In this document: piece by piece, positions 1-46,976 of the stretch
Layout: each line of letters starts with the position of its first letter
How positions within the stretch are numbered: the stretch's first letter is position 1
Notes under the pieces: generated by a model
Database searches by the model: none
What the model was told of the DNA's origin: nothing
The model's input: the letters and a program-made list of their open reading frames with translations, nothing else
Translations under genes and position numbers: made by a program
Virus record (IMG/VR): IMGVR_UViG_3300046517_000853
Coordinates: 1 to 46,976 of that record
Strand: one strand, 5' to 3'
From: a virus
Length of the DNA: 46,976 nt

Positions 1-127
1 ATATCCGAAACTATTCAAGGATTTCCCCTATCTTGAGAAGGCATACTATAGGGAACAACAATTTACGGAAGTCTTTCCAACAGTTCAGGAGGCTAAAGCT
101 GCTGGAGAGAAGTCTAGAATCATGGAT
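1..127. repeat. Terminal direct repeat, left copy (contig closes into a circle)
   Basis: These 127 bases are identical to positions 46850-46976. The open reading frame across the right end continues in the same frame here, so the contig represents a circular or circularly permuted molecule. The exact length of 127 equals a common assembler k-mer size, so I infer an assembly overlap and not a biological terminal repeat. Confidence 0.95.
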
Positions 128-985
128 CGTGTTGAATCTGAGATAATGAATGGTGATATTACATCTATTCTAAAGGCAGCAAAACAGGAAAACAATGAAT
201 CATTCCTTAGAATAGCTGATAATTATCTTCCTACGCTGAGATCAGTAGATCCGCAGGCTTATTATCATGTTTTGGGTAATGTTGTCAAAGATACCATCAT
301 TACGATGGTTAAAGAGGCCCGCGCACTCGGAGAAAACGGACAACCATTACAGGCGGCAGCTAATATTCTGAATCAATTCGTGTTTGGAAGTCAGAATTTT
401 CAGCCACCCCAACCATTATCTAGACAAGTTAGACCTGATGAACAAAATAGAGAACGAGAATTTCAACAAAGAGAACAACAAAGAGTAATGAGTTCGTTCG
501 AGTCCACTAAAACAGACTTACAGACACGGGCTGACAATGTTTTAAGAAGTACAATCGATCAGAACATCGATCCTAATGGAACGATGACTGATTATGTGAA
601 GAAAAATGCAACTAAAGATGCATTCGAGTCATTGGAATCATTAATTGTAAAGGATTCACGATTTCGTGGAATTCTGGATAAATTGTGGGAGAAAGCATTC
701 CAACAGAATTTCGATAAAGACTCTACAGACAAGATTAAATCAGCCTATCTCTCTAAGGCCAAGACACTGTTGCCATCAGTGATAAAAAGGGCACGAAATG
801 AAGCCTTAAGAGGATTGGGTCGCAGAAATGGATCAACTGAAGAGGTTGAAAGTGAGACTCTCACTACCAGAAAGAGTCCATCAGTTAGTAATGGCCGATC
901 CACAGCCCCCTCAAGTGGAAAAATCAGAAGTGGGAAAGATATTCCGAAAGGAATGAGTACACTAGAATTTCTAATGAAGGATTAG
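2..985 (+). CDS. Scaffolding-like protein, C-terminal part (gene split by contig ends)
   Basis: This is the 3' portion of a gene whose 5' part lies at 46539-46976; joined across the circle it encodes about 431 residues. The frame is open from position 2, so the ATG at 122 is internal and not the start. The joined protein has a very acidic N-terminal third (runs of Glu and Asp), a charged, helical Gln/Arg/Glu-rich middle and a Ser/Thr/Lys-rich tail. It sits between the portal and the major capsid gene, the standard place for a capsid scaffold in tailed phages. The role is inferred from composition and position; no sequence motif proves it. The stop lies 10 bp before the capsid start. Confidence 0.7.
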   Translation, partial: YPKLFKDFPYLEKAYYREQQFTEVFPTVQEAKAAGEKSRIMDRVESEIMNGDITSILKAAKQENNESFLRIADNYLPTLRSVDPQAYYHVLGNVVKDTIITMVKEARALGENGQPLQAAANILNQFVFGSQNFQPPQPLSRQVRPDEQNREREFQQREQQRVMSSFESTKTDLQTRADNVLRSTIDQNIDPNGTMTDYVKKNATKDAFESLESLIVKDSRFRGILDKLWEKAFQQNFDKDSTDKIKSAYLSKAKTLLPSVIKRARNEALRGLGRRNGSTEEVESETLTTRKSPSVSNGRSTAPSSGKIRSGKDIPKGMSTLEFLMKD

Positions 986-995
986 GGGGCAAGTT

Positions 996-2246
996 ATGGC
1001 CGTAACCGAATCTCAGGTAGCAGCAACTGAACTAGAGAAGGTAATTCCTAAAGTTCGTATGCTGTTTGAGCGTGATGACAGATTTTACTCGAATATCAAG
1101 AAAAGGGAAGTTGAAAAAATCTCGCACCGTCAGATGCGAGTTCCGCTGGAAATTCGTCCGGGTGGAAGTTTTCAATATTTCAACCCAGATGGTGGGGATC
1201 TTGGTCGCGGTGGTGGTTCGACCTTTGATAAGGCCGTACTCAACTGCGTATTTCTGTCAGAGAATATCGAATACACTAAATTGACTCAATGGGCAACTGA
1301 TGATGCACGTAAAGCTGTAATCAATGCTGTCCGTAAATTGACTTCCACGGCATTGGATGAAATGCGTCGTCAGTTGGATAGTCAGATGATGCAGGCGGGA
1401 GATGGAGTCATTGGTGTAGTTACTAGTGATACTCCTGCAGGTGGATCTAATGTCATTACTTGCACCACTGATGGATTTGGAATTCGTCTGATGAGATATG
1501 ATCAGACAGTTCAAATCTTTAATGCTGCATTGGATACAAATAAGGGAAGTGGAAAAATTACATTCTACGATGTGGAAAATAAGACTATTAACATCACTCC
1601 ACAGATTCCTGGAGTAATTGGAACTGATAAGATTGTAACTAATGGAATTACGGCTCCAAAGTCAATGCAGGGATTGTTTGGAGTTCCATATCACCATTCC
1701 AATGATTCATCTGGAACTTGGCTTGGATTTAGTCGTACGACTACTCCAGAGATTCGTGCCAATAACGTGAATGCTAATAATAACGCAATGACTTTACCAC
1801 TTCCACGATTGGCTATGAATAAAATCGGTAATAGAGTTGGAATTGAGAATACATTCAATCCAACAGCGTGGTTGCATCCATGTCAGATGCAGGCATACGA
1901 AGAAATCGGTCAATTGGTTTCCATCATACAGAAAACAACCAAGGAAGAAGGGTTGAATATGTATTTTGGAAGCAATATGCAACTAGCTGGAGCTGGAGTT
2001 AAACCCAGTTTCAGTTGGGATAAAACACGCATCGACTTTATTGTTGATGAAGTGTGGGGACGCGCGGAAATTCTTCCCATCGGATTCTATACAACTGATG
2101 GAAGGAAAATCTTCGAGATTCGTGGACCCAGTGGTGGTGTAGCGGCAGCGGAAATCTTCTACATGGTTGTGGGGATGCAAACGTACGTGAATAATCCCGC
2201 GGCGTGTAGTTACATTAATCAACTTGCTGTTCCCGTCGGATACTGA
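996..2246 (+). CDS. Major capsid protein
   Basis: The 416-residue protein is the likely HK97-fold shell subunit. The call rests on length (P22 gp5 is about 430), position directly after portal and scaffold and before small decoration and adaptor genes, and overall character: a helical N-terminus, a Gly-rich loop around residues 55-75 (GGSFQYFNP, GRGGGS) that may be the E-loop region, and beta-rich middle and C-terminal parts (EVWGRAEILPIGFYTTDGRKI, residues about 350-370). There is no Ig-like extension. GGGGGC lies just upstream of the ATG as ribosome binding site. Codon use is typical of the late genes. The fold is inferred. Confidence 0.8.
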   Translation: MAVTESQVAATELEKVIPKVRMLFERDDRFYSNIKKREVEKISHRQMRVPLEIRPGGSFQYFNPDGGDLGRGGGSTFDKAVLNCVFLSENIEYTKLTQWATDDARKAVINAVRKLTSTALDEMRRQLDSQMMQAGDGVIGVVTSDTPAGGSNVITCTTDGFGIRLMRYDQTVQIFNAALDTNKGSGKITFYDVENKTINITPQIPGVIGTDKIVTNGITAPKSMQGLFGVPYHHSNDSSGTWLGFSRTTTPEIRANNVNANNNAMTLPLPRLAMNKIGNRVGIENTFNPTAWLHPCQMQAYEEIGQLVSIIQKTTKEEGLNMYFGSNMQLAGAGVKPSFSWDKTRIDFIVDEVWGRAEILPIGFYTTDGRKIFEIRGPSGGVAAAEIFYMVVGMQTYVNNPAACSYINQLAVPVGY

Positions 2247-2273
2247 AATCTAGTACGAAATAGGAGACATGAA

Positions 2274-2570
2274 ATGCCCCTAATAGCATCCGATTGGAGT
2301 CAGGTTTCACCTACAGGTCAGTCTGTTCCTGTTACTTTAGCTAGTGCAGCATCAATTGCACCTACTACTTTCTTGACTATTTTGACTGGTAACGTAGCTG
2401 TTGCTACAATCGTTCCACCAGTTTCACATACACATATGCTAGCAATTGAATTTGCTGGAGCTGCTGGTGTGGTGGCTACAGGTAATATTAAGACTGCTGT
2501 AGCTAGTGTAGCTGGTGTGGCGAATCTATTTCTATACAACCCAGCGACAGGTAAATATACACCTGTTTAG
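2274..2570 (+). CDS. Small decoration-like protein, paralog A
   Basis: This 98-residue protein is rich in Ala, Val and Thr and predicted to be all beta. The segment LASAASIAPTTFLTILTGNV matches LASAASISPKTDIVKVTGST in the 96-residue protein at 2686-2976, and both continue into an IxTIVP motif, so the two are clearly paralogs. Its place directly behind the capsid gene suggests a head decoration or spike protein, a role inferred from position. AGGAGACATGAAATG gives a ribosome binding site. A hairpin-containing gap follows. Confidence 0.6.
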   Translation: MPLIASDWSQVSPTGQSVPVTLASAASIAPTTFLTILTGNVAVATIVPPVSHTHMLAIEFAGAAGVVATGNIKTAVASVAGVANLFLYNPATGKYTPV

Positions 2571-2685
2571 TTGGTAGTCATCAGGTGGTGGCTCCCTTAA
2601 TGGTCTAAGCCGACTTAGAACATCACTCACGTGTAGATACAGGGGGCGAAACTACACGAATTCATCTCATGGTGGAGGAGGAGAG
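2571..2685 (+). promoter_or_regulatory. Intergenic hairpins with an ACGTGTAGATAC element
   Basis: Two structures are visible in this 115-bp gap. TCTAAG/CTTAGA (2604-2619, CCGA tetraloop) could be a terminator or processing hairpin. CGTGTAG at 2630-2636 is the reverse complement of CTACACG at 2652-2658. The CGTGTAGATACAGGG segment resembles the GCGTGTAAATAC-type elements at 37409, 38222 and 39776. A GGAGGAGGAG stretch before 2686 supplies a strong ribosome binding site. The function (late promoter, terminator or RNA processing site) is unknown. Confidence 0.5.
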
Positions 2686-2976
2686 ATGATACCAGGAACA
2701 ACGTCAAAGCTAAGTGAATCTACATTGGCATCGGCTGCAAGTATTAGTCCCAAAACTGATATCGTGAAAGTAACTGGAAGTACCCAAATCAATACAATAG
2801 TTCCATCATTCGGTGGGGGATTTAGCGGATTCGTAATTCTAGTCCCGACTGATGGTGGAATTACAATTGGAACATCAGGAAATATTCTAGTAGGACTAGC
2901 TGCTGCTCAGAATAGATCCTTGATGTTGATTTATGTTCGTTCACTTGGTAAGTGGATAATTGAAAATGGTGTGTAG
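2686..2976 (+). CDS. Small decoration-like protein, paralog B
   Basis: This 96-residue protein is a paralog of the one at 2274-2570, sharing the LASAASI-P segment and the following NTIVP motif. The rest is Gly/Ile/Val-rich beta sequence ending in LIYVRSLGKWIIENGV, comparable to LFLYNPATGKYTPV in paralog A. It has an unusually strong ribosome binding site (GGTGGAGGAGGAGAG) and its own 115-bp leader with hairpins, so its expression may be set separately from the capsid gene. A high-copy decoration protein is the likely role, by inference. Confidence 0.6.
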   Translation: MIPGTTSKLSESTLASAASISPKTDIVKVTGSTQINTIVPSFGGGFSGFVILVPTDGGITIGTSGNILVGLAAAQNRSLMLIYVRSLGKWIIENGV

Positions 2977-2984
2977 GTAGTAAA

Positions 2985-3518
2985 ATGGAAACGATTGAAA
3001 CCCTGAACCAACGTCTAGTTGATTATTACGGACTCGACTCCGATACAGGCCGACCAATGTTCAGAATTGTGTGGGCCAATGATGAAGTCGAGAAACAAAT
3101 GGTCAATCATACTAGTTCAGGGTTTCAATTACTCTATCCAGTATTAGCTGAAGTCAAAAAGTATCCATACTTAAAGGATTTATATGTTCTTGAGCGTCTT
3201 GTTGTTGTTCCTGATATTAACCAGCCTGAAATTCCAGTCTCTAAATTATCGTATGAGCCTATTTGGTGCTATAGAGATTCTTCTGGTAATTCTCTACCTC
3301 CAGTATGGGATGCTACACAATTTGTGGTAGATACACTTTACGCGGCATTAGGTAAGAAATCATTAAAGAAATACGTCGAACCTGATCTTAATGAAGAAAA
3401 GGAAGATAGAGTAAAGAAAATTCAAGATGAACTATTTGGAAATGAGACTGAGGTTGGAGATGCGCTGGCTTACGGATCGGGAGTTGTGGTTCCAAGTAAC
3501 TATAAAAAGGTGGAATAA
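2985..3518 (+). CDS. Hypothetical head-region protein
   Basis: The 177-residue protein lies between the decoration paralogs and a zinc-ribbon protein; its stop overlaps the next start by one base. It contains Tyr/Trp-rich segments (RIVWANDEVEKQ, YEPIWCYRDSSGNSLPPVWD) and a charged C-terminal helix with Lys and Glu alternation around residues 120-150. I recognise no domain. Conserved position in the head block suggests a structural or assembly role. It is tightly coupled to its neighbours and has normal late-gene codon use. Confidence 0.6.
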   Translation: METIETLNQRLVDYYGLDSDTGRPMFRIVWANDEVEKQMVNHTSSGFQLLYPVLAEVKKYPYLKDLYVLERLVVVPDINQPEIPVSKLSYEPIWCYRDSSGNSLPPVWDATQFVVDTLYAALGKKSLKKYVEPDLNEEKEDRVKKIQDELFGNETEVGDALAYGSGVVVPSNYKKVE

Positions 3519-4216
3519 TGAGTTTAGTAGGTGAATTTCCCGGACTTGGTCAGACTAATCGTCGAACAATTAGAGCACCTGTCAATCCATTAGATAAGTC
3601 TACAGTCGTTTCAATTCTTCCAAAACAAGTAAGTGCGAATAAGATAACAATTCAACCTGGTACGTTTGAAATAGCTCCAGGAACACTCGAAAATCCATCA
3701 ATTCTTGTGGTTGGAACATCAAGTTGGTGGCGTGAAGTCGATATAGATCAACCATTACTCGAAATTCCAGTTTCAAGTATTCAAGTTGCTGATTCTATCG
3801 TTAAGGATTATTGTAATGGACTATTGGGATGTAATATGAATGAAATGATGCCTGGATTATTCTATGTTCCAGGTGAGTTTAGTGTAAAGAAATTAAAAGA
3901 AGAGTATTCACAACTATTTATTAAAGCTAAAGCCAATCAGAACAGATGGTTCATGGAATTAATTCGAATTGCTGACATTCTATGGAGTCGAACCAATGGA
4001 AATCCATTATCCATAAGTGATGATGCACGATTGGGATGTATTGAATTGAATATTTCAAATAAACCTTGGTTGGGTGATGTTCAATCAATGGAATTAGTTC
4101 GATGTATTGCATGTGGTTCACTGAGGAATCCACAATTTCCAATTTGTCAGACTTGTCATGCAATTGTTGATCCTGTTAAGGCGAAGGAACTCGGACTTAC
4201 ATTCGTTAAGATGTAA
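3518..4216 (+). CDS. Hypothetical head-region protein with C-terminal zinc ribbon
   Basis: The 232-residue protein ends in CIACG-(x8)-CQTC at about residues 200-216, a C4 zinc-ribbon pattern. The N-terminal part is Pro/Ile-rich and extended; a helical middle (residues about 90-160) follows. It overlaps the preceding gene by one base and sits between decoration and adaptor genes, so it is probably a virion or assembly protein. No enzymatic motif is seen. The portal of this phage also carries an inserted CxxC pair, so zinc-stabilised head proteins may be a feature of the group. Confidence 0.6.
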   Translation: MSLVGEFPGLGQTNRRTIRAPVNPLDKSTVVSILPKQVSANKITIQPGTFEIAPGTLENPSILVVGTSSWWREVDIDQPLLEIPVSSIQVADSIVKDYCNGLLGCNMNEMMPGLFYVPGEFSVKKLKEEYSQLFIKAKANQNRWFMELIRIADILWSRTNGNPLSISDDARLGCIELNISNKPWLGDVQSMELVRCIACGSLRNPQFPICQTCHAIVDPVKAKELGLTFVKM

Positions 4217-4234
4217 TGAAAGAGGAGGAATGAG

Positions 4235-4456
4235 ATGCCACATCAAGTAACAGTTACAGGAAAGACCGGACCAAATTTTACGGTTACAGCGGCAGTAATT
4301 CCAAACGTCAATAGAGTGACGTTTGAACCGAATCCCAAGATTCTACGTGTTCAGACTGATGATATCAATGGAAACATTAAAGATTTCGATATTTCGGCTG
4401 CAACTACAGTAACTTGCACCATCACGGCAGGGAATTACGCCTTTTCTGTATCGTAG
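4235..4456 (+). CDS. Small beta-rich structural protein
   Basis: The 73-residue Thr/Val-rich protein is predicted to be almost entirely beta strand, with no charged helix. AGAGGAGGAATGAG before the ATG is a strong ribosome binding site, which suggests abundant production. Its composition resembles the decoration-like proteins at 2274-2976 and the one at 39819-40049, but I see no clear alignment. It lies just before the head-tail adaptor gene. A decoration or stabilising role is inferred only. Confidence 0.55.
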   Translation: MPHQVTVTGKTGPNFTVTAAVIPNVNRVTFEPNPKILRVQTDDINGNIKDFDISAATTVTCTITAGNYAFSVS

Positions 4457-4478
4457 CCTCTATTTACAGAGGTGAAAT

Positions 4479-5183
4479 ATGGGTAGTACAACAAGTCTAA
4501 AAGCCGGCGAAGTGATGGATCGTAGTGCAGCTTTACTAAATGATCCACTTAAGACAGATTTCACCTACGTAGCACAATTACCTTATCTGAATATTGCAAT
4601 AGATGAGTTAATTGAAAATTTAGAAGAGTCGAATGCAGGTGTAACTAATCAAACATCTGCCGTAATCACCGTATTAAAAGGATTCGATCGAATTACACCA
4701 ATTGAAGACATATCGTTGGCTCCTAACTATCCGATTGATTTGGTTGAAATTCGAGAAGTTGGGGAACGATCTGTTGGAAGTAATGATTCATTTCAGGGAC
4801 TCGGAAAACGCGAATTTATTTCGTCTTTTCCAGCCACTAATTCATTACTTTATTGGGCATGGGAAGATCAGATCATTAAATTTAACCCAAATGGTGCGTT
4901 GGCTGATAAAGAAGTTCAATTGAAGTATGTCCGTCAAGCCATTCAATTGGCGACTGATGAGAATTCAATCATCGGTACGATTAATTCTCGTTCCTATCTA
5001 TCATATAAAACTGGTGCGTTGTGCGCGTTTTTCATTGGAGAAAATCAATCTAGAGCAGAAGTATTAGATGGTCAAGCTGAAAAAGCAATGGAACGATTAA
5101 CTGGAATTGGAAATAAGGGAAAACAACAGATAATGACACGGCATCGGCCTTTCAGGGCTAGTTATAAGGCTCGGGGATACTAA
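4479..5183 (+). CDS. Head-tail adaptor (P22 gp4 / T7 gp11-like) candidate
   Basis: The 234-residue protein has an N-terminal helical segment with conserved-looking LPYLNIAIDELIENLEE (residues about 33-50), a central beta part (PIDLVEIREVG, LLYWAWEDQIIKFNP) and a basic C-terminal tail after a helix with AEKAMERLTGI. This helical-bundle-plus-tail arrangement and the position between head genes and a nozzle-like gene fit the ring that joins the portal to the tail in podoviruses. The next gene starts at its stop (one-base overlap). The fold is inferred from character and position. Confidence 0.65.
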   Translation: MGSTTSLKAGEVMDRSAALLNDPLKTDFTYVAQLPYLNIAIDELIENLEESNAGVTNQTSAVITVLKGFDRITPIEDISLAPNYPIDLVEIREVGERSVGSNDSFQGLGKREFISSFPATNSLLYWAWEDQIIKFNPNGALADKEVQLKYVRQAIQLATDENSIIGTINSRSYLSYKTGALCAFFIGENQSRAEVLDGQAEKAMERLTGIGNKGKQQIMTRHRPFRASYKARGY

Positions 5184-7333
5184 TGCGGGACCATGATCCA
5201 GTTGTAATTAATGATTTCAATGGATGGTGGGATCGAGATGATGAGGATTCCGCTCCATTAGATCATTTCAATAAAGCGATTAATATTCAATTCATTGATT
5301 CAGGAATTGAGACTAGATATCCATTAGACAAATATCAAGATCCTAGTAAGGCATTCGGTAAAGTCTTACGTGTCTATAATTATGTAACTCAAACTGGTCA
5401 GACTCTATTGGTATTAGTTGAAGGTGGAATTATTCACCATGTAACTAATCCAAATAGTGTTTATTTGAATATTTTAACTATTCCTACAATGACAGACTTC
5501 GGATTTGTAGCCATCTCGGGACGGGCTTACATTACACCATTTACTACATATGTAGATTCAAATGGTCAAAACTATGAATTAGGTTTACCTAATGAAAATC
5601 TTTACGTGTATTTAGGTGTAGGAGATCCAGCTAGAAAAGCAGGTGGAGTTATTCCTGTTAGCGGAACTGGGACACCATATGTACCATATAAGCCATTCCT
5701 TGCATACACTAATACAGTTATAAATGGACCAGTTGTAAGTGAAGGAATCCATATAGTAGCTGTAGCATTTAGTGATGATGGAACTAATTTTAAGAATGCA
5801 GGTCCAATATCTCATCCACCTCCCACACTTCTACCCCCATTTGCAAATCGTGATATGTTTCCTGTAGTTTATGCTACAGGTACTCAAGTTATTCAATTAA
5901 CTAATATTCCATTAGGTCCACCTGGAACTATAGCTAGAAGATTATTAATGACTCTTGCAGAAGATATAAATACATATAAACATAATGGTCCACATGATTG
6001 GCGAATAGCGGAAACACTTCCAGACAATACAACTATAACTAGAATACTTAATCCTCCAGATGCAACTTTAACATTTGTATTTTCTCCAATTGTTAGTTCT
6101 CTCTATCATGAATCTAGCGCAATGATGGTAGTGGAATCATTAGATACTGGATTCTGTGACCTTGGATTCCATTTAGTCGGTATAGTGTATGAGACTAATT
6201 CAGGTTACTTGACAGCAGTTGGACCCGAATTCTATGCTGGAAATACATATGTCACTCCAACTAAAGGAGTTACGGTATTAAATATTCCAACTTCACCTGA
6301 TCCTAGTGTTGTAAAGAGACACTTAGTTTCAACTAAGGCCATATTCGATTATAATGGAGATCAGAAAGGATATCAATTCTTTTTCATTCCAAAAGGTACA
6401 TTAAATGATAATATAACTAGGGCAATGAATGTATCATATTACGATTCTGACCTTCTATCAGATGCATCACATTTGATGGATAATTATGATAGAATTCCAG
6501 CAGGTGTATCTCTTTGTACGTATCATAGTCGATTAGTTCTAGTAGGTGATCCTACTATTCCTGTTTTGGCAGCTACACCACTTGGAAAAAATCCACGGGA
6601 TGCGCCCGCAGCTAGACCAGATAATCGATCAGTTGCGTGGTTATCAGCCCCTGGAGAACCTGAAGCAATTAGTAAAGTCGATGGATTGATTGTAACTCCA
6701 TTAGATGGAAATCCGCTAACTAATTGTCAGGAATTCCGTGATGCTCTCTACTTATTTAAGAGGACACGGACTTACGCATATGTAGATAATCAAGATGAAC
6801 CCGCATCATGGCAGGAAAAAGTAATCGACGAAGGTACGGGCGCATCAGTACATGGAATAGGTACAGTATTGGATTCTGGCGGAGTAAATATTGACTTTCT
6901 AATAGTAGCCAATTGGTCCGGATTAATGTTATTTAATGGAACATATGCACGTCCTGAGATATCATTCAAAATTGAGAATTTTTGGCTTCAATTGGATCGA
7001 AATGGATTCAGAAATGTACAAATAATCAATGATTCCATCTCTAAGAAGGTCTACATTACACTTCCAACGATAACTCGGAATTTTGTTTTGTATGCTGATT
7101 ATAAGAAAGGACTAGACCCAAAGAATATTAAATGGGTTAAATGGGAATTCGATGCTGAAGTTACTACAGCGTGTTTAATTAACACAAATAAGATAATTTT
7201 AGGAGCTGCATTGGATTCAGGTGGAATCTATTTCATCAATTCATTCAAACCAGCTAGACATGATAGTTATAATAATGGAATTGAGAAAAAGATACCTAAT
7301 CCCATAATTCGTACATCTTTGTTAGGTGGATAA
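5183..7333 (+). CDS. Tail nozzle/hub-like protein (P22 gp10 / T7 gp12 type)
   Basis: The 716-residue, almost all-beta protein begins with a short Asp-rich segment (FNGWWDRDDEDS) followed by repeated strands typical of a beta-propeller nozzle. Recurrent features are VAWLSAPGEPEAI, KVDGLIVTPLDG, REALYLFK-like (FRDALYLFK) and FLIVANWSGLMLFNG, which match the order seen in nozzle-type proteins where the DNA channel is built from propeller blades. It directly follows the adaptor gene with a one-base overlap. I infer that it closes the tail tube and carries the fibres encoded downstream. Confidence 0.65.
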   Translation: MRDHDPVVINDFNGWWDRDDEDSAPLDHFNKAINIQFIDSGIETRYPLDKYQDPSKAFGKVLRVYNYVTQTGQTLLVLVEGGIIHHVTNPNSVYLNILTIPTMTDFGFVAISGRAYITPFTTYVDSNGQNYELGLPNENLYVYLGVGDPARKAGGVIPVSGTGTPYVPYKPFLAYTNTVINGPVVSEGIHIVAVAFSDDGTNFKNAGPISHPPPTLLPPFANRDMFPVVYATGTQVIQLTNIPLGPPGTIARRLLMTLAEDINTYKHNGPHDWRIAETLPDNTTITRILNPPDATLTFVFSPIVSSLYHESSAMMVVESLDTGFCDLGFHLVGIVYETNSGYLTAVGPEFYAGNTYVTPTKGVTVLNIPTSPDPSVVKRHLVSTKAIFDYNGDQKGYQFFFIPKGTLNDNITRAMNVSYYDSDLLSDASHLMDNYDRIPAGVSLCTYHSRLVLVGDPTIPVLAATPLGKNPRDAPAARPDNRSVAWLSAPGEPEAISKVDGLIVTPLDGNPLTNCQEFRDALYLFKRTRTYAYVDNQDEPASWQEKVIDEGTGASVHGIGTVLDSGGVNIDFLIVANWSGLMLFNGTYARPEISFKIENFWLQLDRNGFRNVQIINDSISKKVYITLPTITRNFVLYADYKKGLDPKNIKWVKWEFDAEVTTACLINTNKIILGAALDSGGIYFINSFKPARHDSYNNGIEKKIPNPIIRTSLLGG

Positions 7334-7341
7334 TTGGGGGG

Positions 7342-7641
7342 ATGATGAGTCCAGAATCAGATGGAAGTGAGGCAATATCTCATTTCGCAGCAATTAGAGT
7401 TATAGTAACTGGATCTGGAAGTTTGAAAATGTCCATCTATTCAATGGATGACATTCGATCAAAACAATTGGTTCCATTTGCTCTAAAAAATGTAATTCGA
7501 GTCGTTCCCACCAGATTAGTGAATTTCCTAGAACAACGTGCATTATTTGAATTTAAGACTACAAATATGGATGAATATTTCAAAATTACTAAAATTATAG
7601 TATTCACTAAGGAAGTTTACATGTCTCATCCTGGGGCTTAA
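7342..7641 (+). CDS. Hypothetical tail-region protein
   Basis: The 99-residue protein mixes beta strands (AIRVIVTGSGSLKMSIYS) and short helices. It lies between the nozzle-like gene and the first tail fibre, with only 8 and 2 bases to its neighbours, so it is probably a virion component such as a fibre-attachment or closure protein. GGGGGG just upstream acts as ribosome binding site; ATG at 7342 or 7345 could start translation. No domain is recognised. Confidence 0.55.
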   Translation: MMSPESDGSEAISHFAAIRVIVTGSGSLKMSIYSMDDIRSKQLVPFALKNVIRVVPTRLVNFLEQRALFEFKTTNMDEYFKITKIIVFTKEVYMSHPGA

Positions 7642-7643
7642 TC

Positions 7644-9863
7644 ATGGCATTCCAACCAGGAGATAAAATAGTTCAATTTGCTGATCTTAAGAGTACATTA
7701 TCTCAATCTAAAGCTATTGATCCCGCCCTATATCAGACAGTTCAAACCTTAATAGAACGACTGGATAAATTTAAGTCCAGTCATGACTCAACTGTAGATA
7801 CCATCAATAATAATGTCAATAAAATCGTTCAAAATATAGTTATAACTCCAAATATTGTAGCTACTTATCTTACATTACTTAATGAAGTAGGACAATTACC
7901 TCAATCAGTTCAATTACTTGCAGGAACTAACATAACATTTGATGATTCGGTTGCAAATAGACGAATAGTTAATGCAACTAGTGGAGGTGCCGATTTAGAT
8001 TATTTGGGGAATTACGCACCGGCTACATACAATGATGGTGATATCGTCATTGGTAGTGATGGTGTCGCTTACATGTGTGTTAAGGATGGAACTACAACTC
8101 CTCCTGAGGCTTGGCCTGGATCATCTGGTGGAAGTGGTGGAAGTTCAGGTCCACACGCGCCCACACATGAAATAGGTGGAACGGATATAATCGATATCAA
8201 ACTATTAGGTGGGTATCCATCTGATGTCACGAAATTCTTGAATGGAACGGGTGTATTTAGTGTACCTTCTGGTGGAAGTGGTGGAACTCCAAGTCCACAT
8301 CATTTAACACATGAACCAGGTGGTTCTGATCCAATGGCTGTTGATGCCATTATAACTATTGGATCATTACGTACATTAGGTACAGGCCCACAACAAGCGG
8401 CACCAGGTAATGATACTAGATTCACGAATGCGCGTCCTCCTATAGTACATGCAACTACACATCAAATAGGTGGATCTGATATAGTCGATGTTAAATTATT
8501 AGGTGGATATCCTGGTGGAACCACAACATTCCTGAGAGCTGATGGAACATTTAATACACCGACTGCGGGAGTTCCGGGTGCGCATCATATCACACATGAA
8601 TTAGGTGGAACTGACGTAATTCAGAATAATGCATGGTTAAATCAAGCTAATGTATTTACACAATATCAGACTATTGATACTAATACTCCTAGACTTATTT
8701 TTAATGATCCTGCGAATCCTGTTGATAATCGTAAATGGACATTTATTGGTATTCCGTCGAATATGTTTCAAATTGGTTCTACGACTGATGCTGGTTTAAC
8801 AACAGCTAATTTACAATTAGATAGAAATGGAAATGTTTTAGTAGGTAATGTATTAACTGCAAATAATGGATTAGGATCGACTCCATTGAATGCATCTAAC
8901 CTAACTATAGGTACAGTTCCGGATGCAAGATTAAGTAGTAACGTCGCATTAAGAAATGTAACTAATACATTTACAGCAAGTCAATTCATATCAACAGGGA
9001 CTAGTTCAGAACTTCGATTAATTACAACTTCTGCAAATGTTGATGCTAGAACTTGGAGAATAGTTAGTATTGGTTATAATCTGTATTTTCAAGCAGTTAA
9101 TGATGCAAATACAGTTCAACAGGGTGTTATAGATATTGATAGAACTGGAGTATTATATGCGGCAGCAGGATTAGGAACCACTCCATTAAATGCATCTAAT
9201 CTGACTAGTGGAACAGTTCCTGATGTGAGGTTGAGTAGTAATGTTGCATTGAAGAATATTGATAATAATTTTATAGCTCAACATTTGGGTACAAATACCA
9301 CCATTGTAGGAACTAATTCAATTCTTTATTTTCAAGCTTATTCTGCAACTCTAAATAATAAGATTTGGAGGATAATTAATTATTCGGATGGTAGGTTAAT
9401 TTTTGAAGCATTATCTGATGATTTAAGTGTTCGTCAAAGTTATACACTACAATTAGATCGTGTAGGTAATGCCCTTATTCAAGGTGATATCTATGAAAAA
9501 ACTCGAACTACACCGATAGGACATTGGATTAGTTTCACTCCAACATTTGCAGTAGATACAGGTACAATTACACTTAATACTGCTTATACCGCGAAATATA
9601 CATTAATTGGTAAGACTATAATTCTTTCAATTCGTGCTAGTATAACTTTAAGTATTGCAGTTCCTGCATATTTTATGTTTACACCAGTAATAGGTGCAAG
9701 TTACACAACAACTCCAATAAATGATAATATTGATACTATTGGAGTAGTACAATCATTACCTGGAGAAGGAAGAATTGTAATATATCATAATCTTTCAGCA
9801 ACAATTAATTGGACTGCGGGAGCACATGAAATAGGTTTCACAATTTCATATGAATTTCAATGA
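7644..9863 (+). CDS. Tail fibre protein, modular, with HxxTHxxGG repeats
   Basis: The 739-residue protein is built of repeats. Residues 1-60 form a helical N-terminus likely to attach to the tail. Four copies of an H-x3-H-x2-GG-[TS]-D motif occur near residues 170, 218, 269 and 313 (for example THEIGGTD, THEPGGSD), a His/Gly repeat common in phage fibres. Two copies of a TPLNASNLT-x-GTVPD-x-RLSSNVAL module follow near residues 413 and 513, each with a beta-rich WRI-containing unit. The C-terminal 150 residues look like a jelly-roll receptor-binding tip. A shorter paralog lies at 10225-11505. Host-surface binding is inferred. Confidence 0.8.
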   Translation: MAFQPGDKIVQFADLKSTLSQSKAIDPALYQTVQTLIERLDKFKSSHDSTVDTINNNVNKIVQNIVITPNIVATYLTLLNEVGQLPQSVQLLAGTNITFDDSVANRRIVNATSGGADLDYLGNYAPATYNDGDIVIGSDGVAYMCVKDGTTTPPEAWPGSSGGSGGSSGPHAPTHEIGGTDIIDIKLLGGYPSDVTKFLNGTGVFSVPSGGSGGTPSPHHLTHEPGGSDPMAVDAIITIGSLRTLGTGPQQAAPGNDTRFTNARPPIVHATTHQIGGSDIVDVKLLGGYPGGTTTFLRADGTFNTPTAGVPGAHHITHELGGTDVIQNNAWLNQANVFTQYQTIDTNTPRLIFNDPANPVDNRKWTFIGIPSNMFQIGSTTDAGLTTANLQLDRNGNVLVGNVLTANNGLGSTPLNASNLTIGTVPDARLSSNVALRNVTNTFTASQFISTGTSSELRLITTSANVDARTWRIVSIGYNLYFQAVNDANTVQQGVIDIDRTGVLYAAAGLGTTPLNASNLTSGTVPDVRLSSNVALKNIDNNFIAQHLGTNTTIVGTNSILYFQAYSATLNNKIWRIINYSDGRLIFEALSDDLSVRQSYTLQLDRVGNALIQGDIYEKTRTTPIGHWISFTPTFAVDTGTITLNTAYTAKYTLIGKTIILSIRASITLSIAVPAYFMFTPVIGASYTTTPINDNIDTIGVVQSLPGEGRIVIYHNLSATINWTAGAHEIGFTISYEFQ

Positions 9864-9872
9864 GGTTCGTGT

Positions 9873-10223
9873 ATGGCTGATCAATCAACGATTCAGATGG
9901 CATTGACGAGAGATACGGGTCCAGGCGGATTCATGGAACGTATTACGGCTATTATGGCATATGTGGCTAACAGTATTCTATCGGAGAGTGTTGGAACTGC
10001 ATATCATTCAGGACGCGCACTCTATGCTCAAAAAGTAATGAATAATCCCATTCAAGCCGCCCAATCAGGTGGTCCATTAATTGTGATGGGAATCAATATT
10101 TCAGGTAAAACAACTTACGATGAAGAAACTAAAACATCTACTTGTGCATCAACAGATCTAGAGATTCAATCACAAATTCAGACGGATTGGAATGGATTAG
10201 CTGGATTGGATACTCCTTCCTAA
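9873..10223 (+). CDS. Hypothetical protein between the two tail fibres
   Basis: The 116-residue protein has an N-terminal helical region (FMERITAIMAYVANSILSES) and a Gly/Ser/Thr-rich remainder. Nothing in it resembles the fibre repeats. Its location between two fibre paralogs suggests a fibre assembly factor, a chaperone or a small virion protein. GAGGTTCGTGTATG is a plausible ribosome binding site. No motif is recognised. Confidence 0.55.
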   Translation: MADQSTIQMALTRDTGPGGFMERITAIMAYVANSILSESVGTAYHSGRALYAQKVMNNPIQAAQSGGPLIVMGINISGKTTYDEETKTSTCASTDLEIQSQIQTDWNGLAGLDTPS

Positions 10224-10224
10224 C

Positions 10225-11505
10225 ATGGCTCCTATTACACCTAATCCAGCGACAACTGAATGGGTTCCAGTATGGGATTTAAATGGAACTGGAAGTGGAT
10301 CTGGTGGTGGTCTACATCATGTAACCCATGAATTAGGTGGAACTGATGTAGTCCATCTAGATGGAAGTCAAATAGTCAGCGGAACTATTCCTGATGTAAG
10401 ATTATCAAGTAATGTAGCTCTAAAGAATATTAATAATAATTTTTCAGTTGGTCAAACATTTCAAACATTTACGGGGGTATCAGGTAATAATTCTTTATTT
10501 TTTCTAAATGATATAACTGGTCCTACAGATGCTAAATATTGGAGAATACTTCAAAGTTCGGATGGGATATTATATTTTCAAGCATTAAATGATGCTCAAA
10601 CTATTTCTCAAAGTTTAATATCTATCTTTAGAGATAGTTCAATATTGGCACCAGGGGGACTTAGAAATACTCCATTAAATGCATCCCAATTAACTTTAGG
10701 GACTATTCCTGATGCTAGATTGTCGAGTAATGTTGCATTAAAAGATCAAGTAAATATATTTACACAAGTTCAAGCTATAGTAACTCCTAGTGCTTTACTT
10801 CATTTATCTGATACTAGTCAACCTGTTGATGGTAAAGTTTGGAGAATAGTAAATGTTGGTTATTTAGTTATTCAAGCAACGAATGATGCAGTTACAGTTC
10901 AACAAGGTGGGGTGACAATAAATCGATCTGGTGTATTAGTTGCTGCGGGATTGGGAACTACTCCATTAGATGCATCTCAACTATTAAGTGGAACTGTTCC
11001 ACTGGCTAGATTACCCCCATTTATTGATCAAGTAATTGGTGAGTGGCTTCCAATTTTAGGAGGTGAAGGAGGCGAGAGTGGTCAAGATTATCGCATCCAA
11101 CAAGGTCGATATATGCGTACAGGAAAACTTGTACATTTATGGGGTTATACACAATATAATGGACCGGGTGGAGGTGGACATACAAATGCTAAGGGCATAA
11201 TTCATGGTAGAATAGTCATAAAGAATTTTCCCTTTCCAATTGGACTTGCTCCTGGAATAGGAATACATCCAAATCCTCTTATAGCGGGTAGTGTTGCATA
11301 TCATACAAATATGTATACTCCACAAGATAGAACTACAGTTCTTTGTTATGGGATTCCGGGACAGAGTTATGCGTATATACTTAGAGATGTAAAAGATGGT
11401 GGAAATCCATTATTTTTATTAGGTGATACCTCTCCTAATACTGGTTTTTATGACGTAAACGATGATACTCAGCTAGTCATAGCAATATCATATTATATCG
11501 ATTAG
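10225..11505 (+). CDS. Second tail fibre protein, paralog of the first
   Basis: The 426-residue protein opens with a Gly/Ser linker and a single HHVTHELGGTD motif (about residue 31). Three copies of the NAS/DGS-Q-x-SGT[VI]PD-x-RLSS module follow (about residues 48, 155 and 250), each with a WRI-containing beta unit nearly matching those of the larger fibre at 7644-9863. The C-terminal 130 residues, Gly/Tyr-rich and beta (GRYMRTGKLVHLWGY), differ from the tip of the larger fibre. The pair looks like a duplication with a swapped tip, giving two receptor-binding specificities; that is inference. Confidence 0.78.
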   Translation: MAPITPNPATTEWVPVWDLNGTGSGSGGGLHHVTHELGGTDVVHLDGSQIVSGTIPDVRLSSNVALKNINNNFSVGQTFQTFTGVSGNNSLFFLNDITGPTDAKYWRILQSSDGILYFQALNDAQTISQSLISIFRDSSILAPGGLRNTPLNASQLTLGTIPDARLSSNVALKDQVNIFTQVQAIVTPSALLHLSDTSQPVDGKVWRIVNVGYLVIQATNDAVTVQQGGVTINRSGVLVAAGLGTTPLDASQLLSGTVPLARLPPFIDQVIGEWLPILGGEGGESGQDYRIQQGRYMRTGKLVHLWGYTQYNGPGGGGHTNAKGIIHGRIVIKNFPFPIGLAPGIGIHPNPLIAGSVAYHTNMYTPQDRTTVLCYGIPGQSYAYILRDVKDGGNPLFLLGDTSPNTGFYDVNDDTQLVIAISYYID

Positions 11506-11513
11506 GAGGCAGG

Positions 11514-11675
11514 ATGGAGATTACAGAAGAAATATTAGATAAACACCTTGAGAATTTCAGGAAACAACACACAGATTTGACGGCTCAGGTTCATGCAGTT
11601 AGTGGGGCTATTCAGGTAATTGAATTACTTAAGAAACAATTAACTAATGACAATAAGATCATACCATCCGAATGA
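11514..11675 (+). CDS. Small helical protein (53 aa)
   Basis: A strong AGGAGGCAGG ribosome binding site precedes the ATG, 8 bases after the fibre stop. The product is one amphipathic helix with Leu/Val/Ile heptad character; the AVSGAIQVIELL segment recalls small helical proteins common next to fibre or lysis genes in podoviruses. It overlaps the following GNAT-like gene by 29 bases, which suggests translational coupling. Function unknown. Confidence 0.7.
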   Translation: MEITEEILDKHLENFRKQHTDLTAQVHAVSGAIQVIELLKKQLTNDNKIIPSE

Positions 11676-12021
11676 TTTGGCTGAATTAGAACGAATTCAC
11701 TCCGCCAATTTTTCAAGTGAATTCTATCAGCCGGATTTCATGAAATATGTGTGTGCATTCGTTATAGAAGATGAAAAGGGAATCATTACATTTGGTGGAA
11801 TTCGTGATATCGCTGAATGTATAACTGTAACGGATAAAACTAGAGACCCAAGAGACAGAGCTAAGGCATTATATCAAGTATTAGATGCAGCTATTTTCAT
11901 CTGTAGATCACATGGATATGATCAGATTTATGCATGGTCACAGAATCCAATGTGGTATAAGCGACTGAGAAGAAATGGATTCAGACCACCTCAAGGACAG
12001 TCTTTAATTTTAGACCTGTAA
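11647..12021 (+). CDS. GNAT-like acetyltransferase-fold protein
   Basis: The 124-residue protein has the strand-helix order of a GNAT domain: MTIRSYHPNDLAELERIHSAN at the start, a central beta hairpin (AFVIEDEKGIITFGGIRD), then a long helix (RAKALYQVLDAAIFICRSHGYDQIYAW) and a C-terminal KRLRRNGFRPP element that matches the usual Y-x-x-x-GF end. The acetyl-CoA pyrophosphate loop (Q/RxxGxG/A) is degenerate. Proteins of this kind are found among virion genes of many podoviruses, with unproved function. It sits between the fibre and ejection genes. Activity is uncertain. Confidence 0.6.
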   Translation: MTIRSYHPNDLAELERIHSANFSSEFYQPDFMKYVCAFVIEDEKGIITFGGIRDIAECITVTDKTRDPRDRAKALYQVLDAAIFICRSHGYDQIYAWSQNPMWYKRLRRNGFRPPQGQSLILDL

Positions 12022-12032
12022 GGAGTAGAAAG

Positions 12033-13211
12033 ATGGGTGGAAACAATAATACGAATTCAGGTGCATCTGGGACTGATCCTAAAGGTGTAGGACAGAATCA
12101 ATCAGCACATCAACAGACTAGATTTGAAAACCAACAAGGACCAATGGTTAATGCGTTCGCGCAAAACTATGGTCAAGGTGCTGAACAGAATTTAGGTGAT
12201 TACACTGATATAATGAATTCCTATGCAGGGATTGCAGCTAATCCCGGCATGGGTGCATTCGCTAGTGGTGCGTATGGTGGTCCGGGTTATTCCGCATTCT
12301 CGGTTAAACCTGGAAGTGCGAGTTACACCGATCCATTTGCATCATATTCTCAGTTTCAAGATTTATCTAAAACTGGTGGATATTCTGCTCAAGATATGGC
12401 TGATCTTAGATCTAGAGGAGCGGCACCAGTTAGAGCAGCATATGCTAACGCTGAAAGAGAAGTAAATAGAGGTAGAAGTTTACAAGGTGGATATTCACCT
12501 AATGCTGCCGCTGTACAGGCTAAAATGGCTAGAGAACAAAGTCAAGCTGGTGCAGATGCAATGCAAAGTACAAATGCAGGAATCATAGCTGCAAGGAATC
12601 AAGGTCAATTAGGCGGAATGCAGGGAATGTCTAATATTGAGGGTCAAAGATTAGGTGCAGATGTTGATGTAAGTAAATACAATACAGGACTAGATTATCA
12701 GGGTCAAATTGCTAACATGGGTGAAAATGTACGTGCCCAGGAAGGTAATATCAGACTAGGTCAAGCTAATGCCGCCGCTGGTGCATCTGCATCTAATGCC
12801 GCCATGCAATTAGCATCACAACGTCAGATGGGTTCATTAGCTGGAATGACTAATTTGTATGGAACTACACCTGGACTATCCAACACATTCGGAAATCAGC
12901 TATTGGGTGGGGTTAATTCAGGTGCTCAATTTGGTAATCAATTATATGCAAATGATATCATGAATCAACGCGCACCTGGGGCATTCGATCAAACTATGGG
13001 TCGAGTTAATCAAATAACTGGTGCAGCAACTGGTCCTGCTAATGCTCTATTAAATTATTATAGTAATCGTAATAATCCACAAATGTCAAATGGTGGATAT
13101 ACGGGTGGTGGTTATCAGAATCCATACGGAACTAATGTTGGTGCAATGGATCCAAATAGTTATTATGGGCCAACGCAACCGGACTATGGTTATTATGGAC
13201 CAACGGAGTAA
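12033..13211 (+). CDS. Gly/Asn/Ala-rich internal virion or ejection protein
   Basis: The 392-residue protein is of low complexity: Gly, Asn, Ala, Gln, Ser and Tyr dominate. The middle (about residues 130-260) is helical and Ala/Gln/Arg-rich (AYANAEREVNRGRSLQGG, AAASAN-type runs); the ends are Gly/Tyr-rich (GGYTGGGYQNPYG near residues 355-367). It is the first of three consecutive genes placed between the fibres and the end of the late block, where podoviruses keep proteins ejected with the DNA. AAGGAG lies before the ATG. The role is inferred from order and composition. Confidence 0.65.
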   Translation: MGGNNNTNSGASGTDPKGVGQNQSAHQQTRFENQQGPMVNAFAQNYGQGAEQNLGDYTDIMNSYAGIAANPGMGAFASGAYGGPGYSAFSVKPGSASYTDPFASYSQFQDLSKTGGYSAQDMADLRSRGAAPVRAAYANAEREVNRGRSLQGGYSPNAAAVQAKMAREQSQAGADAMQSTNAGIIAARNQGQLGGMQGMSNIEGQRLGADVDVSKYNTGLDYQGQIANMGENVRAQEGNIRLGQANAAAGASASNAAMQLASQRQMGSLAGMTNLYGTTPGLSNTFGNQLLGGVNSGAQFGNQLYANDIMNQRAPGAFDQTMGRVNQITGAATGPANALLNYYSNRNNPQMSNGGYTGGGYQNPYGTNVGAMDPNSYYGPTQPDYGYYGPTE

Positions 13212-13213
13212 TC

Positions 13214-14605
13214 ATGGCATATCCATTTGATGAATCATTCGATGTTTACGGACTTAATAAGAAGAATCGATTAGATCGATTAATGCGTGATCCCTACAGT
13301 AATCAATTGACTGAACCCGGATTAATGGATCAGTCAGAGAATCCATTCGGTGGATTATTTAAGCCATCTAATTTACAGTCGATTGGATCTGCATCTGATC
13401 CATCGGTATCTGCAAAACCAGCTCAATCAGATGATGAGAGTTTAAGTGAATCCATAAGAAAAATGATGGAATTGAATAATCAATACTATCATCCTGAACA
13501 TACGGCTTCAGATAGATTGAATCAACTATTGAATAGTTTCCCACAAGAAAAAAGACCATCAATCGGTCGAACGATAGTAGCTGGTTTAGCTGGAATGGGT
13601 GCTAAAGAGGGTGGCGGATACGATGCATCCCAGAAGGTGATAGATGAGCCATTTAAGGGTGATTTAGAGAAATGGAAGGCCCAGACTCAACCCTCGTATC
13701 AGGCAGCGGAAGCTGAAAATCAAGGTAATGTAAATCAACGTACATTACTAGGGAATATGATTACGGCTGAAACAGCTAGTCGTAGAAATAGAACAGCAGA
13801 TGATAAATATAGAGCTGAAATTCTATCTAGGGAGAAGATTGCAACTGAGAAGGATGCAACAACTAGAGAAATAGCACAATCAAAACAAAGATTAGAACAG
13901 TATAAATTTGATAATCCTTATTTGATATTTGATTTCAATAGTCCAACTGTTCAAGCATTTGATCAACAAACTGGAGAATCATTTGATACGAAAGTTCCAT
14001 CAGGTCATATATCTGATATGGATAAAGCTGCAATAAATCAAAAGAATAAATTAGCACAAATTGCAGCACAAGGAGATCAATCTAGACGAAATGAAGGAAC
14101 TAGACAAGAGAATCGAATTGTAATTGAAGATAAACGAGCACAAGATGCTAGAGATTTGAAGGGAGTTGAGAACGAATCCCAACAAAGAATTGGCGAGGCA
14201 CGTAGGGCTAAATCAATATTAAATCAGAATCCCGAATTACGTCCATACATTAAATTCGATGGATCTAGTCCTAATGATTTTACTCTAACTCCTCCTAAGG
14301 CTGGTTTCTTTAGTGGAGTTTCAGCCGATATTCAGAAAAAATACGATGATGCAGTGAAACAAATTTATGGTCAACAACCTACCATTGGTGGTCCCCCAAC
14401 TTCAACTCAAAAACCGAAACCAATAGCCGGATCTAATCAGGGAATCCCATCTAATCAAGGAGTTCCAGCTACAACTACGAAGGCTGGGGATTACACAGAA
14501 AATACAGTAGATGAACCAATTATTCAACAAAATCGAACAACTGGTGCGAAGCGTGTATCATATGATGGTGGAAAAACCTGGAAGCCATACACAGGTGGTC
14601 AATAA
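13214..14605 (+). CDS. Internal virion / ejection protein, coiled coil
   Basis: The 463-residue protein is strongly helical between residues about 170 and 340, with many Arg/Glu/Gln residues (KYRAEILSREKIATEKDATT, ENRIVIEDKRAQDARDLKGV), and has disordered Pro/Gln/Asn-rich ends. The C-terminus ends in GAKRVSYDGGKTWKPYTGGQ, a compact hydrophilic motif of the kind used to tag a protein for virion assembly. It starts 2 bases after the previous stop and overlaps the next gene by one base. I recognise no enzyme domain. A virion-internal ejection role is inferred. Confidence 0.62.
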   Translation: MAYPFDESFDVYGLNKKNRLDRLMRDPYSNQLTEPGLMDQSENPFGGLFKPSNLQSIGSASDPSVSAKPAQSDDESLSESIRKMMELNNQYYHPEHTASDRLNQLLNSFPQEKRPSIGRTIVAGLAGMGAKEGGGYDASQKVIDEPFKGDLEKWKAQTQPSYQAAEAENQGNVNQRTLLGNMITAETASRRNRTADDKYRAEILSREKIATEKDATTREIAQSKQRLEQYKFDNPYLIFDFNSPTVQAFDQQTGESFDTKVPSGHISDMDKAAINQKNKLAQIAAQGDQSRRNEGTRQENRIVIEDKRAQDARDLKGVENESQQRIGEARRAKSILNQNPELRPYIKFDGSSPNDFTLTPPKAGFFSGVSADIQKKYDDAVKQIYGQQPTIGGPPTSTQKPKPIAGSNQGIPSNQGVPATTTKAGDYTENTVDEPIIQQNRTTGAKRVSYDGGKTWKPYTGGQ

Positions 14606-17600
14606 TGCCTCAACCAGATGATTGGGTTACAATTTCAGGTGGTAATCCTGATGATTGGGTGGACATTACTCCCAAAAAATACGAAAATAAACCATCATAC
14701 TATGATCAATATCTTGATCCTATAGTTAGTACATTAACACGCGCACCCGATATCGTCACTAAACCTCTCAAACGATTTGAAGATTGGATTACTACCCCTA
14801 GTCTCACATCCACGGATACGACTAAATCCATTCCGATGGGTAAAGATTTATTCATTAGTCCCCAGGAACGAGATATTGCAGGTGCTCAACTTAAAGGTTT
14901 CATAGGTGGTTCCGCTGTAGGACTGGGGAATCAACTATCTCCAGCTAATGTAGCCCAACAGGCATTTCCGGAGTCCAAACTTATAAATTACGGGGTTACA
15001 GGACTTCAGGGACTTAGTGGAGTTAAAAATTTAGCTCAAGGTAATTATCTCGATGCTGGTCAGGATTTGGGATGGGCTGTAATTAATCATTTGCTTGGAC
15101 CTAATGCTGGTGGACATAGTGGTGATAATAGACCACCTCTCAATATGTCAGTTGAAGATATGGGACCAGTTCCATCAGGTCCGAGTCCACAATTTAGACG
15201 ACAATTGGAAGGGCGTGTAGAACCAGTTAATACACCTCCATCACAACCACCTCCGCCAAATACACCACCAGAGGGAGTGGGACATAGAATTATTAGGGAT
15301 GATTGGACTCCTGCAATGATGGAGCATTATAAACAAATGGGATATGTTCCAGGTGGAATTGATCCCGTTAGTGGTAATGCTTACATGGAATTTAGGGGTT
15401 CACAACAATCAACCCAACAGGCACCATCACAAGAACAACCAAGTAATCCATTCGATCAGGTTCCTGTAGAAGAAGATTCAACTGGAGAAACAGTTAGACT
15501 TAATAAACCAAGTAATACAGCTATTGAGAATTTAAAGGCGGAAGGATTCAAACTAGTTGAAATTGATCGATCTGGTATAGCTACATTTAAGCGATTATTT
15601 ACAGATGAATCTGGACAAGTTGATTTCGGAGCATTGAAGGCTGGATTACGTCGAATGTTAGGACGTGAACCTACTGAGGAAGAAGTTCAACGTAAGGCAT
15701 TTGAGGAAAATAGTCATATTTCAGTTGAACCTGGTACTCAGACTGGACAGGTGGCCCCATTTACTCTAAAATCACGTCAAGTAAATGATGTTGTAATGGA
15801 TATATCTAATCATCTTAAACAAGATGTAGATAGAATGGATGAAAATAGTCTAAATCGGTTACTTCAAGAAGGTGAAAATACTATTACAAAAGAAAAAGAT
15901 CCTACTATTATTATAGATAATTATGAAAATTTAAATGAACATTTACAATTTGCTAAAATATATGGAACACCGGATGAAATTGAGTATATTGGACAATTAC
16001 GTGATATTGCTTTTGATAAACAAAGATCTATACAACGACCACGTACTCCTATTTTTACGCAACCATCTCAAGAACCACCTTCTATACAGGAACCAATTAC
16101 TAATCAATTAATGCCGCCAGGACCACAACCAGTCCCCCAACAACAGATGGGACCAAGATTAGTTCCACCTGTCCAACCACAATTCAAAGAACCACAAATA
16201 GATCCAAATATTGCATACATTGAAGCTCATACACCAATAGATCAATTGAGAGGACAGAATCAGTTACAGAATATCAGTCAACAGGGTCCAATAAATGAGC
16301 CAGTTGATCTAGGTCCACAACCTACTCAGGAGTCATTTGGCCCACGTAATACTCCAGATGAGCCATTATTTCAACGTGCATTCAAATCTGATCCTAAACG
16401 AATGGATTTAGGTCCACGTTATTATGGTCAGGGTAGACCTAGTATTGCAGGAGATTTAGTTCAAGCACGGGATAGTCAAAATGAACGCGCACGCGCACTT
16501 GGAATTGATCCAAAAGGAATGAGTGATGATGAACTAGTTAATGCAATTCGACGAGCGCGTGGATTAACTGATGAAGAACCACAGTTTGCAAAAGTCAAGG
16601 GCGGAGGATTACAGATAAGTACAGATAATCGAAGGGCTGCAACTAATATCACTAAAGATTATTCAAGTCCACTTGAAGGAATTATGAATCGTGAAGGTAT
16701 GCAAAATGCAATGGATGCAGCCGATTCAATGGGTCTTGATGGTAAAGTTAGATTAAGAATTACCAATAAAACAGCTACTAGTCCAGCTACGATGGAAATA
16801 CATGATAATGGTTTAGGAATGGACGAGGCTACATTAGCTGATAAATTAACTACACTATTTGCAACAGGTAAGGAAAATCAAGCAGGAGCTACTGGTGGTA
16901 AAGGAATTGGAAGTGCAAGTTATATACTAGGTGGTGAACATTTTGAAATTGATACTGTGGCAGTAGATCAACGTGATGGTAAGAAATATAGAATTGAAGC
17001 TGGTGGAACTCCTGAACAGTTTCATTCACCCCAAGGATCAGATTGGAGTAAGACTCCAGTTCCAAAAGATACACCAACTGGAACCTCGATTAAGGTAATA
17101 TTAAAAGATAATCAAGAATTACATTACACTAGAACAATGGCAGATAATATCATTGCACATTCAAGAGATAGACAATCTAAGGTAATATATGATCAATACG
17201 GTTATATGACTAGTGGAACACCTATTAATGAAATACAACCAAATGATCCTAAGTTTAATACTGAACATACATTCAAATCATCTAAAGGTGATAAAATTGT
17301 TGCAGATTTTACGTTCAAAAATAATGAAATTAAAGTTCAAGTTCCTCCATATGATAAAAATAAAGAAATATCATATTTTAAGGTTCATGTGTTGAATAAT
17401 GGAATGTATCAATTTAGTGAACAGAAATCAATTGGATCGAAGGTTAAAGATTTTCCCTCAGATGTAATCGTAAACATTCAACCTCAAGTAGATGAGATGC
17501 ATAATGATTATCCATTTACTAACACCAGAGAACACTTGAAAAATGATATTAAAGAAGTTATAGAGAAGGCTGTTAAGGATAAACTTAGTGGACCGGCAGT

Positions 17601-19770
17601 TGAGAGGAAGAAGAATAGAACTCAAGAATTATATGATTCTATGCCATTAGTTAATACTCCAGGTCTTAAACGTAAATCGGTGATATTTGATCCAGGTAAT
17701 AGACTTACACCAGATGAAATTAAGAATGTTCAAAGTAGTCCAATAGTTAAGTCATTACTTCTTCATTATGATAATTTAATTGATGGTATAATTCAAACAA
17801 CTGGTAGAACAGAATGGGCTGATAGATTAGAAGGAATTGGAATAGTATTCGATCCTACTATAAATGGAGTAATGATACCTAATCCAACTACAGGCAAGGC
17901 AACTATTCTAATTAATCCATTTGCAAGGATGGAAGGTGGACTTAATCCGAAGGATAATGCATGGGATAGTACAATTACTGCATTACATGAGGCTGCACAT
18001 ATTGGGAAGGAAACCGGGAAACCTATTAATTTTTCTCCCCAAGAACTAACTGATCCTCGTATGGGTAAATTTTTACAAGATTACATGAATGAATTAGTTA
18101 ATCATGGTGATGTGGGATACGAACAAACTGGTCATGGAATGGGCTTCACTCATAGATTGGGTGAAGTTTTCAGTTCCTTTGGAGTGGAGAATACTTATGG
18201 ACAGGCCAATCAACTTGAACAAATCCTCTCAGACAACACTGGGGGATACCGTCCAGAAATACAGAGAATATTTCAGCTCTATCAAGAACGCAATGGGAGA
18301 GACGCAACTACAGAAGACCTTCTCAGCCCAACGGGAACTAAGCAAGCAAATAGAAGATCCGGTGGAACGGGGAATATTCCTGGCAATTCACAAACAACTG
18401 GAGATGGAACTCCTACCTCCAAGTTAAGAGAAGCATATAATTTATCACGCGGAATCACTACAACGATGGACTTGTCTGCACCATTGAGACAGGGACTTCC
18501 ATTAATTGGAACTAGAGCATGGTGGACTTCGTGGAATCAACAGATGCGCGCTCTCGGATCTGAGAAAGCATATAATAAAACAATCGCAGATATTAAAGCC
18601 AGACCGATGTTCCGTCGTTACAGGGATTCAAGGACTGGAAAGGAAATTAAATCATTCGCTGAACAGGCTGGACTTGCGTTAACAGATGTAAGTACTAATC
18701 TGAATCAACGAGAGGAATCTATCGCATCTAGTTGGACTGAATCCGGTAAGATGTTCGGTGAAAATAATGCAGTTCAGAGGGGATATAAGAAAACAATTGG
18801 ACGTGGAGCTAGGGCATCTAATCGTGCATACACAGCATATTTGAACCAACTCCGTGCCGATACATTCGAGACACTAATTAAGGATGCTAAGGTATCATTC
18901 GATTCATCCCAGGCAGCAGGTACATTAGCTAAGACTGGAGATAAAGATCCACTAACTGATATGACTTATGCTAGAGAAATAGCTCAAGCTGTGAATACAT
19001 TGACTGGACGTGGTTCATTGACATTAGTTGGACCTAGTATGGAGGGTGGTAAATTACATTTGAAAGAACACTCAGCAGAAGCCGCTGCTGGACTCTTAAC
19101 TAATACAATGTTTGCACCTAGGAATACCGCTGCCAAGATGCAAATGATGAATCCGATGACTTATATGATGGCTAGTCCATTCGTTAGAAAACAATATCTG
19201 AAAGGATTACTCGGAGTCGCGGGTGCGTGGTTGACAGTTTCGGGATTGGCTTCACTGGCAGGAGCCGATGTAACATTAGATCCGCGTAGTGCAGACTTCG
19301 GTAAGGTTAGAATTGGTAACTTTAGATTAGATCCAGGTGGTGGGTTTCAACAGTTCCTTGTAGACTATGCAAGAAATGCAACTGGACATACACTTTCATC
19401 AGCTAGTGGTAAAAACTTCGAATTAGGACAAGGATACCGTGCTCCAACTAGGAAGGATATTAATGAGGGATTCTGGGTAAATAAACTTCATCCATTAATT
19501 AAATTTGCATACGATATATCGAATGCATCTACACATCAACCATTCGGTGTAATGGATCGAACTCTCCAACAAGTTGTTCCATTAGTTGTTCAAGATTTAT
19601 GGGATATTGTTAAAGAGAACCCAGAACTGCTACCATTTGCACCGGCAATAATAGCAGGTATGGGCACACAGATTTACAACAAGGGTCAGACTGAGGAGAG
19701 ATTCATTCCAAAGGAATACGATTACAATTTCACAGGTGGTGAATTACCTGGATCTAGTCTATTTCAATGA
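14605..19770 (+). CDS. Giant virion/ejection polyprotein with GHKL ATPase and HEXXH peptidase motifs
   Basis: The 1721-residue protein is the largest gene product. Residues 1-650 are Pro/Gln-rich and largely disordered, after two DDW repeats at the N-terminus. Residues about 685-850 carry the hallmarks of a GHKL (Hsp90/MutL/histidine-kinase) ATPase: QNAMDA (N box), DNGLGM at 734-739 (G1), GGKGIG at 764-769 (G2) and GTS near 826 (G3). HEAAH at 1128-1132 followed by HGMGFTHRLGE about 45 residues later is a zinc-metallopeptidase pattern. The C-terminal 450 residues are helical with a hydrophobic stretch near 1535 (GVAGAWLTVSGLASLAG) that could enter a membrane. This layout fits the large polyvalent proteins of phages that are injected with DNA; activity is unproved. 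Confidence 0.7.
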   Translation: MPQPDDWVTISGGNPDDWVDITPKKYENKPSYYDQYLDPIVSTLTRAPDIVTKPLKRFEDWITTPSLTSTDTTKSIPMGKDLFISPQERDIAGAQLKGFIGGSAVGLGNQLSPANVAQQAFPESKLINYGVTGLQGLSGVKNLAQGNYLDAGQDLGWAVINHLLGPNAGGHSGDNRPPLNMSVEDMGPVPSGPSPQFRRQLEGRVEPVNTPPSQPPPPNTPPEGVGHRIIRDDWTPAMMEHYKQMGYVPGGIDPVSGNAYMEFRGSQQSTQQAPSQEQPSNPFDQVPVEEDSTGETVRLNKPSNTAIENLKAEGFKLVEIDRSGIATFKRLFTDESGQVDFGALKAGLRRMLGREPTEEEVQRKAFEENSHISVEPGTQTGQVAPFTLKSRQVNDVVMDISNHLKQDVDRMDENSLNRLLQEGENTITKEKDPTIIIDNYENLNEHLQFAKIYGTPDEIEYIGQLRDIAFDKQRSIQRPRTPIFTQPSQEPPSIQEPITNQLMPPGPQPVPQQQMGPRLVPPVQPQFKEPQIDPNIAYIEAHTPIDQLRGQNQLQNISQQGPINEPVDLGPQPTQESFGPRNTPDEPLFQRAFKSDPKRMDLGPRYYGQGRPSIAGDLVQARDSQNERARALGIDPKGMSDDELVNAIRRARGLTDEEPQFAKVKGGGLQISTDNRRAATNITKDYSSPLEGIMNREGMQNAMDAADSMGLDGKVRLRITNKTATSPATMEIHDNGLGMDEATLADKLTTLFATGKENQAGATGGKGIGSASYILGGEHFEIDTVAVDQRDGKKYRIEAGGTPEQFHSPQGSDWSKTPVPKDTPTGTSIKVILKDNQELHYTRTMADNIIAHSRDRQSKVIYDQYGYMTSGTPINEIQPNDPKFNTEHTFKSSKGDKIVADFTFKNNEIKVQVPPYDKNKEISYFKVHVLNNGMYQFSEQKSIGSKVKDFPSDVIVNIQPQVDEMHNDYPFTNTREHLKNDIKEVIEKAVKDKLSGPAVERKKNRTQELYDSMPLVNTPGLKRKSVIFDPGNRLTPDEIKNVQSSPIVKSLLLHYDNLIDGIIQTTGRTEWADRLEGIGIVFDPTINGVMIPNPTTGKATILINPFARMEGGLNPKDNAWDSTITALHEAAHIGKETGKPINFSPQELTDPRMGKFLQDYMNELVNHGDVGYEQTGHGMGFTHRLGEVFSSFGVENTYGQANQLEQILSDNTGGYRPEIQRIFQLYQERNGRDATTEDLLSPTGTKQANRRSGGTGNIPGNSQTTGDGTPTSKLREAYNLSRGITTTMDLSAPLRQGLPLIGTRAWWTSWNQQMRALGSEKAYNKTIADIKARPMFRRYRDSRTGKEIKSFAEQAGLALTDVSTNLNQREESIASSWTESGKMFGENNAVQRGYKKTIGRGARASNRAYTAYLNQLRADTFETLIKDAKVSFDSSQAAGTLAKTGDKDPLTDMTYAREIAQAVNTLTGRGSLTLVGPSMEGGKLHLKEHSAEAAAGLLTNTMFAPRNTAAKMQMMNPMTYMMASPFVRKQYLKGLLGVAGAWLTVSGLASLAGADVTLDPRSADFGKVRIGNFRLDPGGGFQQFLVDYARNATGHTLSSASGKNFELGQGYRAPTRKDINEGFWVNKLHPLIKFAYDISNASTHQPFGVMDRTLQQVVPLVVQDLWDIVKENPELLPFAPAIIAGMGTQIYNKGQTEERFIPKEYDYNFTGGELPGSSLFQ

Positions 19771-20012
19771 TTCATTGTACTAGTCTGGGGATTCCCATTA
19801 TCGAGTCGATACACCTCAGTTGCTCTCGGTCCTTTAGGTGTCTTCAGTGGTTCAAATGTAACTTGTATTTTAATGTTATTACTATAGTCCATCACTAAAT
19901 CTTCAAAGTGTCCATTGAATTCACTTTTATGGAAAAAGTAGTCCTGTCCACTCTCCCCTTTTATGAAACCGAATCCCTTATCTGGAACTAAGCTGGTCAA
20001 TTTTCCATTCAT
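19764..20012 (-). CDS. Cold-shock-domain protein, copy 1
   Basis: The 82-residue protein is an OB-fold single-stranded nucleic-acid binder of the CspA family. RNP1 is KGFGFI (residues about 12-17) and RNP2 is YFFHKS (about 25-30); the C-terminal strand ends in PRATEV, as in CspA. It is slightly longer than the usual 65-70 residues. Its last bases overlap the convergent end of the 1721-residue virion gene by 7 bp. It starts on the stop of the MazG-like gene (1-base overlap) with GGAGAAGATAATGA upstream. A role as RNA chaperone or ssDNA binder in infection is inferred. Confidence 0.9.
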   Translation of the reverse strand: MNGKLTSLVPDKGFGFIKGESGQDYFFHKSEFNGHFEDLVMDYSNNIKIQVTFEPLKTPKGPRATEVYRLDNGNPQTSTMNH

Positions 20013-20368
20013 TATCTTCTCCTCAATCTAATTTGACTTTTTATAACTTCAGACTTAACATTGAATGTTTCTATTACAGCTTCACCTAAATCAATACCAG
20101 CCTCGGCAGACATAATATCTAAATAAATAATAACATCTGCAAATTCTTGTATTAATTTAGGACGTGCATCTTCAAGAGAAAAATCTCCACGTCGTATCTT
20201 TTTTAATACGTTAGCTGCTTCTCCTAACTCTCCAGTTATAGCTACCATCCAATCATTCAGACTCCATTTGTCATATTTATGTGCTAATTCACCTTTAGCA
20301 TTACGAAATTCAGGTAATCGATTGAGATTTGCCATACGAAGCATATTAAAAGTTAAGCCATCAATCAT
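20012..20368 (-). CDS. MazG-like nucleotide pyrophosphohydrolase
   Basis: The 118-residue protein matches the all-alpha NTP pyrophosphohydrolase fold. The metal-binding acidic pairs are visible as GELGEAANVLKK (E-x2-E) and EFADVIIYLD (E-x2-D), with a helix-breaking KKIRRGDFSLEDARP linker. MazG-type enzymes convert NTPs or (d)NTPs, and possibly ppGpp, to monophosphates; phages are thought to use them to adjust nucleotide pools. I start it at ATG 20368 because that ATG overlaps the previous stop (ATGA) and has GGAG eight bases upstream; a GTG at 20389 in frame is the alternative. Confidence 0.85.
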   Translation of the reverse strand: MIDGLTFNMLRMANLNRLPEFRNAKGELAHKYDKWSLNDWMVAITGELGEAANVLKKIRRGDFSLEDARPKLIQEFADVIIYLDIMSAEAGIDLGEAVIETFNVKSEVIKSQIRLRRR

Positions 20369-20556
20369 TTGTTCTTCTCCATTCTGCACGATGCACAGGA
20401 TAGGTTACGACCGAAATTAGTTAATCCACACGCGCACTTCCAAGGCTTTACATTAAAGAATTCACGATACCAATCATCATCCTTCACTTCAATCGTTATC
20501 TCAGATTTCATTTCATCGAAGTCATCAATTGGTATTGGTATCATCTGTTTTATCAC
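20365..20556 (-). CDS. Small zinc-finger protein (RanBP2-type-like)
   Basis: The 63-residue protein ends in WKCACGLTNFGRNLSCASCRM, a W-x-C-x-C-G...N-x3-C-x2-C arrangement close to the RanBP2-type zinc finger that binds RNA or ubiquitin-like partners. The first 40 residues are acidic (DDFDEMKSEITIEVKDDDWY). The frame opens with GTG at 20556; ATG at 20544 is an alternative, and no clear ribosome binding site decides. It overlaps the upstream gene by 32 bases and the MazG-like gene by 4. Confidence 0.65.
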   Translation of the reverse strand: MIKQMIPIPIDDFDEMKSEITIEVKDDDWYREFFNVKPWKCACGLTNFGRNLSCASCRMEKNK

Positions 20557-20827
20557 TAATCATGCATATAATTAACTGTCTGTGAACTAAAGTTTTCAGT
20601 TCATCATTCCAATCTGCATAGTCGGTATTGGCTTCCAACCAATCAATGAATTCTTGTATTCTATCTGATAGTAGTATCATTTCGACTTTATTTCTGTAGT
20701 AGTCAGTCTGCATCCAATGAAATATACACATACATCGTTTTAACCATTCTCTCTGTTCTTCATATTCTTCTCTATCTAATATCTTACATTCACATTCTAG
20801 TTTTCCAAGTGCTGAAAATGGAGTCAT
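20525..20827 (-). CDS. Hypothetical helical protein
   Basis: The 100-residue protein is mostly helical and rich in Glu, Trp and Cys (WLKRCMCIFHWMQTDYY, FIDWLEANTDYADWNDELK). I place the start at 20827, not at an upstream in-frame ATG at 20875, because AGGAGAAAGTCA lies directly before it and because the upstream gene ends at 20838. It follows the helicase/primase candidate by 10 bases and may be a replication accessory protein. No domain is recognised. Confidence 0.6.
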   Translation of the reverse strand: MTPFSALGKLECECKILDREEYEEQREWLKRCMCIFHWMQTDYYRNKVEMILLSDRIQEFIDWLEANTDYADWNDELKTLVHRQLIICMISDKTDDTNTN

Positions 20828-20837
20828 TGACTTTCTC

Positions 20838-22115
20838 CTAGCGATTCTTTCCACTAAACAATTTCTTATATTCAATCACCTGTTGGTCAGGCATGGTGTA
20901 GATAATTTGATTCCCTATTGAATCAGTTTTAATCATCCCCGCCTGATCGAATGATTGCATTAGTTCATCTAATTCGTTAGCATCTTTATAGTGTGCCCAC
21001 ATCCTTTTCAATAGCATCGCCCGACTGATTTGATGAGTTTCCCTGCCAAGTAATTCCATTATTATCAGATTCTTGATACTCTTGTATTCTGATAGTCCCT
21101 TCTTTCCGTGACTCATCTCACGGATATTTCCTACTAACTTCTCACAATAGGCGATAGACAGTTCCATACTATCTCTATCGATGTGTAACTCAGGACTTCG
21201 AGCTAGAGATAATAACATAGCCACTTTGAGTACGGAGTCACCGAATCGATTCAATGTACCAGTGTCATCTTTCAATTCATTCGATGTAGTCTCAAGGAAT
21301 TGTTCATACCACTGCTCATACATTAGACCAGCTTCGGTGAAGTAACTGACTTCGCCCGTTAATTTTTCCGTGTAAGGAATTGTACAACACTCTGTGGGAG
21401 TCCTACTAGCCATTGCCTTAAATGGGCCACTTAACTTAGTTAGTTCCTTGAGATAGTCTATTAGTTCGGGGTATTTAGGGGGGTTGATTAAGGGGACCAA
21501 TAGACTGTTCGCACGATTACGTTTATTCTCAGATATAACGAATGTACGAGCGAAATACCCACCATGTAAATCTTTCTTAGCGAAGAAATCATTCGAGTGA
21601 GCCTCATTTGTAGCCGTTAACATTGTGATGGTTGGATCTTTCAAATTGAATGTTTCCATCTTCAGTAGTGAACGCCATTCACCGATGTTGTATTGTCTAT
21701 CATATAAATCTGTTAGAATATCTGTGGCTACCTTGTCTTCAACTATTGAACTAGTCAACTCACTACTACATATGAACGCCGTACTTTTAGAGATTACCTT
21801 CCCGCCCGGTTGAGTCTGTGCTGTACCCAATTCTTTTAAGATACCCTGAATAGACGATCTGCCCGAAATAATACGCGTCCCACCTACGCCTCTCACGAGT
21901 TGTTTCGCCATCGATATCGGTGGACCTTTTTTCAATCCCGACTCGGCATGAAACATCACATATATGTTCGGATACAGATTGTGTATGTGTCTGTCTATCC
22001 ATACATTGTCCTTTACTATGGCTGATATGGCAGCCAATCCACCCCACATCCAGAAGTTAGTCGGAGATTCAAGTTCTGCGTGTTGAAAGAGTAATTGTTC
22101 TAGCCATGTCATCAC
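20838..22115 (-). CDS. DUF3987-like replicative helicase/primase-helicase candidate
   Basis: The 425-residue protein has the order of the DUF3987 P-loop family: an N-terminal segment (SPTNFWMWGGLAAISAIVKD), a P-loop region at residues about 54-67 (HAESGLKKGPPIS), where the usual GxxxxGKS is degenerate, an ICSSEL strand near residue 110 and TITMLTATNEAHSNDFF near residue 160. The C-terminal third looks like winged helix (SRAMLLKRMW, IIYTMPDQQ). It lies just downstream of the DNA polymerase gene (19-base gap) and is the only candidate for a replicative helicase here. The degenerate Walker A makes ATP hydrolysis uncertain. Confidence 0.6.
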   Translation of the reverse strand: MMTWLEQLLFQHAELESPTNFWMWGGLAAISAIVKDNVWIDRHIHNLYPNIYVMFHAESGLKKGPPISMAKQLVRGVGGTRIISGRSSIQGILKELGTAQTQPGGKVISKSTAFICSSELTSSIVEDKVATDILTDLYDRQYNIGEWRSLLKMETFNLKDPTITMLTATNEAHSNDFFAKKDLHGGYFARTFVISENKRNRANSLLVPLINPPKYPELIDYLKELTKLSGPFKAMASRTPTECCTIPYTEKLTGEVSYFTEAGLMYEQWYEQFLETTSNELKDDTGTLNRFGDSVLKVAMLLSLARSPELHIDRDSMELSIAYCEKLVGNIREMSHGKKGLSEYKSIKNLIIMELLGRETHQISRAMLLKRMWAHYKDANELDELMQSFDQAGMIKTDSIGNQIIYTMPDQQVIEYKKLFSGKNR

Positions 22116-22134
22116 ATCTCCTTGATTGTCTGTT

Positions 22135-24675
22135 TCAATCAGTCACAATGAATTGTTCGGTTATTGTGAGTGCGCGTACATCAGCTACTTGGGGAGTCTC
22201 AAATTTAATTGGTTCAGTTTTGAACTTGAATTTCTTGAAATCACAATAGTTCTCACCAATTTCTACATCACATGGAATCTTCAGATACTTTCGAGGTAGA
22301 CTACATTGAAGGAAATTAATAGGTCGTTCCATTTCCTTCTTGGCTAATGGAATAAATTCATCCACATCTCCGATTCTGACTGAAAATAATAATGCGTCAT
22401 GTGCTTCAAGTATAATCTTCGCTTCTTTGAACTGTTTTTTAATTCTAAGACCAGCGGCTTTAGTATTATCAGTGACAGCTCTCTGCGGAAGATATGCAAG
22501 TGCTTCTCTAAAAAGATCGTCTCCCCATCGTTCATAAAATATACGTACACCACCTCGTTCAGCATCAACACCCCACGGAAGTGGTGCAGTAAGTCGTCTA
22601 GTTGATTTAAGGCATTCAATAACCTCGGCGTGGAAGATTCGTTGTATTGTTGGTTGTTTTCCATGAAATATTTTTAATGCCCTTCCCGCGATGTTTTCAT
22701 CAATTTTGATAGGTATCTTGTACTTACGGGCTTGAGTGTTAAGTTCCGTACTGGCCCGTCTTGCACCAGCCCCCAAATGACCCGCATGGCGTAGTGTTTT
22801 CCCTGCAAAACGAATGGGCGATTCATACCCCAAAACTTTTTTAGAATAGTCATCTTCAGTTCCTCCGAAGAACCATGAAGCTGTGAGTGCATGATAGTCA
22901 TGAGTATCAATATCTATTAATGCCTGTTCATCCATCGCCAAGTTAAATACTACACGCGCTTCGGCCTGAGATGAATCTAATTGAACGAATACTTCACCCT
23001 CATCCGGGAGATACATTCCTCTAACATCAGCTCCAATATCACCATGTTTCGTGAATACTTGGAATGCGGTTCCTATCACTTTCATGTCGATCTTTCGACC
23101 CTTACCCACAATATCTATTTTTGGTCTAATTGGCGGATCTTGCTGTCCAGTACTACTACGACCCGTTTCAAGACATGGAAAACAAGTAGTCCGCATCTTT
23201 CCATCGAAGTCAGGAATTGCCATTAAGTACGTACTGATTGTTTTCTTAACACGTCGTCTCTCTAAACACTTTTCAATCCATACCCTTTGGTCAGGTCTAC
23301 TTACACCATTCTTTAGATTTAATAGACTAGTTAATTCCTCTTCACCAGTTCCATTCCTTCGAGGTAGTTTCCATATCTCGAATAAATGATGATACACCTG
23401 AGTCGGTGAACCTACATTTACATCAACCCCTGATAGATCGAACATTTCAGTCTGAAGTTTCTCATCCCAACTTAGATATTTTTCAATTAATTCCCTTCGT
23501 TTATCATAATCAACTCTGAATCCATTGTTTTCAATCTCTAGATAGAATTCAGGTAATTGCATTAGAAAGTTGTAATAGAATTTCCTGACATCTAATTCAT
23601 CTAGGTCAGGTTCCATATTTTGATCTATTTCAAGTGTGACACAAGCGTCACGTGCGCATCCGAGCAGTAAATCTCCAATTGACCCCTCATACATACCCTC
23701 GTCCTTATAGAAGGGTTCCCTGGTATAAATAGAAGTATTGAATGCAAGCCCTTTTGGGAGTTCAGGATTAATGGCGAAAGACTTGAACATTGTATCACTA
23801 ATGAGTTTTCTGATAGAAAATCCAAGTCTACGAAGTTTGTCCCTGTCGTAATTGAAATTTTGTCCAACAATGTCCTTCTCCATTAGTAATTGAGATAACA
23901 TGACCCATATTGTAGCTAAATCTGAAATTGGTATATCACTAATTCTATCCATATTCCATAGGGGAACCGCCATTCCATGATTTGGATTCAATGACAATCC
24001 AATACATATGGGCAGACAATGACCACCAGCCTCAATGTCTACCGCCATCTTACTGATTGATTTGTATCTTTGAAGGAATTCGTGTAATTCGCCGGAATTA
24101 CGACAGACTTGAAGGACTCGATTGGGGAGATTAGATTCGGGGTGGAATGATTCCGCGAGTGCGCGTTTGAAATCGAATATCATTACCTGTCGATTGTAGT
24201 ATCCTTTAATTTCACCAGGGCTACCCGAATGTATAAGATCCTTGGGATGATAGGTAGGAATAAGTTTATAACCCATCCCTCTGAGAATAGACCCTCGGAA
24301 CTTATTAATTTTTGTTTTCCCAGTGAGCGCCCATAGACTAGTCCCACTGAGAGCGAGTATACAGTTTGGCTTGAGTTCATCTAATTCAATTCTTAGTTCG
24401 GAGAGTTGTTGGTCTATATTAACTCCAACTGATTCAGTCCGTTTACTGAATGGAATCTTTTTAATCCCGGTATTAGGTGGAATATGATACTTCGATACAT
24501 TCGTAGTCCAAACTTCAGACCTACTAATCCCAGAATCCTTAAGTAGTCGATCTAATTCCCTGCCACCAGTCCCTGTAAATGGTCTACCTGAATTAACATC
24601 CTCAGACGATGGACAGTCACCTAATATGATTAATTTCGATCCAGCATTTCCCATGCCTGGGACGTATTTATTCAT
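22135..24675 (-). CDS. DNA polymerase, family A, with N-terminal uracil-DNA-glycosylase domain
   Basis: The 846-residue protein is a fusion. Residues 1-175 match family 4-type uracil-DNA glycosylase: GDCPSSEDVNSGRPF (19-33) and TYHP (141-144); the Fe-S cysteines of many family 4 enzymes are not visible. Residues about 205-370 hold a 3'-5' exonuclease (DIEAGG 213-218, QNFNYD, ARDACVTLE). The rest is a PolA palm and fingers: LDSSQAEARV (motif A), R-x3-K-T-L-R-H-x3-LG (O-helix) and AHDALLF (motif C, with Ala where Glu is usual). SPO1 polymerase has a comparable UDG-like N-terminus. The ATG overlaps the previous stop by 4 bp. This is the phage replicase. Confidence 0.9.
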   Translation of the reverse strand: MNKYVPGMGNAGSKLIILGDCPSSEDVNSGRPFTGTGGRELDRLLKDSGISRSEVWTTNVSKYHIPPNTGIKKIPFSKRTESVGVNIDQQLSELRIELDELKPNCILALSGTSLWALTGKTKINKFRGSILRGMGYKLIPTYHPKDLIHSGSPGEIKGYYNRQVMIFDFKRALAESFHPESNLPNRVLQVCRNSGELHEFLQRYKSISKMAVDIEAGGHCLPICIGLSLNPNHGMAVPLWNMDRISDIPISDLATIWVMLSQLLMEKDIVGQNFNYDRDKLRRLGFSIRKLISDTMFKSFAINPELPKGLAFNTSIYTREPFYKDEGMYEGSIGDLLLGCARDACVTLEIDQNMEPDLDELDVRKFYYNFLMQLPEFYLEIENNGFRVDYDKRRELIEKYLSWDEKLQTEMFDLSGVDVNVGSPTQVYHHLFEIWKLPRRNGTGEEELTSLLNLKNGVSRPDQRVWIEKCLERRRVKKTISTYLMAIPDFDGKMRTTCFPCLETGRSSTGQQDPPIRPKIDIVGKGRKIDMKVIGTAFQVFTKHGDIGADVRGMYLPDEGEVFVQLDSSQAEARVVFNLAMDEQALIDIDTHDYHALTASWFFGGTEDDYSKKVLGYESPIRFAGKTLRHAGHLGAGARRASTELNTQARKYKIPIKIDENIAGRALKIFHGKQPTIQRIFHAEVIECLKSTRRLTAPLPWGVDAERGGVRIFYERWGDDLFREALAYLPQRAVTDNTKAAGLRIKKQFKEAKIILEAHDALLFSVRIGDVDEFIPLAKKEMERPINFLQCSLPRKYLKIPCDVEIGENYCDFKKFKFKTEPIKFETPQVADVRALTITEQFIVTD

Positions 24676-24899
24676 TTAAGCCAACCTATACTTTTTTTAT
24701 CCAGTTCTAACTCCTTAGCTTGTTTCAAGAATTCATATAATTTATCGATATCTCCTTCTTCTAATTGAATGACATTCATTCCTTGACCCAGGTAAATAAT
24801 TCGTGCATGATCTTCGTATTGACGAACCTGCAAATCTATTTCTGGTATGTAATCTTGTACTTTAAGAGTAATAAACTTTGAACATTTCAATTCAATCAT
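24672..24899 (-). CDS. Hypothetical small protein before the DNA polymerase
   Basis: The 75-residue protein has a beta-rich first half (CSKFITLKVQDYIPEIDLQV, ARIIYLGQGMNVIQL) and a C-terminal helix (KLYEFLKQAKELELDKK). It overlaps the zinc-ribbon gene upstream and the polymerase gene downstream by 4 bp each (ATGA on both sides), so translation of the three is probably coupled. A polymerase-associated role would be inference. No motif is recognised. Confidence 0.65.
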   Translation of the reverse strand: MIELKCSKFITLKVQDYIPEIDLQVRQYEDHARIIYLGQGMNVIQLEEGDIDKLYEFLKQAKELELDKKSIGWLK

Positions 24900-25024
24900 T
24901 TGTTTTCTTCTTTTATCTCGAATACCTTAGAACAAACACAACATAACCATTTATTAGGTAGAACTGTTAGTTGTTCCATCATAGTTCTATCACAGTTGCT
25001 GCAATTCGGGCATTTTATCTTCAT
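24896..25024 (-). CDS. Tiny zinc-ribbon protein (42 aa)
   Basis: The product has CPNC-x2-C near residue 5 and CCVC near residue 28, a zinc-ribbon pattern. GAGAAGAAAG lies before the ATG. It starts inside the 3' end of the cold-shock gene (35-bp overlap) and its TGA overlaps the next ATG by 4 bp. The coupled layout and Cys pattern argue that this short frame is real. Function unknown; nucleic-acid or polymerase contact is possible. Confidence 0.65.
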   Translation of the reverse strand: MKIKCPNCSNCDRTMMEQLTVLPNKWLCCVCSKVFEIKEENK

Positions 25025-25283
25025 CTTTCTTCTCACGTTTATCGATTACCTTGATATGTATCGCTCTGTATCCATTCTCTGGAACTTGCACAGGAATGAA
25101 CTCAACTATCATTCCAGTCTTTAATTCCTTGAATCCAATTGTTGATTGTTGTAATGCCGTCCAATGAAAAAAGATTCGAGTGAATTCGATATCCTTTGAA
25201 CTGATGAATCCCCATCCGTTCTTACTAATCTTGATGATTCGCCCTGTAATCTTATTCTCTACTCTCTTCTCTGTTTCAGTCAT
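24990..25283 (-). CDS. Cold-shock-domain protein, copy 2
   Basis: The 97-residue protein is a second, divergent OB-fold cold-shock protein. RNP1 is GWGFIS (about residues 23-28), RNP2 is IFFHWTAL (about 37-44), and a C-terminal strand GYRAIHIKVI ends the fold. A charged Lys/Asp/Glu tail (DKREKKDEDK) follows, absent from copy 1. TTAGGGGAATGAA before the ATG is a good ribosome binding site. A 12-bp inverted repeat lies in its leader (25313-25366), so its expression could be controlled by RNA structure or attenuation. It heads the polymerase gene group. Confidence 0.85.
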   Translation of the reverse strand: MTETEKRVENKITGRIIKISKNGWGFISSKDIEFTRIFFHWTALQQSTIGFKELKTGMIVEFIPVQVPENGYRAIHIKVIDKREKKDEDKMPELQQL

Positions 25284-25312
25284 TTCATTCCCCTAATAGT
25301 TCCTTAAAAGGC

Positions 25313-25366
25313 GGACACGCATCCGTGATTCACCTACATAATTGTGGTGACATTGGATGCGTGTCC
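25313..25366 (-). promoter_or_regulatory. 12-bp perfect inverted repeat in the leader of the second cold-shock gene
   Basis: GGACACGCATCC (25313-25324) is exactly repeated in reverse complement as GGATGCGTGTCC (25355-25366). A smaller inner stem (TCACC/GGTGA) sits within the 30-base loop. On the minus strand the structure is 30 nt upstream of the cold-shock start and about 80 nt beyond the stop of the acidic gene. No U-tract follows, so it is more likely an attenuator, an mRNA-stabilising hairpin or a protein-binding site than a simple terminator. Confidence 0.6.
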
Positions 25367-25400
25367 TACCGTCAAATGAATGATTGAATGAACCAACTTA

Positions 25401-25435
25401 CACTAACTTCAACCCTACTTCAAGGAAAGTTAGTG
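25401..25435 (-). terminator. Hairpin just downstream of the acidic gene
   Basis: CACTAACTT (25401-25409) and AAGTTAGTG (25427-25435) form a 9-bp stem with a 17-nt loop. It starts 10 bases after the stop codon of the acidic gene on the minus strand. A classical U-run is missing, so it could be a weak terminator or a 3'-end stabiliser. Confidence 0.4.
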
Positions 25436-25445
25436 AATTCTGATT

Positions 25446-25658
25446 TCATTCAGTTTCATTTGCCGGATCTTCTTCAACTTCGTCGATTTCATCTTCTTCC
25501 TCAGTATCATCGTCATCTACATCTTCATCTACATCTTCATCTACATCTTCGTCTTCGTCTTCCGATTCATCTAATTCCGTGTCATCCAATTCCACATCAT
25601 CGTCATCATCTACATCTTCCACAGGATCTACATCGACTTCGTTTAGATAGAATTCCAT
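25446..25658 (-). CDS. Highly acidic protein (Asp/Glu repeats)
   Basis: The 70-residue protein is almost entirely Asp, Glu and Val, with a DVDED repeat unit written three times in near-identical DNA (positions 25525-25550). I start it at ATG 25658, which has GGAG six bases upstream, not at ATG 25670. Such proteins can act as DNA mimics that block host DNA-binding proteins, or as acidic tails of ssDNA-binding partners; the following gene on this strand encodes a cold-shock protein. Both ideas are inference. The DNA repeats make length variation likely. Confidence 0.6.
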   Translation of the reverse strand: MEFYLNEVDVDPVEDVDDDDDVELDDTELDESEDEDEDVDEDVDEDVDDDDTEEEDEIDEVEEDPANETE

Positions 25659-25689
25659 GATTGTCTCCATCGATTGTTGGACTCACATT

Positions 25690-25790
25690 AGAGTCATTTG
25701 TTTGTATGAAAATTAGCCGACTTCCACCCCTGCTCGGCAAACACAGGCTGAGTCATTGGCTTACGCCAACTAGGTGGGAACTGATTCAAT
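25690..25790 (-). other. GC-rich structured intergenic region
   Basis: This stretch is markedly richer in G and C than its surroundings and can fold on the minus strand. TTGGC/GCCAA with a TTAC loop (25756-25769) forms one hairpin. CCCACC near 25775 can pair with GGTGG near 25717, and AGCCTG with CAGG close by, giving a three-way-like shape. No known RNA family is recognised. It lies in the leader of the acidic gene. Confidence 0.35.
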
Positions 25791-25792
25791 TG

Positions 25793-25864
25793 AATTGTGG
25801 GATGCGGGCGAGCGCAGTCTGTCTTATTTGACTTTACAGTCTTATTCGACATCATCCCACAATT
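25793..25864. repeat. 12-bp inverted repeat enclosing two 12-bp direct repeats
   Basis: AATTGTGGGATG (25793-25804) and CATCCCACAATT (25853-25864) are exact reverse complements. Between them lie GTCTTATTTGAC (25821-25832) and GTCTTATTCGAC (25839-25850), direct repeats with one mismatch and 18-bp periodicity. The site is just downstream of the SSB-like gene. The arrangement resembles operator or iteron sites; binding protein unknown. Confidence 0.5.
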
Positions 25865-25873
25865 AACTAAAGA

Positions 25874-26266
25874 CTACGAAGCCTTCGCAGTTCGATATTT
25901 GTGATTAACGCGATTGACCATACGACCCTGCCATTCGCCATTTTCCACAAATACTTCCACGAACTTACCCGCGGCATTAGCCAAGTCGAATCGTTGACCT
26001 GCTTTCACATCAACTCCAAATGCTGACAGGAATCCAACTGCGAATCCTACAGCCTTAGAATTGAAGTTCCAATCGACAGGAACCCCGGCGAATTCCGTTG
26101 AACCGGAGTCCGCATTCTTCATGATGGTACCTTCAACTGGATAGTTAGTTGAACCACCATCTTTAGATGGAGCCTCACCGATGGCATCGATTCTCATCAA
26201 ATACCATGCGGGTTCAACTACTTTTCCTCTCAGTAGATCACGCTCAGAAAATTGTACGATAGGCAT
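25874..26266 (-). CDS. SSB-like (DUF669-type) protein
   Basis: The 130-residue beta-rich protein follows directly after the Sak4-like ATPase, the usual place for a phage single-strand-binding partner of the DUF669 kind. The N-terminal part (LLRGKVVEPAWYLMRIDAIG) and the GSTNYPVEGTIMKN segment fit the OB-like pattern of that group; a C-terminal basic patch (RMVNRVNHKYRTAK) could bind DNA. GGAG lies six bases before ATG 26266, preferred over ATG 26269. It probably coats ssDNA during annealing; the family call is by eye. Confidence 0.6.
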   Translation of the reverse strand: MPIVQFSERDLLRGKVVEPAWYLMRIDAIGEAPSKDGGSTNYPVEGTIMKNADSGSTEFAGVPVDWNFNSKAVGFAVGFLSAFGVDVKAGQRFDLANAAGKFVEVFVENGEWQGRMVNRVNHKYRTAKAS

Positions 26267-26286
26267 CATTCACTCCGTTGTTGTTG

Positions 26287-27099
26287 TTAGAACTTTGTTT
26301 CTTGCGTTGGATTGGATTTCATTTTCTCTATGGCAGGTTTAACCCAATCATTGTACAGTGGTCTGTCACCAAAAACTATCTCCCTATCCAATCCTAATGC
26401 CGTACGTGCGAAGTCATCCCCTGTATGTTCAGTTAATAGTGAATAGTCACCTCCTTGACCTTCAATGAATCCCTTCTTAATGTTGAAGTGATATACCTCA
26501 AGACAATAAGCAGGAATCTTAGCAGCTACATTCTTACCAGCGGTCACAATCTGCCGACTGATATGTGTTACATTTTTCGTTGTATCACGATATTCAGCCT
26601 TAACGACGTGAGCGATTAGAATGATATTGACCTTATGGAACTTGTTGATATCCTTCGTCAATGCAATCAACTCATTTAATGCCGACGACTCAGCGTTGTA
26701 ATCTTCAATTTCGTTGACTGCGATTCCTGCGACTAGTTTCCCTGCGGTTCCACCTGACTTTTTAGTTTGACCGTATTTCAATTTCATCGTTTGTCTGAGT
26801 GTCATGTCAGCCATCGATGTAATCGAATCGAATACTAGTGTCTTGTATGGACAGTTCAATTGAAATTGTTCTAACTTAGCTCTCGGTTTATTCCAATCTT
26901 CGTAATCTTCGTAACTGATAGTTGATGGATCTATTCCCCATTTCTTCATGGGAAGATAGATTCCTTCCATCTTTCTATCCCAACTGAACCAGAATTGTGG
27001 GCCTGGATATGATAATGCTTGAGTTGATTTTCTAGTTCCAGGCTCGCCCTTTAACATTACGTATAGTCCATTGAAATCGATATCATTCATTGATGGCAT
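26287..27099 (-). CDS. Sak4-like RecA-fold ATPase
   Basis: The 270-residue protein has a Walker A motif GEPGTRKST at about residues 17-25, a Walker B-like strand LVFDSITSM near residue 89 and a later LIAHVVKAEY strand (about residue 159) with the order of RecA/Sak4 family proteins. Sak4 proteins promote single-strand annealing in phage recombination together with an SSB, which here is the next gene. AAGGATAAGAAGTA precedes the ATG. The start codon overlaps the stop of the tiny zinc-ribbon gene (TAATG). With the nuclease at 27695-28645 it would form a recombination module. Confidence 0.82.
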   Translation of the reverse strand: MPSMNDIDFNGLYVMLKGEPGTRKSTQALSYPGPQFWFSWDRKMEGIYLPMKKWGIDPSTISYEDYEDWNKPRAKLEQFQLNCPYKTLVFDSITSMADMTLRQTMKLKYGQTKKSGGTAGKLVAGIAVNEIEDYNAESSALNELIALTKDINKFHKVNIILIAHVVKAEYRDTTKNVTHISRQIVTAGKNVAAKIPAYCLEVYHFNIKKGFIEGQGGDYSLLTEHTGDDFARTALGLDREIVFGDRPLYNDWVKPAIEKMKSNPTQETKF

Positions 27100-27182
27100 T
27101 ACTTCTTATCCTTCCATTTACATACCATACAAATTCCATCTTTGGCGACAGTCCATTGTCCACAATTAGAACACTTGACCAT
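27099..27182 (-). CDS. Tiny zinc-ribbon protein (27 aa)
   Basis: The product has CSNC near residue 4 and CMVC near residue 18, four cysteines in a zinc-ribbon spacing. Its stop overlaps the ATPase start (TAATG) and it begins 3 bases after the upstream gene ends; GGGGA seven bases before the ATG may bind the ribosome. The cysteine pattern and perfect coupling support it despite the length. Function unknown. Confidence 0.55.
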   Translation of the reverse strand: MVKCSNCGQWTVAKDGICMVCKWKDKK

Positions 27183-27185
27183 AAG

Positions 27186-27368
27186 TTAATCCCCAGTCCT
27201 GATTCCGTTATCTTTAATGACTTGACGTTGTTTCTTTCGTCGGATTTGTTTTACTTCATGAACTAAATTACTCGTTTCAATGATACGTTCTTCCAATTGT
27301 TTGATGTATTGATTCAGTTGTTCGGTTGAATAATTCTTAATGATGGATAGTAATTCTTCTTTAATCAT
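27186..27368 (-). CDS. Small coiled-coil protein
   Basis: The 60-residue protein is one long helix with heptads (LLSIIKNYSTEQLNQYIKQL, IIETSNLVHEVKQIRRKK) and a basic C-terminal end. It overlaps its upstream neighbour by 4 bp (ATGA). It may be a small regulator or a subunit of the recombination complex next to it; there is no motif to decide. Confidence 0.6.
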   Translation of the reverse strand: MIKEELLSIIKNYSTEQLNQYIKQLEERIIETSNLVHEVKQIRRKKQRQVIKDNGIRTGD

Positions 27369-27550
27369 TCTTCATCACTCAGTTCTTCTATAATAGTATC
27401 CATCCAATGATCAGGATGTTGAATCATATGACGATGAGCATCAGAGAATACAAGCCATTCACAGTCTAGTAATTCAAATCCTGGTGTTCCCCTTTGATGT
27501 TTATTAGTACCCATACAATCATGGCATATGAATTTAATCTGTAGATTCAT
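27365..27550 (-). CDS. Hypothetical small Cys/His protein
   Basis: The 61-residue protein contains CHDC near residue 9 and a His-rich segment (AHRHMIQHPDHW, about residues 38-49), followed by an acidic tail. The Cys/His pattern could bind zinc. It overlaps genes on both sides by 4 bp (ATGA). No family is recognised. Confidence 0.6.
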   Translation of the reverse strand: MNLQIKFICHDCMGTNKHQRGTPGFELLDCEWLVFSDAHRHMIQHPDHWMDTIIEELSDEE

Positions 27551-27687
27551 TTCTTTTTACCATAAAGTAATTTACCACATCGAAGACATGACCCATGATA
27601 AGGTTGATGCCCTCGAAAGAAACAGATGATTCGACTGATTAGATCTGGTGTATGTTCATTGTACATCACTCGCTCCGCTCGTGCCAT
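27547..27687 (-). CDS. Small Cys-containing basic protein (46 aa)
   Basis: The product carries ICFFRGHQPY and SCLRCGKLLYGKKK, a C...C-x2-C pattern with basic ends that resembles small phage zinc-binding proteins. The stop overlaps the next ATG by 4 bp, and the start lies 7 bases after the nuclease stop. GAGG about 13 bases upstream is a weak ribosome site; GTG or ATG at codons 7-8 are alternatives. Function unknown. Confidence 0.55.
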   Translation of the reverse strand: MARAERVMYNEHTPDLISRIICFFRGHQPYHGSCLRCGKLLYGKKK

Positions 27688-27694
27688 CAAATAG

Positions 27695-28645
27695 TTAATC
27701 CTCATCACGATTGTGTGGATCCCATTTAGGTGATTTAGTGAATTCCGCTCTCAATACTTCCACACGCATTCCTCGGTCTGATTCACACACTGGCTTAAAC
27801 ATACATGAACCATACAAGTTATCACAATGCGTATAATCAGGAGGCCAATAACCAGATTCCATGAATTGAATCAGTCGATAAGCCTCATATGGAATTGTCT
27901 CATTCTGCCATTCGTCTAATCTGTCCTTACTATAACTCACCACTTCTCTTGTGAGTCTTTCAGAAATTTTCAGAGTAGTCTGCAACCCAATCTTGTTGAC
28001 GATGACATTTCTAGATTTCAGTAGGACACAATGACCCATGAACTGATTACTTAGACTCGACTTATTCCGACGTTGTTTAAATGTCTTGTGATCTACTGAT
28101 ACGATTCCGATTTGATTTGTATCGATGATTAGATCGAATTTCGCTTTCCACAAAACACGAATCTCATCATCTTCGTAGATTACTTCACCCTTAACCGACT
28201 CGGCAGCTAATGGAATGAATGAATCATTCTTATACATCTCGAAGTATTGTTCACATGTTTCTAATGCGAACTTCCAGCCTACATTCCATCCCTCATTTAA
28301 TTCGGGTGTGTTTTGTAGTCCAGGGTATTCCGCTGGTTCATGTTTACATTCTGGTGAGTCCGTGTCACCTGATGAACAGAATGGACAGCCCTGAATATAA
28401 AGATTCCCCGCAGTTAGTCCCTGACTAATTGATGTATTACGTGGAAACCCTTTAATCATATGATCGTAATACACTTCAAGAACCTTGTGAATCAATGAAC
28501 CTACTTCGAGAGAGTTGGACTTTCCTTTCATTGAAACTAATTGATTATTGAACCGAATGTCATAGTATCTAGCACAACTCATCAATGTACTGAGCATCGT
28601 TGCATCTAATGCTATGTTCTTCTTAGGTTGTGGTATTATGTCCAT
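27695..28645 (-). CDS. PD-(D/E)XK nuclease, RecB/Cas4-like
   Basis: The 316-residue protein shows the RecB/Cas4-type layout. VGSLIHKVLEVYY at about residues 48-60 is the G-x3-H-x2-LE helix of PDDEXK_1 nucleases; a later IGIVSVDHKTFK strand gives the D...(D/E)xK-like catalytic core (the core acid is Asp, then His-Lys). Cys 24 plus the C-terminal CDNLYGSCMFKPVC fit an iron-sulphur cluster like that of AddB or Cas4. It probably resects ends to feed the Sak4-like annealing module. The start overlaps the upstream gene by 23 bp. Confidence 0.82.
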   Translation of the reverse strand: MDIIPQPKKNIALDATMLSTLMSCARYYDIRFNNQLVSMKGKSNSLEVGSLIHKVLEVYYDHMIKGFPRNTSISQGLTAGNLYIQGCPFCSSGDTDSPECKHEPAEYPGLQNTPELNEGWNVGWKFALETCEQYFEMYKNDSFIPLAAESVKGEVIYEDDEIRVLWKAKFDLIIDTNQIGIVSVDHKTFKQRRNKSSLSNQFMGHCVLLKSRNVIVNKIGLQTTLKISERLTREVVSYSKDRLDEWQNETIPYEAYRLIQFMESGYWPPDYTHCDNLYGSCMFKPVCESDRGMRVEVLRAEFTKSPKWDPHNRDED

Positions 28646-28892
28646 CTTTTCTCATCATATCGATTAATTGTTTAGCCCGAGGAGTCAGATGTAATTCACA
28701 TTCCTCAGTAGTTGCACATCGAAGTTGTCCATCTGACTTGAAGATACAGACTGTACCACATTTAATGCAAATAGTCATATCTCCCTCTGATGGAATCACT
28801 ATTTCCATCGGACTATCCACACTAGTTACCATATCCAAGATTCTATGACAAGTTGGACACGTATGTTTTGGAACGAATGTACTTGCTATCAT
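28623..28892 (-). CDS. Zinc-finger protein
   Basis: The 89-residue protein has CPTC near residue 12, CIKCGTVC near residue 37 and a final Cys pair region (CATTEECEL), suggesting one or two zinc sites. The C-terminus (LTPRAKQLIDMMRKDGHN) is a helix with basic residues. Its stop lies inside the start of the nuclease gene, which indicates coupling. A nucleic-acid-binding or nuclease-partner role is possible but not shown. Confidence 0.65.
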   Translation of the reverse strand: MIASTFVPKHTCPTCHRILDMVTSVDSPMEIVIPSEGDMTICIKCGTVCIFKSDGQLRCATTEECELHLTPRAKQLIDMMRKDGHNTTT

Positions 28893-29267
28893 CTACTTTT
28901 CCCAATTCTCAGCCATCAGTTGAATCTTATCTTCAGGAATTCCATGAATACTTCCATGTAATGAACCCGACATGGTGATTTCAGTTACTCGATATCCATG
29001 TTTAGAAGCCATGTCAAGATATGGTTGAATTTCCCATCGTTTAACGAATGTATTAGATACCACGATGGTACTATAGTCATCCAACATACTTAATCTCACC
29101 ATGTCTTGACACCATTCATGGGCATCTTTGATTTTCTCTCGATCGTATTCGTAGACTCCACCTCTCATGAAGTATTGATCGGCTTCAAAGTGAAGTCCAT
29201 CTAATGTTTTAGCGAATGTCGTCTTACCACTTCCGGGGAGTCCGCGTACGATGATTAGTTGTTTCAT
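28893..29267 (-). CDS. P-loop nucleic-acid/nucleotide kinase (AAA_33-like)
   Basis: The 124-residue protein starts MKQLIIVRGLPGSGKTTFAK with the Walker A motif GLPGSGKT at residues 9-16, then FEADQYF and IVVSNTFVKRWEIQPYL, the order of the T4 polynucleotide-kinase-like P-loop kinases. It lacks a phosphatase half. I start at 29267, where AGGATAAACAA precedes the ATG; an in-frame upstream ATG at 29309 would overlap the previous gene. It likely phosphorylates 5' ends or small nucleotide substrates in repair. Confidence 0.8.
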   Translation of the reverse strand: MKQLIIVRGLPGSGKTTFAKTLDGLHFEADQYFMRGGVYEYDREKIKDAHEWCQDMVRLSMLDDYSTIVVSNTFVKRWEIQPYLDMASKHGYRVTEITMSGSLHGSIHGIPEDKIQLMAENWEK

Positions 29268-29283
29268 TTGTTTATCCTTAGGA

Positions 29284-29496
29284 CTAATGGAGTCCCTCGA
29301 AGTTGTCATCCTTCAATTGACTTAAGAGTTCAACGAATAACTTCCGAATCACTCGGAGTAATTCCATTGAATTATCTTCAAGTTTATCGACTCCAATCGC
29401 TATTTCTCCACCATGTTCTAAGTAATTATTGAGATGTTTCCTAACTACTTCAACATCTTCTTTATTGATTGGAACAGTGACAAGATAATGACTCAT
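29284..29496 (-). CDS. Hypothetical small acidic-helical protein
   Basis: The 70-residue protein has a short beta start (HYLVTVPIN) and helices rich in Leu and Glu (VRKHLNNYLEHGG, LLRVIRKLFVELLSQLK). It overlaps its upstream neighbour by 4 bp and ends 16 bases before the kinase start. No domain is recognised. Confidence 0.58.
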   Translation of the reverse strand: MSHYLVTVPINKEDVEVVRKHLNNYLEHGGEIAIGVDKLEDNSMELLRVIRKLFVELLSQLKDDNFEGLH

Positions 29497-29951
29497 TTCG
29501 ATGAATGTCCTCTTTCAAGTATACGGACACGCGCCGAGGTATGAAGTCTGCGTGTCACCTTCTTATTCTTACCAGTCTTGTGTTTGTAGTTACCTGAATT
29601 CAATCGATTAGTTGGAGATTTAGGTCTGAGGGTATATTCTCCTGTAGCGAAGTCCTGATGCCGATCGAATGATATGATTTCACGTTGAACTGACTCTGGT
29701 GTAGCGAATCGAACCGCTACATCTCCTTTAATGACATACGATGAACTTAATCCAATGATGACTCCATCTGCGTGCAACTCGCGCTTCGTCGCTCGTGCCA
29801 ATGCACAGTTCGATGGATTCATTTTAGTTGCATCTTTGCAGTCTTTTCGATTGACTGATACCTCAATCGTTACATCCGAGTCAACGACTGATTGAACCTG
29901 GGGAAATAATTTACGAATGGAACGTGGTAATGATGTTTTAGTGTTTGACAT
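29493..29951 (-). CDS. Conserved-looking hypothetical with NPSNCALARA motif
   Basis: The 152-residue protein contains DCKDATKMNPSNCALARA (about residues 39-56), a Cys/Asn/Pro motif I associate with hypothetical proteins in several actinobacterial and environmental phages, followed by a beta region (GVIIGLSSSYVIKGDVAVRF) and a strongly basic tail (NYKHKTGKNKKVTRRLH). GGGAG precedes ATG 29951, preferred over ATG 29972. Function is unknown; the basic tail suggests nucleic-acid binding. Confidence 0.65.
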   Translation of the reverse strand: MSNTKTSLPRSIRKLFPQVQSVVDSDVTIEVSVNRKDCKDATKMNPSNCALARATKRELHADGVIIGLSSSYVIKGDVAVRFATPESVQREIISFDRHQDFATGEYTLRPKSPTNRLNSGNYKHKTGKNKKVTRRLHTSARVRILERGHSSK

Positions 29952-30129
29952 TTTGTTCTCCCTCAATTTCAATTATCCGAGTTTCCAATTTAACTACACA
30001 ATTCTTCAGTTCCATTACTTGATCGATTAGATTGGTGACTAGTTCCAACAACTTGTAGTCGTTCTTTAGTCCTTCCTCTGATGATTCGACAATCATTCCA
30101 ATTAACCTATCGTATAGTGTTTTAGGCAT
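29938..30129 (-). CDS. Small coiled-coil protein
   Basis: The 63-residue protein is helical with hydrophobic heptads (LLELVTNLIDQVMELKNCVV) and an acidic C-terminus. Its ATG overlaps the stop of the upstream gene (TAATG) and its 3' end overlaps the next gene by 14 bp. Nothing more can be said. Confidence 0.55.
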   Translation of the reverse strand: MPKTLYDRLIGMIVESSEEGLKNDYKLLELVTNLIDQVMELKNCVVKLETRIIEIEGEQNVKH

Positions 30130-30335
30130 TAGACTAATCCATTCTCTTTGCAGTGGTCACAGTCGGCAGATTCGAGTACGGCGTGACGAATGTATCTATT
30201 TTGTCCCAATAGTCTCATTAGTATGTTGTATGTTGTATAAGGTAATTCATTACCGAGAGTCATCATCAAATCCGTCTCAGCATTTTCCTGAAGTTCACAT
30301 TGTTTCGTGAGATATTCTTTCATCTTATCATTCAT
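30129..30335 (-). CDS. Hypothetical small protein with a Cys/His end
   Basis: The 68-residue protein has a Met/Glu-rich helical N-terminus and ends CDHCKENGLV, half of a possible zinc site. It is coupled to the following gene by a TAATG overlap. A hairpin (30386-30405) lies in its leader. No family is recognised. Confidence 0.55.
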   Translation of the reverse strand: MNDKMKEYLTKQCELQENAETDLMMTLGNELPYTTYNILMRLLGQNRYIRHAVLESADCDHCKENGLV

Positions 30336-30385
30336 TTGATTTACTCCAATTTAGGCGCACAGCACTGATGGATACTAAAGAACTA

Positions 30386-30405
30386 CGAGGGAATTAAATC
30401 CCTCG
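30386..30405 (-). terminator. 7-bp hairpin between two early genes
   Basis: CGAGGGA (30386-30392) and TCCCTCG (30399-30405) pair around an ATTAAA loop. Flanking ATGGAtACT and AGTCCAT (30378-30383 and 30408-30415) can extend the stem with a bulge. It lies 10-30 bases beyond the stop of the gene ending at 30416 on the minus strand. No U-run, so partial termination or mRNA processing is equally possible. Confidence 0.5.
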
Positions 30406-30415
30406 ATAGTCCATC

Positions 30416-30640
30416 CTATTTAATTAAAGTACCGACAGGAACATCCCACAATCGGTCCATGTACATTGAATTCATACACGCACTCCCCTGTGGAAGTCCG
30501 CGTCGATATCGACCGACAGACCACCTGGCCCATATTCTATCAGCTTCGGTCATACTCTCTACAATGACCTCGGCCTTCAATACACCAGATACCGCCATTT
30601 GGAGCCGTACCGGCTGCTTAGTTTGAACTAGTTTCAACAT
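30416..30640 (-). CDS. Hypothetical protein
   Basis: The 74-residue protein has a beta start (LKLVQTKQPVRLQMAVSGVL) and Trp/Arg-rich middle (IWARWSVGRYRRGLPQG). I start at ATG 30640, which overlaps the previous stop (TAATG); a longer frame to 30670 has no better start. No domain is recognised. A leader hairpin of the next gene follows its stop. Confidence 0.55.
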   Translation of the reverse strand: MLKLVQTKQPVRLQMAVSGVLKAEVIVESMTEADRIWARWSVGRYRRGLPQGSACMNSMYMDRLWDVPVGTLIK

Positions 30641-30840
30641 TAGAATACCATGTCCTGACAAGATTGACATAGACCACTGATACGATATTCACGCTCACTT
30701 AATTCGTCACGGAATCCGGTGATTGGTTGACCGCATCCGATGGGAGGATTCACACATTTGTTTCCTTCGATGGCAGTAGTACGACCTGATATCGCTTCAA
30801 GGAATCTTGTGATGTGTGGTGACTTTTTAGTTGGTTCCAT
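30640..30840 (-). CDS. Zinc-binding protein with FRDELSxREYxISGLCQxCQD motif
   Basis: The 66-residue protein has NPPIGCG...(26)...LCQSCQD. The FRDELSEREYRISGLCQSC element resembles a motif I associate with small hypothetical proteins in phages of unrelated hosts, with no known function. The first cysteines (KCVNPPIGC, about residues 28-36) complete a possible four-Cys zinc site. GGAGACAG before the ATG is a good ribosome binding site. It lies just downstream of the SNF2 gene. Confidence 0.7.
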   Translation of the reverse strand: MEPTKKSPHITRFLEAISGRTTAIEGNKCVNPPIGCGQPITGFRDELSEREYRISGLCQSCQDMVF

Positions 30841-30917
30841 TTCTGTCTCCTAATTGGTGTTAGTAATTACTCGTTCGGGGACTATAATCCATTGAACTGT
30901 AGCCCCCTGACCAGGAA

Positions 30918-33041
30918 TTACTTGGTCGTTAGAATCTTCTTATTCTTTTTCGCGTTATGGGCATTCACGATGGTCTCAGCTAATTCCTTCATTAGTGAGT
31001 CCTCATTCCATTGTGGCATCTCACCTTTATTCATGCCATCATGGAACTGATATCGCTTCCTTTCAACGATGCCGTCTAGTGTGGAATCTATAGCCGTGAG
31101 TCCTTCCATGTGCGCGTATATCGCTGACACTGAAGTACTCACACTTCCTATACGAATGAATCTACTCTCTGCCTGTTCTTCTCTACCAGGATTCCACATT
31201 CTTTCGTGTAACACGCAATCACAACACGTCTGGAGATTTAATCCCTCTCCTGCAGCGATTGTTGATGCCACAAGAATCGCCTGTTTGGATTCGTTGAATA
31301 TCGTTTGGGTAGTGTGAACCTGACTTGAATCCATCCCTGATACGAATTTCAAGACTGGAATATTATTTCCATGAACTGACTTGAAGTAATCGAACAACAT
31401 GTCCTGAACATCTTTATGGTGGGCAAACACCACAATCTTACGGTCAGTGTCTTCGATGAATTCGTTGACATATTCCTGGGTTGCATCAATCTTAGCTAGT
31501 GCGACTAGATGCCGCATTTTAGCCATTGCTGCAATAATAGCCATGCCACCTAAATTACCTGACTGTTCTTCAAACCATTTAACGAAATCATCAACTGCCA
31601 CGTCATAGGATTCCTGTTTCTCAGGGTCCATCTTGACGTATAGTTTGGTTCGATTGATTAGAGGTAATTCGGGCATTACTTCCGCTCGTTCACGTCGGAT
31701 GCAAATGTCCTTCGTGTATTCACGAAATAATTTGATGTTCTTAATTCCGCCCTCTTTTCTGAATGCGCCCTGCCAGAAATAACTGACCCATTTAGTCTTG
31801 AATCCCTCTTCCGAATTGAACTTCATTGGATCGAGCATATTCAAGACTGGAAATAATTCACTACCTCTATTATTCCATGGCGTTCCGCTGAGTGCGATTA
31901 CTTTCTTTCCTTTGACTACGCGCCGAACCATCTGAGTCCGTGCCGAGTCAACATTTTTAATCTGTTGACACTCATCTAATACGACCGACTTGATATCCAA
32001 ATCATCGAACTTCTTGATATCGAACCCTGAATTGATTACTCTCCCCGACTTCAGAGTCTTGGACTTCGGAACCATCATGTCATAACTAATGATGTAATTC
32101 TTGAATCCGGGCATCGGCTCATCTTTCGATGAACTGATAATCCACGGAATGTGGTCTTTGCCCATCCATTTAATGATGAACATTGCAAACTGATATTGGA
32201 GAGCTGACTTGACTATCCACAATGTGGACTGATATTCAGGATGGAACTTCAAGAGTCCACCGGCCTGAATAGTTTTACCTAATCCCATTTCATCGAAGAT
32301 AGCCACGCCATGATTTACGGCTAATGCCGCTTCACCGAATTTCATTCCTTCTAACTGAAAATCGTATGGTCTCTTACGTGAACAAAGAACACAATTATTC
32401 TTATCCCATACGTGTTCACACGATGGGTCGCCACCGAATTGAAATGTATGAAATGGTGTCCCTTTAGGAATCCGGCGGACTAGCAGGTGGGAACATTCTA
32501 ATTGAATGAACTTCCAATCGAACTTCTTGTCGTCACCAGTTACCAGATTCCAATCATGGTCAGTCTTGGCGACTTTACCACAATATTCACATTTGTCTTG
32601 AAGCCGTGTAATCGAATACTTCGGAGTCCGAACTATTTGTTCCTCGAATGCAATCGGTACGATGACTTTCTTTTCATCGAATGTAACTTCTACATCTGCA
32701 CCTGACCGAATTGCATCGATGATATTTTGGTCTAATGAAAGAGTTGAACATGGTGACGTGTTATCACATCCGATTTCTCTCGCTTTATTAGACCACACTT
32801 CATCATGCCCATGAAATGGACCGACTATGGCATGAGCCACTTCGTGAAGATTTGTATTCTTAACATCCGGGGTTGGATGAATGTCAATATGGTGGGCTGA
32901 TAGGATGATTGTCTTGTCTTTATGTGAACACAAGCCAAGGAATCGACTGGACGAATCAGTGTTGAGACGAATATGCCAATCCGTCAGTCCGTGTTTATTC
33001 AGATTATCCCTGAGATGTTGTGTCGCCTCTTGTCTAGTCAT
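30918..33041 (-). CDS. SprT-like metallopeptidase fused to SNF2-type DNA helicase
   Basis: The 707-residue protein combines two activities. Residues 1-100 hold a SprT-like zinc peptidase: HEVAH (66-70) and HGHDEVW (77-83) as third ligand. CEYC (151-154), a later C-x-H (183-185) and CEH/CVLC (208-220) look like zinc ribbons. From residue 225 a SNF2/SF2 helicase follows: DEMGLGKT (250-257), DECQ (356-359), SGTPWNNRGSEL (385-396) and NPGREEQAESRFIRIGS near 630. SprT/SPRTN proteins cleave proteins crosslinked to DNA; coupling to a dsDNA translocase suggests a protein-DNA crosslink or roadblock remover, an inference. Activity of each half looks intact. Confidence 0.9.
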   Translation of the reverse strand: MTRQEATQHLRDNLNKHGLTDWHIRLNTDSSSRFLGLCSHKDKTIILSAHHIDIHPTPDVKNTNLHEVAHAIVGPFHGHDEVWSNKAREIGCDNTSPCSTLSLDQNIIDAIRSGADVEVTFDEKKVIVPIAFEEQIVRTPKYSITRLQDKCEYCGKVAKTDHDWNLVTGDDKKFDWKFIQLECSHLLVRRIPKGTPFHTFQFGGDPSCEHVWDKNNCVLCSRKRPYDFQLEGMKFGEAALAVNHGVAIFDEMGLGKTIQAGGLLKFHPEYQSTLWIVKSALQYQFAMFIIKWMGKDHIPWIISSSKDEPMPGFKNYIISYDMMVPKSKTLKSGRVINSGFDIKKFDDLDIKSVVLDECQQIKNVDSARTQMVRRVVKGKKVIALSGTPWNNRGSELFPVLNMLDPMKFNSEEGFKTKWVSYFWQGAFRKEGGIKNIKLFREYTKDICIRRERAEVMPELPLINRTKLYVKMDPEKQESYDVAVDDFVKWFEEQSGNLGGMAIIAAMAKMRHLVALAKIDATQEYVNEFIEDTDRKIVVFAHHKDVQDMLFDYFKSVHGNNIPVLKFVSGMDSSQVHTTQTIFNESKQAILVASTIAAGEGLNLQTCCDCVLHERMWNPGREEQAESRFIRIGSVSTSVSAIYAHMEGLTAIDSTLDGIVERKRYQFHDGMNKGEMPQWNEDSLMKELAETIVNAHNAKKNKKILTTK

Positions 33042-33059
33042 TTGATGTTCCAGTCTGAA

Positions 33060-33773
33060 TTAGTTGGATTTATTTCGTTTGGCTACGATTTCTAATGCAG
33101 CAGTTTCAGCCGATACACCATATGCTTCCATACGCATCTTAAGTGCGGATGGATTAATGCCGTGTTTAGATGCCATCTCATTCAATTCTTTTCGTTGAAC
33201 TGAATGACCTGGCTTATTCGTAGTGACAGCTCCTTTAATGGATTTAACCCGTGGTTCACCGGATGGATAGTTGATTATGTCCTTATCGAATTCTTTCCTT
33301 TGTTCCTTGTTCTTGATTCGTGGTGCGAATTCCTGTAACTGAATCTGCCACATCGCCTTTTCGTTTTTCTTCTCTTTGGCGAATTTTTCTGCCTGAAAGA
33401 TGATGGGCTGTAATGCCTCGATTCTAACTCGAATCTCTTTCACGAATGCGTAGTATTTTTCATCCTCTGGAATCTCTGGATTAGATTGAATCGAAGCCAT
33501 TAGTTCGGATGCGGGAGTCGTCTGCGCGTTGAATATTTCAGTCGAATCGATAATGCTGGAATCTCGTTTCCTCGATTCCTCGATTATTTGTCTGGATTCC
33601 ATTGACTTTTTAGTATTGGCGATTGTAATGTCATTCTGTTCTTGAATGCATTCTTTGCATATCCAGATGTTATTCGATTCCATCCAAAGTTCCCGCTGGT
33701 CTATCTGACCATGAGAGTCAAGATGAATCTTCACGTCACATTCGCCGATTCGTTTGGCTACTTTATTCAACAT
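33060..33773 (-). CDS. Hypothetical coiled-coil protein with Cys motif
   Basis: The 237-residue protein begins with a possible zinc site (GEC, ICKEC near residues 11 and 38-42), followed by long charged helices (KSMESRQIIEESRKRDSSII, AKEKKNEKAMWQIQLQEF) and a C-terminal region (MASKHGINPSALKMRMEAYG, residues about 203-222) that looks like a helix-turn-helix. It starts on the stop of the preceding gene (TAATG) and ends 19 bases before the SNF2 start. Possibly a regulator or accessory of the helicase; not proven. Confidence 0.62.
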   Translation of the reverse strand: MLNKVAKRIGECDVKIHLDSHGQIDQRELWMESNNIWICKECIQEQNDITIANTKKSMESRQIIEESRKRDSSIIDSTEIFNAQTTPASELMASIQSNPEIPEDEKYYAFVKEIRVRIEALQPIIFQAEKFAKEKKNEKAMWQIQLQEFAPRIKNKEQRKEFDKDIINYPSGEPRVKSIKGAVTTNKPGHSVQRKELNEMASKHGINPSALKMRMEAYGVSAETAALEIVAKRNKSN

Positions 33774-34015
33774 TACGACACCTTACGTTTCTTTGAATTG
33801 ACTTGATTAGTTGAACTAGTTGATTTATTGGATTTCATCTCGGCCCGTCGAATTGCGTGGAGTTTAGCACGGCTAAACTGTTGTGCGATTAAGGGATTAG
33901 AATGATAATCACACGTCCCAATTCTTGACTTGACAGAATTAGACAGAACTACGTCCAGGGGGAATGATTGAACCCGCTTAATTCGTTTACAGATTGTACA
34001 GAAGAATCGTTTCAT
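33773..34015 (-). CDS. Small Cys-containing basic protein
   Basis: The 80-residue protein has CTIC near residue 6 and CDYH near residue 35, a C-x2-C...C-x2-H zinc pattern, plus a basic Ser/Lys-rich tail (KSNKSTSSTNQVNSKKRK). AGGACAGCATAATC precedes the ATG. It is coupled to the next gene by TAATG. A nucleic-acid-binding role is plausible from charge only. Confidence 0.6.
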   Translation of the reverse strand: MKRFFCTICKRIKRVQSFPLDVVLSNSVKSRIGTCDYHSNPLIAQQFSRAKLHAIRRAEMKSNKSTSSTNQVNSKKRKVS

Positions 34016-34051
34016 GATTATGCTGTCCTCTCGGAATTTTCAGCCTGAATT

Positions 34052-34336
34052 TCAATCTTCATAAACATCGGTGATACCGATTAGCATGGTTGGCCAATTT
34101 AATTGACGTGCAGCCAATATCATTGGGTCCGACCACACATCCTGTTCATATGGTGTATATGTTCCGTCTAGATTATCTCTAACCTGTAACGGTTCAATCT
34201 GTCCTTGTTTCTGAAGGACAGCCACCATTTTATTGATGAAATATCGGTCCGTGCGCGTAGGATGATGATTGGAGGGAATTACTAGTTCGATGGGAACTAT
34301 GTAATTTTGTCCAGACTTGCGGGAGACTTGACTCAT
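34052..34336 (-). CDS. ParB/sulfiredoxin-fold-like protein
   Basis: The 94-residue protein follows the ParB N-terminal pattern: IVPIELVIPSNHHPTRTDRYFINKMVAVLQKQGQIEPLQVRDNLDGTYTP and then MILAARQLNWPTMLIGITD, matching the parallel strands and the A-A-x-x-L-x-W-x-x-(I/V) element. The GxxR catalytic or CTP-binding box is replaced by YEQDVWSD, so CTPase activity is doubtful. It lacks the HTH half of full ParB. Many phages carry such stand-alone domains as nucleases or regulators. Confidence 0.6.
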   Translation of the reverse strand: MSQVSRKSGQNYIVPIELVIPSNHHPTRTDRYFINKMVAVLQKQGQIEPLQVRDNLDGTYTPYEQDVWSDPMILAARQLNWPTMLIGITDVYED

Positions 34337-34397
34337 TGAACATCTGTCCTTTCGGAGTTTCAGATTGTAGCTGGATTTAATTGTTTGAAATTAAATG

Positions 34398-34469
34398 GCT
34401 ACGTGAGCGGACCGCCGACCCTCTTAGGGTAGCATGGGCCGAGGTTCGATGCAACCCCAAGATGTAGTG
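34398..34469 (+). other. tRNA-like fold, probably degenerate
   Basis: GCTACGT (34398-34404) can pair with ATGTAGT (34462-34468) as a 7-bp acceptor-like stem with two G-U pairs. In between, ACC CTCTTAG GGT gives an anticodon-like arm with a CTT triplet (T before, A after) and TTCGATG looks like a T-loop. The T-stem has several mismatches and no normal D-arm exists. I treat it as a remnant or chance structure, not a functional tRNA. Confidence 0.25.
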
Positions 34470-34478
34470 ACGAATGGC

Positions 34479-34520
34479 CGAGCTAGGCACTAGATATTGT
34501 GGTATCCGGCACCTAGCTCG
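34479..34520 (-). other. 9-bp inverted repeat downstream of the 110-aa zinc protein gene
   Basis: CGAGCTAGG (34479-34487) is the exact reverse complement of CCTAGCTCG (34512-34520), with a 24-nt loop. It lies 22 bases after the stop codon of the minus-strand gene ending at 34542, inside a 205-bp gene-free gap. Terminator or processing site; no U-tract is seen. Confidence 0.45.
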
Positions 34521-34541
34521 ACCGTAGTTAATTGTTCTCAG

Positions 34542-34874
34542 TTAAAAGTCAATCTTCCATCCCATCTCTTTATACAGTTTACGTCTCTTAGCTAACATTT
34601 CCTCATTTGGTTGAATTTCATTTGATTTGATTGGTTCGATTGATTGAATAGGGTCGGGGATTGATTCGATGATATTCATCTGACGACAATCAAAACATCT
34701 CGGTTTATCTTCTCTGAGTGCGATTGTATCGATTATAAACATATCACCACAATCCCAACATTTAGCTTCCTTACCTGCAAGAATATGTGTTAATCCTTTA
34801 TGTACGAAGAAACTACATTCTGTACATTTCCATGTTTTTCGATCTATGAAGATTAGTTTATGCGGATGTTTCAT
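34542..34874 (-). CDS. Multi-CxxC zinc protein, first gene of the early cluster
   Basis: The 110-residue protein has three Cys pairs: CTEC (residues about 15-18), CWDC (36-39) and CFDC (57-60), suggesting rubredoxin-like or zinc-ribbon folds. The C-terminal third is Pro/Ile/Glu-rich, ending in a helix (LAKRRKLYKEMGWKIDF). I start at 34874, with AAAGGAAACAGAC upstream, and not at an in-frame ATG at 34940. It is the first gene after the strong promoter at 34980-35008, so it is probably made early. Function unknown; a regulator is possible. Confidence 0.68.
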   Translation of the reverse strand: MKHPHKLIFIDRKTWKCTECSFFVHKGLTHILAGKEAKCWDCGDMFIIDTIALREDKPRCFDCRQMNIIESIPDPIQSIEPIKSNEIQPNEEMLAKRRKLYKEMGWKIDF

Positions 34875-34979
34875 TGTCTGTTTCCTTTTAACTAATTGAC
34901 CGGGCCAGGGTCGGTTTCGGGCCGAGCGATTCCATGCCATGCCATCATTAGGTGTGTCTCCGTGTCTGTCCGTGTGTTG

Positions 34980-35008
34980 AGTCTAGCACGATCGACCACA
35001 CTTGTCAA
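34980..35008 (-). promoter_or_regulatory. Near-consensus sigma70-type promoter for the early minus-strand genes
   Basis: On the minus strand the sequence reads TTGACA (35008-35003), a 17-bp spacer, then TAGACT (34985-34980). This is a perfect -35 and a good -10 at optimal spacing. Transcription would start near 34973 and enter the gene at 34874 after about 100 nt of leader. It lies in the left arm of the long palindrome, so structure and initiation could interact. Confidence 0.75.
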
Positions 35009-35307
35009 CCCACCCCACACCCACACAACTAAACACACATATAAACCTAAACAATTATCTAAACATAAAAAAAAACAAAAAAAAAAAAGTAAATACAAAG
35101 TGTTGGGGGTATGTTTGTGTGGTTGGGGGTGGGTGAGGTGTGGTCGGTTGGCACCAAGTGAACACAGAGACACACACACATAGACACTTCAATTATTTGA
35201 CGAATTATATGGCATCACGCACAGCCAATTAGTCGGACTCGCGGAGCGAAACATTCCTGAGACTACGCGCACAGACTATGCGCACAGCTTTAGGTGGGAT
35301 GTAAAGA

Positions 35308-35326
35308 TGAGCCAGATTATGGCTCA
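35308..35326. other. 7-bp hairpin in the control region
   Basis: TGAGCCA (35308-35314) and TGGCTCA (35320-35326) form a perfect stem around GATTA. It is flanked by GGTGGGAT repeats (GGTGGGAT near 35293, GGGTGGGAT near 35332 and GGTGGGAT near 35347). Possible protein-binding site or terminator. Confidence 0.4.
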
Positions 35327-35357
35327 GGTTGGGGTGGGATTAGATCGGTGGGATGAT

Positions 35358-35382
35358 GGGGCCAGTTTGCGGTCCTGGCCCC
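35358..35382 (-). terminator. Strong GC hairpin after the GC-rich gene
   Basis: GGGGCCAG (35358-35365) and CTGGCCCC (35375-35382) form an 8-bp, GC-rich stem with a 9-nt loop, starting 9 bases after the stop codon at 35392 on the minus strand. There is no U-run, but its strength and place make it the likely end of the single-gene transcript. Confidence 0.6.
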
Positions 35383-35391
35383 GTGAGAGAA

Positions 35392-35874
35392 TTACTCCTC
35401 AGTGTTCTCCGCAGCTTCGGCAGCTTTCTTGGCGGCGCGTGCATCCAACCGCGCTTTCATTGCGGTAGCTTCCTCGATGGCGTCTTCCTCGGAGAATCCA
35501 GAATCTTCGAGGAGCTTCGCCTGAGTCTTAATCCAAAGAGCTGAATCATTGGCGGAAGTGGGCTGCTGGAGTCCGGCGGCAGTGACCTGAGCTGACATTG
35601 CAGCCTGACGCTGTTTCCCCAGTTCCTTACCATTGACCAGCTTCACCAGATCCTTTACATCCGGCATCTTGTTAGCCGTTTGAATCTCGGCGTATGCCGA
35701 CTTGTAATCATCCTCGGTCCAGTTCTTGTAGGGTTTGTCTACGCCGAATCCCTGGAACGTTCCCGCGAACTTGAGAAATGGTGTGGTGTTCAATTCACCA
35801 TCAGCTTTCTTCAGTTCCGTGAGGGGTTTGCCAAACCAATTCTCAACCTTGCCGTCAAACTTTCCTGTGAACAT
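35392..35874 (-). CDS. Hypothetical protein in its own GC-rich transcription unit
   Basis: The 160-residue protein has a beta/aromatic N-terminal half (FTGKFDGKVENWFGKPLTEL, FLKFAGTFQGFGVDKPYKNW) and an Ala/Glu/Lys helix at the C-terminus. I start it at 35874 with GGAGACAGACAA upstream; the in-frame ATG at 35952 lacks support. The gene is clearly richer in G+C than its neighbours, about half by eye, and is framed by a candidate promoter (36016-36044) and a strong hairpin (35358-35382). That pattern fits a recently acquired or independently expressed early gene. Function unknown. Confidence 0.68.
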   Translation of the reverse strand: MFTGKFDGKVENWFGKPLTELKKADGELNTTPFLKFAGTFQGFGVDKPYKNWTEDDYKSAYAEIQTANKMPDVKDLVKLVNGKELGKQRQAAMSAQVTAAGLQQPTSANDSALWIKTQAKLLEDSGFSEEDAIEEATAMKARLDARAAKKAAEAAENTEE

Positions 35875-36015
35875 TTGTCTGTCTCCTCTGACTCTCGGAA
35901 CCCCATGTTCCGATTCTCTTTCCGACCCTGCGACAAGTGGCGAGTCGGTCAACTTTGTCTATCCGTTCGGGTTTCGCCTTGCGGCTACCGGCCTAGTTGG
36001 AATCGACTTGTCTAG

Positions 36016-36044
36016 AGTATCACAGTCAAGGCCCGGTGCAACAA
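36016..36044 (-). promoter_or_regulatory. Candidate promoter of the GC-rich single gene
   Basis: On the minus strand TTGTTG (36044-36039), a 17-bp spacer and GATACT (36021-36016) preceded by TGT form an extended -10 type promoter. TTGCAC with a 16-bp spacer to TACTCT is a second reading of the same DNA. The transcript would have a leader of about 135 nt before 35874. Confidence 0.4.
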
Positions 36045-36090
36045 CAATCGACCGACCAGCCACATAATTATTTATGGATGAGCTGCCCGA

Positions 36091-36189
36091 CGCAAAGGAC
36101 TTTGCGACACAAAGGACTCGGCACAGAAAATTACTTTGCGCGAAGCGCAAAAGTTCTTTGAGGCACAGAGTCCTTTGTCTTGCAAAGTC
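36091..36189. repeat. Nested inverted repeat (92-nt stem-loop with internal hairpin)
   Basis: Stems read inward as GACTTTGC (36098-36105) with GCAAAGTC (36182-36189), ACAAAGGACTC (36109-36119) with GAGTCCTTTGT (36168-36178), and TTTGCGC (36135-36141) with GCGCAAA (36145-36151) around GAA. A 3x3 internal loop separates the two outer stems. A competing hairpin CGCAAAG/CTTTGCG (36091-36106) uses the same left outer arm, so two shapes are possible. Confidence 0.75.
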
Positions 36190-36292
36190 GAGGGCAGGGG
36201 AGTACACCCATGCATCGATGGGACTCCCACAAGTAGTCGGGGCGGCTTGCTTGAAATCAAATGTCTTAGGAAGAATCGTAGAAATAGAGTCT

Positions 36293-36314
36293 CATAATTA
36301 AGTTACATAATTAA
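36293..36314. repeat. CATAATTAA direct repeats
   Basis: CATAATTAA occurs at 36293-36301 and again at 36306-36314, with CATAATTA also at 36063-36070. The spacing of 13 bp and the AT-rich palindromic core TAATTA suggest operator sites of a small regulator; no binding protein is known. Confidence 0.4.
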
Positions 36315-36404
36315 ACGAGAGATTCAAGGAACGGCTCCAAGGTTGGGTAGGAAAAAGAGGGGGTCTAAACCTCTCATTCTAAGGGGGTTAGTGGGAGGAC
36401 CGAC

Positions 36405-36433
36405 TTGACAACGAATCGATTTCATGAGACAAT
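36405..36433 (+). promoter_or_regulatory. Candidate promoter at the head of the late arm
   Basis: TTGACA (36405-36410), 17 bp, then GACAAT (36428-36433). The -10 overlaps the ATG at 36424, so if this promoter is used the endonuclease-like gene would be read from an internal start or only downstream genes would be served. The match is moderate. Confidence 0.35.
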
Positions 36434-36843
36434 TCCTAATGTCTCTTTCCGATAAAACAATAAAGGAATATAAGAAATACAAACAAAGAGATAATAATTA
36501 TAAATATAAATATAAAATATCATTAGATTTTTTCAGGGATAAATTAATTGGTCAAGATTTTAAGTGTGCTATTTGTTCACTAAAGCAAATATTTTGTGGA
36601 GCTTTACAGGTAGATCATTGTCATAAGACAGGTAAGATACGTTCTCTCTTATGTTCACGATGTAATAAAGAACTTAGTAGATTTGAATCAAAGGGATCGG
36701 TTCCAGTTAGTCGGTCCCATCTAATAGATCCCAATACTGAGTATACTAAATATGTAAAACAACATCAGGGGAAATCATATGTCCATGGGTTTACTCGACG
36801 ACAACGCCTTCAATTTAGAATTGGCCAGGTTAAATGGGAGTAA
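36424..36843 (+). CDS. Endonuclease VII-like HNH nuclease
   Basis: The 139-residue protein has the recombination endonuclease VII signature: CAIC (residues 48-51), then VDHCHKTGKIRSLLCSRC (63-80) with catalytic D64, H65 and H67 and the second zinc pair C77/C80. T4 gp49 uses this fold to cut Holliday junctions and clear branched DNA before packaging, which fits the location ahead of the terminase genes. A Lys/Tyr-rich helix precedes the domain. No ribosome binding site is obvious before the ATG at 36424. The last 65 bases overlap the next gene. Confidence 0.85.
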   Translation: MRQFLMSLSDKTIKEYKKYKQRDNNYKYKYKISLDFFRDKLIGQDFKCAICSLKQIFCGALQVDHCHKTGKIRSLLCSRCNKELSRFESKGSVPVSRSHLIDPNTEYTKYVKQHQGKSYVHGFTRRQRLQFRIGQVKWE

Positions 36844-37369
36844 ACCTAAAGTAGTTACGCCAGAAGTAGTTCCCTCCGTTCCACCAATCCATCAAACAAT
36901 CGAACGACCTGGTAGACAATCAGGTGATAATAATGTGCCGGATTCACTCCGAAAGATTATTGGAGAGGATGCCTTATTGAATGGTAGACAATCTGCCGTC
37001 GGTCTGGCTAAATCATTCGGAATCTCGGCTTCAAGTGTAAGTGCGTATTCCAAGGGAAGTACATCAACAGATTCATACAATCAACCCAAACAATCAATCA
37101 TCGAACACATCAATAAGTCCAGGGCACGGGTTATAAAGAAGGCTAGTAAAACATTAAATGGTGCCCTTGAAGCGATTACACAAGAGAAATTAGATTACAC
37201 GGACGCTAAGGACTTGTCAGTCATTGCGAAAAATATGTCGGGAATCATTAAAGATTTGGAACCAACTAATCCTACCGACACGGACTCCAAGTCAAGTCCG
37301 CAGTTCATAATCTACGCACCTCAATTCAAATCAGAGAATTCATTCGATGTGATTCAAGTCAATGAATGA
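36779..37369 (+). CDS. Putative small terminase subunit
   Basis: The 196-residue protein has a helix-turn-helix near residues 80-102 (QSAVGLAKSFGISASSVSAY) followed by helices (INKSRARVIKKASKTLNGAL, DYTDAKDLSVIAKNMSGIIK), the layout of many small terminase subunits that bind the packaging site and form a ring. The C-terminal tail is short and polar. The large subunit is about 3.4 kb downstream, an unusually large gap. CAGGGGAAATC precedes the ATG. The alternative is a DNA-binding regulator. Confidence 0.6.
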   Translation: MSMGLLDDNAFNLELARLNGSKPKVVTPEVVPSVPPIHQTIERPGRQSGDNNVPDSLRKIIGEDALLNGRQSAVGLAKSFGISASSVSAYSKGSTSTDSYNQPKQSIIEHINKSRARVIKKASKTLNGALEAITQEKLDYTDAKDLSVIAKNMSGIIKDLEPTNPTDTDSKSSPQFIIYAPQFKSENSFDVIQVNE

Positions 37370-37408
37370 ATTCGCTAGTACATGGGCCGGCATTCAATCA
37401 GAGGGCGG

Positions 37409-37424
37409 GCGTGTGAATACAAGG
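37409..37424 (+). promoter_or_regulatory. GCGTGTGAATACAAGG element
   Basis: The element stands 25 bases before the gene at 37449 in a 79-bp gap. It is one of the similar sites at 38222 and 39776 (GCGTGTAAATACGAGG and GCGTGTAACTACAAG). A GGGCCGG-containing GC stretch precedes it. Likely a transcription or RNA-processing signal of the late genes. Confidence 0.5.
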
Positions 37425-37448
37425 GTTGTAGATACAAGGAGATAGAAT

Positions 37449-38138
37449 ATGTTAGAAACATTCAAACCCAGAGGAATCGATCCATTTGTCCCATCGCTAC
37501 GCTCGGTCCAATCTAAAAGTTTAGATGTATCCGCAGAACAATTCGATTACATTAAACGAATTCTAGATAAATGTTGTTCAGATAGTCAGTTCGCCGAGAA
37601 GGCATTCCATTCAATTAGTTTAGTCCTCACAGGAAAGTCATTTCCTCCCCCCATAGTCAGTAGTTTGAATCCAAACACGATCCTCTTAGGATCACCATCA
37701 TTCGATATCATCGTACATGGCACGGGATTCGATTCAAATAGTAAAATCGTATTCAATGGATTCGAGGAACCAACTACATTCATCAGTTCCACTGAGGTGT
37801 CTACGGGAGTAGACATGGATGTGTGGGTCGCACCAGCAGTAGTTCCAGTTGGTGTAATGGATTCTCATGGATCACTATCTAACACAATAAATTTCACGTT
37901 TGGAGCTGCACGAAGTGCAGTTACGCTAGTACATGGCTTGAAATCAGATAAATCTGATCATGAAACTTATTCAGGACATGACTTGGATGAAAAGTCAGAC
38001 AAGATAATTAAAGATGAGAAGAAGGCATCGGATAAATTGAAGGAAGATATTCAGAAGAAACTTATTCCTGGTTCCCTAATTCATCCTCCTAATCCCTTGA
38101 TTCATTCAAATCATCCAGAGAAGAAATCTGATAAATGA
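37449..38138 (+). CDS. IPT/TIG-domain structural protein
   Basis: The 229-residue protein has a helical N-terminal part (residues 1-65), an IPT/TIG Ig-like domain (about 70-155: PPIVSSLNPNTILLGSPSFD, then HGTGFDSNSKIVFNG and an ASHGSLSNTINFTF-like end), and a Lys/Asp/Ser-rich disordered tail. Ig-like domains are common on phage heads and tails where they bind surfaces weakly. It is the first of a small block lying between the terminase genes, each with its own hairpin/GCGTGT leader. A virion-surface role is inferred. Confidence 0.7.
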   Translation: MLETFKPRGIDPFVPSLRSVQSKSLDVSAEQFDYIKRILDKCCSDSQFAEKAFHSISLVLTGKSFPPPIVSSLNPNTILLGSPSFDIIVHGTGFDSNSKIVFNGFEEPTTFISSTEVSTGVDMDVWVAPAVVPVGVMDSHGSLSNTINFTFGAARSAVTLVHGLKSDKSDHETYSGHDLDEKSDKIIKDEKKASDKLKEDIQKKLIPGSLIHPPNPLIHSNHPEKKSDK

Positions 38139-38152
38139 TTCCTTCGGAATCA
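38136..38152 (+). terminator. Hairpin overlapping the stop of the IPT/TIG gene
   Basis: TGATTCC (38136-38142) and GGAATCA (38146-38152) pair around TTC; the stop codon is part of the stem. No U-run follows. A terminator or mRNA 3'-end protector is likely. Confidence 0.45.
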
Positions 38153-38161
38153 GTACAAAGA

Positions 38162-38237
38162 TTTACACGCAGTTACACGGGTTGACATCTAATCACGTAA
38201 TTAGTTTCCGGGCCAAGGCCCGCGTGTAAATACGAGG
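38162..38237 (+). promoter_or_regulatory. Leader with TTTACACGC/GCGTGTAAA inverted repeat and GC hairpin
   Basis: TTTACACGC (38162-38170) is the exact reverse complement of GCGTGTAAA (38222-38230). Between them are TTGACA (38182-38187) and a GC hairpin CGGGCC/GGCCCG (38209-38222). GCGTGTAAATACGAGG ends in the ribosome binding site of the gene at 38245. The whole leader could fold so that the ribosome site is hidden. Confidence 0.5.
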
Positions 38238-38244
38238 CAGTTAG

Positions 38245-39738
38245 ATGGTATCTGGATCACTCACAAAAACACAACAACTAGAGATTACATATCCTCCCAT
38301 CATAGATGAAGGGGGGAACATCGTCCCTGCGAGTTCATTTCAATGGTTCGCATCGAATGAATCAGTCGTTGTGACTCCAATCAGTAGTAACCCAATCAAA
38401 GGTCTAGTCAAAGCATTGGATTTAGGCGAATGTGAAGTTTGGGTCACTGGTGTAACGATAGATGATGGAGTTACAGTAGAAGGTGAACACGTATCCATTG
38501 AAGTGGTGAATAATCAAGTGGTTCATACATACACTTTTGGAAGTCCAACACTCAGTACACCAGTTGAACAAGTAGTCGATGTATTAAGTGGATTCTTTGT
38601 AGCCACTGATGGGTTGGATTCCAATCTTGGTACTGATGTAAACAGTCCATTGAAAACTATCAATGAAGCACTATCCAGACTAAGTCCTGGTGATATATGT
38701 TACGTTCGAGGCGGCAATTACGCTGAGAATATTACATGGGTTCCTTCGGGTACACCTGATAATCCAATCACTCTAAAAAATTATCCAAATGAAACTCCCT
38801 GGTTGAAGCCATCATCCCCAAATCCAGGTGGTCACGTAATCTGGTTAGATGGAAATATTAGTTACTTCGATTTCGATGGCATCAATATAGACGGGATTCC
38901 ATCAAGTCAAGTCTGTATATGGACTTCAACTAATAATGGATTGGATCCACATCACATTCGTATCATGAATGCTGAACTAATCGCAGGTCCACAAGGTGGC
39001 GCGGGTGCTGTACATTTCGGAGCACATGGAGCTGATGTTCCAATCGGTGCAATTGGTTCAAACACAGCAAAGAATCTGAAGATTCACGGTGGTGGATTAC
39101 CCGGATTGTGTGGATTTGCGTGTGCATCATACGCGGTTTACATCAGTGGGCCAAATAACATCATTGAAGACTGTGAAATGTGGGATGTGTCGGGCGCATT
39201 CATTCAATTGTATTCACGCGGAGACCCCGCTGATGGAAACATCATACGAAATAACATAATGCGTGATTTATCACGGGCCGGGGCTGATTCAGAAATATGG
39301 GGAATCTTGTCTTTAGGTGATGATAATCAGATTTACAATAATCTAATCTACAACATTACATTCGTTGGTACAAACCTCGGAGGGAATAGCGCCATCTCCC
39401 TATCAGGTAAGCGAAATAAAATCTATAATAACACAATTTACAATAATGCAAACAATGGAATGAACATTGATTCTAATGGATTAGACAATCTGATAAGAAA
39501 TAATATTTTCTTTCAGAATAAAGGCACAAATTTAATCGATTTGGGTACAGGAAACATTCAAGATCATAATTTAATTGGAGTCGATCCCCTCTTTATGAAT
39601 ACGGGGGCCGGTCCCTACGATTTCCATCTAAAAAGTGGGAGTCCAGCAAAACACACCGGGATAGCTGTACCAGAAGTAACTGATGATTTAGATGAAGTGG
39701 TACGTAGTTCGACTCCTTCAATCGGTTGTTACGAATAG
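38245..39738 (+). CDS. Ig-like plus right-handed beta-helix protein (tailspike/depolymerase candidate)
   Basis: The 497-residue protein has a BIG2-like Ig domain (residues about 1-95: FQWFASNESVVVTPI, GECEVWVTGV) joined to a parallel beta-helix (about 110-480). The helix opens with FFVATDGLDSNLGTDVNSPLKTI and GDICYVRGGNY, as in pectate-lyase-like and DUF1565-type proteins, and shows Asn ladders (NNIIEDCEM, NIIRNNIM, NKIYNNTIYNN). Phages use such folds to bind or cut surface polysaccharides. It is encoded far from the fibre genes. The catalytic residues cannot be assigned by eye. Confidence 0.75.
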   Translation: MVSGSLTKTQQLEITYPPIIDEGGNIVPASSFQWFASNESVVVTPISSNPIKGLVKALDLGECEVWVTGVTIDDGVTVEGEHVSIEVVNNQVVHTYTFGSPTLSTPVEQVVDVLSGFFVATDGLDSNLGTDVNSPLKTINEALSRLSPGDICYVRGGNYAENITWVPSGTPDNPITLKNYPNETPWLKPSSPNPGGHVIWLDGNISYFDFDGINIDGIPSSQVCIWTSTNNGLDPHHIRIMNAELIAGPQGGAGAVHFGAHGADVPIGAIGSNTAKNLKIHGGGLPGLCGFACASYAVYISGPNNIIEDCEMWDVSGAFIQLYSRGDPADGNIIRNNIMRDLSRAGADSEIWGILSLGDDNQIYNNLIYNITFVGTNLGGNSAISLSGKRNKIYNNTIYNNANNGMNIDSNGLDNLIRNNIFFQNKGTNLIDLGTGNIQDHNLIGVDPLFMNTGAGPYDFHLKSGSPAKHTGIAVPEVTDDLDEVVRSSTPSIGCYE

Positions 39739-39790
39739 CCCTTACGGGCTAATGAATATTTCCGGCCCCTGGGCCGCGTGTAACTACAAG
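39737..39790 (+). promoter_or_regulatory. Two GC hairpins and GCGTGTAACTACAAG element
   Basis: AGCCC/GGGCT (39737-39750, TTAC loop) overlaps the stop region of the beta-helix gene, followed by CGGCCC/GGGCCG (39763-39776) and GCGTGTAACTACAAG (39776-39790). This is the same order of GC hairpin then GCGTGTAA element as at 38209-38237. AGGAGATATAAG before 39819 is the ribosome site. Confidence 0.55.
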
Positions 39791-39818
39791 ATATTCATGC
39801 AGTCTCAGGAGATATAAG

Positions 39819-40049
39819 ATGCCTATTCAGTCAATTCCATTAGGTCCGTCTACACTAATACTTCAGAATGTTGTATACGCACTTCCAGCTAAACTCTGTA
39901 CCATCTTATCATCTGCCGCCATCGATGGATCTACTGATGGCAGTACGTGGAGTGCAATCACGGGAGCTAATACAGTTGGTGCATCTACCGCCGCATCATT
40001 TATTCGATGTACTACAGGTAATACAACAGTTACATGTAAGTCAATGTAA
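39819..40049 (+). CDS. Small beta-rich decoration-like protein
   Basis: The 76-residue protein is Ala/Ser/Thr-rich with predicted strands (STLILQNVVYALPAKLCTIL, STDGSTWSAITGAN). Composition and size are like the capsid decoration proteins at 2274-2976 and 4235-4456, but there is no close sequence match. It has a strong ribosome site (AGGAGATATAAG) and its own leader, so it may be abundant. Virion protein by inference. Confidence 0.55.
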   Translation: MPIQSIPLGPSTLILQNVVYALPAKLCTILSSAAIDGSTDGSTWSAITGANTVGASTAASFIRCTTGNTTVTCKSM

Positions 40050-40075
40050 ATTCAGAAACACAGTAAGGAGATAAG

Positions 40076-40687
40076 ATGGCATTCCCATATTTCGAGCAGG
40101 TTACACGGGCCTACGAGGAATTACTTGAAGAAGGTGAAATCAAAGAAAGAACTGTTCAAGAAGAAGTTGAACAGGACAAAGGATTACTAACACGTAGAGC
40201 CGGATATTACGTAAATCGAGAAGATGACCCTGATATTGGAATTCTTAAGAAAGAAACTGGGAATAACAGTCAAGGATATTCAGTAGATCTACTGATTCAT
40301 AAGAATGGAACATTTTGGGATGTAGCCACTGATGTGAAGGGATTAGCTAGTCCAGTAAATGGTGGTCCATCAGGTCCAGACCCTGAACTATCAGCTAATG
40401 GATGGACTGAACCTACAGCAGATCTAGCTAATTTAGAAGAATCAGAAGAAGGTGGATACGATCTAACTAAAGATGCGCCGCCATATGATGAGGCGAAATC
40501 AGTTCAATTCGGAACTGCGTGTAATGACGTGTATACTGAAAGTAAAGCTAGTCCGGATGGAGGAATGATTGCAGTTCATTCATTCAGATGTAGCTACGAC
40601 TATTACGTCAAAGGAATTCCATGGGATGAATGTTATCAGAAACATGTGAATGCATTCCGTCTAGAATATGGATTACCTCCCCTCTAA
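40076..40687 (+). CDS. Hypothetical protein upstream of the large terminase
   Basis: The 203-residue protein begins with a charged helix (YEELLEEGEIKERTVQEEVE), continues with mixed beta (GYSVDLLIHKNGTFWDVATD) and ends with SFRCSYDYYVKGIPWDECYQ. The middle is acidic and Gly/Pro-rich. AAGGAGATAAG precedes the ATG. The VDLLIHKNGTFWDV stretch recalls hypothetical proteins next to terminases in some phages, but no function is known. It may be a virion or packaging accessory protein. Confidence 0.6.
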   Translation: MAFPYFEQVTRAYEELLEEGEIKERTVQEEVEQDKGLLTRRAGYYVNREDDPDIGILKKETGNNSQGYSVDLLIHKNGTFWDVATDVKGLASPVNGGPSGPDPELSANGWTEPTADLANLEESEEGGYDLTKDAPPYDEAKSVQFGTACNDVYTESKASPDGGMIAVHSFRCSYDYYVKGIPWDECYQKHVNAFRLEYGLPPL

Positions 40688-40740
40688 TTTTTATTTCTCA
40701 CGTGGGAGCGTGCGTGTGAAACATTGGGATGAAATGGAAT

Positions 40741-40769
40741 GAATTAGATGGAATGGAATTAGATGGAAT
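40741..40769 (+). repeat. 15-bp tandem repeat at the large-terminase start
   Basis: GAATTAGATGGAAT occurs at 40741-40754 and 40756-40769. Each copy holds an ATG in the same frame; the first is followed after four codons by TAG directly joined to the terminase ATG at 40763. The terminase has no other good ribosome binding site, so the repeat may set its expression. Confidence 0.6.
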
Positions 40770-42427
40770 CAACTAAAGTCAGACAGATAATCGACCCAAA
40801 TAGTTGGCGTCCCGAGCCAAAACAAGAGTTATTTCTGTCAATTCCAACAACAATTAAAGAGGCATTTTATGGAGGAGGAGCGGGTTCAGGTAAAAGTGAC
40901 GTACTCCTTTTATATGGGATTGTCCATCGATGGCACGAGAATCCTAAATATAAACAAGTGTTCATGCGTCGTACGTTCCCCGAACTTCGTAACGAAATCA
41001 TCCCAAGATCTAGAGAGTTGTATCGCAGGTTTGGAGCAACTCTTAATAAAACTGAAATGTGCTGGACGTTTCCCAGACCAGATCAATTCGGGACTGGAAC
41101 TTCTACTAAATATGGACCCCACAACGAAGGTTCAATGATTTTCTTAGGTCATTGTGAGAATGAAGATGACGTGCATCAATATGATACGATGCAGATTAAT
41201 CTTTTCACCCCAGATGAACTTACTTCAATCACAGAATGGATCTATCTCTATATTGGATTTCAACGGGTCCGATCACCTGTGCCAGAATTGCCCGCTATTA
41301 TACGTGCCGCCGGAATGCCGGGAGGTATTGGACATACATGGACCTACAAGAGATTCATTAAACCATTCCCTAAAGGTGGAAAGATAATTGTCGGACGTGG
41401 TGGCAATAAACGGATTTACATTCATTCAACCCTTGAAGATAATAAATACATTGATCCGACATACAAACAATCATTACAAGGAATCACAATTGAGGCTGAG
41501 AGAAAAGCTAAACTTTATGGCGATTGGGACGCCTACCAGGGCCAAGTCTTTGATGAATTTCGTGACAGAAAATTCGATGACGAACCAGAGAATGCATTAC
41601 ACGTCATTGAACCATTCAGTATACCAGAGTGGTGGCCCCGGATTGTAATAGGTGACTGGGGGTTCGCCGCAATGACATGGATTGGATATTGTGCAATCAG
41701 TCCATCAAAGAGAATATACATCTATCGGGAACAACATTGGATTAAGACAAAGATATCCGAATGGGCGCAACATGTTAAAGTTTATGTGGATAAAGAGAAT
41801 CCTCGTCTCATTAGGTTTTGTAAATCTGCGGGACAGGATAGAGGACAGGAACATACGATTCAGCAACAAATTGAGGAGGAATTACAACAGACAATTGAAC
41901 TGAGTAACAACACACCCGGAAGTAGAGTAGCTGGTAAGATTCTAATCCACGAATATCTCAGATGGCATCCAAAACAAATTAACCAAAATGAAATAGGTAT
42001 GTATAATGAAGATTACGCAATGTGGATTATGCGAAATCGCGGAATGATCGAATACAAAAGTTACTTGAATTCATTTAATCCAATTGAACCCGAAACCAAT
42101 ATTCCAAAATTACAGATATTCAAAGATGCGTGTCCAGTATTGGTGGAAGCGATTAAAGCGTGTAGTTATGATAAACCCAAAGGAAATAAACCTGCTGAGG
42201 ACATCGCAGAGTTTGATGGAGACGATCCTATTGATGGTCTTCGCTATATCGTCGACGCTGCTGAAAGTTTCTTTGATGATGCTAATACTGAATTTAAGAA
42301 AATCCAAGCTCAAGAAGCGTTAGTCAATAAATTAAATCAAACCAATGATTGGACGGCATACTATCGAAACATGAGTAAAGTGGAATCTGAGGAAACAACT
42401 CATCCAGTCGGTAGGTATAGACATTGA
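40763..42427 (+). CDS. terL: Terminase large subunit
   Basis: The 554-residue protein is the packaging motor. The ATPase half has Walker A GGGAGSGKS (37-45), an R-rich MRRTFPELRNE segment (68-78) and a Walker B-like INLFTPDE (145-152); the C-terminal half has an RNaseH-like nuclease with VIGDWGFAAM (about 294-303) as the first acidic strand and DPIDGLRYIVDAAES near the end, the usual final Asp. It pumps DNA through the portal encoded 1.7 kb downstream and cuts it. Length is normal. The start lies in a tandem repeat (see 40741). Confidence 0.95.
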   Translation: MESTKVRQIIDPNSWRPEPKQELFLSIPTTIKEAFYGGGAGSGKSDVLLLYGIVHRWHENPKYKQVFMRRTFPELRNEIIPRSRELYRRFGATLNKTEMCWTFPRPDQFGTGTSTKYGPHNEGSMIFLGHCENEDDVHQYDTMQINLFTPDELTSITEWIYLYIGFQRVRSPVPELPAIIRAAGMPGGIGHTWTYKRFIKPFPKGGKIIVGRGGNKRIYIHSTLEDNKYIDPTYKQSLQGITIEAERKAKLYGDWDAYQGQVFDEFRDRKFDDEPENALHVIEPFSIPEWWPRIVIGDWGFAAMTWIGYCAISPSKRIYIYREQHWIKTKISEWAQHVKVYVDKENPRLIRFCKSAGQDRGQEHTIQQQIEEELQQTIELSNNTPGSRVAGKILIHEYLRWHPKQINQNEIGMYNEDYAMWIMRNRGMIEYKSYLNSFNPIEPETNIPKLQIFKDACPVLVEAIKACSYDKPKGNKPAEDIAEFDGDDPIDGLRYIVDAAESFFDDANTEFKKIQAQEALVNKLNQTNDWTAYYRNMSKVESEETTHPVGRYRH

Positions 42428-42768
42428 TTCAAGAGATTCTGAGAAAATGGTTTGGACTCAATGATCCAGTCTGTGAAGTCTGTGAAGTATTGAGAGGTCA
42501 GTTGGAACGTAGTGAGAGGGAAAGACATGAATTGTTGGTCAGATTATTAGATCCTCCGGGTGAAGTGCGTGTAAATACACCGGAGGAAGAAATCAAACCA
42601 ATTAAACCACAACATATTCCTTGGCGAGTAAGACAACAAATATTGGAACAAGAAGATAGACATAAAGCTAAAGTAATGAGAGATAAGGTTCAAGAAATTG
42701 CGGACTTAGAGAAGGAACTTGGAGTCAGTCAGAGTCAGACTATTGATTCACAGTTAGGGAGTAAGTAG
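42424..42768 (+). CDS. Small charged protein between terminase and portal (TTG start)
   Basis: The 114-residue protein opens at TTG 42424, overlapping the terminase stop (TTGA), with AGG eight bases upstream; no in-frame ATG fits. It has CEVCEV near residues 17-22 and long charged helices (LRGQLERSERERHELLVRLL, WRVRQQILEQEDRHKAKV). A GCGTGTAAATAC element flanked by CCTCCGG/CCGGAGG lies inside it (42553-42586). Proteins of this place and character accompany portal genes in related phages; function unknown. Confidence 0.65.
   Translation: MIQEILRKWFGLNDPVCEVCEVLRGQLERSERERHELLVRLLDPPGEVRVNTPEEEIKPIKPQHIPWRVRQQILEQEDRHKAKVMRDKVQEIADLEKELGVSQSQTIDSQLGSK
42553..42586 (+). repeat. CCTCCGG/CCGGAGG inverted repeat enclosing GCGTGTAAATAC
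   Basis: CCTCCGG (42553-42559) and CCGGAGG (42580-42586) pair around a loop that contains GCGTGTAAATAC (42567-42578). It is the same element seen in late intergenic leaders, here inside a gene. This could be a real late signal or a by-product of coding for Pro-Pro-Gly-Glu-Val-Arg-Val-Asn-Thr. Confidence 0.45.
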
Positions 42769-42776
42769 GAGGAGTT

Positions 42777-42962
42777 ATGGCTGGACTTGGACCTAGTTGG
42801 CTACAAGAAGCACGTAAGAAAATGGAATCTAAAGGAACAGTCGGGGCTTTCGGTAAGGCAACTCCTAAGAAAATAGCGGCAGGTAAGAAACAAGGTGGCT
42901 TGCAAGCAAAGCGCGCAACATTCGCACAAAACATGAAGAATATTGCGAATAAAGGGAAGTAA
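42777..42962 (+). CDS. Small basic protein
   Basis: The 61-residue protein is Lys/Ala/Gly-rich (ARKKMESKGTVGAFGKATPK, KKIAAGKKQGGLQAKRATFA), with no acidic patches, and probably binds nucleic acid or the portal. AGGAGTT precedes the ATG and the next gene starts at its stop. Such basic proteins occur near portals in several phages. Function unknown. Confidence 0.6.
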   Translation: MAGLGPSWLQEARKKMESKGTVGAFGKATPKKIAAGKKQGGLQAKRATFAQNMKNIANKGK

Positions 42963-43133
42963 ATGGTTACATTAGTTTTAACCATCGCATTATTTGGATT
43001 CATTGTTTGGCTTATCACTCAACTCATTCCAATGCCTCCTCAATTCGTTGCAGCAATTTATGCAATTTCATTGATTTTAATTCTATTGTATGTGTTTCGA
43101 GTAGTTGGATTCCATGATATTCCAATCAGGTGA
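42963..43133 (+). CDS. Small two-TM membrane protein (holin candidate)
   Basis: The 56-residue protein has two predicted membrane helices (residues about 3-22 and 28-46) joined by the short turn IPMPPQ, a short N-terminus and a basic end. AAGGGAAGTAA precedes the ATG; the ATG is directly after the previous stop. Size and topology fit a class II holin, but it is not next to an endolysin, none of which I recognise. It could also be a head-membrane or inner-tail protein. Confidence 0.65.
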   Translation: MVTLVLTIALFGFIVWLITQLIPMPPQFVAAIYAISLILILLYVFRVVGFHDIPIR

Positions 43134-43136
43134 AAT

Positions 43137-43703
43137 ATGGGAATTTGGAGTACGATAGGACACGCGGCGCTACAGTACGGTCCATATGTAGCGGCACCAT
43201 TTACAGGTGGGGCATCATTAGCATTAGCACCAGCAGCGGCAGCAACTAATGCAGCATGGAATGCAGCTCAACAAACTACAGCAACTCCTGGTGCAACCAG
43301 AACTATGAATCAATATGGTCCATCAGGTCTAGTCAGTAAAGGACAAATATTGACACCTGAACAATTACAAGGAATGTTTCCTGGTGGTGACGTATCAGGT
43401 AAGGCACCAGCTTCAATTATTAGTCCTGGAACTAGTCCTGATTCTAGTAGTCAGACTGGAAGTCCAATAGGTCCATCAAATCCATCAGATTTAGCTAGTC
43501 AAGCTGGTGGAGGAAATGTATTTAAACCACTAACATCATACGCACAACCTAAAGGTCTATTCAGTCAAGCTCTTGGAATGATGCCAGAAGATTCAAGTAA
43601 TCCGAATCTTTCGACGGCATTAAATCAGGGTAAAATGAATGCGCTGAGAAATCAACCTTGGCGTTCATCTAGAGGAATTTATCCGAATCAGGAGGGTCAG
43701 TAA
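43137..43703 (+). CDS. Hypothetical protein with hydrophobic N-terminus
   Basis: The 188-residue protein begins with a hydrophobic Ala-rich stretch (residues about 5-42: TIGHAALQYGPYVAAPFTGG, SLALAPAAAATNA) that could insert in a membrane; the rest is Ser/Pro/Gly-rich and disordered. It starts 3 bases after the membrane-protein stop. The N-terminal pattern resembles small minor virion proteins (ejection or core). No motif is recognised. Confidence 0.58.
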   Translation: MGIWSTIGHAALQYGPYVAAPFTGGASLALAPAAAATNAAWNAAQQTTATPGATRTMNQYGPSGLVSKGQILTPEQLQGMFPGGDVSGKAPASIISPGTSPDSSSQTGSPIGPSNPSDLASQAGGGNVFKPLTSYAQPKGLFSQALGMMPEDSSNPNLSTALNQGKMNALRNQPWRSSRGIYPNQEGQ

Positions 43704-44144
43704 ATGGGATTCATGGATGCTCTTGGTGCAATGGGTGGTCAAATGAGTGGACCATTACCACAACAATATATGAATCAAGGTCCACAACCAGAAGGGCCAC
43801 AAAGAGAACCAGATCCAATGGGGCAACCTCAACAATCACAATTACCACCAAATATAATGGGTTCGCCACAGATGGGTCAAAATACGGGTATTACAGGTAG
43901 AGGTGGACCAGGAATGTATGGAGGTGGATTTACAGGTAGAGGACCACAACAAATGCCTCAGATGGGACAAGGTGGAGGAATGGGTCCTAGTCCACAAATG
44001 ATGCAACAAATGATGATGCGTAGACAGCAACATATGCAACAACAACAAATGCAAAGACCACAAATGGGGCCAGGTGGCCCACAATCAAGATTTAGACCAA
44101 TGGGTCAACAAATGATGGGACAGCCTCCAATTCAAGGGCAGTAA
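43704..44144 (+). CDS. Gln/Met/Gly/Pro-rich low-complexity protein
   Basis: The 146-residue protein is made almost entirely of Gln, Met, Gly, Pro and Arg (MMQQMMMRRQQHMQQQQMQR near residues 98-117). It resembles the Gln/Met-rich tail of the portal protein that follows it directly (one-base overlap), so it may bind that tail or have arisen from it. Such disordered proteins often aid capsid assembly. Its codon content is low in C and rich in CAA/ATG. Function is unknown. Confidence 0.58.
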   Translation: MGFMDALGAMGGQMSGPLPQQYMNQGPQPEGPQREPDPMGQPQQSQLPPNIMGSPQMGQNTGITGRGGPGMYGGGFTGRGPQQMPQMGQGGGMGPSPQMMQQMMMRRQQHMQQQQMQRPQMGPGGPQSRFRPMGQQMMGQPPIQGQ

Positions 44145-46561
44145 TGACTAAAAGTAAAGAACTATCGGACGAAATTAAAAAGTCTCTAGACGAAATCATC
44201 CATCATTTCGATGATGAGGATAGATCTGTCAGAGATAGACAAATCAAACAATGGCGTCGATTGAAATTATTGTGGGAAAATGTTCAGCATGTGTATTACT
44301 CTGAAGTAGCCCATGATTGGCGGATTCCTGAATCTGAACGAGGGGATGATTCAGATCAGGGATACTACGATAAGCCAGTTAATGTATATCGTGCATACTT
44401 GGAATCAATCATCGCGGCTCTGAGTGTATCGGTTCCAGCGATTATTTGTTATCCAGATGATGCAGATAATCCATTAGATATAACTACGGCTCGAACTGGA
44501 GATAAAATAGCTGAGTTGATATTTAAGCACATTGATGCACCAATATTGTGGTTACATGCATTATTTGTGTATTGTACGGAAGGAATGACTGCGTGTTACA
44601 CGTATCCACATGAATCTGATGAATATGGAACATATGAAACTAAACAATACGACGAATCAATTGAAGATCATGAATTAGGTACGTGTCCATTCTGTCAGGC
44701 TGAAATGTATGATAAGACGGTTCCTCCTGTAGATCCATCTCAACCTATACAACCACAAGGATTAACTCCTATCACTAATCCTAATGCAATGACTCCAGAT
44801 GGTATGATTCCTGATGAACAGGAGGAACCAGATGAATTCATGCCTGGTCCTGTAATGAATCAATTAGAAGAATGTCAATCATGTGGTCGAATGGTTCTAC
44901 CACAGAAATCACAACAATCATTAACTGTAACGAGATTAGTTGGAGTTACTAAACATGCAAAGAGTCGAGTATGCATGGAAGTATTCGGTGGATTGTTTGT
45001 AAAGATTCCAGTGTGGGCACGTAATCAGGCGGATTGTAGTTACTTGATTTACAGTTACGAAACACATTATTCAAATGCAATGGCGGAATTTCCGGATTAC
45101 AGGGATAAAATTACACGGGGTGGGGCGGGATATGATATGTATGAACAGTGGGGTCGAACCTCACCACAATATAGGGGTGAACATCCAATCAATAATGTGA
45201 CGGTTCGTAAAGTATGGCTTCGGCCAAGTGCGTATAATGTGGTGAATGACGATGAAATGAAGGATTTAATTAAGGATTTTCCGGATGGAGCTAAGATTTG
45301 TATTGTGGATGATTGCATCGTTCATGCGGAAAATGCTTCATTAGATGATTCGTGGACTATTACAAAGAATCCATTGTCGGATTTCGTTCATTTCGATCCG
45401 TTGGGAGTGTTACTAACATCGGTTCAAGACATTACAAATGATCTAATCAGTCTAACTGTTCAAACCATAGAACATGGGATTCCACAGACATTCGCGGACC
45501 CAAAAGTATTAGATTTCAAGGCATACCGTGATAGTGAAGTAATTCCAGGTGGAATCTATCCAGCTACTCCACGATCGGGTAAAGCTATATCTGAGGGATT
45601 CTATGAGGTCAAAACAGCTACTTTAAGTCAAGAAGTCTTACCATTTGCACAAAAGATGCAGGAAATAGGTCAGTTGGTATCTGGCGCACTTCCATCATTA
45701 TTCGGCGGTCAAATGTCGGGGTCTAGAACTGCCAGTGAATACAGTATGAGTCGATCCCAAGCCTTGCAAAGGTTGCAGACTACATGGAAGATGTTACTAG
45801 CATGGTGGAAGGAAATATTCGGTAAAGCTATTCCATTGTACATTAAAATAATGGTAGATGATGAAAAACAAGTTAAAAAGAATGAAATGGGTAATTTCGT
45901 CAATGTTTTCATCCGTAAATCTGAGTTAGAAGGTAAGATTGGATCGGTTGAGTTGGAAGCTAATGAGAATCTTCCAATTACATGGAATCAACAAAAAGAT
46001 GCAATTATGGAATTATTCAAACTAAATAATGAAGGAATCAATGCAACTCTTGCAACTCCTGAAAATATGCCGTATTTGAGACGCGCAATCGGACTAACTG
46101 ATTACGTGATTCCTGGTGAAGATGATCGAAATAAGGAATACGAAGAAATTGAACAACTTATAAATAGTGAACCAATTGAAATGCCACCAGATCCAATGAT
46201 GGTGCAACAAGCTCAAATGAATGGAATGCCACCTCCTCCACCACAAAGACTGCCATCAGTTGAAATAGATCCAGATTTGGATAATCATCAATTGGCATCA
46301 GATATAGATCGTAGATGGCTTGTATCTGATGCGGGTAGACTCTGTAAATTGGAGAATCCTCCAGGATATGAGAATGTATTGTTGCACATGAAAGCTCATA
46401 CGATGGTGATTCAGCAACGTCAAATGATGGCACAACAGCAACAGATGCAACAACAAATGGCTATGCATCCTCCACCAAGTCAGGGTAATGGAGGTTCAGC
46501 ACCTAAACCACCGAGTGGTGCCGGTCAGGAGACAAATAATGCGCAACCAACTATTCAATAA
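44144..46561 (+). CDS. Portal protein
   Basis: The 805-residue protein is the likely dodecameric portal of P22 type, larger than usual (P22 gp1 has about 725). The N-terminal helix-rich part (MTKSKELSDEIKKSLDEIIH to the VYYSEVAHDWRIPES segment) is followed by the wing and stem; GQMSGSRTASEYSMSRSQAL (about residues 523-542) is the typical portal stem/wing transition. An insert at about residues 181-250 carries CPFC and CQSC, a zinc ribbon. The C-terminal 120 residues are Gln/Met/Pro-rich and could form the barrel/crown. It follows the Gln/Met-rich gene and is followed by the scaffold. Confidence 0.82.
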   Translation: MTKSKELSDEIKKSLDEIIHHFDDEDRSVRDRQIKQWRRLKLLWENVQHVYYSEVAHDWRIPESERGDDSDQGYYDKPVNVYRAYLESIIAALSVSVPAIICYPDDADNPLDITTARTGDKIAELIFKHIDAPILWLHALFVYCTEGMTACYTYPHESDEYGTYETKQYDESIEDHELGTCPFCQAEMYDKTVPPVDPSQPIQPQGLTPITNPNAMTPDGMIPDEQEEPDEFMPGPVMNQLEECQSCGRMVLPQKSQQSLTVTRLVGVTKHAKSRVCMEVFGGLFVKIPVWARNQADCSYLIYSYETHYSNAMAEFPDYRDKITRGGAGYDMYEQWGRTSPQYRGEHPINNVTVRKVWLRPSAYNVVNDDEMKDLIKDFPDGAKICIVDDCIVHAENASLDDSWTITKNPLSDFVHFDPLGVLLTSVQDITNDLISLTVQTIEHGIPQTFADPKVLDFKAYRDSEVIPGGIYPATPRSGKAISEGFYEVKTATLSQEVLPFAQKMQEIGQLVSGALPSLFGGQMSGSRTASEYSMSRSQALQRLQTTWKMLLAWWKEIFGKAIPLYIKIMVDDEKQVKKNEMGNFVNVFIRKSELEGKIGSVELEANENLPITWNQQKDAIMELFKLNNEGINATLATPENMPYLRRAIGLTDYVIPGEDDRNKEYEEIEQLINSEPIEMPPDPMMVQQAQMNGMPPPPPQRLPSVEIDPDLDNHQLASDIDRRWLVSDAGRLCKLENPPGYENVLLHMKAHTMVIQQRQMMAQQQQMQQQMAMHPPPSQGNGGSAPKPPSGAGQETNNAQPTIQ

Positions 46562-46976
46562 TTTGATGGCACCAGATGATGGAAATGGATCAGTTGGTGG
46601 TGAAGTTGATTCAAGTGAAGGAAAAGATACATTTGAACTACTGAGTGAAGAACCAGAAGAAGTTCTAGACATAGAACCTAAGAAAAAGATTAAAGATGAG
46701 GTAGATGATGGCGAAGAAAAAGACGACGAAACAGAAGAAGACGAAGAGGAAGTAGATGAATTAACGGAACTTGAAGAAGAATTAAAGGGACCGAAGGAAG
46801 AAGATCTAGAATTAACGACACCAGTTCGACGGAAGGAAATTCTAGCTAAATATCCGAAACTATTCAAGGATTTCCCCTATCTTGAGAAGGCATACTATAG
46901 GGAACAACAATTTACGGAAGTCTTTCCAACAGTTCAGGAGGCTAAAGCTGCTGGAGAGAAGTCTAGAATCATGGAT
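46539..46976 (+). CDS. Scaffolding-like protein, N-terminal part (runs off the end)
   Basis: This is the 5' part of the gene continued at 2-985; together they encode about 431 residues. I start it at 46539, inside the end of the portal gene, because AGGAG lies seven bases upstream; ATG 46566 is an internal alternative. The segment is extremely acidic (residues about 40-95: Asp/Glu with few Lys), as in capsid scaffolds, and then becomes basic and helical (TPVRRKEILAKYPKLFKDF). The gene breaks only because the circular genome was opened here. Confidence 0.72.
   Translation, partial: MRNQLFNNLMAPDDGNGSVGGEVDSSEGKDTFELLSEEPEEVLDIEPKKKIKDEVDDGEEKDDETEEDEEEVDELTELEEELKGPKEEDLELTTPVRRKEILAKYPKLFKDFPYLEKAYYREQQFTEVFPTVQEAKAAGEKSRIMD
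46850..46976. repeat. Terminal direct repeat, right copy
   Basis: Identical to positions 1-127; see that entry. Removing one copy gives a circle of about 46,849 bp in which the scaffold frame is continuous. Confidence 0.95.

Follow-up and report, generated by a model that had tools for sequence, protein, structure and literature searches.

The window analyzed here comprises positions 1 to 46,976 of the IMG/VR virus record IMGVR_UViG_3300046517_000853. An open reading frame on the minus strand (30918..33041) begins with an ATG codon and encodes a protein of 707 amino acids in which an SprT-like metallopeptidase domain and an SNF2 enzyme are joined in a single open frame. The SprT-like domain spans residues 1–100 (32742..33041), the SNF2 N-terminal ATPase lobe residues 226–510 (31512..32366), and the helicase C-terminal lobe residues 511–660 (31062..31511), all on the minus strand. 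The corresponding Pfam matches extend over residues 10–93 (SprT-like, PF10263, E = 2.4e-7), 229–509 (SNF2-rel_dom, PF00176, E = 4.1e-28), and 525–632 (Helicase_C, PF00271, E = 1.4e-10). All of these matches exceed the curated cut-offs, and for PF10263 the score is 31 bits versus a cut-off of 25.6. The preliminary description of this DNA had placed an SprT-like metallopeptidase at the N-terminus of a complete SNF2 enzyme, and this arrangement is borne out by the domain matches.

The sequence motifs that had been named for the two halves are all found in the translation. HEVAH at residues 66–70 (32832..32846, minus strand) supplies zinc ligands and the catalytic glutamate, and HGHDEVW at residues 77–83 (32793..32813, minus strand) includes the presumed third zinc ligand, H79. 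H66, E67, H70, and H79 are invariant in the 35-sequence alignment A1, and W83 is also invariant. In the SNF2 half, DEMGLGKT, DECQ, and SGTPW appear at residues 250–257, 356–359, and 385–389, respectively, together with NPGREEQAESR. Both lobes are conserved and carry the features of the SNF2 family, namely Walker A, motif II, an SGTPW-type motif, and motif VI (NPGREEQAESRFIRIG, in the C-terminal lobe). Residues 223–700 match the phage SNF2 helicase family phrog_62 in PHROGs with an E-value of 1.5e-73. The four PHROGs families matched by the first 100 residues have no function assigned in that database and were read as phage SprT families.

Two zinc knuckles, absent from the preliminary description, are located between the SprT and SNF2 domains. 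Knuckle 1 (C151-C154...C183-H185, residues 151–185, 32487..32591, minus strand) is invariant in alignment A1. Knuckle 2 (C208-H210...C217-C220, residues 208–220, 32382..32420, minus strand) is nearly invariant and is missing in the homologues from loci L076 and L342. Knuckle 1 (CxxC...CxH) belongs to the SNF2 half, since it is present in all six SNF2 enzymes of sister phages that lack SprT and in none of 53 other viral SNF2 enzymes. Its occurrence in the SprT-less sisters likewise led to the rejection of an alternative in which knuckle 1 corresponds to the zinc-binding domain of SPRTN. In the fused protein of locus L340 (5977-8256), an additional CxxC-rich segment separates SprT from the usual knuckle and is possibly a third zinc element.

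A full-length AlphaFold2 model was built with a 35-row alignment and has a mean pLDDT of 83.9. Foldseek searches with this model returned the SNF2 translocases CHD4, ISW1, SNF2h, CSB, Sulfolobus (Sso) SWI2/SNF2, and ZorD. From this family membership, the SNF2 half would be expected to catalyze ATP-dependent translocation on duplex DNA. Identification as a component of a defense system (ZorD or DrmD) was rejected because the scores fall far below the curated family cut-offs, with 68.9 for DrmD (cut-off 610), 52.9 for ZorD (cut-off 1500), and 54 for DpdE (cut-off 500). Among 92 distinct fused proteins the Walker A motif ends in GKT in 88 and in GKQ in two, and the remaining two were unmatched by the search pattern. 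The proteins of L046 and L040 contain DEMGLGKQ with an intact SprT site, which could mean either that the motor is weakened or that the change is tolerated.

The N-terminal region (residues 1–230) was modeled with a pLDDT of 84.9. Foldseek matched this model to selecase/jannalysin, abylysin, SPRTN (6mdx), and Wss1, each with a probability of 1.00; the E-value for 6mdx is moderate (6.6e-3). The similarity in sequence between the SprT domain and the solved SPRTN structure is weak (profile E = 0.041). A minimal zincin fold is thus predicted for the N-terminal region, and the non-metallopeptidase fold that would have told against the preliminary description was not seen. The linker between SprT and knuckle 1 has the lowest confidence in the full model (pLDDT of 53–62 at residues 100–140) and varies in length among the homologues, and it contains the strongly conserved stretches IDAIRSGA and TRLQDKC.

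Within the fused family, SprT is the best-conserved region, with a mean top-residue frequency of 0.80 versus 0.74 and 0.73 for the motor lobes. The pN/pS ratio is approximately 0.20 for SprT and 0.20–0.22 for the SNF2 lobes (58 pairs); pN/pS was used for SprT in place of dN/dS because synonymous sites are saturated. The SprT portion is under selection as strong as that on the motor.

All scans of IMG/VR together provided 92 distinct fused proteins, with identities down to 36–39%. The carriers form one lineage of uncultivated phages, mostly from soil. In the first scan, which covered 2.9 million viral contigs, 149 stretches were confirmed, and a complete fusion in one frame was found in 71 of the 80 loci that were kept, the remaining loci being cut short or slightly below the limits for completeness. 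The second scan found the fusion in 75 of 79 loci, with the other four broken off by the end of the contig. Two deep members at the edge of the family, L340 and L342, retain SprT and are 39% and 36% identical, respectively, to L158, the query of the scan in which they were found. The HExxH motif and the downstream third histidine are retained in all 92 proteins, and wherever the contig of a related locus spans the gene, the two domains share one frame. The fusion is therefore neither a chance occurrence nor an assembly artifact.

The fusion gene is part of a minus-strand operon with genes for a PD-(D/E)XK exonuclease, a Sak4-like ATPase, a cold-shock protein, a UDG-polymerase, and a primase-like protein, and the order of the flanking genes is conserved across the fusion loci. 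The upstream gene of the operon (33060..33773, minus strand) encodes 237 amino acids and is separated from the fusion by 18 bp, and 52 loci have a homologue at this offset. The PD-(D/E)XK (Cas4/RecB-like) exonuclease (27695..28645, minus strand; PF12705, E = 5.4e-10) is on the same strand in 66 loci and is also present in the SprT-less sisters. The Sak4-like recombination ATPase (26287..27099, minus strand; phrog_124, E = 6.9e-17) was found in 64 loci and in 14 of 14 tested records. A uracil-DNA glycosylase of the family 4 type is fused to a family A DNA polymerase at 22135..24675 on the minus strand (PF03167 and PF00476), and this protein was detected in 13 of the 14 tested records. It is common to the fused and SprT-less phages. 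In the record that contains L074 (G021), the best match to the UDG-polymerase is in two pieces, with an in-frame TAG and TAA inside. A functional link to a UdgX-type, self-crosslinking glycosylase, considered on the basis of a TIGR03914 match, was dropped; the KRRIH motif is absent, and the sisters without SprT also have the UDG-polymerase.

The next relatives of the fused proteins (L343–L348) are SNF2 enzymes without SprT, whose motors are 33–35% identical to that of the query L158. No SprT was found anywhere in the records of these six sisters, several of which are fragments. Sisters with sufficiently long records have genomes of 44–47 kb, with identities of 42–44% for TerL and 38–41% for UDG-PolA. 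Their Sak4-like ATPase and PD-(D/E)XK exonuclease are in the same neighborhood, and the SNF2 gene occupies the same place in the operon. Where record length suffices, the sisters are of the same genome type as the fused phages. In the SNF2 tree the fused proteins group as a single clade (SH-aLRT of 96), as they do in the SprT tree (support of 100/98), and the agreement of the two trees points to a single fusion event. The protease appears to have been recruited to an existing motor, since the sisters contain the SNF2 enzyme and its knuckle in the same module without SprT. The simplest history suggested by these sequences would be one addition of SprT to a pre-existing SNF2 enzyme of the replication module, with retention ever since.

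In a search of phages and cellular genomes for SprT together with SNF2, the combined architecture was found only in this uncultivated lineage among the genomes examined. A search of 50,697 cultured phage genomes returned no record covering 80% of the fusion protein, and no plasmid record reached this coverage. The SprT genes examined in cultured phages are standalone, and SNF2 was absent from the fetched flanks of all 80 viral SprT loci. A full-alignment motif search of the GTDB genomes returned no relative of the fusion, and an SprT search there returned 427 relatives, the best 80 of which include no fused protein. These searches start from short patterns, from which a distant cellular fusion could escape. 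The only close pair of SNF2 and SprT genes among the loci examined is in Microbacterium phage Theresita (L083, 2663-5247), where SNF2 (gene 31) and SprT (gene 33) are encoded separately, approximately 0.4 kb apart. Gene 33 is annotated merely as hypothetical, and the pair is a possible split counterpart of the fusion. Little weight was given to the pair as Rosetta-stone support, since the single related locus that was identified (L246) yielded no SNF2 match.

The preliminary description had also stated that no phage system built on this fusion is known. No paper describing SprT and SNF2 in one chain was found in the literature searched, whose coverage is thin for subscription journals and preprints, and the many earlier accounts that would have contradicted novelty were likewise not found there. 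The statement must be qualified, however, since the polyvalent proteins of phages also combine a zincin and an SWI2/SNF2 ATPase in one chain (Iyer et al. 2017, PMC5512222). Those proteins differ from the fusion in being giant and composed of many domains, with the SNF2 partner tied to an adenine methylase (PMC5512222). Their zincins were assigned to 12 clades that, according to the authors, have no relationship to the zincin clades defined earlier, with glutamate as the third zinc ligand and with SprT unmentioned (PMC5512222). In the fusion the third ligand is a histidine and the domain is SprT-like, which sets it apart from the polyvalent type. Standalone phage SprT proteins (phrog_1006, phrog_6445, phrog_3768, phrog_10840, and gp83 of mycobacteriophage LHTSCC) are the nearest characterized relatives of the N-terminal domain and share its motifs, but they are without an SNF2 domain and branch outside the fused clade. 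The SNF2 helicases of the phrog_62 type from Thermus phage MN1, Rhodothermus phage RM378, and the Gordonia GTE7-like phages are of the same motor family; they are approximately 25% identical and lack both SprT and the CxxC...CxH knuckle. The domains themselves were already known; the SprT–SNF2 architecture is new and has a clear evolutionary origin.

The predicted N-terminal fold is shared with SPRTN/Spartan and Wss1 (SprT-like PF10263 and WLM), which are zinc peptidases with an HExxH motif that act on DNA–protein crosslinks. SPRTN, of all SprT proteins the one studied most thoroughly, is a DNA-dependent protease for such crosslinks that is coupled to replication (PMC5127644, PMC5128727), and action on DNA during replication is likewise proposed here for the fusion. 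Recruitment of SPRTN depends on PCNA and ubiquitin, and the ATPase with which it works, p97, is a separate protein, whereas the fusion has its ATPase motor in the same chain. Bacteria lack ubiquitin and recruitment of p97, and the PIP box, SHP box, and UBZ of SPRTN are not expected in their phages.

The reading that we favor, with a chance of about one-half, is that the fusion is a single-chain protease that tracks along DNA and serves phage replication and recombination by cutting crosslinked or blocking proteins. The SNF2-type ATPase would move along duplex phage DNA, with the zinc knuckles probably aiding the grip on DNA, and the SprT domain in front would cleave the proteins met by the motor, either covalent DNA crosslinks or tightly bound roadblocks. 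Candidate roadblocks are host nucleoid proteins, stalled RNA polymerase, and trapped enzymes, and their cleavage would keep the replication and recombination of the phage itself going. What we infer in this proposal is that the motor moves at the expense of ATP, that SprT is proteolytic, that DNA serves as the platform, and which proteins are the substrates. Such a task is consistent with the predicted domain anatomy, with the conservation of the active sites, and with the replication and recombination operon. A bolder version, which we hold more tentatively, is a ubiquitin-free, one-chain machine in which the SNF2 motor would drive DNA-bound proteins into SprT, as a counterpart of SPRTN with p97 or of CSB with crosslink repair. 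Several points count against the favored reading. The sister phages replicate without the protease, using only the SNF2 enzyme, so that it is dispensable for basic function, and the absence of SNF2 next to the 80 viral SprT loci, Theresita excepted, argues against a strong general coupling of the two activities. The weak sequence match to SPRTN (E = 0.041) and the moderate Foldseek E-value (6.6e-3) are further points on this side.

The strongest rival, to which we assign roughly half the probability of the favored reading, is an offensive or counter-defense protease that is carried by the motor to host DNA-bound proteins (nucleoid proteins, restriction or defense enzymes, or RNA polymerase) to disable them. 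The standalone SprT-like protein LHTSCC gp83, which is 45% identical over 91 amino acids to the SprT domain of the fusion, has a bactericidal effect on M. smegmatis upon expression and makes the cells grow as filaments (PMC7474061). The SprT-like peptidases of jumbo phages have been proposed to target host proteins, given their patchy distribution (PMC7824862), and the SNF2 half does score against the defense helicases ZorD and DrmD, although this reflects general SNF2 similarity. On the other hand, the fused gene lies within a conserved replication and recombination operon and descends from a gene for a plain SNF2 enzyme in the same place. Moreover, SprT is intact in all of the fused homologues found and is the slowest-changing part, with none of the rapid change or loss that an arms race would suggest. 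Attack on host proteins is compatible with a role in replication, and the two are not mutually exclusive.

The other rivals are less likely than attack on host proteins. Cleavage by SprT within its own polypeptide, perhaps in the low-confidence linker (residues 100–145), might release or inactivate the SNF2 enzyme, just as autocleavage restricts the activity of SPRTN. The low confidence and variable length of this linker would suit a cleavable segment, autocleavage of SPRTN requires the glutamate of its HEXXH motif (PMC5127644), and self-processing has been proposed for the polyvalent phage zincins (PMC5512222). We nevertheless consider self-processing improbable: the linker is in part strongly conserved, yet no single conserved cut site was seen, and the sisters already make a free SNF2 enzyme, so that little would be gained from fusion followed by release. 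A non-catalytic SprT whose role is confined to binding DNA or proteins and steering the SNF2 motor is more improbable still. Some zincin-fold domains of other proteins have lost catalysis, but the catalytic glutamate and the three zinc ligands, which dead zincins normally lose first, are kept in 92 of 92 proteins. The joining of two genes by an error of assembly or sequencing, or a chance HExxH, can be regarded as refuted, since the same single frame recurs in every sufficiently long related locus from many independent metagenomes and no point in its support was found.

Cellular proteases for DNA–protein crosslinks work via separate adaptors and motors, and less is understood about how bacteria and phages handle proteins stuck on DNA. 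A natural fusion of protease and translocase, intact across a wide phage lineage and accompanied by close sisters without the protease, offers a ready-made comparison. The question of whether a DNA motor directs SprT proteolysis to its substrate thereby becomes testable in one polypeptide.

Two additional features of the window were observed. Strong, imperfect inverted repeats at 36093-36189, in the region that separates the minus-strand operon from the late genes on the plus strand, may have a role in regulation or replication. At the end of the run of structural genes, a protein of 1721 amino acids (14605-19770, plus strand) contains a signature of the GHKL (HSP90/GyrB/histidine-kinase) ATPases at approximately residues 690–790, with the motifs REGMQNAMDA, DNGLGM, and GGKGIGS and a match to HATPase_c_3 (E = 2.4e-5) that is slightly under the cut-off. 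Such a signature is unusual for a phage protein in this position.
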